Source: Desulfobacteraceae bacterium
Lineage (GTDB): Bacteria; Desulfobacterota; Desulfobacteria; Desulfobacterales; Desulfosarcinaceae
Direction: 5' to 3'
Assembly (NCBI GenBank): GCA_013003715.1
Contig: JABDIN010000056.1
Span: 1-64,000, forward strand
DNA length: 64,000 nucleotides
Each line of letters opens with the position of its first letter. Position 1 is the first letter of the stretch. The translations under genes and the position numbers were made by a program. Below, in pieces: positions 1 through 64,000 of this stretch. Below the pieces are notes generated by a model, which searched no databases, was not told the DNA's origin, and saw only the letters and a list, made by a program, of their open reading frames with translations.

Positions 1-1361
1 TCGGCGGGGGCACCCGGTTGCCGACCCAAAAAGAGGCGCTGTCCATCCTGGGATGTGAGGGCCAGGGCAAGGTGTTCCGTTTGGCGGAAATCATTGCCGC
101 CGCATGCCTGGCACTGGATATCTCCACCGGTTCGGCCATCACCGCCAATGAGTTTGTCCGTGCCCATGAGCAACTCGGCCGGAACCGTCCGGGAAAACGC
201 CTGGCCTGGTCGGATATCGACAGCTCATTTTTCAACACGCTTTTTGAGGATGCCGATGTGACCGTAAGCAAGACGTCCCGGTATGACCTGGATACGGCAG
301 GCGCGGTGGTATCGGACGTGGTCCGGAAAAACAGCCGGGAGATCACTGGTTTGTTCGGCTACCGGTTGACCCTCGTCAATGGCCCGAAAGACAATCCAAT
401 TGACACCGTCCTGAAGATAAAACCCGGCGATCGGGAATTGATCAACATCGGCGCACAAGTGGCGCGGTTGACAGGTGAGGACACCTTGAGCGGCCTTTAT
501 GAGGCGCAGTCACAGGTTTTTAACATCGACAACAGCAATGTGCGCGAAATCGCCTTTTACCGCGAAGCCGATCCGCGTTATAAACGATTCATACCCCGGA
601 TTCACGGCACCCGTATCGATCGTTCCCGCCGCATTTATGCCATATTGATGGAAAATCTTTCGTTTTGTTCTCATTTACATACGGTGGATACTCCTGAAGT
701 ATGGACAACCGGCCAGATAGAGTCTGTTTTAGCATCGCTGGCCGCCATGCATTCGGTATACTGGAACCGGTACGCGGATGTGCCGGAATCCATGCAGATC
801 AAGGCATTAAATACAACGGATGCGCTTCGGGCCGAGGATCTGCTGCGGGAACTCACCCGGTTCAACGCCTCACGATATCCGGAATTGATCAGCCCCGAAC
901 TCAGGGGTGTATTGGACAAAACCCTCTCCGGTCTGCCGGAATTCATCGGAGAGCTGGCCGGGCATCCCATGACCCTGACCCATAATGATTTCAACCCCCG
1001 GAATATCTGCCTTCGACCGACTTCAGACGGGTTGTCACCCGTGGTTTATGACTGGGAGCTTTCGTTTTTTCAAAATCCGCAGCACGATCTGATTGAATTT
1101 CTCATATTCATTCTTGATCCGTCTGAACAGGTGGATGCCGTTCGTCACTTTAGTGAGTTTTACACGAAGCATCTGAAAACCCATACCGGCGACGATTTCT
1201 CAAACAACGGATTCGATCGTGTATTGTGGCTCAATGCGGTTCATCTGGCCCTGTTTCGATTCAATCTTTATCTGCTGGGCCATAATATTCTCAAGTTCAC
1301 TTTTATCGAACGGGTTTACCGGAACCTGTCGAATTTCATCCTGTCCTGGGGGCAAGGATAA
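1..1361 (+). CDS. HMG-CoA reductase C-terminus fused to an APH/choline-kinase-like phosphotransferase (5' partial)
   Basis: The frame is open from base 3, so the gene begins before the window. Bases 3-191 encode the tail of a class I HMG-CoA reductase: a GGGTxLPTQ motif, the LGC turn, an AEIIAAACLALDIS helix and the closing RAHEQLGRNRP. HMG-CoA reductase makes mevalonate, the committed isoprenoid precursor. The same chain continues for about 390 residues as an aminoglycoside-phosphotransferase/ecdysteroid-kinase-like domain with an ATP-binding lysine (VLKIKP), a hinge-like ILMENL, the catalytic HNDFNPRN (HxDxxxxN, about 981-1004) and the metal-binding YDWE. The fusion is read directly from one uninterrupted frame. 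The kinase substrate is unknown; an isoprenoid alcohol or mevalonate is only a guess from context. The next gene starts 15 bases downstream, as in an operon. Confidence 0.85.
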   Translation, partial: GGGTRLPTQKEALSILGCEGQGKVFRLAEIIAAACLALDISTGSAITANEFVRAHEQLGRNRPGKRLAWSDIDSSFFNTLFEDADVTVSKTSRYDLDTAGAVVSDVVRKNSREITGLFGYRLTLVNGPKDNPIDTVLKIKPGDRELINIGAQVARLTGEDTLSGLYEAQSQVFNIDNSNVREIAFYREADPRYKRFIPRIHGTRIDRSRRIYAILMENLSFCSHLHTVDTPEVWTTGQIESVLASLAAMHSVYWNRYADVPESMQIKALNTTDALRAEDLLRELTRFNASRYPELISPELRGVLDKTLSGLPEFIGELAGHPMTLTHNDFNPRNICLRPTSDGLSPVVYDWELSFFQNPQHDLIEFLIFILDPSEQVDAVRHFSEFYTKHLKTHTGDDFSNNGFDRVLWLNAVHLALFRFNLYLLGHNILKFTFIERVYRNLSNFILSWGQG

Positions 1362-1376
1362 AAAAGGATCAATCGG

Positions 1377-3920
1377 ATGCCGGAAAACCACCATCGGAAT
1401 TACATCATTGGGTTATCGTCCCCGGATTCGATCATGGAACATCGTGTCGGGGCCAAGGCCGCGCGCCTGTCCCGAATGCTGGCGGCCGGATTCCCGGTGC
1501 CCGCCGGGTTTACGGTCACAAGCCATGCCTTTGATGTTTATTTACGTCACAATCGCCTGGACCGGAACCTTATGGCGATAAACGCACCGGGCAGCGTTGA
1601 CGCCATCCGGAACGGCAGCTTCCCGGCGGACCTTCATAAAGCCGTTTCCGAGGCTATTAAGGACTTGTCCGCTTCTCAACTGGCTGTCAGGTCCTCGGGT
1701 GTCGGGGAAGATGGTGATGACCATTCCATGGCAGGTCAATTCGATTCTTTTTTACAGGTTGCCCCGGAAGCGGTGTTTGAGAAAATCAAGGAATGCTGGG
1801 CCGGCCTTTTCGGGAGCGCGCCCACGGCCTATCGCCGGAAAATGGGAGCGGACGGTGACTTGCGCATGGGTGTCATCGTTCAGCAACTGGTGGATGCATC
1901 CATGGCCGGCGTGGTGTTCACCATGGACCCGCTGACAAAGTCCGCCGATCATTATGTGGTGGAATGGGTCGCCGGGTTGGGTGACCGGCTGGTTTCCGGC
2001 CAGGTGGAACCGGAAAGAATCTATCTGAGAAGAGAGAATCCGGAGATCCCCCATTCATTTCCGGATCATATTGCGCAAACACTCGGGTTGGTCCATCAAT
2101 GGGCCGGAAGGGCCGAAGCCCTGTTCGGCCATCTGGTGGATATGGAATGGGCTGCCGGTGATGCCGGATTCTTTGTTGTTCAATCCAGGCCCATAACACG
2201 GCTCAGCGGTGAGAACACGGCGGTGTGGACCAATGTCAATATGGCCGAAAACTTTCCCTATCCCTTGACGCCCATGGCCTGGTCCCTGGTGGACCGTTTT
2301 TATGCCGCCTATATCCGGTCGATTTTAGGTATCTTTGGCTGGTCCAAGGTTATCCTGGACCGGACCGCCCACGTGGTTGATAATCTCACCGGCCTGGTTT
2401 CCGGCCGTATCTACTACAACCTGGACAACTGGTACGCGGTGATGCACTTTTTCCCCCACAGCCGCTGGCTCATACGGTTTTTAAACCACTACATCGGCCA
2501 GAAAATACCCTACCGATACCAATCAACGCCCGGTGATCGACCCAAGGCGGGCCGGTTCAGGTTGATGTGGAACCGGATGGCGTTCTGGCCGCGATTGACG
2601 GCTGTATTTTTGTACACGGGGGCACGACTCAAAGCATTTGAACTATCATTTCTCCGGGAACGACGGCAATGGCGCCGGGTGCCTTATCGCCGTCAACCCG
2701 CAGCAAAGCTGGCATCCACACTTTCCCGAATGCTCAGTTTTGTCGAACGACGATGGGCACCGCCGGCCATGGCCGACATCCTGACCATGATTTTGCCCGG
2801 TGTGGTGGATATGCTGATTGAAAAATGGCTGAAAGAGAATCCGGAGACCATCTCCGTAAAATTGTTCGGCGGACTCGATCTCATCAGTATCCAGCCATCG
2901 GTGAAGATCTGGGAGGTGGCCCGGGAGATCAAAAAGAATCCCGGGTTATCGCGGCTTTTGGTTCGGGGTGAATATGAGGCATTGACAGCGGCAATGGATG
3001 ATGAACTGGTCAGGCGGGTCCGTGATTTCATGGACCGGTTCGGCGAACGCTGTTACCACGATTGCATGATCATCGCCCCCACCTTTACCGAAAAGCCCGC
3101 GTTGTTCTGGGACCTTGTCAAGCGCTTCATGGAAACCAACGCCCCCCACCCACTAAAAAATGTGGAAGTCAACGCGCAAGGGAGAGAGAATTTCACGACG
3201 GCATTGCTCGACCGGCTCGTACCGGTCAAACGAATCATATTCAGGCTGATACTGGCGCGGTCTCAACAGGCCCTGGCGCTTCGGGAGCGTGGCCGGCTCC
3301 TGCAGAGCTTTTTGTTTGGCGAAATGCGGGCGGTGGTGCTGGAATTGGGGCGGCGGTTGTCAACTTCAGGCCTGTTGCCCGATCCGGCGGATATATTCTA
3401 TCTGCACTTCAGCGAGATCGAACAACTGCTGTGGCACAAGTATTCCTGCCCCGAATCCGTACCGTCGCTGGTAACCCAAAGGCGGCATTCCATGGCGGCT
3501 TACGGACAAAACACGCCACCACAATTTTTATTTATGAATCGGGGAGAAATCGCCCGGTCCAGGCAGGGGGACAACCATGCCCCCCAGGATACCAGTATGA
3601 TGACCGGTACCGGCGTATCCCCTGGCGTCGTAAAAGCCAGGGCCCGCGTCATCCTCGATCCCATGGACGGCAATTCGCTGCAGGCCGGTGATATCCTCGT
3701 CACCTACGCCACTGATCCGGGATGGACGCCGCTGTTTTCCATCGCCGGGGGGCTGGTATTGGAACGGGGCGGCTTGTTGTCCCATGGCGCCATTGTCGCC
3801 CGGGAATTCGGAATCCCGGCCGTGGCCGGAGTGACCGATGCCACGCAATTGATCCGGGATGGAGACATGATCTCCATAGACGGGCACAAGGGGGCCGTCA
3901 CCGTGGAGGAAAAAACATGA
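1377..3920 (+). CDS. PEP synthase / rifampicin-phosphotransferase-like dikinase
   Basis: An 847-residue protein with a PPDK-type ATP-grasp domain at roughly residues 15-290 (AVRSSGVGEDG, QQLVDASMAGVVFTMDP, VQSRPITR), a helical middle domain, and a C-terminal swivelling PEP-utiliser domain carrying the phosphorylatable histidine in GGLLSHGAIVAREFGIPAV (His codon at 3783). This architecture and length match rifampicin phosphotransferase and PEP-synthase-like enzymes, which use ATP to make a phospho-His and move a phosphate to a substrate bound by the middle domain. The middle domain is not the PEP/pyruvate barrel, so true PEP synthase is unlikely. It lies inside a lipid operon and its stop overlaps the next start (ATGA), so a lipid or isoprenoid alcohol substrate is plausible but unproven. 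AAGGA before the ATG supports the start. Confidence 0.75.
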   Translation: MPENHHRNYIIGLSSPDSIMEHRVGAKAARLSRMLAAGFPVPAGFTVTSHAFDVYLRHNRLDRNLMAINAPGSVDAIRNGSFPADLHKAVSEAIKDLSASQLAVRSSGVGEDGDDHSMAGQFDSFLQVAPEAVFEKIKECWAGLFGSAPTAYRRKMGADGDLRMGVIVQQLVDASMAGVVFTMDPLTKSADHYVVEWVAGLGDRLVSGQVEPERIYLRRENPEIPHSFPDHIAQTLGLVHQWAGRAEALFGHLVDMEWAAGDAGFFVVQSRPITRLSGENTAVWTNVNMAENFPYPLTPMAWSLVDRFYAAYIRSILGIFGWSKVILDRTAHVVDNLTGLVSGRIYYNLDNWYAVMHFFPHSRWLIRFLNHYIGQKIPYRYQSTPGDRPKAGRFRLMWNRMAFWPRLTAVFLYTGARLKAFELSFLRERRQWRRVPYRRQPAAKLASTLSRMLSFVERRWAPPAMADILTMILPGVVDMLIEKWLKENPETISVKLFGGLDLISIQPSVKIWEVAREIKKNPGLSRLLVRGEYEALTAAMDDELVRRVRDFMDRFGERCYHDCMIIAPTFTEKPALFWDLVKRFMETNAPHPLKNVEVNAQGRENFTTALLDRLVPVKRIIFRLILARSQQALALRERGRLLQSFLFGEMRAVVLELGRRLSTSGLLPDPADIFYLHFSEIEQLLWHKYSCPESVPSLVTQRRHSMAAYGQNTPPQFLFMNRGEIARSRQGDNHAPQDTSMMTGTGVSPGVVKARARVILDPMDGNSLQAGDILVTYATDPGWTPLFSIAGGLVLERGGLLSHGAIVAREFGIPAVAGVTDATQLIRDGDMISIDGHKGAVTVEEKT

Positions 3921-4756
3921 TTTCTCTCCGGGAAAATACCTGCCGTTATCTGCGGGAGCGATGCCCCCTGCCGGTCATGGGCCTGATGGCGGTGATGCTG
4001 AACACTGCACCGGCCATGATTTCCAACCTTCCGTGGGTGACGGCGGTCAGACATGGCCTGAGCATATTCATCGGTCTGATTATGTTGCGTATGGTCGACG
4101 ATCTTGCTGATCTGCCCGTGGACCGTCTCAAGCATCCCGGGCGCGGTCTCGTGACCGGTGAAATTCAAAAGGAACTCTTGCGGCGGGTCGCCATGGCCGG
4201 TATAGTTCTCCTTTTACTGTTGAATCCGGATCTCGTTCACATCGCCGGGTTCGTGGGCATCGGTATTTTTTATGGTGCCTTTTATAAATTTAAAAAATAT
4301 ATCCCCATCTGGTGGCACCCCCTGATGGTGAATATTATATTTATGCTTATTCCGGTCTACGCCGGGGGAACTATGTCCCGGCCTTTCGTGTATTTGGCCG
4401 TTTTTGTCTGGTTGGGTGCGGTTGCCCATGATTTCGCTCACAGCGCACACGACTTCAACGGGGGAGAACAAGACCCTGTTGGATCCCTGGGCCGGACCGC
4501 TTCGCGCCGGGCGGCGCTTCTCGGTGTCTCCGGTTTTGGGATAGCTTCTGTTGCAGGGCTGATATTCTGGATCGACAGCGGTCGTCCATGGGGGTTTTTG
4601 TTCACTTTAGCCTTGATGTGCGTGGTCATCCTGAGACCGGCCGTACGGTTGGTCCGGCAACCCGATGCTCAAAACGCAGGGCTGTTCTATGTCCGGGGCT
4701 TCCTCTTTTTTTTAATGCCCATGGCGGGGCTGATCGTCGATCAACTATTGCCGTAA
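3917..4756 (+). CDS. UbiA-family prenyltransferase (candidate digeranylgeranylglyceryl phosphate synthase type)
   Basis: A 279-residue polytopic membrane protein with both Asp-rich UbiA motifs: DDLADLPVDR (DDxxDxxxD) followed by a HPGRGLVTGE stretch, and HDFNGGEQDPVGSLG late in the chain. UbiA enzymes move a prenyl chain from prenyl diphosphate to an acceptor. In archaeal lipid synthesis the acceptor is geranylgeranylglyceryl phosphate. The ATG at 3917 overlaps the stop of the upstream gene and has GAGG before it; upstream extensions of the frame lie inside that gene and were discarded. Neighbouring CDP-archaeol-synthase-like, PS-synthase and PS-decarboxylase genes favour a lipid rather than a quinone role, but the acceptor is not shown by sequence. 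Confidence 0.8.
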   Translation: MISLRENTCRYLRERCPLPVMGLMAVMLNTAPAMISNLPWVTAVRHGLSIFIGLIMLRMVDDLADLPVDRLKHPGRGLVTGEIQKELLRRVAMAGIVLLLLLNPDLVHIAGFVGIGIFYGAFYKFKKYIPIWWHPLMVNIIFMLIPVYAGGTMSRPFVYLAVFVWLGAVAHDFAHSAHDFNGGEQDPVGSLGRTASRRAALLGVSGFGIASVAGLIFWIDSGRPWGFLFTLALMCVVILRPAVRLVRQPDAQNAGLFYVRGFLFFLMPMAGLIVDQLLP

Positions 4757-4770
4757 TTGAGTGATTACCC

Positions 4771-5376
4771 ATGATCATCGGAATTTATAACCGGGCCGGG
4801 GCCGTAACCTTCTCCGGTCTCCTCTTGGCCGTTGCCGCCTGTATCCTTTCATTTCAGCAGCATGTTAACTGGGCCGTCATCTGCTTGATGTCGGCCGGGA
4901 TTTGTGATTTGTTCGACGGCTGGATCGCCCGCCGGATGAACATGACCCCTGCGGAAAAAACTTTCGGACTCCACATCGATTCGCTCGTGGATATGGCGGC
5001 GTTCGGACTGACACCCGCCATCATTTTGCTTCATGTCGGCTTTTCCGGATGGATCGACGGGCTGTTGTTTGGCCTTTACGGGTGCTGCGCTGCCATGCGC
5101 CTGGCCGTGTTCAATCAAAACAGCATGGCGCCTCAGCAGGTTCGACAGGGATATACCGGTTTGCCGGTAACCTATGCAGCGCTCATTTTTCCGGTGGTCC
5201 TGTTGCTTGAAAAATGGCTCTCCGCCGGCGCTTTTACCGGTATTGTCCGGGCCACTGTACTGGTGGTGGCCGTGGGCTTTGTGTTGAAAATACCCATCCC
5301 CAAGCCGCGGGGGGGCGCCTATGGTTTTTTCGTTTTGCTTTTTTTGGCACTAACTATTCTCTGGTCGAGGAACTGA
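4771..5376 (+). CDS. pssA: CDP-alcohol phosphatidyltransferase, phosphatidylserine/archaetidylserine synthase type
   Basis: A 201-residue membrane protein with the CDP-alcohol transferase signature DGWIAR...GLHIDSLVD (DGxxAR...GxxxDxxxD). The spacing between the two halves and the FGLHIDSLVDMAAFG stretch resemble type II phosphatidylserine synthases. These use CDP-diacylglycerol or CDP-archaeol plus L-serine. A decarboxylase begins one base after the stop, so the expected product is an ethanolamine lipid. Six or so hydrophobic helices follow the motif. Whether the lipid backbone is diacyl or diether cannot be read from this protein alone. Confidence 0.85.
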   Translation: MIIGIYNRAGAVTFSGLLLAVAACILSFQQHVNWAVICLMSAGICDLFDGWIARRMNMTPAEKTFGLHIDSLVDMAAFGLTPAIILLHVGFSGWIDGLLFGLYGCCAAMRLAVFNQNSMAPQQVRQGYTGLPVTYAALIFPVVLLLEKWLSAGAFTGIVRATVLVVAVGFVLKIPIPKPRGGAYGFFVLLFLALTILWSRN

Positions 5377-5377
5377 G

Positions 5378-6304
5378 ATGGATCCCCTTGTGAACACCCC
5401 ACCGGTTAAAGCGCCGGTTCAACTCTATAATCGACAAACCGGCAGCCTGGAAAATGAAAGCATCATGGCCCGGCAATTCATGGATCTATCATATGGTAGC
5501 CGGCTCGGCCGCTTCCTCACCGACCATATATTGACCCGCCGGTGTTTATCCGGGCTATATGGCCTGTGGCAGCGGCATCCCGTCAGCCGGTCGAAAATCC
5601 GCGGATTCATAAACGAGTTTGATATCGATATGGGTGAGGTTCAAGTCCCGGAAAATGGATTCACCTGTTTCAATGATTTCTTTATCCGTCGCCTGAAACC
5701 GGATGCACGGCCGGTGGACCGGGAACCGGGCCTGCTGATCTCACCGGCGGACGGCCGGGTCAAGATTTTTGACATTGGAAAGCATACGCGCCTTGACATC
5801 AAAGGCAGCGACATGCGCCTGGATGAAATTGTGGATGCCGGAGCGGTAACCCGGAATTTTGAAGGCGGGCTTGGTGTTCAAGTCCGCCTTGCCCCCGTGG
5901 ATTACCACCGATTCGGGTATATTGATGATGGTAACCAGGGTCCCATCCACAGCATCGACGGACGGCTGTTCTCTGTCAGCCCCGTTGCCCTTCGGGTCCG
6001 CCCCCGGATATGGGCCCGGAATTATCGCCATTGGTGCGAACTGAAGACCAGGACATTCGGCCCGGTCCTCCAGGCGGAAATCGGCGCCATGATCGTCGGC
6101 AGCATCATCCAGCACAAGCCCGCCGGCGGCCCTTGCAAAAGAGGAGAAGAAAAAGGCTATTTCGCCCTGGGCGGATCCACCGTCCTGATGTTTTTTAAAA
6201 AAGGCGCCGTTCGAATGGACCCCGATATCGCCCGTTATTCGGTGCAGGGCATTGAGACCCTGGTCAAATACGGTGAGGCCATCGGCATTCAAGGTATCGC
6301 ATGA
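5378..6304 (+). CDS. psd: Phosphatidylserine (or archaetidylserine) decarboxylase proenzyme
   Basis: A 308-residue protein of the Psd family. The self-cleavage site that gives the pyruvoyl prosthetic group is present as FALGGSTVLMFF near residue 265 (the Ser of GGST becomes the pyruvoyl). Other hallmarks are SPADGRV, NDFFIRRLKP near the middle and the conserved LAPVDYHRFGY. It converts the serine headgroup to ethanolamine at the membrane. It starts one base after the PS-synthase stop and ends overlapping the next ATG. The start at 5378 follows GAACTGAG; a later start at the in-frame Met around residue 30 is possible. Confidence 0.92.
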   Translation: MDPLVNTPPVKAPVQLYNRQTGSLENESIMARQFMDLSYGSRLGRFLTDHILTRRCLSGLYGLWQRHPVSRSKIRGFINEFDIDMGEVQVPENGFTCFNDFFIRRLKPDARPVDREPGLLISPADGRVKIFDIGKHTRLDIKGSDMRLDEIVDAGAVTRNFEGGLGVQVRLAPVDYHRFGYIDDGNQGPIHSIDGRLFSVSPVALRVRPRIWARNYRHWCELKTRTFGPVLQAEIGAMIVGSIIQHKPAGGPCKRGEEKGYFALGGSTVLMFFKKGAVRMDPDIARYSVQGIETLVKYGEAIGIQGIA

Positions 6305-6891
6305 GTGAAATCGCGCAGCTCGCCTGGTTTTTATCTCCAGTCATATTGGGTGGTGTCTCCAATATGATCTGGGTCAAACTTCCCCTGGTCCGGCATTTCA
6401 ATGGTCCCATGGACGGCGGCAGGTGTTTTACGGACGGTAAACCCTTGCTGGGCGCGCACAAAACCTGGTTGGGATTTGGCGGTATGATCCTGTTGACGGC
6501 CATGTGGATGACCCTGTTTGTGTATATCACTTGCCGGCTGAATGTAGCGGATGTCCTGCAACTGGTGGATTACCGGCGCTGGATCTGGCCGTGGGAGGCT
6601 ATGGGCTACGGCGCCCTGTGGGGATTTGGATATGTGCTGTTCGAATTGCCGAACAGCTTCGTCAAAAGAAGATTGACCATTGCCCCGGGAAAATCAGGGG
6701 GCGGTTTCACCGGCTTGCTGTTCACCTTCATCGATCAGGCGGATTCGGTGGTCGGCTGCCTGATCTTCATGCTGTTTTTTTTCAAACCTTCGCTAAATCA
6801 GGTTGTCATTCTGTTTATCATGGGTACCGGTATCCACTATATCGTGAACATCCTCTTATACCTGGTGGGCCTTAAAAAACAGGCGGGATAG
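6301..6891 (+). CDS. carS: CDP-archaeol synthase-like CTP:lipid phosphate cytidylyltransferase (CarS/DUF46 family)
   Basis: A 196-residue membrane protein with CarS hallmarks: GPMDGGRCFTDGKPLLGAHKTW (a variant of PLDGG...DGR.ILG..KTW) early, and SFVKRRLTIAPG plus FTFIDQADSVVG late. The archaeal family activates unsaturated archaetidic acid with CTP to CDP-archaeol, the substrate for archaetidylserine synthase. It overlaps the decarboxylase by ATGA. Bacterial members of this family exist and their substrates are mostly untested, so activity on ordinary phosphatidic acid is possible. The surrounding HMG-CoA reductase and UbiA genes make the ether-lipid reading more attractive. Confidence 0.8.
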   Translation: MSEIAQLAWFLSPVILGGVSNMIWVKLPLVRHFNGPMDGGRCFTDGKPLLGAHKTWLGFGGMILLTAMWMTLFVYITCRLNVADVLQLVDYRRWIWPWEAMGYGALWGFGYVLFELPNSFVKRRLTIAPGKSGGGFTGLLFTFIDQADSVVGCLIFMLFFFKPSLNQVVILFIMGTGIHYIVNILLYLVGLKKQAG

Positions 6892-6952
6892 GCTGCCCTA
6901 AAAATGAATTCATATTGCTTTTAAAATACCGTCTGTATTAGTTTCGATCCGG

Positions 6953-8368
6953 ATGTCCTTTTGTCCTTCGGAAAAACGGGAAATGGAAGAAATCAAGAAA
7001 GATAAAAAACTGTGGAATGTCACCGATATCATCCTGGAGAGCATCTCCGACGGTGTATTCACGGTGGACCCGGAGTGGCGGATCATGTCGTTTAACCGGG
7101 CCGCTGAAATGATCACGGGTATACCCCGGGAGGAGGCCATCGGCCGGCATTGCTGGGAGGTTTTCAGGGCCAATATGTGTGAGGGGGGATGCGCGCTGAA
7201 ACGGACCATGAAGGAGGGAACCTCCCTGGTCAGCACCTCCACTTACATCGTTACCGGCGACAAAAAACGGGTTCCCATCATTGTATCCACCGCATTGCTG
7301 AAAGATGAAGACGGCAACATTCTGGGCGGGGTGGAGACATTTCAGGATCTCAGTCTGGTGGAAGAACTGCGCAAAGAACTGACTACGCGGTTTCAGCTTC
7401 GGGACATGGTCAGCCGCAGCGTCGCCATGCAGCGGTTGTTCAGCATTGTCCCCCAGGTGGCCGAAAGCGACAGCACCGTATTGATTCAGGGAAATACCGG
7501 TACGGGCAAGGAACTCCTGGCCCGGGCCATTCACGACATGAGCCCGCGCAAGCGCAAGCCCTTTGTGGCCATCAACTGCGGCGCCTTGCCGGATACCCTG
7601 CTCGAGTCGGAGTTGTTCGGTTACAAGGCCGGGGCGTTCACCAATGCGGTTAAAGACAAGCCCGGACACTTTGCAGCGGCCGGGGGCGGGACAATCCTGC
7701 TTGACGAAATCGGCGATGTGAGTCCCGCATTTCAGGTCAGGCTGCTGAGGGTGCTTGAGGAGAAAACATACCAACCCCTGGGGGCCGTGAAAACCGAAAC
7801 AGCCGATGTCCGCATCGTGGCGGCCACAAACAAGGACCTGTCTGATCTGGTGGAAACCGGGGAATTCCGAAGGGATCTCTACTACCGCATCAATGTGGTG
7901 AATATGACGCTTCCCCCGTTGCGCGACCGCAAGGAAGATATTCCCCTTCTGATCGACCGGTTCATTGACCGGATGAATCGTTTGCGGGACAGATCCGTCA
8001 GCGGGATCAGCCAGGAAGCGTTGAGTATCCTCATGGCGCACCAATTCCCGGGAAACATCCGGGAGCTTGAAAATATTATCGAATATGCCTTCGTGGTTTG
8101 CCCCAATGGCATCATCCAGCCCCAACATCTCCCGGAAGCAATGGTCCCCAAGGTTATTGGCCCGGACAACGCACAATGCCTGAAAGACCATATCAGATCC
8201 ACGGAGATCCATACCATCCTGGATGCATTGAAACGAAATAATTACAACCGGCTTGCCACTGCAAAAGATCTGGGAATGCACAAAAGTACCTTGTTCCGGA
8301 AGATCAACAAGCTTGGTATCACGCTGCCGGAATCCGATGGACGCTCCGGATATAACGTAAAAAAATAG
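6953..8368 (+). CDS. PAS-domain sigma-54-dependent transcriptional activator
   Basis: Domains in order: PAS (about 20-135, with a Cys-containing MCEGGC loop), AAA+ sigma-54 interaction domain (Walker A GNTGTGKE near 180, sigma-54 loop as GAFTNA near 228 instead of GAFTGA, Walker B ILLDEIGD) and a Fis-type HTH ending in MHKSTLFRKINKLG. It hydrolyses ATP to open sigma-54 promoters. The ATG at 6953 is taken, but ATG 6983 in the same frame is equally possible. It precedes the orange-protein-like gene set; in Desulfovibrio vulgaris the equivalent operons are controlled by sigma-54 and a linked activator, so it probably drives the genes that follow. Confidence 0.9.
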   Translation: MSFCPSEKREMEEIKKDKKLWNVTDIILESISDGVFTVDPEWRIMSFNRAAEMITGIPREEAIGRHCWEVFRANMCEGGCALKRTMKEGTSLVSTSTYIVTGDKKRVPIIVSTALLKDEDGNILGGVETFQDLSLVEELRKELTTRFQLRDMVSRSVAMQRLFSIVPQVAESDSTVLIQGNTGTGKELLARAIHDMSPRKRKPFVAINCGALPDTLLESELFGYKAGAFTNAVKDKPGHFAAAGGGTILLDEIGDVSPAFQVRLLRVLEEKTYQPLGAVKTETADVRIVAATNKDLSDLVETGEFRRDLYYRINVVNMTLPPLRDRKEDIPLLIDRFIDRMNRLRDRSVSGISQEALSILMAHQFPGNIRELENIIEYAFVVCPNGIIQPQHLPEAMVPKVIGPDNAQCLKDHIRSTEIHTILDALKRNNYNRLATAKDLGMHKSTLFRKINKLGITLPESDGRSGYNVKK

Positions 8369-8514
8369 AGTCGCAGCATTGCTACTCAATCCTCGTATTG
8401 ATCTCATCATTGCTACCCCGCATGGCTCCATTCCCTTGCCATTTTCTGTAAATAAAATCATAACCAATTGAAAAATAAGTATTAAAAAATTTTAGGCCGG
8501 TAATTTTGAACAAC

Positions 8515-8528
8515 GGCACAGGTTTTGA
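8515..8528 (+). promoter_or_regulatory. Candidate sigma-54 promoter
   Basis: GGCAC, five bases, then TTGA gives the correct -24/-12 spacing, but the -12 GC is GA. A start about 12 bases downstream would leave a ~20-base leader holding the AGGAGG site before the ATG at 8562. The upstream activator gene supports it. Two copies of CATTGCTAC near 8376 and 8407 could be activator sites. Confidence 0.3.
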
Positions 8529-8561
8529 AACAGGCTGTGTCCAGGAGGTGACCGATCAGCC

Positions 8562-9134
8562 ATGAAAACAGCGCTTACCATCTGGGGGAATCGAATTTCC
8601 CCGGTATTCGATGCCGCTCATATGATGATCGTGGCCGAGATAGAAGGACACGACATCACTCACCGGCATCAGGAGCCCATTGATCCGGATTACCCCACCC
8701 GTATTGCGGCCAGGCTGAGCGAGCTGGAAGTGGGAACACTGATATGCGGCGCCATTTCAGAATTACCGGCCAGGTTGATCGAGTCGGTGGGTATTCACCT
8801 CATCCCGTTTGTAACCGGCCATGTGGAGGACATTCTGATCGCCCATGTGAACGGCCGGCCGATTGTACCGGCATATTCAATGCCCGGTTGCAGGCAAAAA
8901 CGATCATGCCGTGTGCGGACTGCACACGAAAGGAGGAACGGTAAAATGCCAAAAGGAGACGGTACCGGACCACGGGGTCAAGGACGGCAATCCGGCAAGG
9001 GGCAGGGCCGGTGTGGAACCAGCGGCAGTTGTAATCGACGGAACCCTGACGGGAGCCGAAAAGCAGGCCGAACGGACAGGATCGGAAAAAACAAGAATGG
9101 CGGTAACAGCCGGAAACAGGACCAATCCCAATAA
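8562..9134 (+). CDS. NifX-like protein joined to a glycine/arginine-rich DUF5320-like tail
   Basis: Residues 1-120 are a dinitrogenase-cofactor (NifB/NifX) fold: KTALTIWGNRISPVFDAAH, LICGAISELP, then a VPAYSMPGC end typical of the family. The frame then continues through 60 more residues beginning MPKGDGTGPRGQG, like the start of DUF5320 proteins. A strong Shine-Dalgarno (AAAGGAGG) stands before that internal ATG at 8946, so two products (fused and internal) may be made, or an ancestral stop has been lost. NifX-like domains bind metal-sulfur clusters; orange protein binds a Mo-Cu-S cluster. AGGAGGTGACC supports the first start. Confidence 0.75.
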   Translation: MKTALTIWGNRISPVFDAAHMMIVAEIEGHDITHRHQEPIDPDYPTRIAARLSELEVGTLICGAISELPARLIESVGIHLIPFVTGHVEDILIAHVNGRPIVPAYSMPGCRQKRSCRVRTAHERRNGKMPKGDGTGPRGQGRQSGKGQGRCGTSGSCNRRNPDGSRKAGRTDRIGKNKNGGNSRKQDQSQ

Positions 9135-9160
9135 GGTTCGGTCTAACAGGAGGTAATAAA

Positions 9161-9538
9161 ATGCCAGGATTCAATAGAACGGGTCCCATGGGGGACGGCC
9201 CCATGACCGGAGGTGGCAGAGGGTATTGTGGCGCCGGATACACCGATACGGGAAGGTGGAATTCTGTTAGATTCCGCCATTGCAGGGGCGTTGGATACCG
9301 GTCAAGGCGGGGGTATGGTGCCGGTCTTGGGTGGTGGGCGCCACCGGGTTCGCGGGTGCAGATGGATCAGGAATATATTCATGCCGATGAACCATCAAAT
9401 GAAATCAACCGGCTGAAGACTCAAGCCCATGCGCTCCATGCAAAACTGGAGGCCATCACCCGGCGAATTGAAAAGTATGAAAAAGAAGCACCACACACCG
9501 GGACAACACACACCTGGACAGGTGAAAAAGATGCCTGA
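9161..9538 (+). CDS. DUF5320-like small protein
   Basis: A 125-residue protein starting MPGFNRTGPMGDGPMTGGGRG, the glycine-rich signature of DUF5320 proteins that accompany NifX-like and MinD ATPase genes in anaerobes. A Gly/Arg-rich middle is followed by a predicted coiled coil at about 80-108 (EINRLKTQAHALHAKLEAITRRIEKYEKE). AGGAGGTAATAAA precedes the ATG. The function of the family is not known. Confidence 0.75.
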   Translation: MPGFNRTGPMGDGPMTGGGRGYCGAGYTDTGRWNSVRFRHCRGVGYRSRRGYGAGLGWWAPPGSRVQMDQEYIHADEPSNEINRLKTQAHALHAKLEAITRRIEKYEKEAPHTGTTHTWTGEKDA

Positions 9539-9908
9539 GATGTTGATGGTGAGCAGCGGGCCAAAATTGTTCCCTGCATTCGAGTCGGCTCTGGAAAAGT
9601 ATGATTTTCAAATCAACCGGGTCAAGTCCGGTGAGGAGGCCGAGGCACTCACCTCTCGCAGCAGCCCTGATCTGGTGGTTATCGATGGAGATCTTGCCGA
9701 CATGACCGGCTTCGAATGCGCCAGAATGCTGATCAGGGTGAACGCCATGGTCAATTGTGCGGTGATCAGCGGGGATTCCCCCGATGCGTTTCATGAGGCC
9801 GGCGAAGGGCTGGGAATTCTCATGCAGTTGCCGCCTGCACCGGGCGCAGCCGATGCTGAGGAGTTGATCGCCTGTTATACGAAAATAAGGAAACCACTAA
9901 TATCATGA
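9531..9908 (+). CDS. Response-regulator receiver-like domain protein
   Basis: A 125-residue stand-alone receiver-like domain. The phosphoacceptor region reads PDLVVIDGDLADMTGFECA, matching the receiver DxxLPxxxGFE pattern with Ala in place of Pro; the N-terminal acidic pair and the C-terminal Lys region are poorly conserved, so phosphorylation is doubtful. The start at 9531 is chosen because AGGTGAAAAAG stands before it and it overlaps the end of the previous gene by 8 bases. Its stop overlaps the next ATG. It probably acts within the MinD/NifX operon. Confidence 0.65.
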   Translation: MPEMLMVSSGPKLFPAFESALEKYDFQINRVKSGEEAEALTSRSSPDLVVIDGDLADMTGFECARMLIRVNAMVNCAVISGDSPDAFHEAGEGLGILMQLPPAPGAADAEELIACYTKIRKPLIS

Positions 9909-10741
9909 TTATCAGTATTGCCAGCGGAAAAGGCGGGACCGGCAAAACCACGGTGGCAACGAATCTTGCCAGCGCCATTGACGAAGAAGTGCAACTTCTC
10001 GACTGTGATGTGGAAGAACCCAATGCACATCTTTTTCTCAACCCGGACATCCGGGACAGGGAAACTTTTTTCGTACCTGTCCCGGAAATCGACAAGGCAA
10101 AATGCACCTATTGTAAGAAATGTGCTGAGATCTGCCGTTTCAACGCCATTGCCGTATTCAACCAAACCATCATGACGTTTCCGGAATTGTGCCATAGTTG
10201 CGGTGGGTGCATGGCGGTATGTCCGGAAAACGCTGTATTCGAAACCGGAAGAGAAGTGGGTGTGGTCGAGCGCGGAGAAACCGGCAGCATCGACTTTACC
10301 CATGGCCGCCTGCGGGTGGGTGAAGCCATGTCACCTCCCCTGATTCATAAGGTCAGGTCCTTCATACGGAAAGACATCCTCAATATCATCGATGCGCCGC
10401 CCGGCACCTCCTGCCCGGTGATTAGCGCCATGAAAGGGGTTGATTTCGTTCTTCTGGTTACCGAACCCACCCCTTTTGGCTTGCATGACCTCAAGCTGGC
10501 TGTGGAGGCGGTGAAAAAACTCGGTCTGCCGCGGGGACTGGTCATAAATCGTTCGGACATTGGCGATCAGCAGGTTGAATCCTATGCCAGGGCGGAGAAC
10601 CTGTCCATTCTCATGGAGATCCCTTTTGACCGGAGAATAGCCGAAGTATATTCACGCGGCGAGTTGATCGTAAATGAAATGCCGGAATGGAAAGGAAAGT
10701 TCCTGGAGTTATACCAAAACATTACGGAAATGGCAGGTTGA
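9905..10741 (+). CDS. MinD-superfamily P-loop ATPase with inserted 2x[4Fe-4S] ferredoxin domain (first copy)
   Basis: A 278-residue protein with the deviant Walker A KGGTGKTT at residues 9-16 and, inserted after the first strand-helix units, two ferredoxin clusters (CTYCKKCAEIC near 66 and CHSCGGCMAVC near 96). The ATPase core resumes with IDAPPGTSCPVISA and LLVTEPTPFGLHDL. Pairs of such proteins are part of the orange-protein locus of Desulfovibrio (DVU2103/2104 type). The start overlaps the preceding stop (ATGA). The second copy follows 14 bases downstream and is homologous over its whole length. Confidence 0.9.
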   Translation: MIISIASGKGGTGKTTVATNLASAIDEEVQLLDCDVEEPNAHLFLNPDIRDRETFFVPVPEIDKAKCTYCKKCAEICRFNAIAVFNQTIMTFPELCHSCGGCMAVCPENAVFETGREVGVVERGETGSIDFTHGRLRVGEAMSPPLIHKVRSFIRKDILNIIDAPPGTSCPVISAMKGVDFVLLVTEPTPFGLHDLKLAVEAVKKLGLPRGLVINRSDIGDQQVESYARAENLSILMEIPFDRRIAEVYSRGELIVNEMPEWKGKFLELYQNITEMAG

Positions 10742-10755
10742 AGGAGATACGTTCC

Positions 10756-11640
10756 ATGCAAGAATTGGTGGTTATCAGCGGTAAAGGCGGCACCGGAAAG
10801 ACCAGTTTGACCGCAGCCTTTATTGCTTTATCGAAAAAAACAATCATCTGTGATGCCGATGTGGATGCCGCGGATCTGCACTTGTTGATGGCGCCGGCGA
10901 TTCAACACCGGTATGATTTCACCGGTGGCGGTCTTGCGGAAATCAATCGGGAAAAATGTACCGGGTGCGGACTGTGCCGGACCTTGTGCCGCTTTGGTGC
11001 TATCGATGAAAATTATGGCGTAGATCCCATCGATTGTGAAGGTTGCGGTGTCTGTGTCGATCTTTGTCCCGAACAGGCCATAGATTTCCCGGTACAGACT
11101 TGTGGTGAATGGTTCATATCCGACACCCGCTTCGGGCCGATGGTCCATGCGAAACTGGGCATCGCCGAAGAAAACTCCGGTAAACTGGTTTCCCTGATTC
11201 GCCGGAAAACCAAAGAACTGGCAGGGGAAAAGGGTCTGGACCTGATCATGACAGACGGTCCTCCGGGAATCGGATGCCCTGTGATCGCCGCCATCGGCGG
11301 TGCCAGTGTTTTGCTTATCGTCACGGAACCCTCGGTTTCCGGACGTCATGACATGGCCCGGGTCGCGGACCTGGCGACGCACTTCAACGTTCCGGCGGCC
11401 GTATGCATCAATAAATTCGATTTGAACCTTGACCAATCGACAGCGATCGAGACCATGGCAGCGGAAAGGCAAATGCCGGTGGTCGGCCGGATTCCGTTTG
11501 ATCCGGTCTTCACTGCGTCCATGGTCCGTGGGCAAACCGTGTTTGAATATGATGGGAATTCAGAGGCCGCTTCAGCGGTCAGGCATATGTGGAAAATACT
11601 GAAAACGTTGCCCGCAATGAAATATGAGGTGGGCGGTTAA
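10756..11640 (+). CDS. MinD-superfamily P-loop ATPase with inserted ferredoxin domain (second copy)
   Basis: A 294-residue paralogue of the preceding gene: Walker A GKGGTGKTS, ferredoxin motifs CTGCGLCRTLC (about 68) and CEGCGVCVDLC (about 94), then TDGPPGIGCPVIAA and VTEPSVSGRHDMARVADL. The ATG at 10756 has AAGGAGAT 8 bases before it and removes a spurious N-terminal extension that would overlap the first copy. The two ATPases probably act as a heterodimer; this is inferred from pairing. The role in cluster handling is inferred from the family. Confidence 0.9.
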   Translation: MQELVVISGKGGTGKTSLTAAFIALSKKTIICDADVDAADLHLLMAPAIQHRYDFTGGGLAEINREKCTGCGLCRTLCRFGAIDENYGVDPIDCEGCGVCVDLCPEQAIDFPVQTCGEWFISDTRFGPMVHAKLGIAEENSGKLVSLIRRKTKELAGEKGLDLIMTDGPPGIGCPVIAAIGGASVLLIVTEPSVSGRHDMARVADLATHFNVPAAVCINKFDLNLDQSTAIETMAAERQMPVVGRIPFDPVFTASMVRGQTVFEYDGNSEAASAVRHMWKILKTLPAMKYEVGG

Positions 11641-11668
11641 TTCACTTATTAAAGGAGAGAATAAACTT

Positions 11669-12058
11669 ATGGAGAATGGAAGAATAGCCATACCGTCGAC
11701 GGGAGCAGGCGGAATCGATGGCGAGCGATCAGGACACTTCGGTCACTGCGATGTATTCACTTTTGTGGATGTGAAGGATGGCCAGATTGCATCGGTGTCC
11801 ACCATCAACAATGCCGAGCATGTTCAGGGCGGGTGCATGGTGCCCGTGAATCTGCTTGCTGAGCATCAGGCCAATGCCCTGATCGTCGGGGGTATCGGAA
11901 TGCGTCCGTTGATGGGATTCCGGCAAGTCGGTATCGATGTGTATTACGATGCGGAACGGCCCGCCATTAAACCGGTGGTGGAAGACCTGATCGCCGGCAA
12001 ATTACCCATGATCAACGACAACCAGGTCTGCGGCGGTGGCGGCGGTGCCGTGCCCTGA
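11669..12058 (+). CDS. NifX/NifB-like cluster-binding protein
   Basis: A 129-residue dinitrogenase-cofactor-type protein: RIAIPSTGAGGIDGERSGHFGHCDVFTFVDV, an ALIVGGIGMRPLMGF segment, and a C-terminal Gly-rich tail (VCGGGGGAVP). The HFGHC and glycine-tail arrangement is common in this family in anaerobes. AAAGGAGAG precedes the ATG at 11669. It is one of three NifX-fold proteins in this locus; which one is the orange-protein equivalent cannot be decided by eye. Confidence 0.8.
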   Translation: MENGRIAIPSTGAGGIDGERSGHFGHCDVFTFVDVKDGQIASVSTINNAEHVQGGCMVPVNLLAEHQANALIVGGIGMRPLMGFRQVGIDVYYDAERPAIKPVVEDLIAGKLPMINDNQVCGGGGGAVP

Positions 12059-12082
12059 GCGCCAATTGTCGTGGATATTAAT

Positions 12083-12225
12083 CCGGCAATTAAATAGGTA
12101 AAGTGACGTATCGCTGATTCGCGTAATGAGTTTCCGGCGGAACGTACTGGGGACAAGCCTTCTTGCAGCCACCGTCTCCCATAAACCAGATATACGAGCT
12201 TTGCGTATTTATCCGCCGGAGCAAT
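12083..12225 (+). repeat. Dispersed 143-bp intergenic repeat, copy 1
   Basis: This segment matches the reverse complement of 49418-49560 over the full 143 bases without net length change. The best-kept parts are the ends: AAATAGGTAAAGTGACGTAT on the left and TTTATCCGCCGGAGCAAT on the right, with TTTCCGGCG in the middle. It fills most of the gap between two NifX-like genes. The rest of that gap, to 12382, shows no clear gene. Confidence 0.8.
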
Positions 12226-12382
12226 ATGATGGCGGCGGGTTGAACTGATCCTGGCACCGGGGGTCCGCAGGCCGGGCAAATGCCGTCGTCCGGGCCGGCG
12301 TGCGGTGGCGATTTCCCTTGGCGGAATCCCGCGGTACGTCGGCTAATGTAAATAGCGTCCATACCGGACAAAAGGAGTTACC

Positions 12383-12742
12383 ATGAAAATCGCGATTACA
12401 TCAAAAGGTGAGACACTCGACTCGGAAGTCGATCCCAGATTTGGAAGGGCAGGACATATTCTCATCGTCGATACGGAAACACTCCGGTACGAGGTGTTGG
12501 ATAACAGCACCAATGTCAATGCATTTAAAGGCGCCGGTATTCAGGCGGCCAGTATGATCAGCGAAAAAGGCGTCGAGATTCTGATGACCGGATATTGCGG
12601 TCCCAATGCCTTTAAAACACTGGAGGTCGCAGGGATAAAGGTGGTCAATGACGTCAGCGGCAGTGTCCGCTCAGCCGTGGAACAAATGCAAGGCAAAAAT
12701 GTCAGGTTTGCTGATGGGGCGAACGCGGATGGACACTGGTAG
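12383..12742 (+). CDS. NifX-like protein, candidate orange-protein (ORP) homologue
   Basis: A 119-residue single-domain NifX-fold protein: KIAITSKGETLDSEVDPRFGRAGHILIVDT, then AASMISEKGVEILMTGYCGPNAF and VSGSVRSAVEQ. Its size and position just before an Mrp ATPase match the orp gene (DVU2108) next to mrp (DVU2109) in Desulfovibrio vulgaris, whose product carries a Mo-Cu-S cluster. AAAGGAGTTACC precedes the ATG. Assignment as ORP rests on context and fold, not on an alignment. Confidence 0.8.
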   Translation: MKIAITSKGETLDSEVDPRFGRAGHILIVDTETLRYEVLDNSTNVNAFKGAGIQAASMISEKGVEILMTGYCGPNAFKTLEVAGIKVVNDVSGSVRSAVEQMQGKNVRFADGANADGHW

Positions 12743-12839
12743 CATTGTATCCGTATAGCCATGGTCGCCTGGTTCGATATTGATTATATACGAGTCCGCA
12801 TGTTTTTCAGCTAATTAAAAGAGATGGGATTACCAAAGA

Positions 12840-13676
12840 ATGAAACCAAATCAAAAAGGCATGGGTATCATGGACAAGCCACCGGAGGAGAGCCCTGATC
12901 GGCAGGCGGCAAAGTCCTTGTCGAAGATCGGTAAAAAGTTTCTCGTCATGAGTGGCAAAGGCGGTGTGGGAAAATCCAGTGTGTCGGTCAATCTTTCGAT
13001 TGCGCTGTCCAACCTGGGATATAAAGTCGGGTTGATGGATGTGGATATTCATGGCCCGGACATCCCCAGAATGTTGGGGCTTGAAGGGATGCTCGGTGTC
13101 AATGAGAACAAAAAGCTTCAACCTCTGATATTCTCGGAAAACCTTACTGCCGTTTCCATTGAAGGACTTTTGCAGAACAAGGACGATGCGGTGATATGGC
13201 GTGGGCCCGTCAAGCATTCAGCCATCCGGCAGTTTATCGGAGAAGTGGACTGGGGAGCGCTTGATTATCTGCTGATAGACGCGCCGCCGGGCACGGGTGA
13301 TGAACCGTTGACCGTGGCCCAGTTGATTGATGACACCAAGGCGATCATCGTGACCACCCCACAGGAAGTCGCCCTTGCGGACATCCGTAAATCCATCAAT
13401 TTTTGTAAAACCGTGGGCATGGAGATATTTGGCCTGGTGGAAAATATGAGTGGGTTCGAATGCCCCCATTGCGGGAAGACCGTTTCGCTTTTCGGTAGGG
13501 GTGGTGGTGAACGAACCGCAAACCATGGCGGTATCCCATTTCGCGGCCGGATACCCTTTGATCCGGAGATGGTGTCCTGTGGTGACTCGGGGATTTCATA
13601 CCTGGAAAAATGGCGGGAATCATCGGTTTCCGAAGCATTTAACCGTATAGCCAGGCAAGTTTCAGAGGCGGATTGA
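12840..13676 (+). CDS. mrp: Mrp/NBP35-family iron-sulfur carrier ATPase
   Basis: A 278-residue Mrp/ApbC protein: Walker A SGKGGVGKSS near 38-47, DVDIHGPDIPRMLGLEG, IDAPPGTGDEPLTVAQ, and the cluster-binding CPHCG at residue 207 followed by FGRGGGERTANHGGIPFRGRIPFDP. Mrp proteins carry transient Fe-S clusters. It closes the orange-protein-like operon. Met codons at 12861 and 12870 are alternative starts, since no strong ribosome site precedes 12840. A decayed copy of its 3' end occurs at 22134-22340. Confidence 0.92.
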   Translation: MKPNQKGMGIMDKPPEESPDRQAAKSLSKIGKKFLVMSGKGGVGKSSVSVNLSIALSNLGYKVGLMDVDIHGPDIPRMLGLEGMLGVNENKKLQPLIFSENLTAVSIEGLLQNKDDAVIWRGPVKHSAIRQFIGEVDWGALDYLLIDAPPGTGDEPLTVAQLIDDTKAIIVTTPQEVALADIRKSINFCKTVGMEIFGLVENMSGFECPHCGKTVSLFGRGGGERTANHGGIPFRGRIPFDPEMVSCGDSGISYLEKWRESSVSEAFNRIARQVSEAD

Positions 13677-13735
13677 GACCCCCCTTTGATGTTTGATCAA
13701 AACTTATAAGGGTTGTTGATTTGAAAGCCGGTACC

Positions 13736-13771
13736 GGTGCAGGTCGGAGTTATCCGAATCCAACCTGCACC
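13736..13771. terminator. Stem-loop between converging genes
   Basis: Perfect 9-bp arms GGTGCAGGT / ACCTGCACC (13736-13744, 13763-13771) with a second inner CGGA/TCCG pairing, lying between the mrp gene and the converging hydrolase gene. There is no T-run directly after it on either strand, so intrinsic termination is not assured. Confidence 0.45.
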
Positions 13772-13829
13772 GTCAGCGTCAATTATTCATCTCTGCATAT
13801 ATCGGGCATTTCAGGTTACCGGATCGCCT

Positions 13830-14738
13830 CTATTTATTAAGAAAAGCGCGTATATCGTCGGCTACCTGTTTATTCCGGCCTCTTTCCCATTGGATGTTGT
13901 GACCGGCTCCCGGATAGACTTTCAACTTGGCGTTGGGGATAAATTTAACGAGTCCGTCCTGATCTGATTTCGGATAGATCGCATCCTCATCACCCCAGAG
14001 AATTAAAGTGGGCGCGCTGATCCTGGAGAGAAACGCGCGATGGTCATCTGTGATCAGACCCCAGAAAGCAGCCTTCCAAACCCTTGATTCCACTTTCGCG
14101 GTTTGACCCAATTGTTTTTCTAGAAAGTCTTGCTCTACGGGATTTGGGTTGTCCTGCCATTCTTTGATAAAATCCATTCCTATGGGATCTTTGAAATCAT
14201 CTTTTCCAACGATATTCTCAAATACATCCGTCAATACAACATTATTTACGCTGCTGGGGGAACCCGCGATCAATATCAATCCGGAAACACGACCCGGATA
14301 TTTGGAAGCGACCTGGTGGGCAACGGCACTTCCCATGGAATGACCGATAATCACGGCTTTCTTGATTTTTTTGGTGTCCATGAAGGAGATGACATCCTCG
14401 CCGAATTGGAACATGGTATAACCCCAGGCCGGACTCTCGGAATCCCCATGGCCTCTTTGGTCCAGGGCATAAATGTGATATTTATCCGCAAGTAAAGGCG
14501 CGGTTGATGCCCATGACGAGCTTGAATCGGTGATACCGTGTAAAAAAATGATGACCTCGTCGTGTTGAGCACCCAATTCATAATAGGTCATGACAAAGTC
14601 GTTCACAGTCACTTTTTTCATATCGATTTCATCAAGGGCCTGGGTTTGGTCAACCCCAAAAAAAATGATCGTAATCAGTAGGATCATAAGAAGCATACAA
14701 GTTTCAATTGACTTTAAACTGCTGAATTCTTTTATCAT
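13830..14738 (-). CDS. Exported alpha/beta hydrolase
   Basis: A 302-residue alpha/beta-fold hydrolase with an N-terminal hydrophobic signal or anchor (about residues 14-35). The triad is visible: nucleophile Ser in GHSMGS, acid in WGDEDAIYP, and His in GAGHNIQWE; the HGITDSSSSW loop supplies the oxyanion hole. TGGAGG stands before the ATG at 14738, so an upstream extension was dropped. It is the last gene after dctQ-dctM-dctP on the same strand, so it may act in the periplasm on the substrate or product of the TRAP system (an ester or lactone is a guess). Confidence 0.85.
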   Translation of the reverse strand: MIKEFSSLKSIETCMLLMILLITIIFFGVDQTQALDEIDMKKVTVNDFVMTYYELGAQHDEVIIFLHGITDSSSSWASTAPLLADKYHIYALDQRGHGDSESPAWGYTMFQFGEDVISFMDTKKIKKAVIIGHSMGSAVAHQVASKYPGRVSGLILIAGSPSSVNNVVLTDVFENIVGKDDFKDPIGMDFIKEWQDNPNPVEQDFLEKQLGQTAKVESRVWKAAFWGLITDDHRAFLSRISAPTLILWGDEDAIYPKSDQDGLVKFIPNAKLKVYPGAGHNIQWERGRNKQVADDIRAFLNK

Positions 14739-14751
14739 TACTTTCCTCCAA

Positions 14752-15858
14752 TTAACTGTATCGATAGGGTACACCCGCTTTTTCCATGGTTCTGGAATAT
14801 TCTTTGAATATTTCAACCACCTTCTTGGCGCGGGGACTGATGGCGGCCAATTCGTTCCAATACGCTTCCGAATCTTTTACAACTTGATCCCACTCTTTTG
14901 CCGGAATGGTCGTTAGTTCCAATTTGTTGCCCGAAACCCGAAGTTTTGCTTCTCCGCCCCAATACCAGACCTGACGGTAATAGTGTGAGCTATCCATGGA
15001 CAACTTGAACAACTCCTGCAGGTGTGGCGGAACTTTTGCCCAGCTCTTACTATTGGCAAAATATGAGCCGCACCATGCACCGGTAACATTATTCAGCAAT
15101 GCATATTTGCAAACATCGGCCCAACCGATTTCATATGCCTCAGTAAACCCACACCAGGCAACACCATCAAGCTCGCCGGTTTGAAGAGCGATTTCAATAT
15201 CATCAGCAGGCAAGGTGACGGGAATCAGGCCATAGCGTGACAGGAACTTTCCTGCCGTGGGTACGCCGAACACACGTTTGCCTTTCATATCGGCAACACT
15301 CCGGATCGGTTCTTTTGTAAAGATATGAAGGGGGTCCCATGCACCGGCGCCGAGCCATTCCACACCTTTTACTTCATCATAAGCTTCTTGCCAGATTTTA
15401 TCCAAACCATAGAATTTGAACAATACGGGCAGATCCAGGCTGTAGCGTGTCGAAAACGGGAAGTACCCACCGAACACACTGATATCAACCGGGGAAGCCA
15501 TGGTTGCATCGTCACTCTGCACCGCATCGATCATTCCGTTTTGCATGGCACGAAAGAGTTCTCCCGTGGGGGCAAGCTGGTCGGCATAGTAAAGTTCGAT
15601 CTCCATTTGCCCGTGTGCGGCACGGTTGAACGCTTCAATCTGGGGCTTGATGACATGGGCACCCAATGCCGCACCCGAATAGGTTTGTAAACGCCACTTA
15701 ATCGGTTTACTTGCTGAATAGGCATAAGGTGCGGAAAGCCCGGCTGTAGCCGCAATGGCACCGGCCGTGGCGACACCGGCTTTCTTGATAAACTCCCGGC
15801 GGTTGTTCTTTGGAGCCTGATCCTTGATCTGGGGCTCAGTCCTTTTTTTGTCTTCCAT
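14752..15858 (-). CDS. dctP: TRAP transporter substrate-binding protein, Tat-exported
   Basis: A 368-residue DctP-family periplasmic protein. The N-terminus holds a twin-arginine signal (NNRREFIKKAG followed by an Ala/Gly-rich hydrophobic stretch). The body shows the family pattern: KWRLQTYSG, YYADQLAPTGELFRAMQNGMID, DMKGKRVFGVPTAGKFL and LQTGELDGVAWCGFTEAYEIGW, the last holding the region that usually contains the substrate-carboxylate-binding residues. It delivers a solute, usually an organic acid, to the DctQM membrane pair. The exact substrate cannot be told. Confidence 0.92.
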   Translation of the reverse strand: MEDKKRTEPQIKDQAPKNNRREFIKKAGVATAGAIAATAGLSAPYAYSASKPIKWRLQTYSGAALGAHVIKPQIEAFNRAAHGQMEIELYYADQLAPTGELFRAMQNGMIDAVQSDDATMASPVDISVFGGYFPFSTRYSLDLPVLFKFYGLDKIWQEAYDEVKGVEWLGAGAWDPLHIFTKEPIRSVADMKGKRVFGVPTAGKFLSRYGLIPVTLPADDIEIALQTGELDGVAWCGFTEAYEIGWADVCKYALLNNVTGAWCGSYFANSKSWAKVPPHLQELFKLSMDSSHYYRQVWYWGGEAKLRVSGNKLELTTIPAKEWDQVVKDSEAYWNELAAISPRAKKVVEIFKEYSRTMEKAGVPYRYS

Positions 15859-15897
15859 CGCTTTTCTCCTTTTTATTGTGGATTATTGTCCAAGCAT

Positions 15898-17223
15898 TCA
15901 GCCCCTTGCATAAACCAGATTCGGGAGCCAGAGTGCAATTTGCGGGAAGATAATAATTAAAACCAATGCAACAATCATCACCAATACGAACGGAACAATT
16001 GACCGGTAAATATCCGTTAACGAAATTTCAGGGGGAGCCATCGCACGCATGAGAAACAGATTGTAGCCGAAAGGGGGGGTCATATAGGCGATCTGGCAGG
16101 TAATCGTATAGAGAACACCATACCATATAGGATTGAAACCGAGGGTTATGATCAACGGAACATATAAGGGTGCAACGATGACGAGCATAGCCGTATCGTC
16201 CAGAAACATTCCCATCACAATGTAGGATAACTGCATCATGATGAGTACTTGCCAAGGGGACAGATGCCATTTTGTAATAAACAAGGACTCTATGGCCCTG
16301 ACCGCACCGATGCCGTCAAAAACGGCGCCAAAACAAAGAGCTGCCAGGATGATCCACATAAACATACAAGATATGCCAAGGGTTTTCCTGAGAGATTCTT
16401 CCATTATTTTTTTGGTCAGTGTGCGTTTGCTGAGTGCAGCCAATGTCGCGGCGGTGGCACCTATAGCAGAACTCTCAACCAAGCTGGTAATACCCATCAC
16501 AAACAATCCAGTCATAAAAAAGAAAATTAAAAAGGGAACAATGCCCGCCTTCAACAACTTGAGTTTTTCGCTGAACGGCATATTCAATTCTTCTTTACTG
16601 ACAATGGGTGCTAAGTGGGGTTGAAATTTGCATCGAACGACGATGTAGAGGATAAACAATGCGGCCATCATCAAACCGGGAATAGCGCCGGCCAACCAAA
16701 GCCTGCCCACAGGTTGCCGTGCAATCATGCCATATAGTACCAGCACTACACTGGGTGGGACCAAAATGCCAAGAGAGCTTCCCGCCTGAACAACACCGGT
16801 AATCATCACCTTGTCATAATTGCGCCGGAGCATTTCAGGAAGCGCAATGGTCGCACCGATGGCCATACCGGCAACGCTGAGCCCGTTCATGGCCGAGATA
16901 ACCACCATCAATCCTATCGTTCCTATGCCCAAACCTCCCCTGAGACCGCCGAACCAGACATGAAACATTCCATATAGATCATCTGCAATACCTGAATCGG
17001 AAAGAATGTAGCCCATGTAAATGAATAACGGGAGGGTCAACATCGGATACCAGTTAAATAATTTGAATGCCGCATTAAAGGGCATTTCTATGGCGCCGTT
17101 TCCATACAACAATAACGCAGCGGCCGCAGAGACAAATCCGATGGCTGCAAATACGCGTTGACCGGTCAACAACATAACCAGCATTCCCCCGAACATCGTT
17201 AGTGCGATCGCTTCGTAGCTCAT
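15898..17223 (-). CDS. dctM: TRAP transporter large permease
   Basis: A 441-residue polytopic protein of the DctM family with about 12 hydrophobic helices; typical stretches are NGLSVAGMAIGATIALPEMLRRNYDK, GSSLGILVPPSVVLVLYG and GMFLDDTAMLVIVAPLYVP. It forms the sodium-coupled transport channel with DctQ and DctP. Its ATG overlaps the dctQ stop and dctP follows about 40 bases downstream. Confidence 0.95.
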   Translation of the reverse strand: MSYEAIALTMFGGMLVMLLTGQRVFAAIGFVSAAAALLLYGNGAIEMPFNAAFKLFNWYPMLTLPLFIYMGYILSDSGIADDLYGMFHVWFGGLRGGLGIGTIGLMVVISAMNGLSVAGMAIGATIALPEMLRRNYDKVMITGVVQAGSSLGILVPPSVVLVLYGMIARQPVGRLWLAGAIPGLMMAALFILYIVVRCKFQPHLAPIVSKEELNMPFSEKLKLLKAGIVPFLIFFFMTGLFVMGITSLVESSAIGATAATLAALSKRTLTKKIMEESLRKTLGISCMFMWIILAALCFGAVFDGIGAVRAIESLFITKWHLSPWQVLIMMQLSYIVMGMFLDDTAMLVIVAPLYVPLIITLGFNPIWYGVLYTITCQIAYMTPPFGYNLFLMRAMAPPEISLTDIYRSIVPFVLVMIVALVLIIIFPQIALWLPNLVYARG

Positions 17224-17732
17224 GGGATGGAGATTCCTTTTACTTTAGCTATGTCCTTGAAAAAGGTGGATATTGCTTGCAATATCATCAGGAAAATACC
17301 GAAAACCATGATAAGTTTTATGGGTATCATTGAGGGATTCCATTGTGAGAAATTACGTTGACCGTACTCGATGGCATACATGGTGCTGGAGATTGATCCG
17401 ATTAATAACGTGACAAGATAGAAAACCAGAAAAAAATTTGTGGCGACATCGATTTTTGCTTTGGTCCTGACTGAGAAATGATCATAGAGCAGATCCATTC
17501 GGACGTGGTCTTCCGTCTGTATAGAATATGCACCACCAACTATGTAGTAGCCGGTGATGATGAACTGGGCCATTTCCACAGTCCAGGACAACGGCAGATT
17601 CAGAATATTCCGGGTAATCGCACCAAGCAGCAGGGTGCCGATCATCAGAAAGATAGTATACATGACGGCCCGACCTAATTTGGTGGAAACGTAATCAACA
17701 TATCTTACGTAGTAAATTACAAATTTAGGCAT
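17220..17732 (-). CDS. dctQ: TRAP transporter small permease
   Basis: A 170-residue protein with four hydrophobic helices and the DctQ pattern (ITRNILNLPLSWTVEMAQFI, GGAYSIQTEDHVRMDLLYDHF). The ATG at 17732 is preceded by CCGGAGGT, so the longer upstream frame is not used. It overlaps dctM by four bases and is the first gene of the transporter operon. Confidence 0.92.
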   Translation of the reverse strand: MPKFVIYYVRYVDYVSTKLGRAVMYTIFLMIGTLLLGAITRNILNLPLSWTVEMAQFIITGYYIVGGAYSIQTEDHVRMDLLYDHFSVRTKAKIDVATNFFLVFYLVTLLIGSISSTMYAIEYGQRNFSQWNPSMIPIKLIMVFGIFLMILQAISTFFKDIAKVKGISIP

Positions 17733-18239
17733 TGTGCGTGTACCTCCGGTGGTTGAATCAAACGCTTCGGGGTCGCGGCCGGGATATGGAGCGTAGGGGG
17801 AATATTGCCGGGGACAAATGCTTGAGAGAGAAGACGGCAAGATGGAAAATGAAAAGAGAACCAATTCATTACAATTCTTGGGAAGAAGTGCTGTGGATTT
17901 CTCTCGGTGCAGATCAAATTTGAGCTCATTTTCCGAGTCAGTTGGTTAAAGATTGCAACTTTAAGTCCGGCCATGGTGAGGTGCTCATATAGTGAATTGA
18001 CTTATCGGTAACAATAAATGACTGAATGGTCAAGCATAAAGTTGATTTCAGACATCCACAAGGTGAAATATACACAGTTCGAATCAATGGGAAGTAAAAA
18101 AGGGGGAAGTAAAAAACAGATAAGGATGTGGTTGGATTTTTTTATGGCTGGACTTACATCATCTTGCCCGGTCGAACCTGTTCAGGCGTTATACGACCGA
18201 CCATTCGGAGCTTATCAGGCGGGACCGGTCAAAAAAAAG
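17733..18239. other. 507-bp gap, probable upstream region of the TRAP operon
   Basis: No convincing gene. It is AT-richer than its surroundings and holds a short direct repeat (GGGAAGTAAAAAA twice near 18090-18112). The dctQ promoter should be here. An open frame at 18018-18368 on the plus strand runs into the DeoR gene and has no recognisable features. Confidence 0.5.
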
Positions 18240-19016
18240 TTACCGTTGAGTATTATCTACACAAATGATGTTTACATCGGCCTCCACAAGCGCCGTTCTG
18301 ATTTTATCCGATGGCGGCTGATCGCACACGAGATTGGTCACTTGATCCAGCCCGCAGACTTTGAATGACGCAATTCGTTCAAACTTTGAACTATCTGCAA
18401 TAATGGTCAGGGACTCGGACTGTTCAATCATAGCCTGGGCAAGTTGGGCTTCTTCGATGTTAAAATCCATGACCCCGTTTGTTGCATCCAATGCACCGAT
18501 GGTCAAAATAGCGTGATGCGCGCGGAAGGATTGAAGTTGAGTAATCGCAAAGTTGCCGACTGTTTGCCGATTGTCACCCTTAAACTCACCGCCAAGGAGG
18601 AACGCGCGCGAATGCAGGGGCGAAAGGCTGATGATCCGGGCGATCTCCGCGGAGTTAGTAACGACAGTCAAATGAGAGAGCTCAGCAAGCTTTTCAGAAA
18701 AATAAAGTGAGGTGGATCCGGTATCCATCAAGATTGTTTCGCCGGGAGATATGAGTTTCACCGTTTCCGCCGCAATATTCACCTTTGCCGCCACGTTCTC
18801 ACCCATTCGGTGGCGGAAGGAGCCTTCTCCCGTGGTCATGGGCAAAGTTGCGCCGCCGTGAAATTTTTGAACTTTTCCGGAGCGGGCCAGCTCGGTCAGG
18901 TCGCGCCGTATGGTTTCCCGCGAAATTTGAAGGGTTTCGGCCAATTCATTCACGGTAACCCTGTTTTGTTGTCGGATGATATTGGCAATTTCAGCCTGTC
19001 TGGCGGAAGGAGTCAT
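18240..19016 (-). CDS. DeoR/GlpR-family transcriptional repressor
   Basis: A 258-residue regulator with the N-terminal DeoR winged helix (RVTVNELAETLQISRETIRRDL, then GKVQKFHGGA) and the C-terminal sugar-phosphate sensor fold (PGETILMDTGSTSLYFSEKL, LTVVTNS, FLLGGEFKG, DSSKFER). Family members sense phosphorylated sugars or glycerol phosphate. It lies between the TRAP operon and two GlpA/GlpB-like flavoprotein genes, all on the same strand, and probably controls one or both. Confidence 0.92.
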   Translation of the reverse strand: MTPSARQAEIANIIRQQNRVTVNELAETLQISRETIRRDLTELARSGKVQKFHGGATLPMTTGEGSFRHRMGENVAAKVNIAAETVKLISPGETILMDTGSTSLYFSEKLAELSHLTVVTNSAEIARIISLSPLHSRAFLLGGEFKGDNRQTVGNFAITQLQSFRAHHAILTIGALDATNGVMDFNIEEAQLAQAMIEQSESLTIIADSSKFERIASFKVCGLDQVTNLVCDQPPSDKIRTALVEADVNIICVDNTQR

Positions 19017-19029
19017 GAAAGAACCTATT

Positions 19030-19104
19030 CAGTTGAGGGGTCGGAGCGTTTTTCCCATTGAGCTGCGTGCCGGATACATTTTCATTCCGTTGTGCAAACT
19101 CATG
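19030..19104 (+). repeat. Dispersed ~75-bp repeat, copy 1
   Basis: Matches 28994-29067 in the same orientation (shared GTTGAGGGGT or ATTGAGGGGT start, GCGTTTTTCC core, CCGTTGTGCAAACTCATG end) and, in part, 30987-31024 in the opposite orientation. It begins 14 bases upstream of the DeoR start codon. The remaining gap to 19490 is AT-rich with no evident gene. Confidence 0.75.
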
Positions 19105-19490
19105 ATCGAGGACGCGTAACTTAAAAACAGTATTTTTTCTAAAATTCCAAGTAGTAAACATATATAACAGCAATGCATACATTGGTTGATGTCCGGATGG
19201 GTATGACCCGGTGCACGTCAGGCATTAAACACCACAAATTCTTCCGGCACGATATCTCTCGTAAATCCGATTGTCAAGAATGGGGGCGGAAGAAGGCCGG
19301 GTGAGGGTGATCAGATTTAAATTCGGCATGGCATCAGTTATTGTAAAATATTGGTGTGCTTCGCTACAAGGTACGGAGATAATGTCAAATGATAAAATCC
19401 AAATGCCAAATGGCGGAATGCTGTCATTTTATCCTCACTCTATTTTTAAAGCGGTTCTTAAAAATGGATAGCATAGCGCCATTGGGAATT

Positions 19491-20483
19491 TTACTGCCTG
19501 TCAGGCAAAGATCCAGCTATGTCTTTTGCAATCCATTGTGCTGTTTTTCGCCCTTCACGCCAGCAGTTCATTGCCATTTTCAGAGGCTGCAGGAGATTTC
19601 CCGCTGCGAAATAGGCCGAATCCGAACAGCGGCCGAATGGATCGATGACCGGACTGCCCGTTTCATGATCAAACAGCAGATGGCTCATCCGGACAAGGGA
19701 TGACTCAGGGGTAAATTGACCGGTGAAGAGGAGGCCGTCACAGGCAAGCTCCCGGGCATTCCCCTTTCCGTCTATAATTTTAATAGCCTCAATCCGATTC
19801 CCGCCGATTATTTTGGTTATCCGAGTTTCTACGAATAAGGGTACACCCAACAGGCGGGATGCATTGTGGAAAGGCCATCGGGTACCCGGACAAGACTTTC
19901 CCTCAATCATTGCCACCGGTTTTATTCCGGCTTTTTTACAAGTCAGAAGCGCGGAAAAGGCCACTGTTTCCGTTCCCACTATTACAGGGCGCCGAAAGGG
20001 TATCAGGCCTTTTAAATAGACCATCGCCTGCAAGGCTCCGGTGGTACAGATACCCAACATCCTGGCCCCGGACATCAATCGGGCGGATTGAGGTGTCTCA
20101 CGCACGCCGGTGGAGAGAAGAACCCGTTTTGCCGTTAACTCGCCGTTTCCCTGTGGCGATGCGATGGTCAGACCCCCCCCGGCGCCCAGCATGGTAACCG
20201 AGGTCCTCACGGATATCCCGACGCCTGCACGTCGAGCTTCCCCAACAAGCCGCCTTGCATAAGAGGGCCCTCTCATCACCCGCGCAAACTCAAGCATTCC
20301 AAAGGGCGGATGACCACAATGTCGCGGGATACCACCGGGTTCAGATTCGCGATCCAGCACCAGGACGTTTTCGATTCCCAATTTCTTAAGTCTAATCGCG
20401 GCAGCAAGTCCGGCCGGACCGGCACCGATGATGGCCACATCACAATTATCGTATATAGGGGGATTAAGCATTCGCATCTCCAA
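19491..20483 (-). CDS. FAD-dependent oxidoreductase, GlpB-like
   Basis: A 330-residue flavoprotein: dinucleotide-binding GAGPAGLAAAIRLKKLG at the N-terminus, a LVLDRESEPGGIPRHCGHP segment with a possible redox Cys, and a second nucleotide-binding region. It overlaps the GlpA-like gene by 20 bases. In other bacteria such pairs form anaerobic glycerol-3-phosphate or related dehydrogenases; the small DUF1667 partner often seen with them is absent here. The physiological substrate is inferred only. Confidence 0.82.
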   Translation of the reverse strand: MEMRMLNPPIYDNCDVAIIGAGPAGLAAAIRLKKLGIENVLVLDRESEPGGIPRHCGHPPFGMLEFARVMRGPSYARRLVGEARRAGVGISVRTSVTMLGAGGGLTIASPQGNGELTAKRVLLSTGVRETPQSARLMSGARMLGICTTGALQAMVYLKGLIPFRRPVIVGTETVAFSALLTCKKAGIKPVAMIEGKSCPGTRWPFHNASRLLGVPLFVETRITKIIGGNRIEAIKIIDGKGNARELACDGLLFTGQFTPESSLVRMSHLLFDHETGSPVIDPFGRCSDSAYFAAGNLLQPLKMAMNCWREGRKTAQWIAKDIAGSLPDRQ

Positions 20484-21867
20484 CCCCTATGGGTTCGGCG
20501 AATTTACCCTTGGTCAGCTCTGCGATACGAGCAGAACAATAAAACCCTTGACACCTGCCCATGGCTGCCCGGGTGCGCCGTTTCAGCCCCGAGAGGCTGC
20601 CGACGGGTATGGGGCCTTCCATGGTAGCAAGAATCTCGCGTTGTGTCACCATTTCACAATGACAAACGATCTCACCATAGCCGGGGTTCTCATAGTCGCG
20701 CGGAAGATGTTCCGCAATGTTCGGGACTTGCGATACTACGGGATTATTTATCGGATGAAATGCCAAACCTTGTTTTGTGAGCAGACGATGGGCATGCCGG
20801 GCAAGACCCAATGCACCGCTTAATCCAGTGGAGCGTATTCCGCCAAGGGTTATCCAGTTTTGATCGGGGTATTCAATCACCCGATAGCCATTTTCTTCAG
20901 TCGCCGGCCGGATACCCGCAAAGGTTGCGGTCACCTGAGTATTGGAGAGAGCCGGAAGTTTTTGAATGGCCTGCTCCACAAGGGCGGTCAGAATTTCTCT
21001 ATCAACCGAAGCATCATCTCTTTCATCCTGATCTTCGGCTGTCGGGCCGACAGCGATGTTTCCGAATATCGTAGGAAAAAGGACAATCCCTTTTGTACGC
21101 TTCGTGGGTACGGGTAAAACAATTGAGCTCAGGAGTTTACCGGCCGCCTTGTCGAATACCACAAACTGGCCTTTGCGCGGTTTAATGGTAAAACGGGAAG
21201 CGCCAAGAGCCCTTTTATCGACAATATCTCCATAAAGCCCGGCGCAATTGACGACATGAAGAGCACGCACAGGTCCACGCATGGTATTGAGTTGCCATCT
21301 TTCCCCGTCAAAGGCACCGTCAGTGACTTCGGCATTAAAGAGTACTTGCCCGCCGTTTTGAAGTGCCTGTTGCAGGTAGGCGAGTGGTGTCGACCATGGA
21401 TCGATAACATACTCGCGCGGTACCGCTATGGCTGATCGTATATCCTTCGAAAGATTGGGTTCTATATCGGAAATCTCCGATCTGTTGAGAAGGCGCAGGT
21501 CCCCAACACCATTGTCATGCGCTTTTTTCAAAATGTCGCCGAATCGAACTTCTTCCTCTTCCGACCAGGCCGCAATCAGTGCACCGGTCTTTAAAATCGG
21601 CAAGTTAAAGCTTGCGTGGATGCCAAGATACTCCTCATATCCGTCACGGACACATTTCTGCTCCAATGAATCCACAGGCGCGTCAAAGCCGGTATGAAGG
21701 ATTGCACTATTGCCTTTACTCGCGCCGTCGAGGATATCGGCGGCTTTCTCGATCAAGACAACGTAAGCGCCTTCCAAGGCCATCCGGCGAGCTACAGCGC
21801 AGCCCACAACCCCCCCTCCGATAACTGCCACATCAACATTTGATGAATCACTGCCCATATTTTTCAT
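20464..21867 (-). CDS. FAD-dependent oxidoreductase, GlpA-like, with a BFD-like [2Fe-2S] domain
   Basis: A 467-residue protein of the DAO/GlpA family: N-terminal GGGVVGCAVARRMALEG FAD motif, a central DAO fold (STPLAYLQQAL, NCAGLYGD, GNIAVGPTAED), and a C-terminal cluster domain with CHC, about 35 residues, then CQGFYC. This is the layout of glycerol-3-phosphate dehydrogenase GlpA and of dehydrogenases acting with a GlpB-like partner. It is the first gene of this two-gene unit. Confidence 0.88.
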   Translation of the reverse strand: MKNMGSDSSNVDVAVIGGGVVGCAVARRMALEGAYVVLIEKAADILDGASKGNSAILHTGFDAPVDSLEQKCVRDGYEEYLGIHASFNLPILKTGALIAAWSEEEEVRFGDILKKAHDNGVGDLRLLNRSEISDIEPNLSKDIRSAIAVPREYVIDPWSTPLAYLQQALQNGGQVLFNAEVTDGAFDGERWQLNTMRGPVRALHVVNCAGLYGDIVDKRALGASRFTIKPRKGQFVVFDKAAGKLLSSIVLPVPTKRTKGIVLFPTIFGNIAVGPTAEDQDERDDASVDREILTALVEQAIQKLPALSNTQVTATFAGIRPATEENGYRVIEYPDQNWITLGGIRSTGLSGALGLARHAHRLLTKQGLAFHPINNPVVSQVPNIAEHLPRDYENPGYGEIVCHCEMVTQREILATMEGPIPVGSLSGLKRRTRAAMGRCQGFYCSARIAELTKGKFAEPIGVGDANA

Positions 21868-22133
21868 ACCCTTTTTTAAGAATGACTATATAGTAACTAT
21901 TTCTGACTGAACAGTCAATCGAAAAACGTTCTCCTCCATTTTATATATTTGTATCATCGTCGTCGAATGTATCACTGATTTCCACTGATCCGGTAAAATT
22001 CCAGACATGAGAGATTCATGTTTTAATAGATATAACATGCGCGTTCGAGCTTTGGTTCGGCAGAACGTATCAACAATGGATCACTGATAAAATCGGTTTA
22101 TCGCAGAAGCGGATCGGGGAGAGCTTGATTATC

Positions 22134-22340
22134 CATGGAGATTTTCGGCCCGGTGAAAAATAGGAACGGGTTTGGATACCCCCCACTGCGGAAAGGTCGT
22201 TGCACCTTCGGGAAGGGTGGCTGTGAATGATCCGCAAACCATGGCGGTATCCCATTTCTCGGCCGGATCCTCTTGATTCGGTTGATCCGGAGATGCTGTC
22301 CTATGGTGACCCGGGGGGGTATACCTAAAAATCGGTATGG
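22134..22340 (+). pseudogene. Decayed fragment of an mrp 3' end
   Basis: The segment matches the 3' part of the mrp gene at about 13419-13625: CATGGAGAT, then the CPHCG-coding region, CCGCAAACCATGGCGGTATCCCATTTC (only the first and last parts are quoted: CGCAAACCATGG and GTATCCCATTTC) and TTGATCCGGAGATG. Stops and shifts break the frame. It lies in the 523-bp gap between the GlpA-like gene start and the 3' end of the PilB-like gene; nothing else was recognised in that gap. Confidence 0.8.
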
Positions 22341-22391
22341 GCTCCCGGGGTCAACGCCTATTATAATCGGCCGATGGGAATGTGGTCAGGA

Positions 22392-24614
22392 TCAGTTCGC
22401 TGCTGCCTGTCCCATGGAATTGGTGCTGTTTGACAGCCTGTCCGCCAGGACCCTGAACAATTTAATGGAGATCTCCGGATGTTTGGCGAGGACTTCGTCC
22501 ATCTTGTCACCGGGAAAACGTTTGACGACGGTTTTACCCATGGCAACGATGGAAGCTGATCGCTTCTCTCCGGTCAGGGCGGCGAGTTCACCGAAATGTT
22601 CACCTCGTTCGGTGATGGTGGCGATTTTCTTTTTGCCTTTGAAAACCCCTACCGCACCACGTTCAAGCTGAAAAAAGTCCTTGTCTTTATTGCCCTCGTG
22701 GATGATGATTTCACCTTCGCCGTATTCTTCGATGTCTGGGTTGGCGAGAAATTTAGGTAAGGTTTCCTTGTGAAGAACGGTTTCCTTGACCACCTCTTCC
22801 ACAGAGGTCGTTCCGGCCAATATCTGGAGCACTCCGGACCTTCGCAAGGTCAGCATACCGTTCCGGATGGCTATTTTACGAATCTGGTCCTCGGTGACAC
22901 TGGCATTAACCGCTTTTATGATGTCTTCGGTCATTTCCATCAGTTCGAACAGGCCGACTCGTCCTTTGTATCCGATACCATTGCATTTTTCACATCCACC
23001 CGGGCGGAATAATTTCGCATCTTTGGCTTCTTCCTCGGTGAATCCGAGAGACAGCAGCATGGCCGGAACGGATTTATACGGTTTTTTGCAATTTTGACAT
23101 AGTCGCCTTACCAGTCTCTGGGCGACCACTATAGATACGGTTGCCGTGACAATATAGGGGGGAACGCCCATATCCACCAAACGGCTGATCGAACCCGGTG
23201 CATCATTGGTATGAAGGGTACTTAACACGAGATGCCCGGTCTGTGATGCTTCCACACCAATGGAGGCTTCTTCAAGATCCCGCATTTCACCGACCATGAT
23301 GACGTTGGGATCCTGACGGAGAAAGGCTTTCAATGCGGTCGGAAACGTCAATCCGACATTTGTGTCGATGTTGACCTGGTTCAATCCTTTGATGTTGAAC
23401 TCCACCGGTTTTTCGGCCGTCATTATATTTGTTTTCTCGTTATTGAGATGATTCAACGCCGAGTACAGGGTTACGGTTTTACCACTACCGGTGGGACCGG
23501 TAACCAGGATCATGCCGAAGGGACGTTCGATGTTACGTTTGAAGGCACTGAATTGACGATCCGTAAACCCCAGACCGGTCATATCGATTTTCAAATTGGA
23601 TTGGTCGAGGATACGAAGAACGATTTTTTCGCCAAATATCACCGGTAAGGTAGAGACACGAAAGTCAATCTGTTTCCGGCCGAGCTTCATTTTGATGCGG
23701 CCGTCCTGGGGGATTCTTTTCTCTTCTATCTTCAACCGGGAAAGGATTTTAACACGGGAAACCACGGCACTTTTGATGTTGGACGGCAGGTTCATGCTTT
23801 TGTATAAATTGCCATCCTTACGATACCGGATCTGGAGCACCTTTTCCATGGGTTCGATATGGATATCCGAAACGCCTTCATTCACCGCTTTCACCAGGAT
23901 ACCATCCACGAGCTTGATAATCGGGCCGGCATCGGCATTCATCTGCTGACCAGTATCATCCGACATTTCATCAGTGGCCTGCAACTCGAAGTTCGAACTG
24001 GCTTCGCTGATAATGGAGCCGAAGTCTTCAACCTGGGTGACTTCCTCTTCTCCAAAATCGTCAACTTTTAAGGGTTTCGTGAAAACCGACGCATCTTCAG
24101 GTTTTATTCGATAATGCTTTTTATATGCTTCAATGAGCTCCGGCTCAGTGACCACCCGGGGATCAATCTGCAGTTTCACCTCATATTGCAGTTTGTCAAT
24201 ATCTTCGGTGTTGGTGGGCTCGACCATTCCCACTGTCAGAATGCCGTCCTTTTCCGATACGGGAAAAGCCATGAACGGTTTCACTTTATCAAAGGGAATC
24301 CGTCCAAGCAGCTTGTTGTCAATCTTTAAATTGGAGAGCCGTATGCCCCTGAAATTATAGCTACGAGTAAGGATATTATAGACCGTATCATTTTCAATAT
24401 GGCCGAGTTTTATCAGTATCGTACTGAGTTTGTGCTGATGGGCGCTACTCTGGCCTGGTGACGGCCCTCTGCTCATATAGGTCAGCGCTTCATCCAGAAG
24501 ATCCGTGGTGATAATACCTTCTTTGCATAGGATCTTGCCGATCTTTTCCTTTCCGGCACCGCTGGTATCCTGAAGGGTTCGACTTAGTACTGATTTATTA
24601 TTCGCTTGCGCCAT
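22392..24614 (-). CDS. PilB/GspE-type ATPase with C-terminal cyclic-nucleotide-binding domain
   Basis: A 740-residue protein. The N-terminal ~150 residues form an MshEN/GSPII_E_N-like region (GKILCKEGIITTDLLDEAL, LIKLGHIENDTVYNIL). The ATPase core has Walker A GPTGSGKTVT, an IMVGEMRDLEEA Walker B/Asp-box region, STLHTNDA, and the zinc-binding CQNC...CEKC pair. After about residue 615 comes a cNMP-binding domain with FGELAALTGEKRSASIVA, which keeps the Gly-Glu and Arg of the phosphate cassette. Such ATPases power pilus or secretion assembly. No other pilus gene is in the window, so it is an orphan here. Confidence 0.9.
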   Translation of the reverse strand: MAQANNKSVLSRTLQDTSGAGKEKIGKILCKEGIITTDLLDEALTYMSRGPSPGQSSAHQHKLSTILIKLGHIENDTVYNILTRSYNFRGIRLSNLKIDNKLLGRIPFDKVKPFMAFPVSEKDGILTVGMVEPTNTEDIDKLQYEVKLQIDPRVVTEPELIEAYKKHYRIKPEDASVFTKPLKVDDFGEEEVTQVEDFGSIISEASSNFELQATDEMSDDTGQQMNADAGPIIKLVDGILVKAVNEGVSDIHIEPMEKVLQIRYRKDGNLYKSMNLPSNIKSAVVSRVKILSRLKIEEKRIPQDGRIKMKLGRKQIDFRVSTLPVIFGEKIVLRILDQSNLKIDMTGLGFTDRQFSAFKRNIERPFGMILVTGPTGSGKTVTLYSALNHLNNEKTNIMTAEKPVEFNIKGLNQVNIDTNVGLTFPTALKAFLRQDPNVIMVGEMRDLEEASIGVEASQTGHLVLSTLHTNDAPGSISRLVDMGVPPYIVTATVSIVVAQRLVRRLCQNCKKPYKSVPAMLLSLGFTEEEAKDAKLFRPGGCEKCNGIGYKGRVGLFELMEMTEDIIKAVNASVTEDQIRKIAIRNGMLTLRRSGVLQILAGTTSVEEVVKETVLHKETLPKFLANPDIEEYGEGEIIIHEGNKDKDFFQLERGAVGVFKGKKKIATITERGEHFGELAALTGEKRSASIVAMGKTVVKRFPGDKMDEVLAKHPEISIKLFRVLADRLSNSTNSMGQAAAN

Positions 24615-25020
24615 TCACCGCTCCATTTTCATGTTTGGTCATGATAATTCTTGCCAATTTTTCCATCGGGATGGATGCAATCCACAATAATCAAAAGGTT
24701 CCCTATCTCTGCCTGATTAAAAACCGAAGCAGCCGGCGTGAACCATCGTTGCTCATATCTTACTGTATTACTTGGGTAAACGAGATTTTCTATCCACTAT
24801 AATACCAAGACATTATAAAATCGGGTGATGGATGATTACAGGAAACAGCCTTTTACATTGGGTAATATTGGCTGCTGCGGTAAAAAACTTGAGGGGTAAT
24901 TTCATCAGTTCCGACATAACCGTGGCGCTCCCCGGACCCGCTGGCAGGACTTTCCGCAAGAAATGATGAATATACCTGTTTTTATGCCGTTTCAGGGGTG
25001 GGATGAAAGCGTCATTGGAT
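24615..25020. other. 406-bp intergenic gap
   Basis: No gene, hairpin or repeat was recognised. GGAGCGGTGA stands just upstream of the PilB-like start at 24614, and the AT-rich stretch at about 24770-24850 could hold its promoter. Confidence 0.4.
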
Positions 25021-26061
25021 CTATCCGGTTATCCATACACCATAGTGAAATCTCCACCACACCGCCGGCAGATATAGAAACAGGGTGGTGAAAATGATCG
25101 TCCATCCGGTTCTGCGGGCTGCTCGACGTGAATGATCAAGGGCAGCGGATTGAACCTCCCGGGGGTGGTTCTTGGTAAAATATCGGAGGATCAGCGGGAC
25201 GGTGCCTTCGGCGAGGATGACGAGGAATCCGAGGTATAGTAAATAACCGATGCAATTATGCACCGGCAATAACAGGCACCAGGGGCAATGGTGGTGTAAG
25301 ACCTTGTAAAAATAGGGGCACAGCACCCGTAAGAGGGTGGTGAGGGAAACCAGCGGCCATATAATGGACGAGAAGCCCAGGAAGCCGTTGATCCATAATT
25401 TGTCAGGGCGATTCTCCCGGTGAACCATCAGACATAGAATCATAATGAAAAAAGCCCCGGCCAGAGACATCCCGACCCAGACCGGATTTGAGAACAGGGC
25501 GTTGAGTTCATTGCCGGCCATATGGCCGGTTCGTGAATAGATGACCGTGCAGCAATCCACTGACGTGTAGGTGTTGATGGTGCCGATCCCGCGATAGATA
25601 TCATATATGCCTAATCCCGCTAACGGCGCTGCCAGTATTGTCAGCCGGGCATGGGGTTCGGTCAATGGCGCCTCGGGAAATCGATGGTTCAGGCGGCCGA
25701 TATTCACCGCGTGGAACAAGACAAATAGGGATGCCATGCGAATCGTCAGGCCTTTTCCGAGATAGCCGCCGGCGCTTTCCAATACACCGGTGCCGCACAT
25801 AGCGCCGGGAATAAGACCGGGCAGGATATAGGAGATTCCCACGGTAAGGAGAACCGTAACCAGGCTCAAGAACGTAAATCCCCACACGGTAAAAACCCCG
25901 GCCACTTCCGCCTGCCGTTCCAGGCGGATTTGCCGGGGATCCGGGGTGCCGGGCCGCCATTGCATGGCAATGCGCAGCGAAATCACCCAGCCGGTGAGAA
26001 GGAGCGCCATACTGATAACATCCATCACCAGGGCGGTCATCACCAGCGGGTGGCTGATCAC
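25021..26061 (-). CDS. Cys/His-rich polytopic membrane protein of the NosL-ABC operon
   Basis: A 346-residue protein with about eight hydrophobic helices and no family I can name. Notable conserved-looking sites are MCGTGVLES after helix 2, VDCCTVIYSR before helix 5, and HHHCPWCLLLPVHNCIGY before helix 7. These suggest metal or thiol redox chemistry. Its start overlaps the end of the ABC ATPase gene, so it is the last gene of a five-gene unit headed by nosL. A copper or cytochrome-oxidase-assembly role is inferred from the neighbours only. Confidence 0.7.
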   Translation of the reverse strand: MISHPLVMTALVMDVISMALLLTGWVISLRIAMQWRPGTPDPRQIRLERQAEVAGVFTVWGFTFLSLVTVLLTVGISYILPGLIPGAMCGTGVLESAGGYLGKGLTIRMASLFVLFHAVNIGRLNHRFPEAPLTEPHARLTILAAPLAGLGIYDIYRGIGTINTYTSVDCCTVIYSRTGHMAGNELNALFSNPVWVGMSLAGAFFIMILCLMVHRENRPDKLWINGFLGFSSIIWPLVSLTTLLRVLCPYFYKVLHHHCPWCLLLPVHNCIGYLLYLGFLVILAEGTVPLILRYFTKNHPREVQSAALDHSRRAARRTGWTIIFTTLFLYLPAVWWRFHYGVWITG

Positions 26062-26783
26062 GATTTGTCTCCGGGGCGGTGTCCGGCATCCCCGGCCATA
26101 GGGGGCATCATTGTCAGCCTGCCGATTGCCAATCGGTAATTGGCGGTGAAGAGACGGGCATCCCGGAGCCGTTGATCGTGGGAGCAGACCACCACCACCG
26201 CTCCCTTGTCAGCCCGGCCGGCTAGCAGCGTGAGTATCCGCGATACCGATTTGTCATCCTGGAAGGCACTGGGTTCATCGGCAAAAAGGTAGTCCGGCTC
26301 TCCGATCAGCGCCCTGGCCAGGGCCGTGCGCTGACGTTGTCCGCCGGATATGGTGCCGGTGCGTTCACCGGCCAGCTCATCCAGATCGAGTTCCCCCATG
26401 ACAAGTCGGCTTCGGCGGCGAATTTCCGGCAATTCCATCCGGCGGCAAATCATGGGGAGCATGATGTTTTCCATAACACTCAGGTGATCCATTAGGTTGA
26501 GATCCTGAAATACGATACCCACCCGGCGGCGCCACAAATCCTTATGCCGGGATATCCATTGACTCACCGGTTTGCCCCCGGCAAAAACCCGGCCGCCGGT
26601 GGGGCGGCGCAGACCCGCCAGAATGCTCAGGAAGGTGCTCTTTCCCGATCCGGTCTCGCCGGTAATCATTGCCAGGGTGCCGCTCTTAAAGCGAACATTT
26701 ATATCAGTCAGAACGGTGTTCACCGGTTTCCCGGACCTGTGCCTCGAAAAATCCACATTTTCACACACAATTTCCGGGTTCAT
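26058..26783 (-). CDS. ABC transporter ATP-binding protein, LolD-like
   Basis: A 241-residue ATPase: Walker A GETGSGKST, Q-loop VFQDLNLMDH, signature SGGQRQRTALARAL, Walker B YLFADEPS and switch His in VCSHDQ. The ATG at 26783 (start MNPEIVCENVDF) overlaps the permease stop; a long upstream extension of this frame lies within the permease gene and was rejected. It energises the FtsX-like permease. Confidence 0.92.
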   Translation of the reverse strand: MNPEIVCENVDFSRHRSGKPVNTVLTDINVRFKSGTLAMITGETGSGKSTFLSILAGLRRPTGGRVFAGGKPVSQWISRHKDLWRRRVGIVFQDLNLMDHLSVMENIMLPMICRRMELPEIRRRSRLVMGELDLDELAGERTGTISGGQRQRTALARALIGEPDYLFADEPSAFQDDKSVSRILTLLAGRADKGAVVVVCSHDQRLRDARLFTANYRLAIGRLTMMPPMAGDAGHRPGDKS

Positions 26784-27937
26784 GGTTTCATTGCCCCTTC
26801 GATCAATTCCATGGGATCGGCGGTAAAGGCATTGATGCTGGAAAACAGATCGGCTGCAAGCCACGGCAGAAGGACAATGGCATTGACTGACGTGAAGACG
26901 AGGCCGGCGCTCGAAGCGCTTAAATACAGCGGTGGTGCGGTGTACTCCCATCCAAACCACAGACCGGCCGCCCAGTTCATTCCCGGCTGGAAAACAACGG
27001 TGTAGGCCGCACCGGAACCCAATATCACGGCGGGCAGAACCACCGTCAGGGTTTTCAGGAGTTGGCATTGCAGAATATCGGCACCGGTCCATCCCAGGGC
27101 CTTCAATAACCCCGCTTCGGCCCGCCGGCCCCTTCGAATGGAAACGGCGATTCCCACCATGATCAGCAAGACCGTCATTGCCGGAATTATCGGTAACATG
27201 AGATATCCACCGAGCCGGGAATAGCGGCGCTGGATGGTGCCGGCCGTGTCCATTCGGCCCACAATATGCACGGGCCAAGGGAAGGCCTGCCTGAGATCCG
27301 CGGCAAGAGCCGGGGCTTCATTCTCATGAAATACATCAACGGCCAGGTCGGAGCAGTACCCGCTGGCTATCCCCAGCACGGACGCGGCATCGTCTTTCGT
27401 CAGATAAACCGTATCGTGGGATATCATGTCCAGCTGTTTTGGGATCAACGACGCAATGGTCAGGCTTAAATCCACCGCACCGGAGAGATGCAGAACCGGT
27501 ATCTTTTCTCCCGACGTCACTCCCCTGCCGGTCACGGCTTCGCCGGCCAGCGGCGGTGCGACGCCCCATTGCCGGAATATGCCTGCCAGGCGGTCGTCCA
27601 CCCCCACCACGGTGACCCATCTGTCACCGGACTTCGCAATTCCCCACCACCTGGCCCGGATGTTCAGCGCACCGGGAACGGCCTTTGCCGATGCGACAGC
27701 TTCCCGGACAGGCAGGGGCACGGGGATGCCGGAATTCACGCCGCGAACCACCAAGTCCGGGCTTTTCGACAATATGCGGCGTGCGGTGTCCGACAATGCC
27801 CGTGGCACCAGCAGGGAGACAGATAACACCAGGGTTATCAGCAGGATGGCCATGGCAGTGATCACCAACTCAACGGGGTGCTGCAAAAGGTCCCGGACCG
27901 CCCACGCCATAAGCGGATGTCGGACGAATCTGCTCAT
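26780..27937 (-). CDS. ABC transporter permease, FtsX/MacB type
   Basis: A 385-residue protein with one N-terminal helix (about 25-45), a large extracytoplasmic domain, and three C-terminal helices, the layout of FtsX/LolC permeases. RRGRRAEAGLLKALGWTGADIL before helix 3 is the coupling region typical of this type. These transporters usually do mechanical work on lipids, lipoproteins or peptides rather than transport small solutes. It overlaps genes on both sides by four bases. Confidence 0.85.
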   Translation of the reverse strand: MSRFVRHPLMAWAVRDLLQHPVELVITAMAILLITLVLSVSLLVPRALSDTARRILSKSPDLVVRGVNSGIPVPLPVREAVASAKAVPGALNIRARWWGIAKSGDRWVTVVGVDDRLAGIFRQWGVAPPLAGEAVTGRGVTSGEKIPVLHLSGAVDLSLTIASLIPKQLDMISHDTVYLTKDDAASVLGIASGYCSDLAVDVFHENEAPALAADLRQAFPWPVHIVGRMDTAGTIQRRYSRLGGYLMLPIIPAMTVLLIMVGIAVSIRRGRRAEAGLLKALGWTGADILQCQLLKTLTVVLPAVILGSGAAYTVVFQPGMNWAAGLWFGWEYTAPPLYLSASSAGLVFTSVNAIVLLPWLAADLFSSINAFTADPMELIEGAMKP

Positions 27938-28272
27938 TGGATATCCGCATGCGTTGCGTAATAGAAGTGTTGCACGGCATAGGCACCGGGTTCGGCATCA
28001 AATTGAATGAGGTGGGGGGTGTAACGTCCATCAATGCCCCGGTGGCCGGGTAACATTCGCCGCCGGGGATGTCCGGTGGGGAAAAAGAAATTGTCGCCGA
28101 GGCCGACATCCTGGTAAAACCGGGCGGCCGGTTCATGCTGCCGAAAGGACCGGAGAAATAGATCCGCCGATATGCCGAGCGATACAACGAGACAAGCGGC
28201 GATGAGAAATCGAAACAGGTGTGTGGAGACATCAAAATGATCGTGTTTGTCGTCCGTGGGATTGATTTTCAT
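27934..28272 (-). CDS. Small single-pass membrane protein, unknown function
   Basis: A 112-residue protein with one hydrophobic helix at about 21-42 and a periplasmic tail with aromatic and His residues (FYQDVGLGDNFFFPTGHP, FYYATHADIQ). It lies 10 bases after nosL and overlaps the permease gene, so it belongs to the operon. No family was recognised. Confidence 0.65.
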   Translation of the reverse strand: MKINPTDDKHDHFDVSTHLFRFLIAACLVVSLGISADLFLRSFRQHEPAARFYQDVGLGDNFFFPTGHPRRRMLPGHRGIDGRYTPHLIQFDAEPGAYAVQHFYYATHADIQ

Positions 28273-28282
28273 GTCATCAGGG

Positions 28283-28870
28283 TTATTTGCCGGCTTTTTT
28301 ACCGGTCATTTTTTCCCAAAGCGCATCGTCGAGGTCGGGCAGATGAAACACATGCAGACCGCCATGGCGCTTTTTGAATACCGCTACATTCTCGGTCTCC
28401 TGAACAGGGACAATGGCCGGTCCCATGGGTCCTTTCACATCCGATCCGGCAATCCAATTGGCGGTCTCCGCATCAATAAAATCACCGCTGAAATAATCAC
28501 GCGTTACTGCGCGTTTGATGGTTTTTTTATCCGTATTCAGAAATATTTCCGGGTGCAGGTAAGAGCGGATCATGCAACCCGTACCGCAGAAATAATAGGT
28601 CGTTCCGTCCTCGAGTTGGATGGCGGAGACAAATTTTTTCGACGTTGAGGGGACCATGGCGCACACCGGGCAACGGTCGCCGGGGCTTGTACTCATATTG
28701 CCGTCCGGGCCCAGCGGCACTAAAGCCGGTACCGGCGACCGGCCGGGTTTTGTCTTGCCATGGCCGCCACCGTCAGCCCCGGCCGGGACGGAGATCAGCA
28801 GCAAACACGTCAGCATGAGCATCGTGATGATAATTCTTCGATTTGATAAACGGGGATCGATGACAACCAT
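28283..28870 (-). CDS. nosL: NosL-like copper-binding protein
   Basis: A 195-residue exported protein with an N-terminal signal (ITMLMLTCLLLISVPAGA). The NosL signature is present: CPVCAMVP followed by VSAIQLEDGTTYYFCGTGCMIR. NosL delivers Cu(I) to nitrous oxide reductase in denitrifiers; no nosZ is in this window, so here it may serve the cbb3-like oxidase or another copper protein. It is the first gene of the NosL-ABC operon. Confidence 0.88.
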   Translation of the reverse strand: MVVIDPRLSNRRIIITMLMLTCLLLISVPAGADGGGHGKTKPGRSPVPALVPLGPDGNMSTSPGDRCPVCAMVPSTSKKFVSAIQLEDGTTYYFCGTGCMIRSYLHPEIFLNTDKKTIKRAVTRDYFSGDFIDAETANWIAGSDVKGPMGPAIVPVQETENVAVFKKRHGGLHVFHLPDLDDALWEKMTGKKAGK

Positions 28871-28993
28871 ATGGCCTCCTGTGTGATTATTGGAATAATG
28901 GTGGATCCGGTGAGAACTGAACTCTGATTGGTTCCTTTATGTAATGTGTTTTCTTGAAAACGGCAAGTTTTTATCCATACCGAGACCCGAAAT

Positions 28994-29067
28994 AATTGAG
29001 GGGTAGAGGCGTTTTTCCAATTGAACCGCGAGCTGGATAATCTTTCATCCCGTTGTGCAAACTCATG
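28994..29067 (+). repeat. Dispersed ~75-bp repeat, copy 2
   Basis: Same sequence family and orientation as 19030-19104; it too lies upstream of a minus-strand gene (nosL). The rest of the 28871-29225 gap shows only AT-rich sequence. Confidence 0.75.
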
Positions 29068-29225
29068 TTTCATAATAATAATTTCCCCACACCCTCAATT
29101 AATTATAGCCCGGTAAAAAGTGTTTTAAAATTAACCATTAATATGGTTTCATATCCGAATTGATTTTTTCACACTTCGTATTCATTCTGCTCACCCTGAA
29201 CCAGGGGAGCCGCAGGAGGGGCGAT

Positions 29226-29921
29226 TTGGTACTACCGGGTGTTGATTATGTTTCCATGTTCATGCTCGGGCTGCTGGGAACCGGACACTGTGTCGGTATG
29301 TGCGGCCCTCTGGTTTTTGCCTTCCCGGGACAGACCGGCCGGATGTGGGCACATGTCTCGTATCACATGGGTCGAATGGTCACCTACACCCTCATCGGAA
29401 TGACGTTGGGCGGCATGTTGCCGCTGATCATCTTTATGGCGGGCAGCAACGGCGGAGACGCCATGGGGGCCACGACATGGATCCAGATGGGGGTGTCATT
29501 GCCGGCAGCCGTCTTCATGCTCCTCTTCGGATTGATCAGGGTGGGCATCCTGTCGGAACCGCTCTGGCTTTCCAATGCCGCTGCCGGCGTTTTTTCAGGG
29601 TGGAGCGCCCCGCTGCGGTATTTTCACGCTGCCGGTCCGATGATCAGGATGTTTGCGACGGGTTTTGTATTGGGCTTCATTCCCTGCGGATTGTCCTATG
29701 CTGTTTTCGCCAAGGCCATAACCAGCGGAGGAGCTGTCCACGGCGGTCTGACCGGGTTAGTGTTCGGGCTGGGTACCTTGCCGGGTCTTCTGTTGCTGGG
29801 GACCGGTGCATCCGCATTTGCCCGGCATCATCGACGGCTGTCCGACATATTATCCGGCGTCGTGATGGTGGCAATGGGGGTTTCCATGGCCGTCAAGGCA
29901 TTGGGATTCCTGGCGGCTTGA
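29226..29921 (+). CDS. SafE/TauE-like (DsbD/CcdA-related) membrane protein of cytochrome oxidase maturation type
   Basis: About 231 residues and six helices, with the paired Cys motifs LGTGHCVGMCGPL and LGFIPCGLSYAVF that define the 'sulfite exporter TauE/SafE' group linked to cbb3 oxidase and copper handling. The start is TTG at 29226 because AGGAGG stands six bases before it; a longer frame from a TTG at 29160 has no ribosome site. UbiA follows on the same strand. Confidence 0.8.
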   Translation: MVLPGVDYVSMFMLGLLGTGHCVGMCGPLVFAFPGQTGRMWAHVSYHMGRMVTYTLIGMTLGGMLPLIIFMAGSNGGDAMGATTWIQMGVSLPAAVFMLLFGLIRVGILSEPLWLSNAAAGVFSGWSAPLRYFHAAGPMIRMFATGFVLGFIPCGLSYAVFAKAITSGGAVHGGLTGLVFGLGTLPGLLLLGTGASAFARHHRRLSDILSGVVMVAMGVSMAVKALGFLAA

Positions 29922-30024
29922 CCTCTCGAATCGGTTCATGTTAATGTGCCGCGATCGTGTCCACAGCCCGGAATTGTCGAAAAATCTGTGGTTTGCACAT
30001 CGTTGCACATTGCTGGTGATCCGA

Positions 30025-30981
30025 ATGGACAAGAAGCACCCTCACGGCTGCCCCATGGAAATACAACCGAATACATTATCCAAAATCAAATTGTTCTGGG
30101 CACTTTCCCGCACACCCCATGGCATTGTGGACCTTGCCGCTCCGGCGCTGGCCGCGTTGCTGTGCATCGGAGAGTTTCCACCTCTTCGGGTGATGATACT
30201 GGGGTGTATTACCGCTTTTGCCGGCTATACAGCGGTTTATGCACTTAATGACCTGGTGGATTACCGGACGGACCGGGAAAAAGCGGCGGCAGGGGGTTAC
30301 GGGGATGAAGGCGGGTACATTGACAGTGTCTGGGTCCGCCATCCCCTGGCCAAGGGGGTTCTGGGGTTTTACGAAGGACTTGTCTGGGCAGTGGCCTGGG
30401 CGGTGGTGGCCATGGTGGGCGCCTTTCTTCTCAATCCGGTGTGCTTGTACATATTTCTGGGTGGGTGCGGACTGGAGGCGGTGTATTGTCTGTTGTGGAA
30501 AATCAGTCCGTTTCGGGCCGTTATCAACGGCATTGTCAAGACCTGTGGTGCGGCGGCAGCGATTTATGCCGTGAATCCGTCTCCATCCCTCGTGTTTTTA
30601 CTCGTCACAATCCTTTGGATTTTCTTCTGGGAAATCGGTGGACAGAATATACCCAATGACTGGACGGATTTGGAGGAGGACCGGAAATTCAAGGCGCAGA
30701 CCATTCCCGTTCGGTTCGGTCTGCCGGCGGCATCTCTGATCCTGACCCTCTCGCTGGTCATCTCTTTCCTGCTGAACCAGGTTCTGTTCGTCGTCTCCAA
30801 TGTGGACTTCGCCCCATATCATTATCTGGCCGCCGCCATCGTCAGCGCCTGGCTGTTGTTGATTCCCGCCGTTAGCTTATACAATACCGGAAGCCGTGAA
30901 AAAGCCATGGCGCTGTTCAACCGGGCCAGCTACTACCCGCTGGCAATGCTGATCCTGGTATTGTCCCGGATATTGTGCTAG
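30025..30981 (+). CDS. ubiA: UbiA-family prenyltransferase, 4-hydroxybenzoate prenyltransferase-like
   Basis: A membrane prenyltransferase of about 318 residues with NDLVDYRTDR (NDxxDxxxD) and NDWTDLEEDRKFKAQTIPVRFG, the second motif resembling quinone-ring prenyltransferases. Starts at 29938 or 30055 are also possible; none has a strong ribosome site. It converges on ubiE and ubiG, which suggests attachment of the polyprenyl tail to a benzoquinone precursor. A heme O synthase (CtaB) role is less likely because the CtaB-specific motifs are not evident. Confidence 0.8.
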   Translation: MDKKHPHGCPMEIQPNTLSKIKLFWALSRTPHGIVDLAAPALAALLCIGEFPPLRVMILGCITAFAGYTAVYALNDLVDYRTDREKAAAGGYGDEGGYIDSVWVRHPLAKGVLGFYEGLVWAVAWAVVAMVGAFLLNPVCLYIFLGGCGLEAVYCLLWKISPFRAVINGIVKTCGAAAAIYAVNPSPSLVFLLVTILWIFFWEIGGQNIPNDWTDLEEDRKFKAQTIPVRFGLPAASLILTLSLVISFLLNQVLFVVSNVDFAPYHYLAAAIVSAWLLLIPAVSLYNTGSREKAMALFNRASYYPLAMLILVLSRILC

Positions 30982-30986
30982 ATCCC

Positions 30987-31024
30987 GCACAACGGAAAGA
31001 AAAATTATCCAGCACGCGGTTCAG
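30987..31024 (-). repeat. Dispersed ~75-bp repeat, partial copy 3
   Basis: GCACAACGG, GAAA and ATTATCCAGC followed by CGCGGTTCA match the reverse complement of the right half of 28994-29067. It fills the short gap between the converging ubiA and ubiE genes. Confidence 0.6.
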
Positions 31025-31025
31025 G

Positions 31026-31850
31026 TCATATCCGGCCTGGCTTGGTTCCCACATGGGCCACGGCAATGCCGTTGGTCATGGATGTGTGGGATACATCGAT
31101 AAAACCGATATCGTTTAAGATCAGGGAAAGCTCGTCCGGCAGGGGAAACATGCGAATGGTTTCCGGAAGGCATGCGTATGATTGGGCGGACCCCGCCAGC
31201 AGTTCGCCGAGCAACGGCATGACATTGAACGAGTAAAAGTCGTATAACCACCTGAACAGCGGATTCACGGGCCTTGAGAATTCCAGGCACAATATCCGGC
31301 CACCGGGCTTCAATACCCGGTACATCTCGGAAAATCCCCGCCTCAGATGTGTCAGGTTCCGGATACCGAACCCCACCATGGCGGCATTGAAGGTGTGATC
31401 CGGGAAGGTGATGAATTCTGCGTCCCCCTGGACATATGCCAATTGCCGGCGGATCGCCGCATGCGTCGAAGTCTTTCGTCCGGCCTGCATCATGGCGCGG
31501 TTGATATCGTAAACCACCACACGACCCGCATCACCGACTCGTTTCTTGGCCAGGATTGACAGATCTCCGGTTCCGCCGCAGACGTCCAGCACCGCCTCGC
31601 CGTTTTTAAGCCCGAGTTTGCGGACCGCCGCCCGTTTCCAGACATATTGCGTCCCGAAACTGAGCAAGGTGTTCATGAAATCATATTTGGGGGCCACGCG
31701 GTTGAAATGCCGGAGGACTTCCTCTTTTTTCCGGTCTTCGTCAAGTTCGATATTGCCGAAACGGGCCTTGCGGGTGTGCATCACATGGTCATCTATCTGC
31801 TCCTGCCGTTTCTCGGCGTCAAACCACCTTGGATTTTTCCAGATATACAT
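31026..31850 (-). CDS. ubiE: UbiE/MenG-type quinone C-methyltransferase
   Basis: A 274-residue SAM methyltransferase: DVCGGTGDLSILAKK SAM-binding motif, FGIRNLTHLRRGFSEMYRVLKPGGRILCLEFS, and the UbiE C-terminal pattern YDFYSFNVMPLLGELLAG with QSYACLPETIRMFP. UbiE methylates demethylmenaquinol or the ubiquinone precursor. It is about 75 bases after ubiG on the same strand, at the end of the respiratory operon. Confidence 0.92.
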   Translation of the reverse strand: MYIWKNPRWFDAEKRQEQIDDHVMHTRKARFGNIELDEDRKKEEVLRHFNRVAPKYDFMNTLLSFGTQYVWKRAAVRKLGLKNGEAVLDVCGGTGDLSILAKKRVGDAGRVVVYDINRAMMQAGRKTSTHAAIRRQLAYVQGDAEFITFPDHTFNAAMVGFGIRNLTHLRRGFSEMYRVLKPGGRILCLEFSRPVNPLFRWLYDFYSFNVMPLLGELLAGSAQSYACLPETIRMFPLPDELSLILNDIGFIDVSHTSMTNGIAVAHVGTKPGRI

Positions 31851-31925
31851 TTTTGCCTCTACACATTAATTGATATTTTCGCTTCCGGGGAACACAACCT
31901 CACGCCGAATCAGAAATGGCGGGTG

Positions 31926-32636
31926 TCAAATACCGGGTTTCCGGGCATGCGCCAAATAGTTCACCGAAGTGTATTTGCAATAGTCTGCCCGTCGGATGAC
32001 CGGCAGATAACTGAACCCGGTGAGATGAACGAATTCAAGATCTTCCCGGTCAACCCAGGATTTCAGTTCTTCGGGTGTAACGAATTTATTATATTGATGC
32101 GTGCCGCGGGGGACCAGGCGAAAAAGATACTCAGCCGCGATGATGGCCAGAAAAAACGACAGGAACGTCCGGTTCAATGTCGCAAAAAACAGGTCCCCTC
32201 CGGGTTTTACCAGTTGACCGCAGGCGCTGACGATCGAGCCCGGGTCCGGCACATGCTCGAGAAGCTCCATGCAGGATACCACATCGTAAACCCCGGGGTT
32301 TTCCGCGGCATGGGTCTCCACCGTGGACCGGTGGAAGTCGATGGCCAATCCGCCATCCCCGGCGTGCTGCCGGGCCACGGCGAGCTGCATTTCCGACATG
32401 TCGAGACCGGTGACCGCCGCACCTGTGGCGGCCAAAGCCTCGCTAAATATACCACCGCCGCAACCCACATCCAATACGTTCTTCCCTTTCAATACCGAAC
32501 GGTCCCGGACATAGTTGAGCCTCAGGCCGTTTATGTCGTGCAATGCCTTCAGCGCGCCATTCGGGTCCCACCAGTACCGCGCCTGGGCATCGAATTTTGC
32601 GATCTCGCTGGAGTCGACATTGGTGTCCGGTATCAT
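31926..32636 (-). CDS. ubiG: UbiG-type 3-demethylubiquinol / polyprenyl-dihydroxybenzoate O-methyltransferase
   Basis: A 236-residue protein with the full UbiG pattern: KFDAQARYWWDPNGALKALHDINGLRLNYV, LDVGCGGGIFSEALA, CMELLEHVPDP, LVKPGGDLFFATLNRT, AEYLFRLVPRGTHQYNKF. UbiG does the O-methylations of ubiquinone synthesis and acts only on benzoquinone-type precursors. It is unusual in a lineage expected to use menaquinone. Its start overlaps the CcoI stop by four bases, tying it to the oxidase operon. Confidence 0.9.
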   Translation of the reverse strand: MIPDTNVDSSEIAKFDAQARYWWDPNGALKALHDINGLRLNYVRDRSVLKGKNVLDVGCGGGIFSEALAATGAAVTGLDMSEMQLAVARQHAGDGGLAIDFHRSTVETHAAENPGVYDVVSCMELLEHVPDPGSIVSACGQLVKPGGDLFFATLNRTFLSFFLAIIAAEYLFRLVPRGTHQYNKFVTPEELKSWVDREDLEFVHLTGFSYLPVIRRADYCKYTSVNYLAHARKPGI

Positions 32637-35143
32637 TGTCCCGTTTCCTTGGTTCGATCTGATTTTCCGCGGTCTCTGCGGATAAAAAGCAAGGTATTAC
32701 CGGTGACACTGAGGCTGCTGAGCAACATGGCGGTCGCAGCCACAAGCGGCGAGAATACCCCAATTATCGCCAAAGGGATACAACAAATATTATAAATGCT
32801 CGATGCCCATAAATTCTGCAGGATATTTTTCGTCACGCGTCGGGCGAGATGCAGGAAGTCAAGCAATTGATCCGGTTCACCGCGCATGAGCGTGATATCT
32901 GCGGCTTCCTTGCCCATGTGATATCCGGAATACAGGGCCACGGAAAGATCTGCCGCGGCGAGGGCCGGGGCGTCATTTACACCGTCGCCGACCATGGCCG
33001 TAACATAGCCGGAACGTGAAAGTCCGGCGACAACATCGGCCTTGTCACCGGGCTTCATGGCACCGTGGTATTCGTCGATATCCAATTGCGCCGCCACTTG
33101 ACGCGTCACCGTCTGTTCATCGCCGGAGACCAGCACTATGCGCCTGGCCCCCTTTTTTAATTCATCGATGGTGGCTCCGGCGGTATTGCGGATCTGATCA
33201 CCAAAACTGAATACCGCCGCCAGCCGGTCCGCCACACTCATGAAGATATGGGACAATACAGCCTCTTGTGGTGACGCCTGATTTATGTGTCCGGGGATAA
33301 CGCCTTGCTTGTCCGGTACCGAGAAACGCCTGCTGCCGATGCGCACGGGCAGGCCTTTCCACCGCCCTATTACCCCGTTTTCCCGGTGCTCGGTTTCCGT
33401 GATAGCGGCAGGCGCAATGCCCTTTTTCTCCGCCGCTGCCCGTATTTCGATGGCGATGGGATGATCCGCATTCTCCTCAAGACCGGCGGCAACCGACAAC
33501 ATCTCATCCGCTGAATTGGGGTCGGGAACCCACATGCGGACCATGGACCAGTTTCCCGTGGTGAGCGTGCCGGTTTTATCGAGTATGAAGGCATCAACAC
33601 CACCGATATTATCGAACGATGAAAAATTCCGGATAAGGATTCCCCGGGCTGCTGCGGACCCGATACCGGCCACCCGTGCCAGCGGGATGGCGATGCCCAG
33701 GGCACAGGGACAGGAAATCACAAGTACCGTAACCCCGCGGATGATGGCATCGCGGATGGGTAAACCGGATAGCAGGCATCCCAGCACCGTGACGGCGGCC
33801 AAGGCGGCAATGGCGGGCACAAAAAACCGGAGCATCCGGTCTGTTTTGCCTTCCAGACGTATTTTCTGATCCAGGGCCCTGTTCATGGTGTCTATCATCT
33901 GACCCAGCAATGAATCCGGACCCACCCGGTCGGCGCGGACACTCAGGTCTCCTTGCACAATGCGTGTGCCGCTTTTCAGAAGGCTGCCCGGTTTGACACC
34001 GATGGGGCGGGCTTCGCCCGTCACCGCGGATTCATCAACCCTGCCGTTACCTGAGAGGATAGTGCCGTCAGCGGGTGACACCTCGCCGGCCACCAGCCGG
34101 AAATTGTCGCTCTTCCTCAATTGCCCGATGCCGGCGTACCGGCCACCGGGATAAGCATCACTGCAAATTCTCACCTTCTTCGGCGACAGGGTGAAAAAGG
34201 TGTCCAGGTCTTTTTGAATCCCGGTTTTAGCGCGATTTTCCAATAATTTGCCGAGCAACACCAGGGTGATCAGCATGGCGGCGGTATCGAAATAGAGATG
34301 GAGACTTGCCTGGAAAAGGTTGACGACGCTGAGCAGGAACGCGGCTGAAGATCCCATGAGGATCAAAGCTTCCATCCCCGGTTTGCCGGCCCGCAGACCA
34401 TACCATCCTTTTTTATGAATCGGCCAGCCGCCATAGAAAAAAACGAAGGTGGCCATCACACCTATGGGGACCGAGATTTTCCATACACCATCCGTTTCGA
34501 TGGTCGTGAAAAATCCGGAATACAATGCAATGGAGAGCATCATCACATTGGCGGAGAAAAAAATACTGAGGATCAGCCGGATGAAATCGGAACGCTGACG
34601 GGATGCGTCACGGGATCGTTCGGCGGAGTCCACTGCAGGGTATCCCAGATTGTCGATGGCGGCGGCGATGGTTCCCGGGCGTGTGCGGACCGGATCATAT
34701 TCGCATCGAAATTGATCGGTGGCGAAATTACAGGTGACGTTCCGGACGCCGGGCTGTTTTTTGACGGTGGCTTCAATCACCCAGGCGCATGCCGGGCACC
34801 ACATGCCGTTGATATAGAGCACCAGCGGCAATCCGAATTGCCCGTCCGGTGATGGGGTGGCGGTGTCCGCAACCGGTGATGCGCTCGTGTGGATTTCGGC
34901 CAGATCGTCGGCGGATGAAGGGATAATGCCTGCCGCCTTGCATTGCCGGTACAATTGTGTTTCACGGAAGCCTGCCGGGTCCGGTGCGCCGGCAGCCTCG
35001 GACAACATGCTGTACACCATTTTGCACCCCATGCAGCAAAACAGATGGTGCCGCTGTTCGCCGGAAAGGGTGTGATGATGCCGGGGCAGGTCCAGGCCGC
35101 ACAATTCACAGCGGCCCGAACCGTTCGATGAAGATGTTTTCAC
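32633..35143 (-). CDS. ccoI: Copper-transporting P1B-type ATPase, CcoI/FixI-like
   Basis: An 836-residue heavy-metal P-type ATPase. In order: a Cys-rich N-terminus (CELCGLDL and CCMGC), an HMA domain with GMWCPACAW, helices, the ESAVTGE phosphatase loop, CPC in the ion channel helix (VISCPCALG), DKTGTLT phosphorylation site, and MVGDGVNDAPALAAADLSVAL. The extra N-terminal cysteine domain and the operon position identify the CcoI type that supplies copper to cbb3 oxidase. ubiG overlaps its end. Confidence 0.93.
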   Translation of the reverse strand: MKTSSSNGSGRCELCGLDLPRHHHTLSGEQRHHLFCCMGCKMVYSMLSEAAGAPDPAGFRETQLYRQCKAAGIIPSSADDLAEIHTSASPVADTATPSPDGQFGLPLVLYINGMWCPACAWVIEATVKKQPGVRNVTCNFATDQFRCEYDPVRTRPGTIAAAIDNLGYPAVDSAERSRDASRQRSDFIRLILSIFFSANVMMLSIALYSGFFTTIETDGVWKISVPIGVMATFVFFYGGWPIHKKGWYGLRAGKPGMEALILMGSSAAFLLSVVNLFQASLHLYFDTAAMLITLVLLGKLLENRAKTGIQKDLDTFFTLSPKKVRICSDAYPGGRYAGIGQLRKSDNFRLVAGEVSPADGTILSGNGRVDESAVTGEARPIGVKPGSLLKSGTRIVQGDLSVRADRVGPDSLLGQMIDTMNRALDQKIRLEGKTDRMLRFFVPAIAALAAVTVLGCLLSGLPIRDAIIRGVTVLVISCPCALGIAIPLARVAGIGSAAARGILIRNFSSFDNIGGVDAFILDKTGTLTTGNWSMVRMWVPDPNSADEMLSVAAGLEENADHPIAIEIRAAAEKKGIAPAAITETEHRENGVIGRWKGLPVRIGSRRFSVPDKQGVIPGHINQASPQEAVLSHIFMSVADRLAAVFSFGDQIRNTAGATIDELKKGARRIVLVSGDEQTVTRQVAAQLDIDEYHGAMKPGDKADVVAGLSRSGYVTAMVGDGVNDAPALAAADLSVALYSGYHMGKEAADITLMRGEPDQLLDFLHLARRVTKNILQNLWASSIYNICCIPLAIIGVFSPLVAATAMLLSSLSVTGNTLLFIRRDRGKSDRTKETGQ

Positions 35144-35187
35144 TGCAGAATCTGGGTATTATGGGCGGTGCGGGTTCGCATGGATTG

Positions 35188-35706
35188 TTATTTGCGGATT
35201 CCGAGGGACTTGATATAGCCCACGACACGCCACCGGTCATGAAGCACGACGGTGGTGGCCAGTGGCGGCTGACGCCCGCCGGGAACACCATAGCTGACGG
35301 CGTGGAACATGGCGCCTTCGGAAAGCTGCTGAACTCCGGGGCTGCGCAGGTCCACCGGCAAGGGGGTGAAGCTCTGGCCCACGGTTCCGTTACCATCATG
35401 GTTGTTGCCGTGACATTGGTTGCAATACGTAAAAAAGACTTTCTCGCCGAGGGCCGTCTGTGCGGCATCATTCAGGTCCATCGGAGCGGACAATTGTGCG
35501 GCCGGCGTATTCCTGTAGACCGATTCACCGCCGTGCGACGGCACCACTCCCGGATCCATTACCAGCAGCGGTTGCTCATGGGGCTTCACCCCCGGGGTTT
35601 CCCACATGCGCCCGATCTTGAGATTGTTGTCGTACACGGTAATTGCGGCGTATACGAACAATAGCACCAGGGACACAAAGACGCCTAAAACGATAACTCG
35701 CTTCAT
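35188..35706 (-). CDS. Membrane-anchored monoheme cytochrome c (ActE/CcoP-like)
   Basis: A 172-residue protein with an N-terminal anchor helix (MKRVIVLGVFVSLVLLFVYA) and one heme site, CNQCH, in a class I fold with GNGTVGQSFTP and a possible distal Met region. The ATG at 35706 follows AGGGGG; a longer frame upstream overlaps the preceding small gene and was rejected. It may be the ActE subunit of alternative complex III or the electron-entry cytochrome of the oxidase. Confidence 0.8.
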   Translation of the reverse strand: MKRVIVLGVFVSLVLLFVYAAITVYDNNLKIGRMWETPGVKPHEQPLLVMDPGVVPSHGGESVYRNTPAAQLSAPMDLNDAAQTALGEKVFFTYCNQCHGNNHDGNGTVGQSFTPLPVDLRSPGVQQLSEGAMFHAVSYGVPGGRQPPLATTVVLHDRWRVVGYIKSLGIRK

Positions 35707-35933
35707 TATTCCCCCTTGTCCCCTCTGACGTGCTGGGGATACGGCAGGACACGGTATACGGCATATTCGGATTCGCCGGGGATGTCCTTCACCGGCCGGT
35801 AATCCCATGTCGGTTGCCCGCGGTCTCCGACCACGAAAAACGAGTATAACCCCTGGCTTACAATGCCGGACACGAGCAGAAAAATGATCACCCATGTGGC
35901 GATGGTCGATTCTTTATGTGCTGTTGTTTCCAT
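35706..35933 (-). CDS. Small single-pass membrane protein of the oxidase cluster
   Basis: A 75-residue protein with one hydrophobic helix (about 12-33) and a WDYRPVKDIPGESEYAVYR tail. It lies between the CcoP-anchor-like gene and the monoheme cytochrome, with its stop overlapping the cytochrome start. Unknown; probably an accessory oxidase subunit. Confidence 0.65.
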   Translation of the reverse strand: METTAHKESTIATWVIIFLLVSGIVSQGLYSFFVVGDRGQPTWDYRPVKDIPGESEYAVYRVLPYPQHVRGDKGE

Positions 35934-35936
35934 AGG

Positions 35937-36212
35937 TTAAATTATAACTCCCAATAGACCGTTGCCAAGAATATAGAAAAATCCCCACAGCAGGGTTCCG
36001 ACGATGATCAAGGTCATCACCAAGGGAAAGGGGGCGTTTCTATCCTGGATGTTTTCCGGATAATTTCCGTAAATCTCATCCATGCGTTTTTCCGAATCCG
36101 CTGTCTTGAAATGCGAGTAAGCGAGACCGACGCCGAAAACCAGCATGAATGCCAGTGTCGGAAACACATAGAGGATAAAATGTTGAAAATTCAATAAATG
36201 AAAGAATCGCAT
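35937..36212 (-). CDS. Small two-helix oxidase subunit resembling the CcoQ or CcoP membrane anchor
   Basis: A 91-residue protein with two hydrophobic helices and, between them, YGNYPENIQDRNAPFPLVMT, which recalls the EDNPLP-type turn of CcoP anchors. No heme site is present. It stands three bases from the next gene. The reading as a free-standing CcoP-type anchor is inference. Confidence 0.6.
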   Translation of the reverse strand: MRFFHLLNFQHFILYVFPTLAFMLVFGVGLAYSHFKTADSEKRMDEIYGNYPENIQDRNAPFPLVMTLIIVGTLLWGFFYILGNGLLGVII

Positions 36213-36247
36213 GGGTTGATTCCTTTGTTAAGTAAACGAGGTTCGGA

Positions 36248-36505
36248 TCATCCATTGTACAGCGCGAAGGCAAGCACCATCGCCGTCACGAGAATGCCGA
36301 CAAATGCAAGTATCAACAGTCCCAGCATCTCCCACCGGCCAAACCGGGAGTTTGCTGTCGGCCCGGTCATCTCCTCCTCCTCCAGCGGCAGATAACGCGC
36401 CCGCTGCTGATCCCGGAACTGACCGTTTTTCAACGCCCAGAAAAACACCAAAAGCCCGATACCCAGGCCGATGGCGATATAGGTGATGAAGTAGGGGAAA
36501 TACAT
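36248..36505 (-). CDS. ccoS: CcoS-like oxidase assembly protein
   Basis: An 85-residue protein whose N-terminal helix runs into FFWALKNGQFRDQQRARYLPLEEEE, close to the CcoS pattern (WAVxxGQFdD...RIL.EdD). It differs from typical CcoS by a second helix at the C-terminus. CcoS is needed to assemble cbb3 oxidase. A short oxidase subunit is the alternative. Confidence 0.6.
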   Translation of the reverse strand: MYFPYFITYIAIGLGIGLLVFFWALKNGQFRDQQRARYLPLEEEEMTGPTANSRFGRWEMLGLLILAFVGILVTAMVLAFALYNG

Positions 36506-37008
36506 AATGAAAATGTTAAATTTTAAATGTTAAATTTCAAATGAATTACAAATAGTTAAATGAAAAAAACAATCCTTCATTGAAGCTTCAGCATAATCGA
36601 TGAGAATATCAGTGTGAGTTCCTGGGCCTCTTTCCAGAGATCTTTACATCTTTGGTTTTTCTCCGGATTGGCTTTGGCAATCATCCTGATCCAATGTTTT
36701 GTTTCTTTTGATTCTTTTTTACATATGGCGATTTTGTGCCTGAAATCTTTTTTTGATTCTGCGCCATTTGCTTCCATGTAGTTCGCGCCGATACTTGTGC
36801 CGGATCGGATAAATTGTTTTACCAATTCATCATTAACCCGGTCGCATGGCATGTTTTTACAAAATTCAATTACCGTTTCCCCAAAAACCGCCGTACGCTC
36901 CTCAAGATCATACTTATCCGCCATAACGTCAACATCACCACACTGTTTTGAGCATTTAAATTTCAGATTTCATTTGTAATTTAATATTTAAAATTTGTAA
37001 TTTTTTTT
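36506..37008. mobile_element. Possible insertion: four-helix-bundle gene with AT-rich inverted flanks
   Basis: The spacers on both sides of the four-helix-bundle gene are AT-rich and related as imperfect inverted repeats: the left flank reads AAATTTTAAATGTTAAATTT then CAAATGAATTACAAAT, and the reverse complement of the right flank reads AAATTTTAAATATTAAATTA then CAAATGAAATCTG. They separate the oxidase genes, which otherwise abut. No transposase is present. Confidence 0.45.
36577..36924 (-). CDS. Four-helix-bundle protein (23S rRNA intervening-sequence protein family)
   Basis: A 115-residue all-alpha protein: TAVFGETVIEFCKNMPCD, the family hallmark QFIRSGTSIGANYMEANGAES, a KETKHWIRMIAKANP segment and a C-terminal LIFSSIMLKL helix. 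These proteins were first seen in 23S rRNA intervening sequences and are widespread as free genes of unknown role. Here the gene interrupts the cbb3-like operon. Lys-rich codon use and AT-rich flanks set it apart from the neighbours, suggesting insertion. Confidence 0.85.
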   Translation of the reverse strand: MADKYDLEERTAVFGETVIEFCKNMPCDRVNDELVKQFIRSGTSIGANYMEANGAESKKDFRHKIAICKKESKETKHWIRMIAKANPEKNQRCKDLWKEAQELTLIFSSIMLKLQ

Positions 37009-37943
37009 TATGGCTCATACGCTGCGTCGATCCCTTTGGGTTCGGCGTTGGCGTCGGTTTGGTTGATGAAATAGACGGCCACGTAGTTGCCCACATCCCA
37101 GATTTTTTCCGATTCCAGTTCCCGTTTGAAGTAGGGCATGGCGGTGCCGGTGATGCCGTTCATGATCTGGTAGTAAAGAATGCCGCCGGAAATACCGCGG
37201 TCTTTCAGTATGGTGAAATTCAGGGGCGGCGGATAGATATAGGGTTGAGCCGGTCCCATGCCGTCTCCCACCGGTCCGTGGCATCCCAGGCATGAATCCT
37301 GGTAAATTTTATGTCCCCTGGCCAATCCGGCCGCCGTGGTCGGATATGGATTGGGGACTTCCCGCCATCCCTTGGGCACCATATTGTGAAGCCACTGCAC
37401 ATTGGCTTCGGGACCCCGCTCGTAGGCATCCGTGGAAGCCGTCTTCCAGTAATTTTGGCGTACCATACGTTTGTCCGCCTGCATCAGTCCCAGACTCTGA
37501 ACGTAAGCCGTGAGGTTTTCAATCCCCTGTTCCCCCAGAAATGCGAACGCCGGCATGATGGACAGGGGGCGGGTGAACCGCGGGTTGATAAAATGGGCGG
37601 TATGCCAGTCGTTGGGGTGCTCACCACCTGCCTGGGACAGATCCGGCCCGGTGCGCTGGGAGCCCAGCAGGATGGGGTGGTCCTGAATGTAATCGCCGGC
37701 CTGGGCGATGCGCTCCGCTCCCAATCCCCAGTCGATGGTACGGATGGACTGGGTATGGCAATACACGCATCCGTTGGCGATATAAATGGCCCTGCCCGCC
37801 GCTTCTTCCGGTGCGCGTGACCGGAAGATCTCCGATGGCACCGTTTTGCTGGTGTTGACATAGGGCATGATGACCACTGAAAAGACCACAGCCGCCAATA
37901 TCATCAGGCTGCCGATGACCACAGCTCTTGGCGTCATGTTCAT
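37008..37943 (-). CDS. ccoO: Diheme cytochrome c oxidase subunit (CcoO with added CcoP-like heme domain)
   Basis: A 311-residue membrane-anchored protein with two heme c sites. The first, NGCVYCHTQSIRTIDWGLG near residue 60, follows the CcoO pattern (GCxxCHxQxIR). The second, DSCLGCHGPVGDGMGPA near residue 218, belongs to a class I cytochrome domain like those of CcoP. It thus appears to join CcoO and CcoP functions. It overlaps ccoN by four bases and carries electrons to the catalytic subunit. Confidence 0.85.
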   Translation of the reverse strand: MNMTPRAVVIGSLMILAAVVFSVVIMPYVNTSKTVPSEIFRSRAPEEAAGRAIYIANGCVYCHTQSIRTIDWGLGAERIAQAGDYIQDHPILLGSQRTGPDLSQAGGEHPNDWHTAHFINPRFTRPLSIMPAFAFLGEQGIENLTAYVQSLGLMQADKRMVRQNYWKTASTDAYERGPEANVQWLHNMVPKGWREVPNPYPTTAAGLARGHKIYQDSCLGCHGPVGDGMGPAQPYIYPPPLNFTILKDRGISGGILYYQIMNGITGTAMPYFKRELESEKIWDVGNYVAVYFINQTDANAEPKGIDAAYEP

Positions 37944-39310
37944 TTGGCTTCTCCGGGATTGAAAAACAAGGTTCCGATGATATTGTAAAAACCGATCATC
38001 GCCGAACTGAAAATGATCAGACCCAGTGCTGCACGGGCCACATAGTAGGGATGAATCGGCGCCAGCACCCGGTAGATGGTTTCACCGTTCAGCCACGCCT
38101 GGCCTTGTATCAGTCCGGCAATGGTGAGCACCACCATGAACCCGGTGATGCCGATGAGGACCATCCAGTATTGGAAATCAGCCAATAACCTGCTGAACAG
38201 GGGCTTCCCGGTAATTCTGGGCAATACGTAGTAAAGCCCCCCCAGGGCGATCATACCGGCGAATCCGAGTACACCGATATGGGCATGGGCAACGACCCAG
38301 TTGTTGAAGTGGGTGACCCGCTGAACCTGGGGCAGGGACATCATGGATCCCTGAATGCTGACGAAAAAGTACCAGATGGTGCCGGTGAAAACGAATTTGG
38401 CGCCGATATCCGCGTGTATTTCCCCCAATCGTCCCCTGGCCGTGTACCAGATATTGATGAGAAAGGCCATGACCGGAATCACCATGCCGATGGAGTCAAC
38501 GATGGCCACCACCTTGAGCCAAGTGGGTACCGGCACCTGGAGCAGGTGATGGGTACCGATGTGCGTATACACCACGATGAGCGACCAGAAGCCCAACAGG
38601 GACAGGGTATGGCTGTACAGCGGTGCACGGCAGGCCCGGGGTATTATATAATAGGTGACACCGGCCGCCAAAGGCGTCAGCAGCAAACCGAAGACGTTGT
38701 GACCGTAGAACCACAGCAGAATGGCGTCGGGTATGCCGGTGAGGGCGCCGGTATCCGGCCGCCAGATCACATTGCCCAGGGCAAAGGTGCAGGCGGTGAG
38801 GATGGTGCCCGCCAGAACATACCATACCGAGACGTAGAGAATGGGCTCCGTCCGGTTTTTCACCGTCATGATGAAATTAAAAAACACCAGGCCGAAGGCC
38901 GCCACCACCATGATATCCACCGGCCAGATCATTTCGGCGTATTCCCGGCCCTGGGTAAGCCCGGCCGCCAAGGTGATCACGGCCAGCGTCAGCATCAGGT
39001 TCCAGGCAATCACCGTGATGACACCGAGCCGTTCACTGTACAATTCACACCGCAGCAGGCGCGGTATGAAGTAAAAGGCCGCCGCCAGCAACCCCGGGGT
39101 AACGAAGCCGAACAATACCAGGTTGACGTGGATGGGGCGCACCCGCCCGAAAACGATCCAGCCGATATTTTCGGTGATGTCGGGCGCCATGAGTTCCGTG
39201 GCGCCCAGAAGCCCCATGAAGGTCGCCACCATCATCCAGAAGCCCGAGGTCAGGCTGAAAGCGATTGCGGTGGCATATTTTCGGGCAAATCCCTGTGAAG
39301 TTTCTGTCAC
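37940..39310 (-). CDS. ccoN: cbb3-type heme-copper oxidase catalytic subunit
   Basis: About 456 residues and 12 helices. All six metal-binding histidines can be seen: RPIHVNLVLFGF (low-spin heme), WFYGHNVFG (CuB), THHLL (CuB pair), and WVVAHAHIGVLG (high-spin and low-spin heme). YGHNVFGLLLTP and PRACRAPLY fit the C-family (cbb3). GTG at 39310 is taken as the start because AGGAAA stands just before it; the ATG at 39373 is an alternative that adds an odd hydrophobic leader. It reduces oxygen to water at high affinity. Confidence 0.9.
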   Translation of the reverse strand: MTETSQGFARKYATAIAFSLTSGFWMMVATFMGLLGATELMAPDITENIGWIVFGRVRPIHVNLVLFGFVTPGLLAAAFYFIPRLLRCELYSERLGVITVIAWNLMLTLAVITLAAGLTQGREYAEMIWPVDIMVVAAFGLVFFNFIMTVKNRTEPILYVSVWYVLAGTILTACTFALGNVIWRPDTGALTGIPDAILLWFYGHNVFGLLLTPLAAGVTYYIIPRACRAPLYSHTLSLLGFWSLIVVYTHIGTHHLLQVPVPTWLKVVAIVDSIGMVIPVMAFLINIWYTARGRLGEIHADIGAKFVFTGTIWYFFVSIQGSMMSLPQVQRVTHFNNWVVAHAHIGVLGFAGMIALGGLYYVLPRITGKPLFSRLLADFQYWMVLIGITGFMVVLTIAGLIQGQAWLNGETIYRVLAPIHPYYVARAALGLIIFSSAMIGFYNIIGTLFFNPGEAK

Positions 39311-39380
39311 GAGTTTCCTTTCATCTGCTATCAATAATACAATCCCGAATACAATCCCGGAACCTGACGGCATACCGGGG

Positions 39381-40010
39381 TTAGCTGTGACACGCGATCC
39401 AGCACCCTAGGTTGGCGTTATTTTGTTGATGACATTCCACACAAAACCCCATCTTGAACCGTTCCCCCTGAAGGCGGTCCATGGTTTCCACCGGGCCATG
39501 GCAGGCCTGGCAGGCGATGTCCTTGCGGATGTGGCGCTCGTGGTTGAACAACACGTGCTCGGGCAGATAATACACCTTGCGCCAGGGCGTGGGGGTGTTG
39601 GTGTTATAGTAGTCGTGTTCCTTCTGTATTTCCGGATGACCGGCAATAATGTAATTGTGGCAATACAGGCATTTTTCCACCGGGGGCAGCCCTGGGTGTA
39701 TGGATTGTCCCGCATATGGGTGACAAAACTGGCACTGGATGTTTTTCACACCGGCATGGAGCCGGTGGCTGAAAGCGATGGGCTGGGCAGGCCCGATCTG
39801 CGCCGCCGGTGGCGTATAAAAATAGAACAGAAAAAAGAGAACAAGAACCACGATGAGAAACGTGGAAAAAAGCGGTCCCTTGTTCAACTTGAGGGTTTCG
39901 AGGACATCCCTGGTGGCGGTGAAGAAACGGACCGGTTTCCCGCGCGTGCCGATGAGGATGACAATGCAGGCGAGGGTTGCCAGGCTAAGGGAGGCAATGA
40001 TTATTTCCAT
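39381..40010 (-). CDS. actA: Alternative complex III pentaheme-type cytochrome c subunit
   Basis: A 209-residue protein with an N-terminal helix and one further helix (FSTFLIVVLVLFFLFYFY), then a multiheme domain. Four CxxCH sites are clear (CQFCH, CLYCH, CQACH, CVECH). The fifth expected site at the C-terminus reads CWIACH, a CX3CH spacing, just before the stop. ActA passes electrons from the iron-sulfur subunit to periplasmic cytochrome. It starts where ActF ends. Confidence 0.88.
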   Translation of the reverse strand: MEIIIASLSLATLACIVILIGTRGKPVRFFTATRDVLETLKLNKGPLFSTFLIVVLVLFFLFYFYTPPAAQIGPAQPIAFSHRLHAGVKNIQCQFCHPYAGQSIHPGLPPVEKCLYCHNYIIAGHPEIQKEHDYYNTNTPTPWRKVYYLPEHVLFNHERHIRKDIACQACHGPVETMDRLQGERFKMGFCVECHQQNNANLGCWIACHS

Positions 40011-41230
40011 TAGTTCACCTCCGATCCGGCCCTGGAGACCAGCAATTCAGGGAATTCTTTGAAAAAAGCGGCGAGGGACAAGGCCATCAGGCCGATGAAT
40101 CCCAGTGAAATCAGCGGATCCCATATACTCAGGGGGATTCTGTGAGCCCCATGATATAGGGACGGTCCGAGTATCAGGAAATGCTCAAGCCAGATGGCGA
40201 GAATCACCACGATGCAGATCACCATCATCGGTTTCGGCTGTGTTTTAATCTTTTTATTGAGTAGAATGATGAATGGCATGATGAATCCGACGAAAAAGAC
40301 TGTCCACGCCAGGATGTTCCAGGGAGAATGCATCACGCGTTCAATGATGTAGCTCGTTTCTTCACTGATGTTTCCGTACCAGATCACAACGAACTGGCAA
40401 TAGAAAAAATCGGCCCACACCAGACAAAACGCGAAGAAGAGTTTGCCGATGTCATGGAATTGAGACGGTGCCAGCGTGAATCCGATCCGGGGATTGAGAT
40501 GCAGCAGTGACGCCAGTATTATCAAGGCGCCGAATCCGATATATATCGCCTTCACAAATGAATAGGCGCCGAACAGGGTGGAATACCAGTGCGGGTCCAT
40601 GCTCATCACCAGATCATAACCCAACAGTGAGAGAACCAATGCGAATGCCAGCATATAGCAGATGGCGAAAACGGTTTTGCGGCTCTGGAGCCGTCCGATG
40701 TCACCTGGAGTTACCGCTCCGTGTTTCATGAATAAACGACGAAACAGACCATGGGTTCCCCCGGATCGCAGCTTCGTGGGCAGCGCATGATACAAATACG
40801 CAAACCCGGCACCATAGAGAACCAGGAGTCCCACGGCATCCCGTGAGAACAGAAACGGCAGATTCAGCCAGACCTCTTTACCGTGCAGATCCTGGCCGAT
40901 CCACGGAAAGACGTGACGGCTGCCGAAAAACAAGATCAGGAACAAGACAAATGAGACCGGGAAAAATGCCGTAAAAGACTCCGCCAGACCGGACAGGGGA
41001 CCGCTCCATTTTGCACCCACGGTGTGCATGAGGGTGGAAAACAGCACCGCGCCCTGGGCAATGGCGGAAAATACCAGAAAATTGATCAGGTATGCCTGCC
41101 AGGCTTTTTCCGGATGCTGCCCGACCGCGCAAAGCCCGAAACTCAACAACCCGACGGCGGTCAGGGCGTAAAACAGACCCATTACAGGTTTTGTGGCAAT
41201 GGCATCGGTGGATGGCGTCTTTTGTGTCAT
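40010..41230 (-). CDS. actF: Alternative complex III NrfD-like quinol-binding subunit ActF
   Basis: A 406-residue protein with about ten helices of the NrfD/ActF type, including QLYRGAVLFSTLMHT-like stretches (seen as QGAVLFSTLMHTVGAKW) and the helix VMHSPWNILAWTVFFVGFIMPF. ActC and ActF are paralogous quinol-site membrane subunits of alternative complex III. The stop and the actA start share a base. Confidence 0.88.
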   Translation of the reverse strand: MTQKTPSTDAIATKPVMGLFYALTAVGLLSFGLCAVGQHPEKAWQAYLINFLVFSAIAQGAVLFSTLMHTVGAKWSGPLSGLAESFTAFFPVSFVLFLILFFGSRHVFPWIGQDLHGKEVWLNLPFLFSRDAVGLLVLYGAGFAYLYHALPTKLRSGGTHGLFRRLFMKHGAVTPGDIGRLQSRKTVFAICYMLAFALVLSLLGYDLVMSMDPHWYSTLFGAYSFVKAIYIGFGALIILASLLHLNPRIGFTLAPSQFHDIGKLFFAFCLVWADFFYCQFVVIWYGNISEETSYIIERVMHSPWNILAWTVFFVGFIMPFIILLNKKIKTQPKPMMVICIVVILAIWLEHFLILGPSLYHGAHRIPLSIWDPLISLGFIGLMALSLAAFFKEFPELLVSRAGSEVN

Positions 41231-41283
41231 AGTGACCTGGGATGTAATTTTAAATATAAAAGTCTAAATTTCTAATTTGATCT

Positions 41284-41811
41284 TTAACATTTATCATCGT
41301 TTCCCTCCACCACCTCCACCTCCGCCCCTTTGGCCCGGAGAAGGTTAATCAGCTCGGCTTTCCGGCCGGCGTCACAATGGGTCAGGATGCCGAACCGGTC
41401 CCCGGTGAAACGGATATTGTACGGCGACACTTCCGTGTAATCGGGAAGTTTCATCTGGGTGATCAGGCCGATGATGTTGCCGAAAACAGCGAATAATATG
41501 GTGAATTCAAATCCGACGATAAAAAACGGTACCAGCGCCACTACCGGTTTGCCGCCGACGATCAGGCTCCACCGTGTGGCCGTAAAGGCGGCCAGCAGGA
41601 ATCCGGTGAAAAACCCGGTGATGCCGCCGCCCAGGGTGAACCATCCCACGCGGCTTTTTTTCATACCCAGCGCATCCAGAATCTTATGGCTGGGAATGGG
41701 GCCGTGTACCCGGTCGATGGACCAATCGGTGTTTTTCAATCCTTTTACGGCGGAAGCCGCCGCGTTTTCATCGGCGAACATCCCCAATACGGATATTTTT
41801 TTCACTGCCAT
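41284..41811 (-). CDS. actD: Alternative complex III subunit ActD (DUF3341)
   Basis: A 175-residue protein with two central helices (WFTLGGGITGFFTGFLLAAFTA; VVALVPFFIVGFEFTILFAVFG) flanked by soluble parts, and the DUF3341 ending RFGILTHCDAGRKAELINLLRAKGAEVEVV. In the known complex it is a structural membrane subunit. It lies between actC and actF as usual. Confidence 0.9.
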   Translation of the reverse strand: MAVKKISVLGMFADENAAASAVKGLKNTDWSIDRVHGPIPSHKILDALGMKKSRVGWFTLGGGITGFFTGFLLAAFTATRWSLIVGGKPVVALVPFFIVGFEFTILFAVFGNIIGLITQMKLPDYTEVSPYNIRFTGDRFGILTHCDAGRKAELINLLRAKGAEVEVVEGNDDKC

Positions 41812-41821
41812 GTTTTTCTCC

Positions 41822-43114
41822 TCAATGCAGCGACTCCTTCATCTCGGTCATGGAGACCGACGGCAGATGTTTCACAAACAATACGAACAGGAAAAAGAAA
41901 AGGCAGAACGACCCAATCATAATTCCGAATTCCACGATGGTGGGGGTATAAAGTCCCCAGGCATGGGGGATGAAATCGTGGCCCACGCTGCCGACGATGA
42001 TGACGAACCGTTCATACCACATGCCGATGTTGACGAAGATGGAGATCGCGAACAGCCATTTGATATGGGTCCGGATTCGCTTGAACAATAAGAGCAAGGG
42101 GATCACGGTGTTGCAGACGACCATGATCCAGTACTCCAGTGAGTAATCGCCGAAGGCGCGCCATCGGAAGGTTTCGATTTCCACGGCGTTGTGGCTGTAC
42201 CATGCGATGAAGACCTCGGTACCGTAGGCAAACCCCACGATGAGGCCGGTGAAGATGATGGTTTTGGCCACGCTTTCCAGCACCTTTATGGTGATGATCT
42301 CTTCGTAGTGGAAGATGGCACGCAGCGGGATCATCAAGGTCAACACCATGGCCAGCCCGGAATGTATGGCACCGGCCACGAAATAGGGGGCGAAAATGGT
42401 GGTGTGCCAGCCGGGCACCACACCAAGGGCGAAGTCCCAGGATACCACGCTGTGAACGGAGATCACCAGCGGGGTCGCCAGGGCCGCGAAGAACAAATAG
42501 CCCCGGGTATAATGGCGCCAGTGCTCGAATCGTCCGGTCCACCCCAGGGATATGATCTTGAATATTTTATGCCGGATACCGGTGGTCCGGTCGCGGATGA
42601 TGGCCAGGTCCGGCAGCATGCCGGTGTACCAGAACAGGGAACTGACCGTGAGATAGGTGCTGATGGCCACCACGTCGAACATGAGCGGGGACTGAAAATT
42701 CGGCCATAGCAGCCGCTGATTGGGCACCGGCAGCATGTAGTAAACCATCCACACCCGGCCCAGGTGAATAAACGGATACAGACCGGCCGTGCAGACGGCA
42801 AACACGGTCATGGTCTCGGCAGCCCTGGCAATGGGATTTCGCCACCCCGCCCGAAACAGGTGGAGGATTGCCGAGATAAGGGTTCCGGAGTGGGCGATCC
42901 CCACCCAGAACACAAAGTTGATCAGGTAGGTTCCCCAGGCCACCGGATTGTTCTGTCCGGCCACCCCGATACCCGTCAATATCTGGTAGAGCCAGCAGGA
43001 AGCCCCCATCAATACACCGGCCAGCAGCAGGGACACCAATACCCAGTATCCTTTTTCCGGCGGCTTGAGGGTGGCGAGCACCGTGTTGTCTATTTTTTCG
43101 TATGTCAGTTCCAT
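41822..43114 (-). CDS. actC: Alternative complex III NrfD-like subunit ActC
   Basis: A 430-residue polytopic protein with the ActC/NrfD pattern: FVFWVGIAHSGTLISAILHLF, HLGRVWMVYYMLPVPN, FQSPLMFDVVAISTYL, and SVVSWDFALGVVPGWHTTIFAPYFVAGAI. It binds quinol beside the ActB iron-sulfur domain. It starts about 120 bases after actB, separated by a GGTT-rich repeat tract. Confidence 0.92.
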   Translation of the reverse strand: MELTYEKIDNTVLATLKPPEKGYWVLVSLLLAGVLMGASCWLYQILTGIGVAGQNNPVAWGTYLINFVFWVGIAHSGTLISAILHLFRAGWRNPIARAAETMTVFAVCTAGLYPFIHLGRVWMVYYMLPVPNQRLLWPNFQSPLMFDVVAISTYLTVSSLFWYTGMLPDLAIIRDRTTGIRHKIFKIISLGWTGRFEHWRHYTRGYLFFAALATPLVISVHSVVSWDFALGVVPGWHTTIFAPYFVAGAIHSGLAMVLTLMIPLRAIFHYEEIITIKVLESVAKTIIFTGLIVGFAYGTEVFIAWYSHNAVEIETFRWRAFGDYSLEYWIMVVCNTVIPLLLLFKRIRTHIKWLFAISIFVNIGMWYERFVIIVGSVGHDFIPHAWGLYTPTIVEFGIMIGSFCLFFFLFVLFVKHLPSVSMTEMKESLH

Positions 43115-43115
43115 G

Positions 43116-43192
43116 TTGGTTTGGTTGACTGGTTGATCGGTTAATTGGTTAAATTGGTTAAATTGGTTGATCGGTTAATGGGTTGATTGGTT
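43116..43192. repeat. GGTT-rich short tandem repeats
   Basis: Irregular repetition of GGTTAAATT, GGTTGATC and GGTTAATT units between actB and actC. It has no gene and lies directly upstream of the actC start codon. Slippage during replication could change the actB-actC spacing. Confidence 0.6.
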
Positions 43193-43233
43193 TGCAGGTG
43201 GTTAACCATGCAACCGAATCTCCGTTCAGCCGA

Positions 43234-46191
43234 TTAAATAATCTGGGTGATTTTTTTCAGATAGATCACCGCCGGTTTCGTGTTGATATATCCCATGACC
43301 TGGTAGGCACGGGGATCCCTGACCAATTTGTTCAACCGGCTGGATTTGTCCATATAACTGCCGAAGGTCAGCGCCCCCGTCGGACAGGTCTGTACACAGG
43401 CCGGTACCACCTCGCCGTCCCTGATATCCCGGTTTTCATTTTTGGCGACGTTCCGGGCGTCTTTAATGCGCTGAATACAGAACGAACATTTTTCCATGAC
43501 CCCCTTGCCGCGTACCGTGACATTGGGATTGAGCTGCAAATTGGCGGGCGCCGGCCATTTCCATTCCAGCCAGTTGAAGCGCCTTACCTTATACGGGCAG
43601 TTCTGGGCGCAAAAGCGTGTGCCGATGCACCGGTTGTAAATCTGGTTGTTCAACCCTTCCCTGGAATGATGGGGAGCGTAGACCGGGCACACCGGTTCGC
43701 AAGGGGCATTGTCGCAGTGCTGGCACATCATGGGCAGGAAGATGATTTTTTCCGGACGGTCCGGGTCATGGTATCTTTCCACGCGCAGCCAGGCCATTTC
43801 CCTGCCTTTGATGATCTGCGTCTCACCGACCACGCCGATATTGTTTTCCGCATAGCAGGCCGCTGCGCATGCCTCGCAGCCGATACATCTGTCCAGGTCC
43901 ACCACCATTCCCCACCGATAGGTGTCATGGGAATGGGACTTGTACATATCCCGTTTGGGGTCATACCCCTCCTCGGTGGGCAGGGTGAGGGGAAAATCAT
44001 GCATGGTCAGGCCATGTTTTTCAGCATGCGGTTCGCCGTGCAGATCCTTCAGGTCAACGGAAAGGGCGATCTTCCGGCCGTGTTGAATGCGGCTCCCGTC
44101 GGTGTGGGCCAGTATCTGATTCCGACCGTTGGCCGTAAGGGTCGCATCGTTCACCCCGAAGCGCGGCCCTCCGGAAACAGCGGCCAGTGCCGGCGCCAGC
44201 AGGGTTATGGGATTCAAGCCCATGCCCCTGGCATAGCGGCCGTATGCGTCGTGTCCCTGTCCGATGGCCATCACCGCCATGTCCGGGTGCAACCCGGCGT
44301 AGTCATAGGCCGGTGCGGTGAGTTCTCCGGCCGCTGTCCGGATGGTGATCCTGTCCCCCGGCATCAGGTGCATCTCTTCCATGCGTTCGGGATGAATGAG
44401 CACCGGGGTTTGCCAGGCCACCTTGGTGAGCGGGTCCGGGATTTCGTTCAACCAGGGCTTGTTGGCACCTCTCCCATCCCAGAATCTGAGAGAGGAAACC
44501 GCCGCAAAAGAGATCTTGCCGTCATGGACCGTTTTCACGGCGGACAATGCATCGGCGACATGATTCGCCGCCGAGGGGATCGGCGGTGTAACCACGGGCG
44601 CTGTCCCGGCGGCTTCCGTTTGACTGAATCGGCCGCCCTGTTGAATCAGGCTTACCCATGCCGCCGCCGGGTCTGTGGCGGAGGCGTCATGCAACCTGGA
44701 TATTAAATAATCCTTATATGTTGCCGCGCCCGTGCCGGCACCATCTGTGGCGGCCAGCAGAACATCCCCGATGGCCGGCGCCTGGGTCAGGCTGCCCATG
44801 ACCGGTTGAAGCATGGAGACGAGCCCGGTGGTGCCACCATACTCATCCCAGGTTTCCAGGCCCAGCGCCGTGGGGAAAATCAAATCCGCCATAGCCGCCG
44901 TTTCGTCCATCGCATTGGAAAAAGAGATGACGAACGCCGGTGTTTCGGCGAGTTTTTCCGTGATGTTGTGGCCCGGCGGGAGTGTAAACACCGGGTTGGC
45001 CTGATGGATCAGCACAAGATCCGGAGAATCCGTCACGATGGTATTGAAAAAGGCGACCGTGTCTTGCCGGGGATTGGCGGATTCCACCCGGTGCCGCCGG
45101 TTAAAATCAAACAATGAGGCGTCCGGGTCCAGCACCAGGTTCAACAAGGTGGCGGCCAGATCGGTTTCGTAAGCGGCTTCTCCGATGTGAGCGGTGGCCG
45201 AACCCAGAATGAGGGGACTTTCGGCGCGAAGCATGGCTTCGGCCAGCCGTGTGAGCTGTTCCGTGGAAATGCCGGTGAGTTCAGAGACCTTTGATTGAGT
45301 ATAGGGCCGGCTTACCTCCCGTGCTTTTCCGGATAGGGGTTCAGGCAGGCGGGTGCCTTTCCCCCGTTCAAGGGCCGTTCGAATCAACCCGAGTAGAACG
45401 GCGGTTTCGCTGCCGGGGTTGCAGGAAATCCATTGATCGGCATTTGCCGCCGTCAGGGATTGAAATGGACCGATGCTGATGAAAACGGCCTTACGGCCTT
45501 GCCCGGGGCGCCGCATGTGCGCGAATTTACGGGCATACTCAACCGGTGACAGCCAGGTTTCAAGAAAGTCGGCGCCGCATCCCAGCAGAAAGTCAGCCTT
45601 CTCCATTCGATAAGAGGGTAGTGCGGGTTGTCCGAAAATGTCTTTGTGCGCCTGTTTCAGGGACTCGAATGCATAGGGTTCATACCAGACCGGCTTGCCG
45701 GCGTTCCAATACCCCATGCACGCGGAGAATAGCGACGCCAGCGTTTCGCCGGCCACACCGGAAATCAGCCTCACCCGGTCCGGACCTTTTTGTTGCGCTG
45801 TCCGGATCCTTGATTTCAGGATGGCCGCAGCCCGGATGTAGCTGATCTCCTCCCACCGGTTGTTCTGTTTCAGGAGCGGGGTTTTCAAACGGTCCGGATC
45901 GTAAACGTCCTGAAGGGCCGCCTGGCCGCGTATGCACAATTTCCCGCGGTTGATGGGATGGCTCGGATTACCTTCAAGCTTAACCGCCCGTCCCTCGCGG
46001 TTTTTGGCGATAATACCGCAACCGGCAGGGCATTCCCGGCAGGTGGATGCATACCAGGCCGGTTGCCCGGTGACCATGTCATCCGGAGCGTTCACCAATG
46101 AATAAAGTGTTTTTTCGGGGTTGGCGGTGCAACCGGACGCGAAGGCGATACTTCCGGTACCGGCTAATTTCAGAAAGGTTCTGCGATCCAT
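43234..46191 (-). CDS. actB: Alternative complex III iron-sulfur/molybdopterin-fold subunit ActB
   Basis: A 985-residue protein. A Tat-type N-terminus (MDRRTFLKLAG) leads into a molybdopterin-oxidoreductase fold with CRECPAGC and a later CIRG that can hold a [4Fe-4S] cluster; the C-terminal third, from about residue 745, is a four-cluster ferredoxin domain (CIGCEACAAAC, CQHCDNAPCEPVC, RFCAQNCPY, CSFCIQRI, CVQTCPTGAL). In studied ActB proteins the molybdopterin part carries no molybdenum. It is the first gene of the respiratory operon. Confidence 0.92.
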   Translation of the reverse strand: MDRRTFLKLAGTGSIAFASGCTANPEKTLYSLVNAPDDMVTGQPAWYASTCRECPAGCGIIAKNREGRAVKLEGNPSHPINRGKLCIRGQAALQDVYDPDRLKTPLLKQNNRWEEISYIRAAAILKSRIRTAQQKGPDRVRLISGVAGETLASLFSACMGYWNAGKPVWYEPYAFESLKQAHKDIFGQPALPSYRMEKADFLLGCGADFLETWLSPVEYARKFAHMRRPGQGRKAVFISIGPFQSLTAANADQWISCNPGSETAVLLGLIRTALERGKGTRLPEPLSGKAREVSRPYTQSKVSELTGISTEQLTRLAEAMLRAESPLILGSATAHIGEAAYETDLAATLLNLVLDPDASLFDFNRRHRVESANPRQDTVAFFNTIVTDSPDLVLIHQANPVFTLPPGHNITEKLAETPAFVISFSNAMDETAAMADLIFPTALGLETWDEYGGTTGLVSMLQPVMGSLTQAPAIGDVLLAATDGAGTGAATYKDYLISRLHDASATDPAAAWVSLIQQGGRFSQTEAAGTAPVVTPPIPSAANHVADALSAVKTVHDGKISFAAVSSLRFWDGRGANKPWLNEIPDPLTKVAWQTPVLIHPERMEEMHLMPGDRITIRTAAGELTAPAYDYAGLHPDMAVMAIGQGHDAYGRYARGMGLNPITLLAPALAAVSGGPRFGVNDATLTANGRNQILAHTDGSRIQHGRKIALSVDLKDLHGEPHAEKHGLTMHDFPLTLPTEEGYDPKRDMYKSHSHDTYRWGMVVDLDRCIGCEACAAACYAENNIGVVGETQIIKGREMAWLRVERYHDPDRPEKIIFLPMMCQHCDNAPCEPVCPVYAPHHSREGLNNQIYNRCIGTRFCAQNCPYKVRRFNWLEWKWPAPANLQLNPNVTVRGKGVMEKCSFCIQRIKDARNVAKNENRDIRDGEVVPACVQTCPTGALTFGSYMDKSSRLNKLVRDPRAYQVMGYINTKPAVIYLKKITQII

Positions 46192-46556
46192 GTTTAACCC
46201 GTAAGCTTGGACAACGATTTGGTCGGATAAAACCGCACTCGCATGGCTTAACCGATTCGGTTACATATTACCGGACACCCCTGCACCATGACCGCTCATG
46301 GGCACTGGAAATGCCGTTTCATTTGTTTGTTAAAGGGAAAAACAGTGAAGACATGCACTGAACATTATGCATTACATAACGGATAATTACACAATTCCGT
46401 TGTGATGTAAAGTCACGGTTGGATGGGTTAGCAGATAGCGATTATCATTGTAAAGGATATTTTTTATTCCACAGTGAATGAAAGGAACGCCATCAAACGG
46501 AGAACCGACCCCGATCCTGAGACCGGTCGCTTTTTCCGGCCGAATAGCCGGATCAC
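46192..46556. other. 365-bp gap upstream of actB and downstream of lpdA
   Basis: It should hold the promoter of the respiratory operon on the minus strand. A TGTGATGTAAAGTCACG near 46400 resembles a CRP/FNR-family palindrome with one base too many between the half-sites. A CCGGC/GCCGG stem at about 46536-46551 lies just after the lpdA stop on the minus strand. No gene was seen. Confidence 0.4.
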
Positions 46557-47987
46557 CTATTTTTTCTTCGCCGGAGACAGGATGTGTGTGGCACTGCCCA
46601 GGAATATTTCAGCCACCTCCGACTCTGTTTCCGACAAGGTGGGATGAGGATGTATACTCAGGGCCATGTCATCAACCAGCGCTCCCATTTCAATGGCCAG
46701 CACCGCTTCCGCGATCAGCCCTTCCGTGGCGCGGCCGACAATGCCGACACCGAGAATGCGCCGGGTTTCGGCATCAATGATCATTTTCGTCAAACCGTCG
46801 TCCAAGCCCATGGTGGCAGCCCTTCCGGAGATTTTCCAGGGAAACCGTTTGATCTCCACGGCACGGCCCTGTTCTTTGGCCTCCGTTTCGGTGATACCGC
46901 ACCAGGCGATCTGCGGATCCGTATAGACCACTGCCGGCATGGCCCGGACATCAAAGGCGGACGGCTGCCCGGCGATGACTTCCGCCGCCACTTTCCCTTC
47001 CCGGGAGGCTTTGTGGGCAAGCATGGCGCCGCCCACCACATCACCAACGGCGAAAATATGGGGATTACTGGTGCGCTGCTGTTCATCGATGATGATAAAA
47101 CCGTTTTCATTCATCTTCACATCGGCGGTCTCGAGTCCCAATCCGGAGGTGTTGGGTTTTCGTCCGATGGCCGTGAGTACTCTGTCAAAGGTCTCCGTAT
47201 GTTCCTCTCCGCCTTTTTTATAGGTAACGGCGACCTGATGCGCCTGCTCATCGAGGGAGAGGATCTCGGATTCGAGTTCAATTGCCGTGAATATGGTGTC
47301 GATTCTTTTTTTCAGCACTCTCACCAGATCCTTGTCTACACCGGGCAGAAGATGCTTGCCGTGTTCGATGAGGGTCACACGGCTGCCGAGGGATGCATAT
47401 ACGCTGCCCAGTTCCAGTCCCACGTATCCACCACCGATGACCAGGAGTTTCTCCGGCACGTCCGGAAGGTCCAGGGCCTCGGTGGAACTGATCACCCGGC
47501 TCTCTTTTTTGCGTGGCACACCCGGAAATGCAATGGGATGTGAACCCGTGGCGATGATGGCATGCTTGAATTTGATCCGGCTGATCTCAGCGTCGTGGAG
47601 ACGGACCGTGTCGGGTCCGTCGAAGGTCGCCCGGCCCCGGAGCAATTGGACACCCCGCTGTTGGGTGAGTGTCAACAGGCCCGATGACAGCTTGTTCACC
47701 ACCGATGCTTTCCAATTGCGGATGCCCTCCAAATCGATTTTCGGTTCGCTGAAGGTCAATCCCATGGATCCGGCCCGGCGGGCATCGAAGATCAATTCCG
47801 ACAGATAAAGGTAGGTTTTCGAAGGGATGCACCCTCTGAACAGGCAAACACCGCCGGGACGTTCGGCGATTTCCACCAGGGTAACATCCAGACCCAGGTC
47901 AGCCGCCCGAAACGCCGCCGCATATCCGCCCGGACCTCCGCCGATGACCAGAAGACCGGTTTCCTGTGCCAATTCTCCCATGACCAT
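46557..47987 (-). CDS. lpdA: Dihydrolipoamide dehydrogenase (E3)
   Basis: A 476-residue flavoprotein: FAD motif GGGPGGYAAAFRAADLG, the redox disulfide PGGVCLFRGCIPSK, NAD-binding VIGGGYVGLELGSVYASLG, GRKPNTSGLGLE, FAVGDVVGG, and the C-terminal HPHPTLSE with the active-site His. It reoxidises the lipoyl groups of the pyruvate dehydrogenase complex and makes NADH. GGAGGGGG precedes the ATG at 47987. It is the last gene of the pdh operon. Confidence 0.95.
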   Translation of the reverse strand: MVMGELAQETGLLVIGGGPGGYAAAFRAADLGLDVTLVEIAERPGGVCLFRGCIPSKTYLYLSELIFDARRAGSMGLTFSEPKIDLEGIRNWKASVVNKLSSGLLTLTQQRGVQLLRGRATFDGPDTVRLHDAEISRIKFKHAIIATGSHPIAFPGVPRKKESRVISSTEALDLPDVPEKLLVIGGGYVGLELGSVYASLGSRVTLIEHGKHLLPGVDKDLVRVLKKRIDTIFTAIELESEILSLDEQAHQVAVTYKKGGEEHTETFDRVLTAIGRKPNTSGLGLETADVKMNENGFIIIDEQQRTSNPHIFAVGDVVGGAMLAHKASREGKVAAEVIAGQPSAFDVRAMPAVVYTDPQIAWCGITETEAKEQGRAVEIKRFPWKISGRAATMGLDDGLTKMIIDAETRRILGVGIVGRATEGLIAEAVLAIEMGALVDDMALSIHPHPTLSETESEVAEIFLGSATHILSPAKKK

Positions 47988-48085
47988 TTTAAGCCCCCTC
48001 CAACTCCTCACCTTATATTGAGATATGGTGTTCGGAGTTTGATTTTAAATTTAGAATCCCACATTTACAATTGTCCCTGCCATTC

Positions 48086-49396
48086 TTACACCATGCTCAG
48101 CAAGAACGCTTCCGGATCGCTTAAGGTGCGGCCCATGAAGTTTAGAAACCCAATGGCGTCGGCCCCGTCGAGCATGCGGTGATCGATGGTCAGAACCAGG
48201 GGCATCATGAAACGGGGAACGATCTCGTGTTTCCCGTCCACGGATTTTACCACCGGCTGCCATCGGGCCTGGCCCATGCCCAGGATCGCCACCTCGGGAT
48301 AGTTGATGATCGGAGAGAACAGCCCCCCGCCCACCGCGCCGGCATTGGTGATGGTGAAGCAGCCACCCTTGAGTTCATCCACGCCTGTTTTTTTATCCCG
48401 TGCGCGGTCGACCATTTCGGAGAGTTCCACGGCAAGCGCCCCGATGCTTTTTTTATCCACATCCCGTATCACCGGTACCACCAACCCGTGGGGCGTGTTC
48501 ACCGCCACACCGATATGGCAGTAGTCCTTGTATATAATCTCACCGGCGTCGATATCCAGGGTCGTATTGAAATTCGGATAGGTACTCAAGGCCGTTGCGG
48601 CGGCTTTGATGGCGAACACCGTGAGGGAGAGCTTCCCGCCCATGGCTTCGATGCCGACTTTATGCCGTTGCCGCAATTCTTCAAGGCGGGTCACGTCCAT
48701 CGTGTCCTGGCTGTTCACATGAGGGATCTGTGCCCAGGATACGGCCATCTGTTTGGCCGTGGCCCTTCGGATGGACCGCAGCGGCTGCCGGGTCACCTGC
48801 CCCCATTTCGAAAAATCCGGCAGCGGGGGAACATCGATAACCAGCGGCCGGCCGGGTGCGGTGGGTTCGGCAACACCTGTGGGGGACTCGGCAGGAGGGG
48901 CGGTGGTTTTGTTGTCGGAGAACGCCCGGACATCAGCTGCGGTAACCAGGCCTGCCGGTCCGGTTGGTGAAACCCGTGAGAGGTCGATTTCCAACTCCCT
49001 GGCCAGCCGCCGGGTGGCCGGTGATGCGGGTACGGGGCCGTTGTTCTTTTGTCCCGGGGCGGTGGGCACCCCGGGCCGGTTTTCCGTCGCGGGTGCCGGA
49101 GATGCCATCTCCTCTGTTTTGGCTTGCGGTGCCGCAGCGGGAGTAGACTTGGCCGCCTCTTCTCCGTCCACTTCGATCATCACATCACCCACATTGACGA
49201 TGTCGCCCGGTTTGACCATCACCGTCGTCACCTTTCCGGTGAACGGTGACGGAATCTCCACCGTTGCCTTGTCCGTTTCCACTTCCAGGATGGTGTCACC
49301 TTCCGTGACCGCATCACCCGGTTTCACCAACACTGCAATGATCTCACCTTCATGTATACCTTCACCCAGATCCGGGAGTTTGAATACGCTGGCCAT
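48086..49396 (-). CDS. pdhC: Dihydrolipoamide acyltransferase (E2)
   Basis: A 436-residue E2: one lipoyl domain (residues ~1-76; lipoyl Lys in VETDKATVEIPS), a Pro/Ala/Thr linker, the E3-binding domain (SPATRRLARELEIDLSRVSPTGPAGLVTAADV), a second linker and the acyltransferase domain ending with LTIDHRMLDGADA (His and Asp catalytic). The ATG at 49396 is eight bases after GGAGG; a GTG nine bases upstream is possible. A dispersed repeat lies between it and pdhB. Confidence 0.94.
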   Translation of the reverse strand: MASVFKLPDLGEGIHEGEIIAVLVKPGDAVTEGDTILEVETDKATVEIPSPFTGKVTTVMVKPGDIVNVGDVMIEVDGEEAAKSTPAAAPQAKTEEMASPAPATENRPGVPTAPGQKNNGPVPASPATRRLARELEIDLSRVSPTGPAGLVTAADVRAFSDNKTTAPPAESPTGVAEPTAPGRPLVIDVPPLPDFSKWGQVTRQPLRSIRRATAKQMAVSWAQIPHVNSQDTMDVTRLEELRQRHKVGIEAMGGKLSLTVFAIKAAATALSTYPNFNTTLDIDAGEIIYKDYCHIGVAVNTPHGLVVPVIRDVDKKSIGALAVELSEMVDRARDKKTGVDELKGGCFTITNAGAVGGGLFSPIINYPEVAILGMGQARWQPVVKSVDGKHEIVPRFMMPLVLTIDHRMLDGADAIGFLNFMGRTLSDPEAFLLSMV

Positions 49397-49417
49397 AACC
49401 TTCACCTCCGATGTTTT

Positions 49418-49560
49418 ATTGCTCCGGCGGATAAATGCGTAAAATTCATAATTCCGGTTTACAGCGGACTATTGCCGCAAGGAGCTTGTTCCCGATATGG
49501 TACGCCGGAAACGCCTTACGCAATTCAGAAATACGTCACTTTACCTATTTGGTTGCCGGG
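49418..49560 (-). repeat. Dispersed 143-bp intergenic repeat, copy 2
   Basis: Reverse complement matches 12083-12225 end to end. It sits in the pdhB-pdhC gap, inside an operon, so it is probably transcribed. Both ends coincide with those of copy 1, which argues for a defined unit. Confidence 0.8.
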
Positions 49561-49597
49561 TTAATCATATGCGACTGAAATTACGATTGTTTATTCC

Positions 49598-50581
49598 CTA
49601 AGGGGCACTCAACAACTTTTCAGCTTTGCGAATAATCCGCGCGGCATTCGGGAGATAACTGCTTTCCCGGCTGAACAGGGGGATGGTGATGTCCGCACCG
49701 GTGACCCGCTCAATGGGCGCTTCCAGATAATAGAAGGATTTTTCCACCAGCCTGGAGATGATTTCGGCGCCCGGACCATAGCTCATGGGCGCCTCGTGAA
49801 CGACCATGGCCCGTCCGGTTTTTTTCACCGATGCGGTGAAAAGCGCATCATCCAGCGGTGACAGGGTGAGCAGGTCGATAACCTCGGCCTGCACGCCCTT
49901 TTTTTCCTTCAACGCTTCCGCCGCTTCGAGGGTGGGTCGCATCATCGCCCCATAGGAAATCATGGTAAGGTCCGTTCCCTCGCGAACGATTTGGGATTTT
50001 CCGATGGGAAACACCTCTTCTTCATCGGGTACATCTTCCCGGAAGGCCCGGTACAAGGCTTTGGGTTCGTAAAAAATCACCGGATCGGGGTCCTGGATGG
50101 CGCTGACCAGAAGCGCCCGGGCGACCCGCGGGCCCGAGGGGATGACCATCTTCAGACCTGGAATATGCGCCCAAAACACCTCCCGGCTTTCCGAATGATG
50201 TTCCAGGGCGCGGACACCGCCGCCATAGGGCGCCCGAAGGACCATGGGCACATGAAAACGGCCCTGTGACCGCAACCGAAGCCTTGCCGCGTGATTTTCC
50301 ACCTGATGGAACGCCTGGTAGGAAAATCCGGAAAACTGCATTTCGCATACCGGCCGGAGACCATATGCGGCCATACCCACAGCCATACCCACAATGCCGG
50401 CCTCGGCCAGCGGGGTATCCAGAACCCGATCCTCGCCGAATTCCTGGATCAGCCCATCGGTTACCCGGAATACGCCGCCATCCAACCCCACGTCCTCTCC
50501 CATCACGATAACCCGGGGATCCTTTGCCATTGTTTGCTTAAAGGCCAGATTCAAGGCCTGCACCATTGTCATTTTAGCCAT
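49598..50581 (-). CDS. pdhB: Pyruvate dehydrogenase E1 component beta subunit
   Basis: A 327-residue transketolase-like protein: VMGEDVGLDGGVFRVTDGL, ALNLAFKQTM, DTPLAEAGIVGMAVGMAAYGLRPVCEMQF, HSESREVFWAHIPGLKMVIPS and PMSYGPGAEI near the C-terminus. With E1 alpha it forms the thiamine-diphosphate enzyme that decarboxylates pyruvate (branched-chain 2-oxoacids are an alternative). It overlaps pdhA by eight bases. Confidence 0.93.
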   Translation of the reverse strand: MAKMTMVQALNLAFKQTMAKDPRVIVMGEDVGLDGGVFRVTDGLIQEFGEDRVLDTPLAEAGIVGMAVGMAAYGLRPVCEMQFSGFSYQAFHQVENHAARLRLRSQGRFHVPMVLRAPYGGGVRALEHHSESREVFWAHIPGLKMVIPSGPRVARALLVSAIQDPDPVIFYEPKALYRAFREDVPDEEEVFPIGKSQIVREGTDLTMISYGAMMRPTLEAAEALKEKKGVQAEVIDLLTLSPLDDALFTASVKKTGRAMVVHEAPMSYGPGAEIISRLVEKSFYYLEAPIERVTGADITIPLFSRESSYLPNAARIIRKAEKLLSAP

Positions 50582-51680
50582 GATCCGCCTCCTTCTGCAG
50601 TTCAGTCAGTTCGCGGGCCATTTCCGATCGCTGGATTTGAATATGCGGGGGAAGTTCGGCATATATATGCTCAAACATATGTAATGGATCGGTCAGTTTT
50701 TTCATTTCGGCTTCCGCGCGATCCACCGCATCCTGAATTTCCCGGTCAACTTCCGTTTCAATTGATTTCATTTTGCCATCATCGAGAAAGCCTTTATACT
50801 TGAGATATTTCCCGAAACGGATAATCGGATCCCTTGCTTTCCATTGTTCAACCTCCTCATCCTTGCGATACCGTTTGGGATCATCGGCTGTAGTATGCAT
50901 CATCAACCGGTAGGTGACGCACTCGATCAGGGTTGCCCCTTTTCCGGCGCGTCCGTGATCCGCGGCTTCTTTTGCCGCCGTATATACCGCCAGGATATCG
51001 TTGCCGTCCACCTGAACGCCGGTGATGCCATAGGCCAGGGCTTTTTGGGCCAGTGTCTGGCTGCGGGTCTGCTTGGACCGGGGGATGGAGATCGCCCATT
51101 GGTTGTTCTGACAGACAAAGACCACCGGTACCTGGTATACACCCGCGAAATTCAGCGCCTCGTGGAAGTCGCCTTCGGAGGTGGCGCCGTCCCCGAAAAA
51201 CACCATGACAATATTGTCTTTTTTGTCATATTTGATGGCCCAGCCCAGCCCGACGGCATGGGGAAGCTGGGTGGCAATGGGAACGGACATGGGAAACATG
51301 TTTTGATCTTCGGGGATGCTGCTGCCTTCGCTGAATCCGGCATTGCCCAGGATGACGCTTTCCAGGGACCGACCCCGGTAAAGCTCTGCCGCGGTTTCCC
51401 TGAAGGCGGGCACCATCCAGTCATCGGTTGTTAACGGGGCCACGGCGCCCAGGTGCGCGGCCTCCTGCCCGGAAATGGGAGGGAAGGTGCCGATGCGTCC
51501 CTGGCGCTGCAGATTCAGAAGACGCTGGTCAAAGCGGCGGCCCAACACCATGTACCGGTATAGCCTCAGCAGCACGTCTTGCGGCAAATCCGGTTCGAGG
51601 GACTTGTCGAGGCGGCCGTTTTCATCCAGAATGGAAATATATTCGATCTTATCCGGAAAATTAATCGTTTTTCTCGGCAT
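50574..51680 (-). CDS. pdhA: Pyruvate dehydrogenase E1 component alpha subunit
   Basis: A 368-residue protein with the thiamine-diphosphate motif GDGATSEGDFHEALNFAGVYQVPVVF (first 8 and last residues decisive: GDGATSEG, NFA) closed by CQNNQWAIS, an RQGRIGTFPPISGQEA N-terminal part and the HTTADDPKRYR phosphorylation-loop region. First gene of the pdhA-pdhB-pdhC-lpdA operon. In strict anaerobes pyruvate:ferredoxin oxidoreductase usually fills this role, so the complex fits an oxygen-using lifestyle. Confidence 0.93.
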   Translation of the reverse strand: MPRKTINFPDKIEYISILDENGRLDKSLEPDLPQDVLLRLYRYMVLGRRFDQRLLNLQRQGRIGTFPPISGQEAAHLGAVAPLTTDDWMVPAFRETAAELYRGRSLESVILGNAGFSEGSSIPEDQNMFPMSVPIATQLPHAVGLGWAIKYDKKDNIVMVFFGDGATSEGDFHEALNFAGVYQVPVVFVCQNNQWAISIPRSKQTRSQTLAQKALAYGITGVQVDGNDILAVYTAAKEAADHGRAGKGATLIECVTYRLMMHTTADDPKRYRKDEEVEQWKARDPIIRFGKYLKYKGFLDDGKMKSIETEVDREIQDAVDRAEAEMKKLTDPLHMFEHIYAELPPHIQIQRSEMARELTELQKEADHG

Positions 51681-51988
51681 GACGATAACTCCTTTATATA
51701 ATGGAAAATACAGAGCTTAGTGGGTTAGGTATCGTGAAGAACTGGCGATAAGGTCGGGGAAACAGCCGATTTCCAATAAAATCAAATGAGTGTCTGCATT
51801 CAGAGGGATGGCGTAAGGTGAGTTTATCCGTTTCCGATGGCGGTATTATGGTAATGAATGCATGGCTCCTGCGTCAGAAAAAAGTGTTTAGGTTTTGACA
51901 CGCGTTTGCTTTTATTGAATCATCTGATTATCTTGCCTTCTAATATGCGACCCCATACCCCCAACGTCAAGTGGTCGCTTGCTAAGAG

Positions 51989-52151
51989 GGCTCGCGAAAA
52001 AAAGAACTTAACATTTTCGAGGGCCGATCATCCCATTGATGGGTGTTGTGGAAATACGATATAGGTAAACTATTCCTTTATTTTCGCACCTTGCTGAATG
52101 GGCCCCTGACCCACGACAATTTGTCAATTTGTTTTTGCACGAATCCTAAGG
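51989..52151 (+). repeat. MITE-like palindromic repeat, copy 1 (163 bp)
   Basis: Matches 58646-58807 end to end. The two ends are imperfect inverted repeats (GGCTCGCGAAAAAA and TTTTTGCACGAATCC) and the interior is a long imperfect palindrome centred near 52069, so the whole unit could fold as one hairpin. CTAA occurs just outside the left end and at the right end, possibly a target duplication. It ends 12 bases before the diguanylate cyclase start. Nothing was seen in 51681-51988 apart from the pdh promoter region. Confidence 0.75.
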
Positions 52152-52163
52152 GAACCATACCCC

Positions 52164-53057
52164 ATGGAAATAGACTATAAAACGCTGATTGAAAATATGA
52201 CCGACGGCCTTTACCTGGTTGATAAAAACCGGTTTATCACGCACTGGAACAAGGCCGCGGAATCCATCACCGGGTATACCGCCGAGGAGGTCGTTGGGAA
52301 ACGATGCATGGACAATATACTGGTGCATGTGGATGAAGAGGGGCGCAGCCTCTGCCGTGGCCTCTGCCCGCTGGCCCGCGCCATAAAGGATGGAAAGTCC
52401 CGTCAGACGCATGCCTATCTCCACCACAAGCTTGGCCACCGGGTTCCCGTGCTGATCCGCACACTGCCGATCCGCGATAAATCCGATGCGATCGTCGGTG
52501 GAGCGGAATTGTTTTCAGACGCTGGTAGCAGACGAGTGCTGGTGGACCGTATCCGGGACTTGGAGAAACTCGCCATCATAGACGATCTTACCGGGCTGTC
52601 CAATCGAAGGTATATGGAAAAAGAACTCGAAGGGAGTCTTCAGGAATACCTTCGGTATGGCATGAACATCGGTATCCTGTTCATGGATATCGACCATTTC
52701 AAGAAATTCAACGACACCTATGGACATATTGCCGGTGATATGGTGTTGAAAGCGGTTGCCCGGACCATCCTGTCATCCCAAAGACCTTTCGACCATTTCG
52801 GCCGGTGGGGCGGGGAGGAAATCGTGGGCATCGTCAGGAATGTCGATGCCAAGGCGCTCAAAACCCTCGGCAACCGATACCGGTACCTCATCGAAAAATC
52901 CATCATCCATTATGAAGGCAAATCCCTTCACGTTGCGGTATCCGTCGGCGCAACGCTGATGCGTGAAACAGATACCATGTCCGTGGTGATTAAGCGGGCC
53001 GATCAATTGATGTATACCAGCAAACAAAACGGCAGAAATCAGCTGACCTTAGGTTAA
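52164..53057 (+). CDS. PAS-GGDEF diguanylate cyclase
   Basis: A 297-residue protein with an N-terminal PAS domain (VDKNRFITHWNKAAESITGYTAEEVVGK, and a CRGLCPLARA cysteine loop) and a C-terminal GGDEF domain: DDLTGLSNRRYMEKEL, FMDIDHFKKFNDTYGH and an active-site GGEEI (RWGGEEIVGIV). Glu at the third position is accepted in active enzymes. It should make cyclic di-GMP in response to a PAS signal. No membrane segment is present. A repeat element supplies most of its upstream region. Confidence 0.9.
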   Translation: MEIDYKTLIENMTDGLYLVDKNRFITHWNKAAESITGYTAEEVVGKRCMDNILVHVDEEGRSLCRGLCPLARAIKDGKSRQTHAYLHHKLGHRVPVLIRTLPIRDKSDAIVGGAELFSDAGSRRVLVDRIRDLEKLAIIDDLTGLSNRRYMEKELEGSLQEYLRYGMNIGILFMDIDHFKKFNDTYGHIAGDMVLKAVARTILSSQRPFDHFGRWGGEEIVGIVRNVDAKALKTLGNRYRYLIEKSIIHYEGKSLHVAVSVGATLMRETDTMSVVIKRADQLMYTSKQNGRNQLTLG

Positions 53058-53090
53058 ATGGTGGATGTGGTCGGTTTTCTCATTGGCAAG

Positions 53091-54164
53091 TTAAAAGCCG
53101 GCAATAATTTTTTTATCCAGCGAGGTGATGATCTCGCATGCCCAGCGCACCGCACCCTTGTAGTCGTCAATGGCGGCGAAACCGTAATGGGAGTGCACAT
53201 AGCGGACCGGGACGCCCAGCACGATGACGGGAATTCCCTGGTTTGACAGGTTCACCATGCCGCCGTTGGTGCCGCCGCTTTCCCGTACCGCATCCTGGAA
53301 TGGAATTTTCCGGTTTTCGGCGATTTGCCGCGCATACCTTACAAACCGCGGATTGGTGATCATGGAATTGTCCCTGTGGCGGATTTGCGGCCCTTTTCTA
53401 AGGGCCCCCTGGGTGGCATCCGTCCCTACAAAAAAATCGTCCGATGGCGTCCCCTCAAATATGATGGCCACATCCGGCGCCGCGGTGCGCGCCGACACCT
53501 TTGCCCCCCGAAGCCCCACTTCCTCCTGGGCGGAAAAGGTTCCCACCAGATCGACCTTCAAATCCTTGCCGGCCAAGGAATTCAGGGTGTCCAGAACGGC
53601 AGCGCAACCCAGGCGGCAGTCGAATGCCTTGCCAAGCATGATGCCCGTATCGGCATTCATGGAAAAGGTAACATCCGGCACCACCGGCGCCCCCGGTTTG
53701 ATGTAAAATTGTTTCGCCACCTCCTCGGCGGAACCCGCCCCCACATCAATGATCATATCCGGTATGTCAATAAGCTTGTTTTTTTCCTCGGGCTTCATGA
53801 AATGCGGTGGTTTGGCCGCCACCACACCCGGTACGTACTCGCCATTAAAATTCCGGATCCTGACTTTTTGGCCCATGACCACTTGTGGCTGCCAACCGCC
53901 GATGGCCAAAAAGCGCAACGCCCCGTTGGGTTCGATGCGCTGAATCATGAAACCGACCTCATCGGAATGGCCGTCCACCATAACCACCGGTTTTTTGCCG
54001 CTGTTTTTCTTTCGGTGGAGATATAGGTTGCGGAGTTTATCCTCTTTTATGCTTATGGATTTGGATGCATGTTTTCGGGCAATCGAAATCACCTCGTCCT
54101 CAAACCCGGAAATTCCGTTTGCATTGGATAAGGCCTCGATCATTCGAATTGATTTTGCGCTCAT
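53091..54164 (-). CDS. M42-family aminopeptidase
   Basis: A 357-residue metallopeptidase of the M42 (glutamyl aminopeptidase/FrvX) family. Metal and catalytic residues are visible: VDGHSDEVGF, KAFDCRLGC, SAQEEVGLRGA, IFEGTPSDD and YVHSHYG. M42 enzymes form tetrahedral dodecamers that trim short peptides in the cytoplasm. The gene converges on the diguanylate cyclase and is transcribed alone. Confidence 0.93.
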   Translation of the reverse strand: MSAKSIRMIEALSNANGISGFEDEVISIARKHASKSISIKEDKLRNLYLHRKKNSGKKPVVMVDGHSDEVGFMIQRIEPNGALRFLAIGGWQPQVVMGQKVRIRNFNGEYVPGVVAAKPPHFMKPEEKNKLIDIPDMIIDVGAGSAEEVAKQFYIKPGAPVVPDVTFSMNADTGIMLGKAFDCRLGCAAVLDTLNSLAGKDLKVDLVGTFSAQEEVGLRGAKVSARTAAPDVAIIFEGTPSDDFFVGTDATQGALRKGPQIRHRDNSMITNPRFVRYARQIAENRKIPFQDAVRESGGTNGGMVNLSNQGIPVIVLGVPVRYVHSHYGFAAIDDYKGAVRWACEIITSLDKKIIAGF

Positions 54165-54280
54165 GGTTCACTCCCTGACAAGTGGTTTCGGTATGCCTGT
54201 TTTATTGGCCGGTATTTGCATCCCCACTTATCGTTTTGATGAAGATCATGTCAATATCTATTGCGACCGGGTACAGGGCA

Positions 54281-54314
54281 ACCGCATTTGGAATCGGTTC
54301 GGATTTTTAAAGTA
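54281..54314 (+). repeat. Short dispersed repeat, copy 1
   Basis: ACCGCATTT, GAATCGG and CGGATTTTTAA are shared with 61815-61848 in the same orientation, with few changes in between. It lies in the 284-bp gap between the M42 and M19 peptidase genes, which shows no gene. Confidence 0.55.
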
Positions 54315-54448
54315 TCCGATACCGTGCCAAATCCACATTCGATCTCCCTGAACGAAAGATCAGGCGCACTTGCAAACCGGGTGTCATGTTGATATCTGGT
54401 AGTCACGCCAATACCCCGGCGTTCATGCCCGGGAAAACCCAATGATTC

Positions 54449-55534
54449 ATGGAGACGACGACTGTGACGGATTTTGTTTCAATACCCGTATTCGATGGCC
54501 ATAACGATTCCCTGCTCATGACCTATACCCCTGAATTGCCCCAACGCTCCCTTCTCGTCAGGAGTGATGCGGGCCATATCGATCTGCCCCGGGCTGAATC
54601 CGGGGGGATGTTCGGCGGGCTTTTCGCCATTTCCGTTGCCCATCCCGATCAGCAGTTCCCCGACCCGGAAGACACCGGTAAAACAGATGAGGACACCTCC
54701 TGGATACTGGTGGATCCGGTGTCGCCGAATCATGCCAAGGCTGTTACGGACAGGGGCATCCGGGAATTCAAGAGCATCATTGCCGCCTCCGGCGGCCGGA
54801 TGGCCATGGCTACCACGGTGGAGGAGATTCTCGACGCCCGCGAAAGGGGAGTGTTGTCCGCTGTGCTGCACTTCGAAGGGGCCGAGGCCATTGATGAAAA
54901 TCTGGACAATTTGAACGATTATTACCGCCAGGGACTGCGATCGGTGGGCCTGGTGTGGAGCCGGGAGAATGTATTCGGCCATGGGGTAACCTTTGGCTTT
55001 CCCGGCTCACCGGATACCGGTCCGGGCCTGACCGACGCCGGCAGACGCCTGGTCCGGCAATGCAACCAACTGGGCATCATGCTCGATCTCGCGCATCTCA
55101 ATGAAAAAGGGTTCTGGGATGTCGAACGGATCAGTAGTGCGCCATTGGTGGCAACCCATTCGTGTGTGCACGTCCTCTGCCCATCGCCCCGGAATCTCAC
55201 GGATAAACAGCTGGACGCCATTGCCGCATCAAATGGAGTGGTGGGCATCAACTTTTGTGTTGCCTTCCTCCGCGAAGACGGTAAAAATAATACTGACACG
55301 CCGCTGGAGACGATGGTTGCGCATTTCCGGTATATCGCCGACCGCATCGGTGTGGCGCATGTCGCTTTCGGGTCTGATTTTGACGGTGCCAGCATTCCAA
55401 AGGTGATCGGGGACGTGGCCGGTATGCCTAAACTTATAGACGCCCTGCAATCCGATGGCTTCAGCCGAGCAGACCTGGAAAAAATAGCCTGGGGAAATTG
55501 GATGAGGGTGTTAGGGCAGACCTTGAAATCATAA
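54449..55534 (+). CDS. M19 renal-dipeptidase-like membrane dipeptidase family protein
   Basis: A 361-residue protein of the M19 family: zinc ligands HND near the start (VFDGHNDSLL), the bridging Glu in LHFEGAEAI, His in VATHSCVHVL, and FGSDFDGAS near the C-terminus. These are metal-dependent dipeptidases of the amidohydrolase fold. It has no signal peptide, so it is cytoplasmic. The glutamine amidotransferase follows on the same strand. Confidence 0.9.
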   Translation: METTTVTDFVSIPVFDGHNDSLLMTYTPELPQRSLLVRSDAGHIDLPRAESGGMFGGLFAISVAHPDQQFPDPEDTGKTDEDTSWILVDPVSPNHAKAVTDRGIREFKSIIAASGGRMAMATTVEEILDARERGVLSAVLHFEGAEAIDENLDNLNDYYRQGLRSVGLVWSRENVFGHGVTFGFPGSPDTGPGLTDAGRRLVRQCNQLGIMLDLAHLNEKGFWDVERISSAPLVATHSCVHVLCPSPRNLTDKQLDAIAASNGVVGINFCVAFLREDGKNNTDTPLETMVAHFRYIADRIGVAHVAFGSDFDGASIPKVIGDVAGMPKLIDALQSDGFSRADLEKIAWGNWMRVLGQTLKS

Positions 55535-55569
55535 ACCCTGAAGAATTGAATTCATGGACGGGGCTGGAA

Positions 55570-56154
55570 ATGGCAACGAATAAAAAGCGGCTGATTATTT
55601 TGGATTGCGACAGCAAAAAAGTTGGCGCCATTCATCAGATACTGAACGGATCGAGTACTCATGCCGCTATCGTTGCGATGGATGATGCCGATGCGGTTCA
55701 TTGGGAGAAAGTCGACGGGTTGGTGATATCCGGCGGTCCGCACTTGTTTACCGACAAGGAAAAAGGACACGCCCTGCGGGATAAATTTGTATTCCTGGAA
55801 GCGCTCCGGCTGCCCGTGCTGGGCATCTGTCTCGGGCATCAGGCCATCGGTCTCCGCCATGGCGCCACCGTATTCCGCGGGCCGGAAAACCGGGAGCCGG
55901 TGCCGGTGCAAATTCAAAAGGATCACCCGATATTCGAGGGTATTTCCTCGGGCACCTTGTTTGGCGAAGATCATTGCGAAGGTGTTACACTCCCGGCCGG
56001 TTTTGATTGTCTGGCCTCATCCGACGATTATCCCCTGGAGGCAATGGCCTCGAAGACCTCTCCGTACATCGGTGTCCAGTTTCACCCTGAAATCTCCGAG
56101 GCGCCCGGCCGGCGGTTGCTGGCAAATTTTATTACCCTCATTGGGAAACCTTAG
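55570..56154 (+). CDS. Class I glutamine amidotransferase-like protein
   Basis: A 194-residue GATase1 domain with the nucleophile in GICLGHQAIGL and the His-Glu pair in GVQFHPEIS; VDGLVISGGPH forms the oxyanion strand. It resembles the glutaminase half of GMP synthase but has no synthetase domain. The ATG at 55570 is chosen over an in-frame Met at 55498 that overlaps the dipeptidase gene. It may release ammonia or hydrolyse a gamma-glutamyl compound. Confidence 0.82.
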   Translation: MATNKKRLIILDCDSKKVGAIHQILNGSSTHAAIVAMDDADAVHWEKVDGLVISGGPHLFTDKEKGHALRDKFVFLEALRLPVLGICLGHQAIGLRHGATVFRGPENREPVPVQIQKDHPIFEGISSGTLFGEDHCEGVTLPAGFDCLASSDDYPLEAMASKTSPYIGVQFHPEISEAPGRRLLANFITLIGKP

Positions 56155-56225
56155 CCTGTTCCCGGTGATACATTCAACGATCACTTTATTTGCCAAAAGT
56201 AGATCGAAAGTCGGGTAATCTCTCG

Positions 56226-57188
56226 CTAATGTCCTTTGCCCCGCCCATGATCACCGGAATGATCACCACCTTCACCGGACCCGCCGCCGTCGCCGCCGTG
56301 ATCATCAGATCCGCCGTCACTGTCATCTCCGCCGTGCCCGCCGGACCCATCTGATGGCTCCCTGTCACCGCCACCTGTGTGCCCCTGGTTGCCGTGCTTC
56401 TGTTTGTGCCTCCGGCTTCCGCCGCCATCTTGCGGGGGATCGGACAGCGGGTCCTGCCCGTGTTGAAACCGATACCGGTATTCTTCACCCAGTTCAGTGG
56501 CTGCCGCCCTTGTGTGCTGGGTTCGAAATTGCTGTCTGAGCTGTTTCATACGGTCGGCGGAATATCCGTTGGAGACGGCGCTGCAGACCAGATCTGCAGC
56601 GGTATTGGAATTGATGCCCATTCGGCTCAAATCTCTAGCGGTGCGGTAGGACTCGATTGACAACTCCGACGATGACGATCCGTCCGAACTCTTTTTACGG
56701 TGTTGTAATTGCCTGCTTATTCTCTCGACCGCCCCGGCATCCAGCCCGGCGGACATACCCTGGGCAATGGTTTCGCCAAGTTGTTTCCGCTGTTGCGGTG
56801 TTCCGGGTAAAATCCCCGCGTGCTTCCAGGCATTGGTGTAGCGATGCCGAACATTTTCCATGGCTTGAAGGATGCGCTCCGGTGCCACCTGTTTGGCCAT
56901 TCCCTCCCCGGCTTTCAACATCAGCGGCCCGGCGGGAAATCCCTGGCGGGAGGAAGTGAGCACCATCTTCTGTGCCCGTACCATCTGCGCCTCGTTGAAA
57001 CCATGGGACATCATGTTTCGTGTCATGGCGCTGACCGCATCTTCGGACAGACCGTCGGAAACCATTTCACGGGCAAGGGTCCTGACGTGAGCCGGTGTTT
57101 CCGCCGGCAGGGAGAGATCCTGGGCGGCCGCGGCACCGGTTGCCAGGAAACAGATGCAAAACCAAAAGATTGAAATATTCTTTTTCAT
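56226..57188 (-). CDS. Exported helical protein with Gly/Asp/His-rich tail, unknown function
   Basis: A 320-residue protein with a signal peptide ending near ATGAAAA, a helical body of repeated MxxxGF/L units (AMTRNMMSHGFNEAQM, TARDLSRMGINSNTAADL, VSNGYSADRMKQL), and a 65-residue tail of Gly, Asp, Ser and His (GGHGGDD, GGDHSGDHGRGKGH). It is the last gene of the ECF-sigma operon. The tail may bind metal or surface polymers; this is inference. No family was recognised. Confidence 0.7.
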   Translation of the reverse strand: MKKNISIFWFCICFLATGAAAAQDLSLPAETPAHVRTLAREMVSDGLSEDAVSAMTRNMMSHGFNEAQMVRAQKMVLTSSRQGFPAGPLMLKAGEGMAKQVAPERILQAMENVRHRYTNAWKHAGILPGTPQQRKQLGETIAQGMSAGLDAGAVERISRQLQHRKKSSDGSSSSELSIESYRTARDLSRMGINSNTAADLVCSAVSNGYSADRMKQLRQQFRTQHTRAAATELGEEYRYRFQHGQDPLSDPPQDGGGSRRHKQKHGNQGHTGGGDREPSDGSGGHGGDDSDGGSDDHGGDGGGSGEGGDHSGDHGRGKGH

Positions 57189-57252
57189 AACCGATCCTTT
57201 CCGTAACAGTTTTTTTCGATTCTACCTGCAAAACGATGGAGAACCGAAAAGG

Positions 57253-57582
57253 TTACGGATTTTTCATAAAAATACACGAAGTGGCGCCCAAATCATCTGT
57301 TTCCCGGGCACTGCAATCCGGTAATGAAACACGCCCGTCCACAACGAAAAAATAGGAAAAATCCCGGTCGGCCGATACGGACACTGACCAGGCGAGATCG
57401 CTGCCCCTGGCAGCCGGGCGGGGTTCGAATCCGTCACAGGAACAAAAAAAGTCAACTTCTGTTGCACCGGGAGCCCGGATGGAGAACACAGCAAGGTTAT
57501 TGTCAGGTACGGGCAACGACGAACAACCGGCGGCGACCAGGCAGGCAGCGGAAACCCACCGGAGAAAAAACCTGATAGTCAA
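57253..57582 (-). CDS. Lipoprotein with a CBM48/E-set-like domain
   Basis: A 109-residue protein with a lipobox (LVAAGCSS) after a short signal, then a beta domain ending DYSYFFVVDG-like (FSYFFVVDGRV) and ARETDDLGATSCIF. The ending parallels SRETDDFGGENTVLEV of the next gene upstream, so the two are related. E-set domains of this kind bind glycans. It overlaps that gene by four bases. Confidence 0.7.
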   Translation of the reverse strand: MTIRFFLRWVSAACLVAAGCSSLPVPDNNLAVFSIRAPGATEVDFFCSCDGFEPRPAARGSDLAWSVSVSADRDFSYFFVVDGRVSLPDCSARETDDLGATSCIFMKNP

Positions 57583-58127
57583 CGCCGCACCTCCAGCACC
57601 GTATTTTCGCCACCGAAATCATCTGTTTCCCGGCTGGTAATTGTGGGATCCACCATCTGCAAATGGCCATTGAGGATATAGCTGTAGCGATGCTCGCCCG
57701 CCGGCAAATCCAGAACGATCTCCCAGTATCCGTGTTCTCCAGCCGGTGACAGGTCCACGGGCCGCCATTGGGTGAAGGTCCCGGTAATCTGGGCGGTGGC
57801 GGCCCGGGGCTGGAAGATGACGAATCGATACGGCACCAGTCCGGCCTGGGTTTCGGACAACGGATTGAGAAAGAAGATGCCCAATACGATCAGCGCGGCC
57901 ACGGCTCCCGAGGCCAGGGAAAGGATGCGGAACCGGGATTTTTTTCCCGAAAACACCACAGGTGGTACGAAATTCACGGTATCTGTCCGCAGCAGTTTCT
58001 CCTGTTCGATCAGGGCCAGGGTTTCATCCTTGAAATCAGCATTCAGATGAACCGTTTTGACGAATTCGGTCTTTTCATCAATTCCGAGTTCGTCGTCGAT
58101 AAACGTACTGATCAGATAATCTTTCAT
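57579..58127 (-). CDS. Membrane anti-sigma-like protein with C-terminal CBM48 (AMPK-type glycogen-binding) domain
   Basis: A 182-residue protein: a cytoplasmic N-terminal region (about 1-60) resembling anti-sigma helices, one membrane helix (LSLASGAVAALIVLGIFFL), and an outer CBM48/AMPK-type domain (ITGTFTQWRPVDLSPAGEHGYWEIVLDLPAGEHRYSYILNG read as FTQW, GYWE and HRYSYILNG hallmarks). It follows the ECF sigma gene by six bases, which fits an anti-sigma factor whose outer glycan-like domain senses the signal. Confidence 0.78.
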   Translation of the reverse strand: MKDYLISTFIDDELGIDEKTEFVKTVHLNADFKDETLALIEQEKLLRTDTVNFVPPVVFSGKKSRFRILSLASGAVAALIVLGIFFLNPLSETQAGLVPYRFVIFQPRAATAQITGTFTQWRPVDLSPAGEHGYWEIVLDLPAGEHRYSYILNGHLQMVDPTITSRETDDFGGENTVLEVRR

Positions 58128-58133
58128 GATTGT

Positions 58134-58613
58134 TCACATCCCGTCTCGAATTTCTTTGAGTTTCACCCGTATGCGGTGAATTTTGACCTTGACATTGGCC
58201 TCGCTGAGATTTGTCATTATCGCGATTTCCCGGTACGAGAGACCGCTGGATATCACCATGGACAGCAGGTCGCGATCCGCCGGGGGCAATCGCATCATGG
58301 CGCGCATCACCAGGCGATACTCCTCACGGATCAATATCGCATTCTCCCCATCGTCCGCCGGTTCCGCGGCCGTTGCCGTTGAATCGTTCATCGGTTCGGA
58401 CCGGGAGCGTTTCCGGAAATAGTCCATGGCGCCATTGCGGGCAATGGTGAACAACAGGGACAGTTTCAATTCCCGGTCACCATACCGGTCCAGATAGCGC
58501 GTATAGCTATCCTGCATGATATCCCGCGACAATTCGTAATCCCCGGTCAACCTGATGAGATACCCGAAGAGGCGGTCCTTGGTGTTCCCATAGAATTTCT
58601 TGAAATTTTCCAC
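58134..58613 (-). CDS. ECF-type RNA polymerase sigma factor
   Basis: A 159-residue sigma-70 ECF protein with region 2 (LFGYLIRLTGDYELSRDIMQDSYTRYL, LFTIARNGAMDYFRKR) and region 4 (LPPADRDLLSMVISSGLSYREIAIMTNLSEANVKVKIHRIR, of which SYREIA and VKVKIHR are decisive). It heads the operon with a membrane anti-sigma-like protein. A MITE-like repeat lies just upstream of its start. Confidence 0.9.
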   Translation of the reverse strand: MENFKKFYGNTKDRLFGYLIRLTGDYELSRDIMQDSYTRYLDRYGDRELKLSLLFTIARNGAMDYFRKRSRSEPMNDSTATAAEPADDGENAILIREEYRLVMRAMMRLPPADRDLLSMVISSGLSYREIAIMTNLSEANVKVKIHRIRVKLKEIRDGM

Positions 58614-58645
58614 TCTGTTATCCGGAACGTTCGGGGACAGCTAAC

Positions 58646-58807
58646 GGCTCGCGAAAAAATAACTTAATATTTTAGAGGGCCAATCATCCCATTCAGCGGC
58701 GTTGCGAAAATACGAAATAGGTTAACTATTCCTTTATGTTCGCGCCTTGCTGACTGGGCGCCTGACCCACGAAAATTTGTCAATTTATTTTTGCGCGAAC
58801 CCTAAGG
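58646..58807 (+). repeat. MITE-like palindromic repeat, copy 2 (162 bp)
   Basis: Second copy of the element at 51989-52151, with clearer inverted ends (GGCTCGCGAAAAAA and TTTTTGCGCGAACC) and inner arms CCCATTCAGC / GCTGACTGGG around a TTAA centre near 58723. It lies between the ECF sigma gene and the upstream cytochrome gene, both on the minus strand. Confidence 0.75.
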
Positions 58808-58837
58808 TAACAAAATTTCCGCTATCGGCTGGCTGCT

Positions 58838-59461
58838 CTATGGCCGATTCAGACGTCGATCCGACAGGGTGTGCAGGAACTGAACGATATCGTCGATCTG
58901 CGCATCCGTCAATCCCATATCGCCCACATCGATGGTGTTGAGATTCGTCCATACCTCGGGCGCGGGCCATTCCGGGCTCACATCGCGGGAATTCAGAAAC
59001 CGGATCATCTCCCGAAGTTCCGGGAAATACCCATTGTGTCCATACGGCGGCGTCAGGGCGATGTTCCGGAGAGTGGGTATCTTGAACTTGCCGTAATGGG
59101 CGGCATACATGGCGTCTCCGATGAGCGGTAGATCGCTGTTGAAATCCGCTTCCAGGAACCCGCCGAGACCATAATCCACCGGGTTGCCGCTCAGCAGCGG
59201 ATTGGCCGGCAAACCGATATTTTCATATGCATAGCTGGTGAACAGGGGCGGGCCACCGTCCGGATAGGCGGATACCGCATGGCATTTGCTGCAATGTGTG
59301 GTGAACAGGGCTTCACCGGATTGTGTACGGTTGAAAGAAAAGTCCAGGTCCTGGTACATGATTTTGCCGAGCTGTTCGATATTCGACAGGGGCCCAGCAA
59401 GGATCATGGTGGCCAGTGACAAGGAAAAAACCAGCACCAATAAGATGATTCTCATGGACAT
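58838..59461 (-). CDS. Short single-heme MauG/cytochrome c peroxidase-like protein
   Basis: A 207-residue exported protein (signal about 1-22). It begins like a diheme peroxidase (LGKIMYQDLDFSFNRTQSG) but lacks the first CxxCH and goes straight to GEALFTTHCSKCHAV; the rest follows the second half of the family (FKIPTLRNIALTPPYGHNGYF, LREMIRFL). Typical family members have two hemes and about 320 or more residues, so this looks like an internally deleted, single-heme form. Confidence 0.78.
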   Translation of the reverse strand: MSMRIILLVLVFSLSLATMILAGPLSNIEQLGKIMYQDLDFSFNRTQSGEALFTTHCSKCHAVSAYPDGGPPLFTSYAYENIGLPANPLLSGNPVDYGLGGFLEADFNSDLPLIGDAMYAAHYGKFKIPTLRNIALTPPYGHNGYFPELREMIRFLNSRDVSPEWPAPEVWTNLNTIDVGDMGLTDAQIDDIVQFLHTLSDRRLNRP

Positions 59462-59500
59462 GGGTCACCTCTTTCGATTTATGGGGGATATGATGGAAAT

Positions 59501-59526
59501 GGCTGCCCGATGTAAATCGGGCAGCC
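59501..59526. promoter_or_regulatory. Perfect hairpin in the leader of the MauG-like gene
   Basis: GGCTGCCCGAT, GTAA loop, ATCGGGCAGCC: 11 paired bases, 40 bases upstream of the MauG-like start. No T-run follows on either strand, so it is more likely an RNA leader structure than a terminator. Confidence 0.5.
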
Positions 59527-59572
59527 GGGAAAGGATCAGGTTTTAAAAACCATTTTGAAATGTACGGACTGA

Positions 59573-59618
59573 ATCGTTTATCTCACCTCCTTTCCATATG
59601 TTATGTGGGATAAACGAT
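59573..59618. promoter_or_regulatory. Inverted repeat around a perfect Shine-Dalgarno-like site
   Basis: ATCGTTTATC and GATAAACGAT (10 bp each) flank 26 bases that hold, on the minus strand, AAGGAGGTGA preceded by an ATG-GAA-AGG-AGG-TGA mini-frame. It lies in the 308-bp gap upstream of the MauG-like gene and could be an operator or a leader structure. No other gene was seen in this gap. Confidence 0.4.
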
Positions 59619-59769
59619 GCAAGGAGGAGAAGGTTACAAAAAAAATGGAGTGCCGTGGAATTTTTATTGGAATGCAAAGGGGCGGTCGTGAATGTGTGCA
59701 ACGGAAGGGAAATTAATCCGATTCACGGTTCAATGGCATAATACCCCGGTTCACCTGAAATAACAGTTC

Positions 59770-61623
59770 TTACTCCAGGGATTCTTCAATTTCCGCCAGG
59801 AACCGGCTGCGGGGGTTGAACTGGCCCCGGCGGTATCCCGCACAGGTCAGATAGAGATATTTTTCCGCCCGGGTCATGGAGACATACATGAGGCGGCGTT
59901 CCTCCTCGATCTCGGCGGGGGTTTCCATGGATTTCCAGTGGGGAAACAACTGTTCCTCACACCCGATGACAAATACGGCATGATATTCCAAACCCTTGGA
60001 TGCATGGATGGTGGAGAGTTTTACCCCGTGTGTCATCTCTTCTTCATCGGCCTCCTTATCCTCTTTCACCAGGGACACTTCCTCGAGGAAATCCTCCATG
60101 GTTTCTTTTTTTGAAGCGGAATAGACCAGTTGGTCGATGTTCTCCTTGCGGGTGGTCATATCGCTTTTATTACCCTTGGCATAACCTTCAAGGTAATCCA
60201 GGTAGTCCACCCGGTTGATCACTTCGGCAAGGGCGTTGGCCGGCTTCATGGTTTTGATGTCATCGATCAACTGCACCATCGCTTTGAGACCATTGTAGAT
60301 TTTGGGGGACAGGATCTTTTCACGCAATGCCCGGCGGGCTGCGTCTATCAGGCTGGAGCCGTCTTGCTTCAGGGCGATTATTTTTTTCAACGTCCCCGGG
60401 CCGATGCCCCTTTTCGGAGTATTGATGATGCGTTCGAACGAGACATCATCCATTTCGAATCTGGCCACGGTAAGGTAGCTCACCAGGTCCAGGATTTCCT
60501 TGCGCTCGAAAAACCCCTTGCCGCCGAGCATTTGGTAGGGGATGCCGCCCGCCCGGAATCTTTGCTCGAATGCCAGGGAACAGAATTTGGTGCGATAGAG
60601 CACCGCCAGCCGGTCATAGGGTATTCCCTGCCGTTTCAATACCTGGATCTTCATGGCCACCCAACCCGCTTCGTCGGTTTCGTCACCAAATTCATGAATG
60701 GCCACCACACCGCCTTTTTTATCGGAAAAGCACTTTTTTTCCACCCGGCTTTCATTTCTTAAAATCACATCGTTGGCCACCTTCACGATCTCATCCGCTG
60801 ACCTGAAGTTCTGTTCCAGCCGGAACATCGTCGCCCCGGGATACTTGTCTTCGAAGGCGAGAAAATGATTCACATTGCTGCCGCGAAACGAATAGATGGC
60901 CTGCCAGTCATCCCCCACACAGAACAAGTTGCCGTTGCTCATCAACAGACCGGTCAGCTCTTCCTGTAAATCGTTGGTGTCCTGGTATTCATCCACCAGC
61001 ACATAGCTGAAATACGCCTGGTATTGCTGCCGGACGCTATCGTGATCCCGCAGCACATCACGGGCATGGATCAGGATATTGTCAAAATCCATGGCGGTCC
61101 GGGACCGCAGGGCGTTCTCATAGCGATGGTAAACATCGGGAAGGGGAACATAAGAATACGAAGGGGTTTCATCAAACCAGCGCTCGGGTCGGCCGGAATT
61201 TTTGGCCAGGGAAATCTGGTACAACACGCCCCGGGTGTGTTTTTTATCGAAATTCATGTCAATGAGAATTTCCTTGATGATTTTTTCCTGCTGGTAAGGC
61301 GTGTAGATTTGCGGTGTGTAGGTAAAACCGAGTAATTTATGGTGCTGCTTCAATATCTGGAGACAGGCGCTGTGGTAGGTTCGCACCCAGGGAAACCGGT
61401 TCAGGGGGAACCCGGTGATATGCACGAGGCGGCCTTTCATTTCATCGGCCGCTTTGTTGGTGAAGGTGATGGCCATAATCCGTTCCGGCGCCATACCCTG
61501 GGATATCAGGTGTGATATTTTTGAGGTCAGGGTACGGGTTTTACCGGATCCGGCGCCGGCCACGACCAAGGCGGGCGATCCCAGATGTTTGACGGCGGCA
61601 TCCTGCGATGGGGTCAGTTCCAT
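59770..61623 (-). CDS. UvrD/Rep-family superfamily 1 DNA helicase
   Basis: A 617-residue SF1A helicase: motif I AGAGSGKTRTL, motif Ia AITFTNKAADEMK, motif II VDEYQDTN, motif III GDDWQAIYSFRGS, motif IV RLEQNFRSADEI, motif V LSTIHASKGLEYHAVF and motif VI RLMYVSMTRAEKYLYLT. It translocates 3' to 5'. The ATG at 61623 has GGAGAT just before it; an extension upstream is not supported. It is shorter than most UvrD proteins and lacks the long C-terminal extension. Confidence 0.93.
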   Translation of the reverse strand: MELTPSQDAAVKHLGSPALVVAGAGSGKTRTLTSKISHLISQGMAPERIMAITFTNKAADEMKGRLVHITGFPLNRFPWVRTYHSACLQILKQHHKLLGFTYTPQIYTPYQQEKIIKEILIDMNFDKKHTRGVLYQISLAKNSGRPERWFDETPSYSYVPLPDVYHRYENALRSRTAMDFDNILIHARDVLRDHDSVRQQYQAYFSYVLVDEYQDTNDLQEELTGLLMSNGNLFCVGDDWQAIYSFRGSNVNHFLAFEDKYPGATMFRLEQNFRSADEIVKVANDVILRNESRVEKKCFSDKKGGVVAIHEFGDETDEAGWVAMKIQVLKRQGIPYDRLAVLYRTKFCSLAFEQRFRAGGIPYQMLGGKGFFERKEILDLVSYLTVARFEMDDVSFERIINTPKRGIGPGTLKKIIALKQDGSSLIDAARRALREKILSPKIYNGLKAMVQLIDDIKTMKPANALAEVINRVDYLDYLEGYAKGNKSDMTTRKENIDQLVYSASKKETMEDFLEEVSLVKEDKEADEEEMTHGVKLSTIHASKGLEYHAVFVIGCEEQLFPHWKSMETPAEIEEERRLMYVSMTRAEKYLYLTCAGYRRGQFNPRSRFLAEIEESLE

Positions 61624-61814
61624 TATATCTCCACGTACCGTATCGGTATTGATTGATCCCAAGCAGCGCCGCGGGGACGATCTTCCGGGGGTCAAGGTTA
61701 ATTGTTTAAGCTTTAATGAAGCCCACCAAATGCGAGTGCCGGGTTCGGGCCAGCCTTGCCCTTGTGTCAAATTTGACCGGCTTTGGCAACCCCGGGGTTG
61801 AGATTGTCAAGGCG

Positions 61815-61848
61815 ACCGCATTTTGAATCGGCCCGGATTTTTAATATA
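61815..61848 (+). repeat. Short dispersed repeat, copy 2
   Basis: Pairs with 54281-54314. It lies in the 334-bp gap between the helicase start and the serine lyase stop; nothing else was seen there. Confidence 0.55.
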
Positions 61849-61957
61849 TTCCTTTGTGAGGGATGGCCGTGGTAATGCCGAATGAAGATAAAGGTTAACA
61901 TGAAAAAGTGCTTGAAAAAGACAACTGCGGATACCCTGCCGACATGGCGTATTCCCG

Positions 61958-63328
61958 TCAGCACTCGATGATATTGACGGCCAGGCCGCCCCTGGCGGTT
62001 TCCTTGTATTTGTCCTGCATATCCGCCCCGGTCTGGCGCATGGTCTGTATCACCTTGTCCAGGGAGATGAAATGGGTGCCGTCGCCCCGTAATGCCAGAC
62101 GTGCCGCATTGATGGCCTTGATGGCACCCATGGCGTTTCGTTCGATGCACGGTACCTGCACCAGCCCGGCAACCGGATCGCAAGTGAGGCCGAGATTATG
62201 TTCCATACCGATTTCCGCCGCGTTTTCCACCTGGGCATTGGTCCCCCCAAGGGCGGCGGTCAATCCGGCGGCAGCCATGGATGCCGCGACGCCGACCTCT
62301 CCCTGGCAGCCCACTTCGGCGCCGGATATGGAGGCATTTTTTTTATACAAGGCACCAATGGCGGCGGCGCAGAGCAAAAAGGTGAAGATGCCGTCGTCAC
62401 CCACCGGTGAATGATAGGTTTCGTAGTATCGCAATACGGCCGGGATGATACCCGCCGCCCCGTTGGTGGGTGCGGTGACCACGCGACCGCCTGCGGCATT
62501 TTCCTCGTTGACGGCGATGGCCCAGAGACTGACCAGGTCCATGGCCAGCAGGGGATCGTGTTCATTCCTGCGGGCGGTCAGTTCCTTGTGGAGTTGGGGC
62601 GCCCGGCGTTTCAAATTCAATCCGCCGGGCAATACGCCCTCCGTGCATAAACCGCGGTCGATACAGGCCGACATGGTCGCCCTGATGTTTCGTAAATAAT
62701 CATAAATTTCCGGTTCCGGGCGCAGGACTATTTCGTTTTCCAGCAAAATCCGGTCGAAACCCAATCCGTGATCTTCCCCGATCTTCAATAAATCCGCCGC
62801 CGATGAAAAGTCGTGGGGCAGGGGAACGGGTGCCGCCTCAGTCTTGCCCATCTTGGCTTCCGCCTCGGATAATATGGTTCCTCCCCCGACGGAATAGTAG
62901 ACATTTTCATATACGGTTTCAGCGGATGTGCTGACAGCCCGGAAACGCACGGCGTTGGAATGAAAGGGCAGGCGTTTTTCAAAATGGTAAGTCAGGTCGG
63001 ATTTTTCCGCGAAGGTGACGGGGTGAATTCCCATCAGTCGGATGGCGCCGCGGTCTCTGATGTCGGCTATCAATTGTTCCACCTTTTCCGGCAATACGGT
63101 ATCCGGCCTTTCCCCCGAAAGTCCGAGAAGTATGGCCTTGTCAGTCCCATGACCTTTGCCGGTAAGGGCAAGGGAACCGAACAATTCGACATGGATCGCC
63201 GCCACCCGGTCCGGATTCGGGCGCTTCATCAATTCTGCGGCGAATTCACGGGCCGCTCGCATGGGTCCTACGGTATGGGAGCTCGACGGACCGATACCGA
63301 TTTTATATATGCTGAATACATCGCTCAT
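61958..63328 (-). CDS. sdaA: L-serine ammonia-lyase, single-chain iron-sulfur type
   Basis: A 456-residue enzyme: N-terminal [17 protein letters not shown] (beta domain) and C-terminal alpha domain with [34 protein letters not shown] and an ending CYS tail seen as IIEC. Three or more conserved Cys (GCQGEVG, TCDP, PCIERN) bind the [4Fe-4S] cluster that removes water from serine to give pyruvate and ammonia. AGGAGACC precedes the ATG at 63328, so the longer upstream frame is not used. Confidence 0.95.
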
Positions 63329-63596
63329 GGATGGTCTCCTGTTTTTCATTTGGATTTCCATAGCAGGTGAGTTGCCGGTGGCCACACCATCTGTGACCAT
63401 GACCCGGGGAGTGTAACACATCTTTTTTTTCTTCAAAAGAAATTCGCTGTTTGCATCAGGGCAAGGCGACGGGGAAACACCGGCTATCACGTCCCGCGGT
63501 ATTTTCGACCGAAAAAAGTTAAAGTTTGCATGATAGGTGTCGATAACCAAGGCGTAAGTTTTTTTTAGCACTCATGTCAATAGGGAGAGATGGTCA

Positions 63597-63932
63597 ATGG
63601 AAATTAATGGAAAACCGCAAATCAGCCCCAACAACGCCGACGGATTAAAGAAGCAGACGTTGAAGGGAGAGAAGAAGGGAACTAAAACCACGGCAGGCTC
63701 ACCGGCTCAATCCCGTGAACCGAATCCGGAAGTTCGGGTCAACCTCTCCAAGGAGTCCATAACCGCAGCTTCCGGTCTTGAAGGCCGGAAGGGGTCGGAA
63801 GTATCCGGGGACCCGGCTGCCCGGGAAAACGAGGCACAGGCAATATCCCTCGCGGCTGGAAAGGAATTGTCCAAATCCGGCTATGGATTGACCACAGGAT
63901 CGGCACAGAAATTGTTCGAAGCCTTTATCTAA
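63597..63932 (+). CDS. Small hydrophilic protein, unknown function
   Basis: A 111-residue protein, Lys/Ser/Ala-rich, without cysteines, signal or membrane segment. A segment VRVNLSKESI at about residue 45 followed by a long Ala/Glu-rich helix faintly resembles FlgM-like or flagellar-associated small proteins. GGAGAG stands 11 bases before the ATG. It is transcribed away from sdaA. Not recognised with confidence. Confidence 0.55.
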   Translation: MEINGKPQISPNNADGLKKQTLKGEKKGTKTTAGSPAQSREPNPEVRVNLSKESITAASGLEGRKGSEVSGDPAARENEAQAISLAAGKELSKSGYGLTTGSAQKLFEAFI

Positions 63933-64000
63933 GACTCTCGAAACCATCGGATCCCATGATATCAGGTCCGCAAACCCTGCATTTTTACCTCGGTGAGTTT

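Follow-up and report, generated by a model that had tools for sequence, protein, structure and literature searches.

A phospholipid-type operon at a contig end

The window, the whole 64,000-nucleotide stretch of Desulfobacteraceae DNA that we analyzed, opens with six tightly packed plus-strand genes at positions 3-6891. The genes, with Pfam scores in bits, are as follows:

3..1361, + strand: C-terminal part of a predicted FcrA-type reductase fused to an EcKL/APH kinase (PF00368 60.4, PF02958 39.3, PF01636 29.1)
1377..3920, + strand: PPDK-like phosphotransferase (PF01326, PPDK_N, 187.9; PF00391, PEP-utilizers, 87.7)
3917..4756, + strand: UbiA-superfamily membrane transferase (PF01040 49.8)
4771..5376, + strand: CDP-alcohol phosphatidyltransferase of the phosphatidyl/archaetidylserine-synthase type (PF01066 50.2)
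5378..6304, + strand: phosphatidylserine-decarboxylase-type (PSD) pyruvoyl enzyme (PF02666 156.9)
6301..6891, + strand: CarS-like, predicted CTP-dependent lipid-phosphate cytidylyltransferase (PF01864 48.8)

The UbiA start at 3917 was chosen by hand; the mechanical open reading frame is longer. An earlier note on this DNA had described six packed genes, and the gaps of -4 to +15 bp and the family-level Pfam agreement bear this out. Its gene content also stands at the level of Pfam families, with the HMG-CoA reductase and the first phosphotransferase fused in one gene.

Because window position 1 is the end of its contig (C73, position 1), gene 1 is truncated at its 5' end. Its N-terminal 375 residues form the end of contig C28 (2477-3603) of the same genome, and 75 profile positions (234-308) of the reductase are missing between the two pieces. 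Divergent genes upstream of the N-terminal part on C28 were named by eye as a sensor-regulator pair. Therefore, gene 1 is apparently the first gene, and the operon appears to start with the reductase-kinase fusion.

The first gene is a candidate fatty acyl-CoA reductase fused to a kinase

The part of gene 1 in the window is the C-terminal end of a fusion whose relatives are about 900 residues long; only the last 60 residues of the reductase domain (residues 1-60) are present, fused to the kinase. We read the reductase residues against two canonical HMG-CoA reductase references, in an alignment of the subset of reductases that came from retrieved loci. The FcrA count excludes L164, which encodes a class II HMG-CoA reductase next to genes for GHMP-type kinases (by eye). 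Catalytic Glu559, Lys691, Asp767, and His866 are kept in all readable rows (19, 19, 18, and 19, respectively). Arg590 is also kept. In the protein studied here, the catalytic Glu and Lys are on C28, the His is in the window, and the Asp site falls in the contig gap.

The residues around this catalytic set are altered. Lys735, which forms a salt bridge to the HMG carboxylate in HMG-CoA reductase (PMC9500038), is Gly, Ala, or Ser in 18/18 readable relatives; our protein's own site falls in the C28/C73 gap. Leu862 is replaced in 19/19 rows, by Phe (13, including our protein, in the window) or Trp (6). Ser684 is replaced by Glu in 13/19 rows, including our protein (on C28), and by Asp in 1/19; the five rows that retain it are all stand-alone proteins. 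FcrA (Grossi et al. 2025, PMC11948995) is described as keeping the catalytic residues, with Lys735 and Leu862 replaced (Trp at the latter place in the characterized enzyme) and Ser684 changed to Glu, and as having no activity on HMG-CoA. Collectively, these residues point to a predicted FcrA-type fatty acyl-CoA reductase with the class I HMG-CoA reductase fold. The name HMG-CoA reductase in the earlier note thus holds at the level of the Pfam family only. Class I HMG-CoA reductase identity was rejected on the Glu at our protein's Ser684 place and the loss of Lys735 in the relatives. Five relatives also miss the TIGR00533 cut-off of 441.8 bits (L030, 267.0; L050 of Pseudoalteromonas denitrificans DSM 6059, 297.6; L051, 306.1; L171, 355.9; L167, 370.0); the window fragment scores 45.6 bits and is too short to judge.

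The fused kinase keeps the motif HNDFNPRN...YDWE. It was matched in 9 of 291 genomes of the class, strongly in seven (E<1e-30) and weakly in two. In five of the seven strong matches, a single complete frame covers both reductase and kinase; in the other two (the source genome and G262), a contig end truncates the gene. Our system differs from FcrA in this C-terminal kinase and in its phospholipid-type operon; the main text of PMC11948995 on FcrA mentions neither "kinase" nor "phospholipid" nor "gene cluster".

At L051, a 248-residue protein adjoins a kinase-less reductase. It carries motifs like those of dolichol/phytol kinases, but it has no match in Pfam, NCBIfam, or the PDB and its structure model is poor (pLDDT 47), so this identity is a lead only.

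The PPDK-like and UbiA proteins score below curated cut-offs

The 847-residue PPDK-like protein matches PPDK_N and PEP-utilizers only, and the Pfam search did not detect the C-terminal PEP-binding barrel. The catalytic swivelling His is kept (LSHGAIVAREFGIP). The protein does not reach the cut-off of any NCBIfam model shown, including PEP synthase NF004881 (488.7 bits, cut-off 883); given this score and the lack of a barrel match, PEP synthase identity was rejected. Two proteins of prodigiosin synthesis are among its nearest models, both far below cut-off: RedH (358.9 bits, cut-off 1350) and PigC (349.1 bits, cut-off 1300).

The UbiA protein keeps the first Asp-rich motif (DDLADLPVD), and the second is altered (HDFAHSAHD). 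It scores 24.1 bits against the GGGP geranylgeranyltransferase model NF009522 (cut-off 353), and DGGGP synthase identity was rejected on this basis. We know of no precedent for a UbiA enzyme that uses a non-allylic alkyl donor.

The head-group genes keep their key motifs

The earlier note read the operon as phospholipid-type, in the order CTP activation, serine transfer, and decarboxylation, and the motifs of the three enzymes uphold this reading. In the CarS-like family, KTW and ELPNS are invariant among the 10 proteins compared, and the family profile matches the solved CarS structure 5guf (E 2.9e-9). The window protein (66.2 bits), L027 (77.8), and L108 (77.0) all miss the NF003114 cut-off of 148 bits, and CDP-archaeol synthase (CarS proper) identity was therefore rejected. 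The serine transferase contains the motif DxxDGxxAR...GxxxDxxxD (CDLFDGWIAR...FGLHIDSLVD), with 73.2 bits against TIGR04217 (cut-off 200) and 68.2 bits against the pssA model (cut-off 107). The decarboxylase keeps the pyruvoyl self-cleavage site GGST (FALGGST) and passes the PF02666 cut-off of 22 bits, although it misses that of NF001941 (304.6 bits, cut-off 371).

Archaetidylserine synthases serve archaeosortase systems. The serine transferase has weak similarity to NF038086, a protein-sorting archaetidylserine synthase (38.8 bits, cut-off 200), which would fit a lipid that anchors surface proteins at their C terminus; we regard such a role as very unlikely. No sortase-type gene was noticed next to the clusters, among the minority of neighboring genes that were annotated.

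The decarboxylase is the sole PSD match in the source genome and may therefore serve ordinary phosphatidylethanolamine as well. This would also fit a reading of the operon as spare copies for phosphatidylethanolamine synthesis, which we consider improbable: the FcrA-kinase, PPDK, and UbiA proteins are not needed for that lipid, a CdsA-type gene lies outside the operon (matches over cut-off in 15/15 genomes), and 11/14 other genomes have a short-type PSD elsewhere (open frame of 162-251 aa). FcrA is a source of fatty alcohols for wax esters (PMC11948995), and the reductase could in principle supply these or other neutral lipids here. However, the wax synthase model exceeds its cut-off in only 1/15 genomes (G269), with two others weak and no match in the source genome, and the head-group genes would have no use; we give this explanation almost no weight.

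Searches argue against archaeal-type isoprenoid chains

CarS-like, UbiA, archaetidylserine-synthase-like, and PSD genes lie together in the operon, and the earlier note proposed an archaeal-type isoprenoid ether phospholipid, with chains supplied from mevalonate and held by two ether bonds, made by way of CDP-archaeol and archaetidylserine to archaetidylethanolamine. The sequence-based tests that it named as able to refute this came out against isoprenoid chains. GGGP synthase (GGGPS) had 0 matches in the source genome, which is 97% complete, while the search was positive in 7/14 control genomes. The sole match over cut-off in G087 was discarded as a HisF-like protein (PF00977 194.5 bits), and two further matches (G298 and G291) were below cut-off. 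Pfam profiles gave no convincing G1P dehydrogenase (G1PDH) in the source genome, its single PF13685 match (54.0 bits) being an iron alcohol dehydrogenase, with 160.2 bits for PF00465. HMG-CoA synthase had no match in the source genome, and 12 of the 13 cluster genomes gave none. Because the HMG site is lost and HMG-CoA synthase is missing, we rejected the idea that the fusion serves mevalonate supply. The MEP-pathway enzyme DXR occurs in the source genome and was matched in 14/15 genomes. One cluster genome, G262, encodes a class II HMG-CoA reductase next to two genes for GHMP-type kinases (by eye).

The CarS-like and UbiA proteins fall well below the archaeal curated cut-offs and belong to the bacterial cluster family; the serine transferase is also below its cut-offs. 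The CarS tree was built from the window, two distant loci, and a hand-picked 42 of the 80 loci, and is bacterial only, with no archaeal rows; its label "none" means that the piece of locus examined showed no front-end gene. Taken with the FcrA signature of the reductase, these results make archaeal-type lipids a highly unlikely product.

The operon nevertheless shares with the archaeal ether-lipid pathway, as presented in PMC9385802 (CarS, DGGGPS, archaetidylserine synthase, and decarboxylase), the superfamilies of the second-half enzymes and the order of head-group chemistry; it differs in having no GGGPS match and no convincing G1PDH and in chains that apparently come from fatty acyl-CoA. 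Archaeal-like lipid genes also occur in the bacterial Ca. Cloacimonetes, for which the relevant part of PMC7852524 gives GGGPS and DGGGPS as present and CarS as not detected. In contrast, our genome has CarS-like and UbiA genes without GGGPS.

A conserved bacterial cluster around the CarS-like gene

Using the CarS-like gene as a marker, we found 171 loci and kept 80. PPDK genes are near it in 78/80 kept loci, UbiA in 61/80, PSD in 59/80, and the serine transferase (PSS) in 51/80. A control query, the sigma-54 regulator neighboring the operon in the window (E 1e-5), was found in 0/80. Because the same genes recur together and the control does not, chance grouping is excluded, and the CarS-like gene can be taken as the marker of a bacterial cluster that is conserved. 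The cluster occurs in Desulfobacterota, Pseudomonadota, a spirochaete, clostridia, Saccharibacteria, and oral streptococci. Its front-end genes differ by lineage: the front end is swapped, while most of the CarS-PPDK-UbiA-PSS-PSD core is kept. The clostridial and streptococcal loci examined showed no gene of the FcrA type, and chain chemistry there must therefore differ.

A proposed fatty-alcohol pathway

Judging from gene content and motifs, the probable product of the operon is a dedicated membrane phospholipid built on a fatty alcohol rather than an isoprenoid, archaeal-type lipid. The reductase is predicted to convert acyl-CoA to fatty alcohol, an activity shown by others for FcrA. The kinase would convert the alcohol to alkyl phosphate, a step we infer because the kinase is fused to the reductase and its motif is intact. 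The PPDK-like and UbiA proteins may then carry out a second phosphorylation or activation, followed by transfer of the chain (or a prenyl group) to a second building block. The CarS-like protein would convert a lipid phosphate and CTP to a CDP-lipid, the CDP-alcohol transferase would join this to serine to give a lipid-phosphoserine, and the decarboxylase would yield the phosphoethanolamine lipid.

For the middle steps, a possible, though doubtful, version is that the kinase and PPDK-like protein form an alkyl diphosphate and UbiA an ether, with CarS, transferase, and decarboxylase finishing the lipid. The product would then be an ether phospholipid with non-isoprenoid chains, assembled by the logic of the archaeal pathway, with the alkyl diphosphate standing in for geranylgeranyl diphosphate at UbiA and a core common to clostridia, streptococci, and Saccharibacteria. 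Non-isoprenoid alkyl lipids are also made in a sulfate reducer and myxobacteria, by Ger, which reduces a phospholipid ester bond to an ether, and by ElbD, a single multifunctional protein; in the parts of PMC11150832 and PMC11948995 that treat Ger and ElbD, CarS, UbiA, and PPDK are not named.

Another possible, though doubtful, product is a glycerol-free, single-chain alkyl-phosphoethanolamine, in which CarS turns alkyl phosphate into CDP-alkyl before serine is added and decarboxylated. The union of reductase and kinase in one protein and a PEMT/ICMT-type methyltransferase in one variant cluster are in keeping with this product, but UbiA and PPDK, which are among the most conserved members of the cluster, would then have no function.

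If a distinct phospholipid is made, the range of known routes to membrane lipids would grow, FcrA would have a function other than in wax-ester formation, and the lipid could be sought in oral and animal-gut bacteria. CarS, UbiA, PSS, and "HMG-CoA reductase" annotations together are no proof of archaeal lipids in a bacterium. No title among the literature matches listed described the cluster; the search did not extend to preprints or to the majority of subscription journals.

Other genes of variant clusters

The variant cluster at L027 encodes an aminotransferase-reductase whose best model is PigE, also of prodigiosin synthesis, far below cut-off (335.5 bits, cut-off 850). At L166 and L172, a DUF3419 protein, which we take to be BtaA-like, lies beside the reductase. 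The acyltransferase of variant clusters is predicted to fold as a tandem GNAT (pLDDT 87), a fold that does not point to a substrate, and the best structural match to this model is 5kf2 (VIA-align Z 19.8, rmsd 4.4, 287 aligned).

A six-gene operon divided between two contigs

Six packed plus-strand genes, as the earlier note described, fill positions 3-6891 of the window with intergenic gaps of -4 to +15 bp. Their families, assigned by Pfam, are as follows.

Gene 1, + strand: reductase-kinase fusion, 5' end cut by the contig end
Gene 2, + strand: PPDK/PEP-synthase-like protein
Gene 3, + strand: UbiA
Gene 4, + strand: CDP-alcohol phosphatidyltransferase
Gene 5, + strand: phosphatidylserine-decarboxylase-type (PSD) protein
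Gene 6, + strand: CarS-like protein

Window base 1 is the first base of contig C73, and the absent N-terminal part of gene 1 sits at the end of contig C28 (3603 bp) of the same genome. Between the two pieces, 75 profile positions are missing from the assembly. Upstream of gene 1, C28 carries a sensor-regulator pair in divergent orientation (identified by eye), and the operon therefore appears to start with this gene.

Gene 1 encodes an FcrA-like reductase fused to a kinase

We aligned the two pieces of the gene 1 reductase with 18 reductases from other loci (including L042 and L044, which are close kin) and with archaeal and plant HMG-CoA reductase references, numbering sites as in human HMG-CoA reductase. 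Catalytic Glu559, Lys691, Asp767 and His866 are retained in every readable row. All 18 readable reductases carry Gly, Ala or Ser in place of Lys735, described in passages of PMC9500038 as forming a salt bridge with the carboxylate of the HMG group; the site in gene 1 falls within the C28/C73 gap. Leu862 is replaced in 19 of 19 (Phe in 13, including the window, and Trp in 6). At Ser684, 13 of 19 have Glu, among them the gene 1 reductase (on C28), one has Asp, and five stand-alone proteins retain Ser. None of five relatives scored (267.0 to 370.0 bits) reached the HMG-CoA reductase cut-off of 441.8 bits. Passages of PMC11948995 describe FcrA as altered at these three places (Lys735 being printed there as Lys795, unlike in other papers and our alignment), as reducing long-chain acyl-CoA to fatty alcohol, as not reducing HMG-CoA and as not inhibited by simvastatin. 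Judged by these residues, the reductase domain is FcrA-like, and its earlier identification as HMG-CoA reductase holds only at the level of the Pfam family.

The kinase domain matches EcKL/APH kinases, and its HNDxxxRN and YDWE motifs are retained in 11 of 11 proteins compared. It matches 9 of 291 genomes of the class, seven strongly (E < 1e-30) and two weakly. In five of the seven strong matches, a single complete open frame spans reductase and kinase; a contig end truncates the other two (the window's and that of genome G262). In the L051 cluster, the reductase lacks the kinase domain and adjoins a 248-residue protein. The authors of PMC11948995 propose an ether-lipid role for some FcrA; the main text of that paper contains none of the terms "kinase," "phospholipid" or "gene cluster."

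The window's class also holds a second FcrA-like group (L167, L169, L170, L173 and L174) of stand-alone reductases of ~390 aa, with Lys735 lost, Leu862 replaced by Trp and Ser684 kept. No cluster gene was seen near these reductases, and at several of the loci the reductase adjoins a TetR-type-regulator-like gene (by eye). At L171 (8103-9695), an FcrA-like reductase lies close to a PfaA-like polyketide/PUFA synthase (named by eye).

The operon is not of archaeal type

The earlier note read the operon as making archaeal-type isoprenoid phospholipids, to be checked by looking for GGGP synthase, sn-glycerol-1-phosphate (G1P) dehydrogenase, prenyl diphosphate synthase and the remaining mevalonate genes. 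GGGP synthase had no match in the window's genome; 7 of 14 control genomes did match. Among 14 other genomes with the cluster, one match exceeded the cut-off, a HisF-like protein instead, and two fell below it. The G1P dehydrogenase family model is unspecific, and its sole match in the window's genome is an ordinary iron alcohol dehydrogenase. HMG-CoA synthase matched in 1 of 13 cluster genomes, a streptococcus. DXR of the MEP pathway was found in 14 of 15 genomes, including the window's, where it adjoins a CdsA-type gene; CdsA-type matches exceeded the cut-off in 15 of 15. The window's CarS-like protein and UbiA scored far under the archaeal cut-offs (66.2 versus 148 and 24.1 versus 353, respectively). 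Together with the FcrA-like reductase, these results argue against archaeal-type chains. However, the simple non-archaeal picture is disturbed by G262, a cluster genome of the window's order, in which a class II HMGR fusion lies behind two GHMP-type kinase genes (L164, G262:C115; by eye). Genes resembling carotenoid and rhodopsin genes lie near this HMGR (by eye).

The window's genome, with a CarS-like gene and no GGGP synthase match, differs from Ca. Cloacimonetes, for which passages of PMC7852524 report GGGPS and DGGGPS homologues and no detected CarS.

Head-group genes and a proposed pathway

The CTP-transferase-like, serine-transferase and decarboxylase types proposed earlier are borne out by predicted family and motif: the CarS family profile matches a solved archaeal CarS at E 2.9e-9, DxxDGxxAR is retained in the CDP-alcohol transferase and GGST in the decarboxylase. 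The phospho-carrier histidine is present in the PPDK-like protein. UbiA keeps the first Asp-rich motif, and the second varies between cluster types. The window's genome has no PSD match other than this decarboxylase, which may therefore also act in ordinary PE synthesis. Apart from the operon, a second UbiA-type-prenyltransferase-like protein (by eye) lies at window 29938-30981, + strand. Judged by eye and by BLAST, the second PPDK-like protein of L056, L076 and L094, just 521-546 aa long, apparently has no ATP-binding part.

The gene set, catalytic motifs, FcrA signature and co-occurrence are seen directly in the sequence. In the pathway we propose, the reductase would convert acyl-CoA to alcohol and the kinase would convert the alcohol to alkyl phosphate; CDP-activation of the lipid phosphate, serine transfer and decarboxylation would follow. 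If the operon ran an analogue of the archaeal ether pathway on fatty alcohols, every gene would receive a step. We consider this analogue unlikely and keep it as a bold reading only, because UbiA would have to act on a non-allylic alkyl diphosphate. Passages of PMC11150832 attribute a sulfate reducer's alkyl ether lipids to Ger. Our literature search gave no paper on this cluster, by title, among the matches listed.

Spread and variants of the cluster

Of the 171 loci identified in a scan with five CarS-like proteins, we counted genes at the best 80. These counts are lower bounds, since many locus pieces are short and genes are missed by the simple ORF caller, which recovered CarS itself in only 75 of 80 loci.

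Genes found at the best 80 of 171 CarS loci (lower bounds)
PPDK-like gene: at least 78
UbiA: at least 61
PSD: at least 59
Serine transferase type (PSS): at least 51
GNAT-type acyltransferase: at least 48
AMP-binding enzyme: at least 29
FcrA-type reductase: at least 9
Aminotransferase-reductase: at least 6
Sigma-54 regulator (control query): 0

For the aminotransferase-reductase, the best NCBIfam model is PigE, but with 335.5 of 850 bits. CarS-like matches occur in 25 of the genomes scanned. Locus records come from Desulfobacterales, Acidiferrobacterales, Pseudoalteromonas denitrificans, Undibacterium and Massilia, from a spirochaete, Lachnospiraceae, Clostridium and Saccharibacteria, and from Streptococcus sanguinis, S. 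gordonii and S. cristatus.

In a CarS tree of hand-picked loci, the window pairs with L037 (support 97/98). Reductase-type clusters group beyond chance (4 changes; so few or fewer in 0 of 500 shuffles), though not as one clade, and the aminotransferase type has no clear grouping (3 changes; so few or fewer in 48 of 500 shuffles). The clusters at L030 (G152:C191) and L031 (G112:C166) are 99.95% identical across 8530 bases in genomes of two different families, reflecting either recent transfer or a cross-binned contig. At L066 (4320 onward), a CarS-PSS-PSD cluster lies near a ketoacyl-synthase/acyltransferase megasynthase (Pfam domains). The distant CarS-like proteins at L033 and L034 (about 30% identity) are paired with a radical SAM protein, and no other cluster gene matched in the locus pieces examined.

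At L166 and L172, an FcrA-like reductase is clustered with DUF3419, UbiA and a GNAT-like gene (by eye in L166), and L172 additionally has PPDK and an AMP-binding-type gene (by eye). CarS, PSS and PSD had no matches in the locus pieces examined, and the respective genomes (G269 and G212) are absent from the 25 with a CarS-like match. The presence of DUF3419 beside the reductase, without these three genes, suggests a different head group. At its N-terminus, the L166 reductase also faintly matches PilZ (E 0.023).
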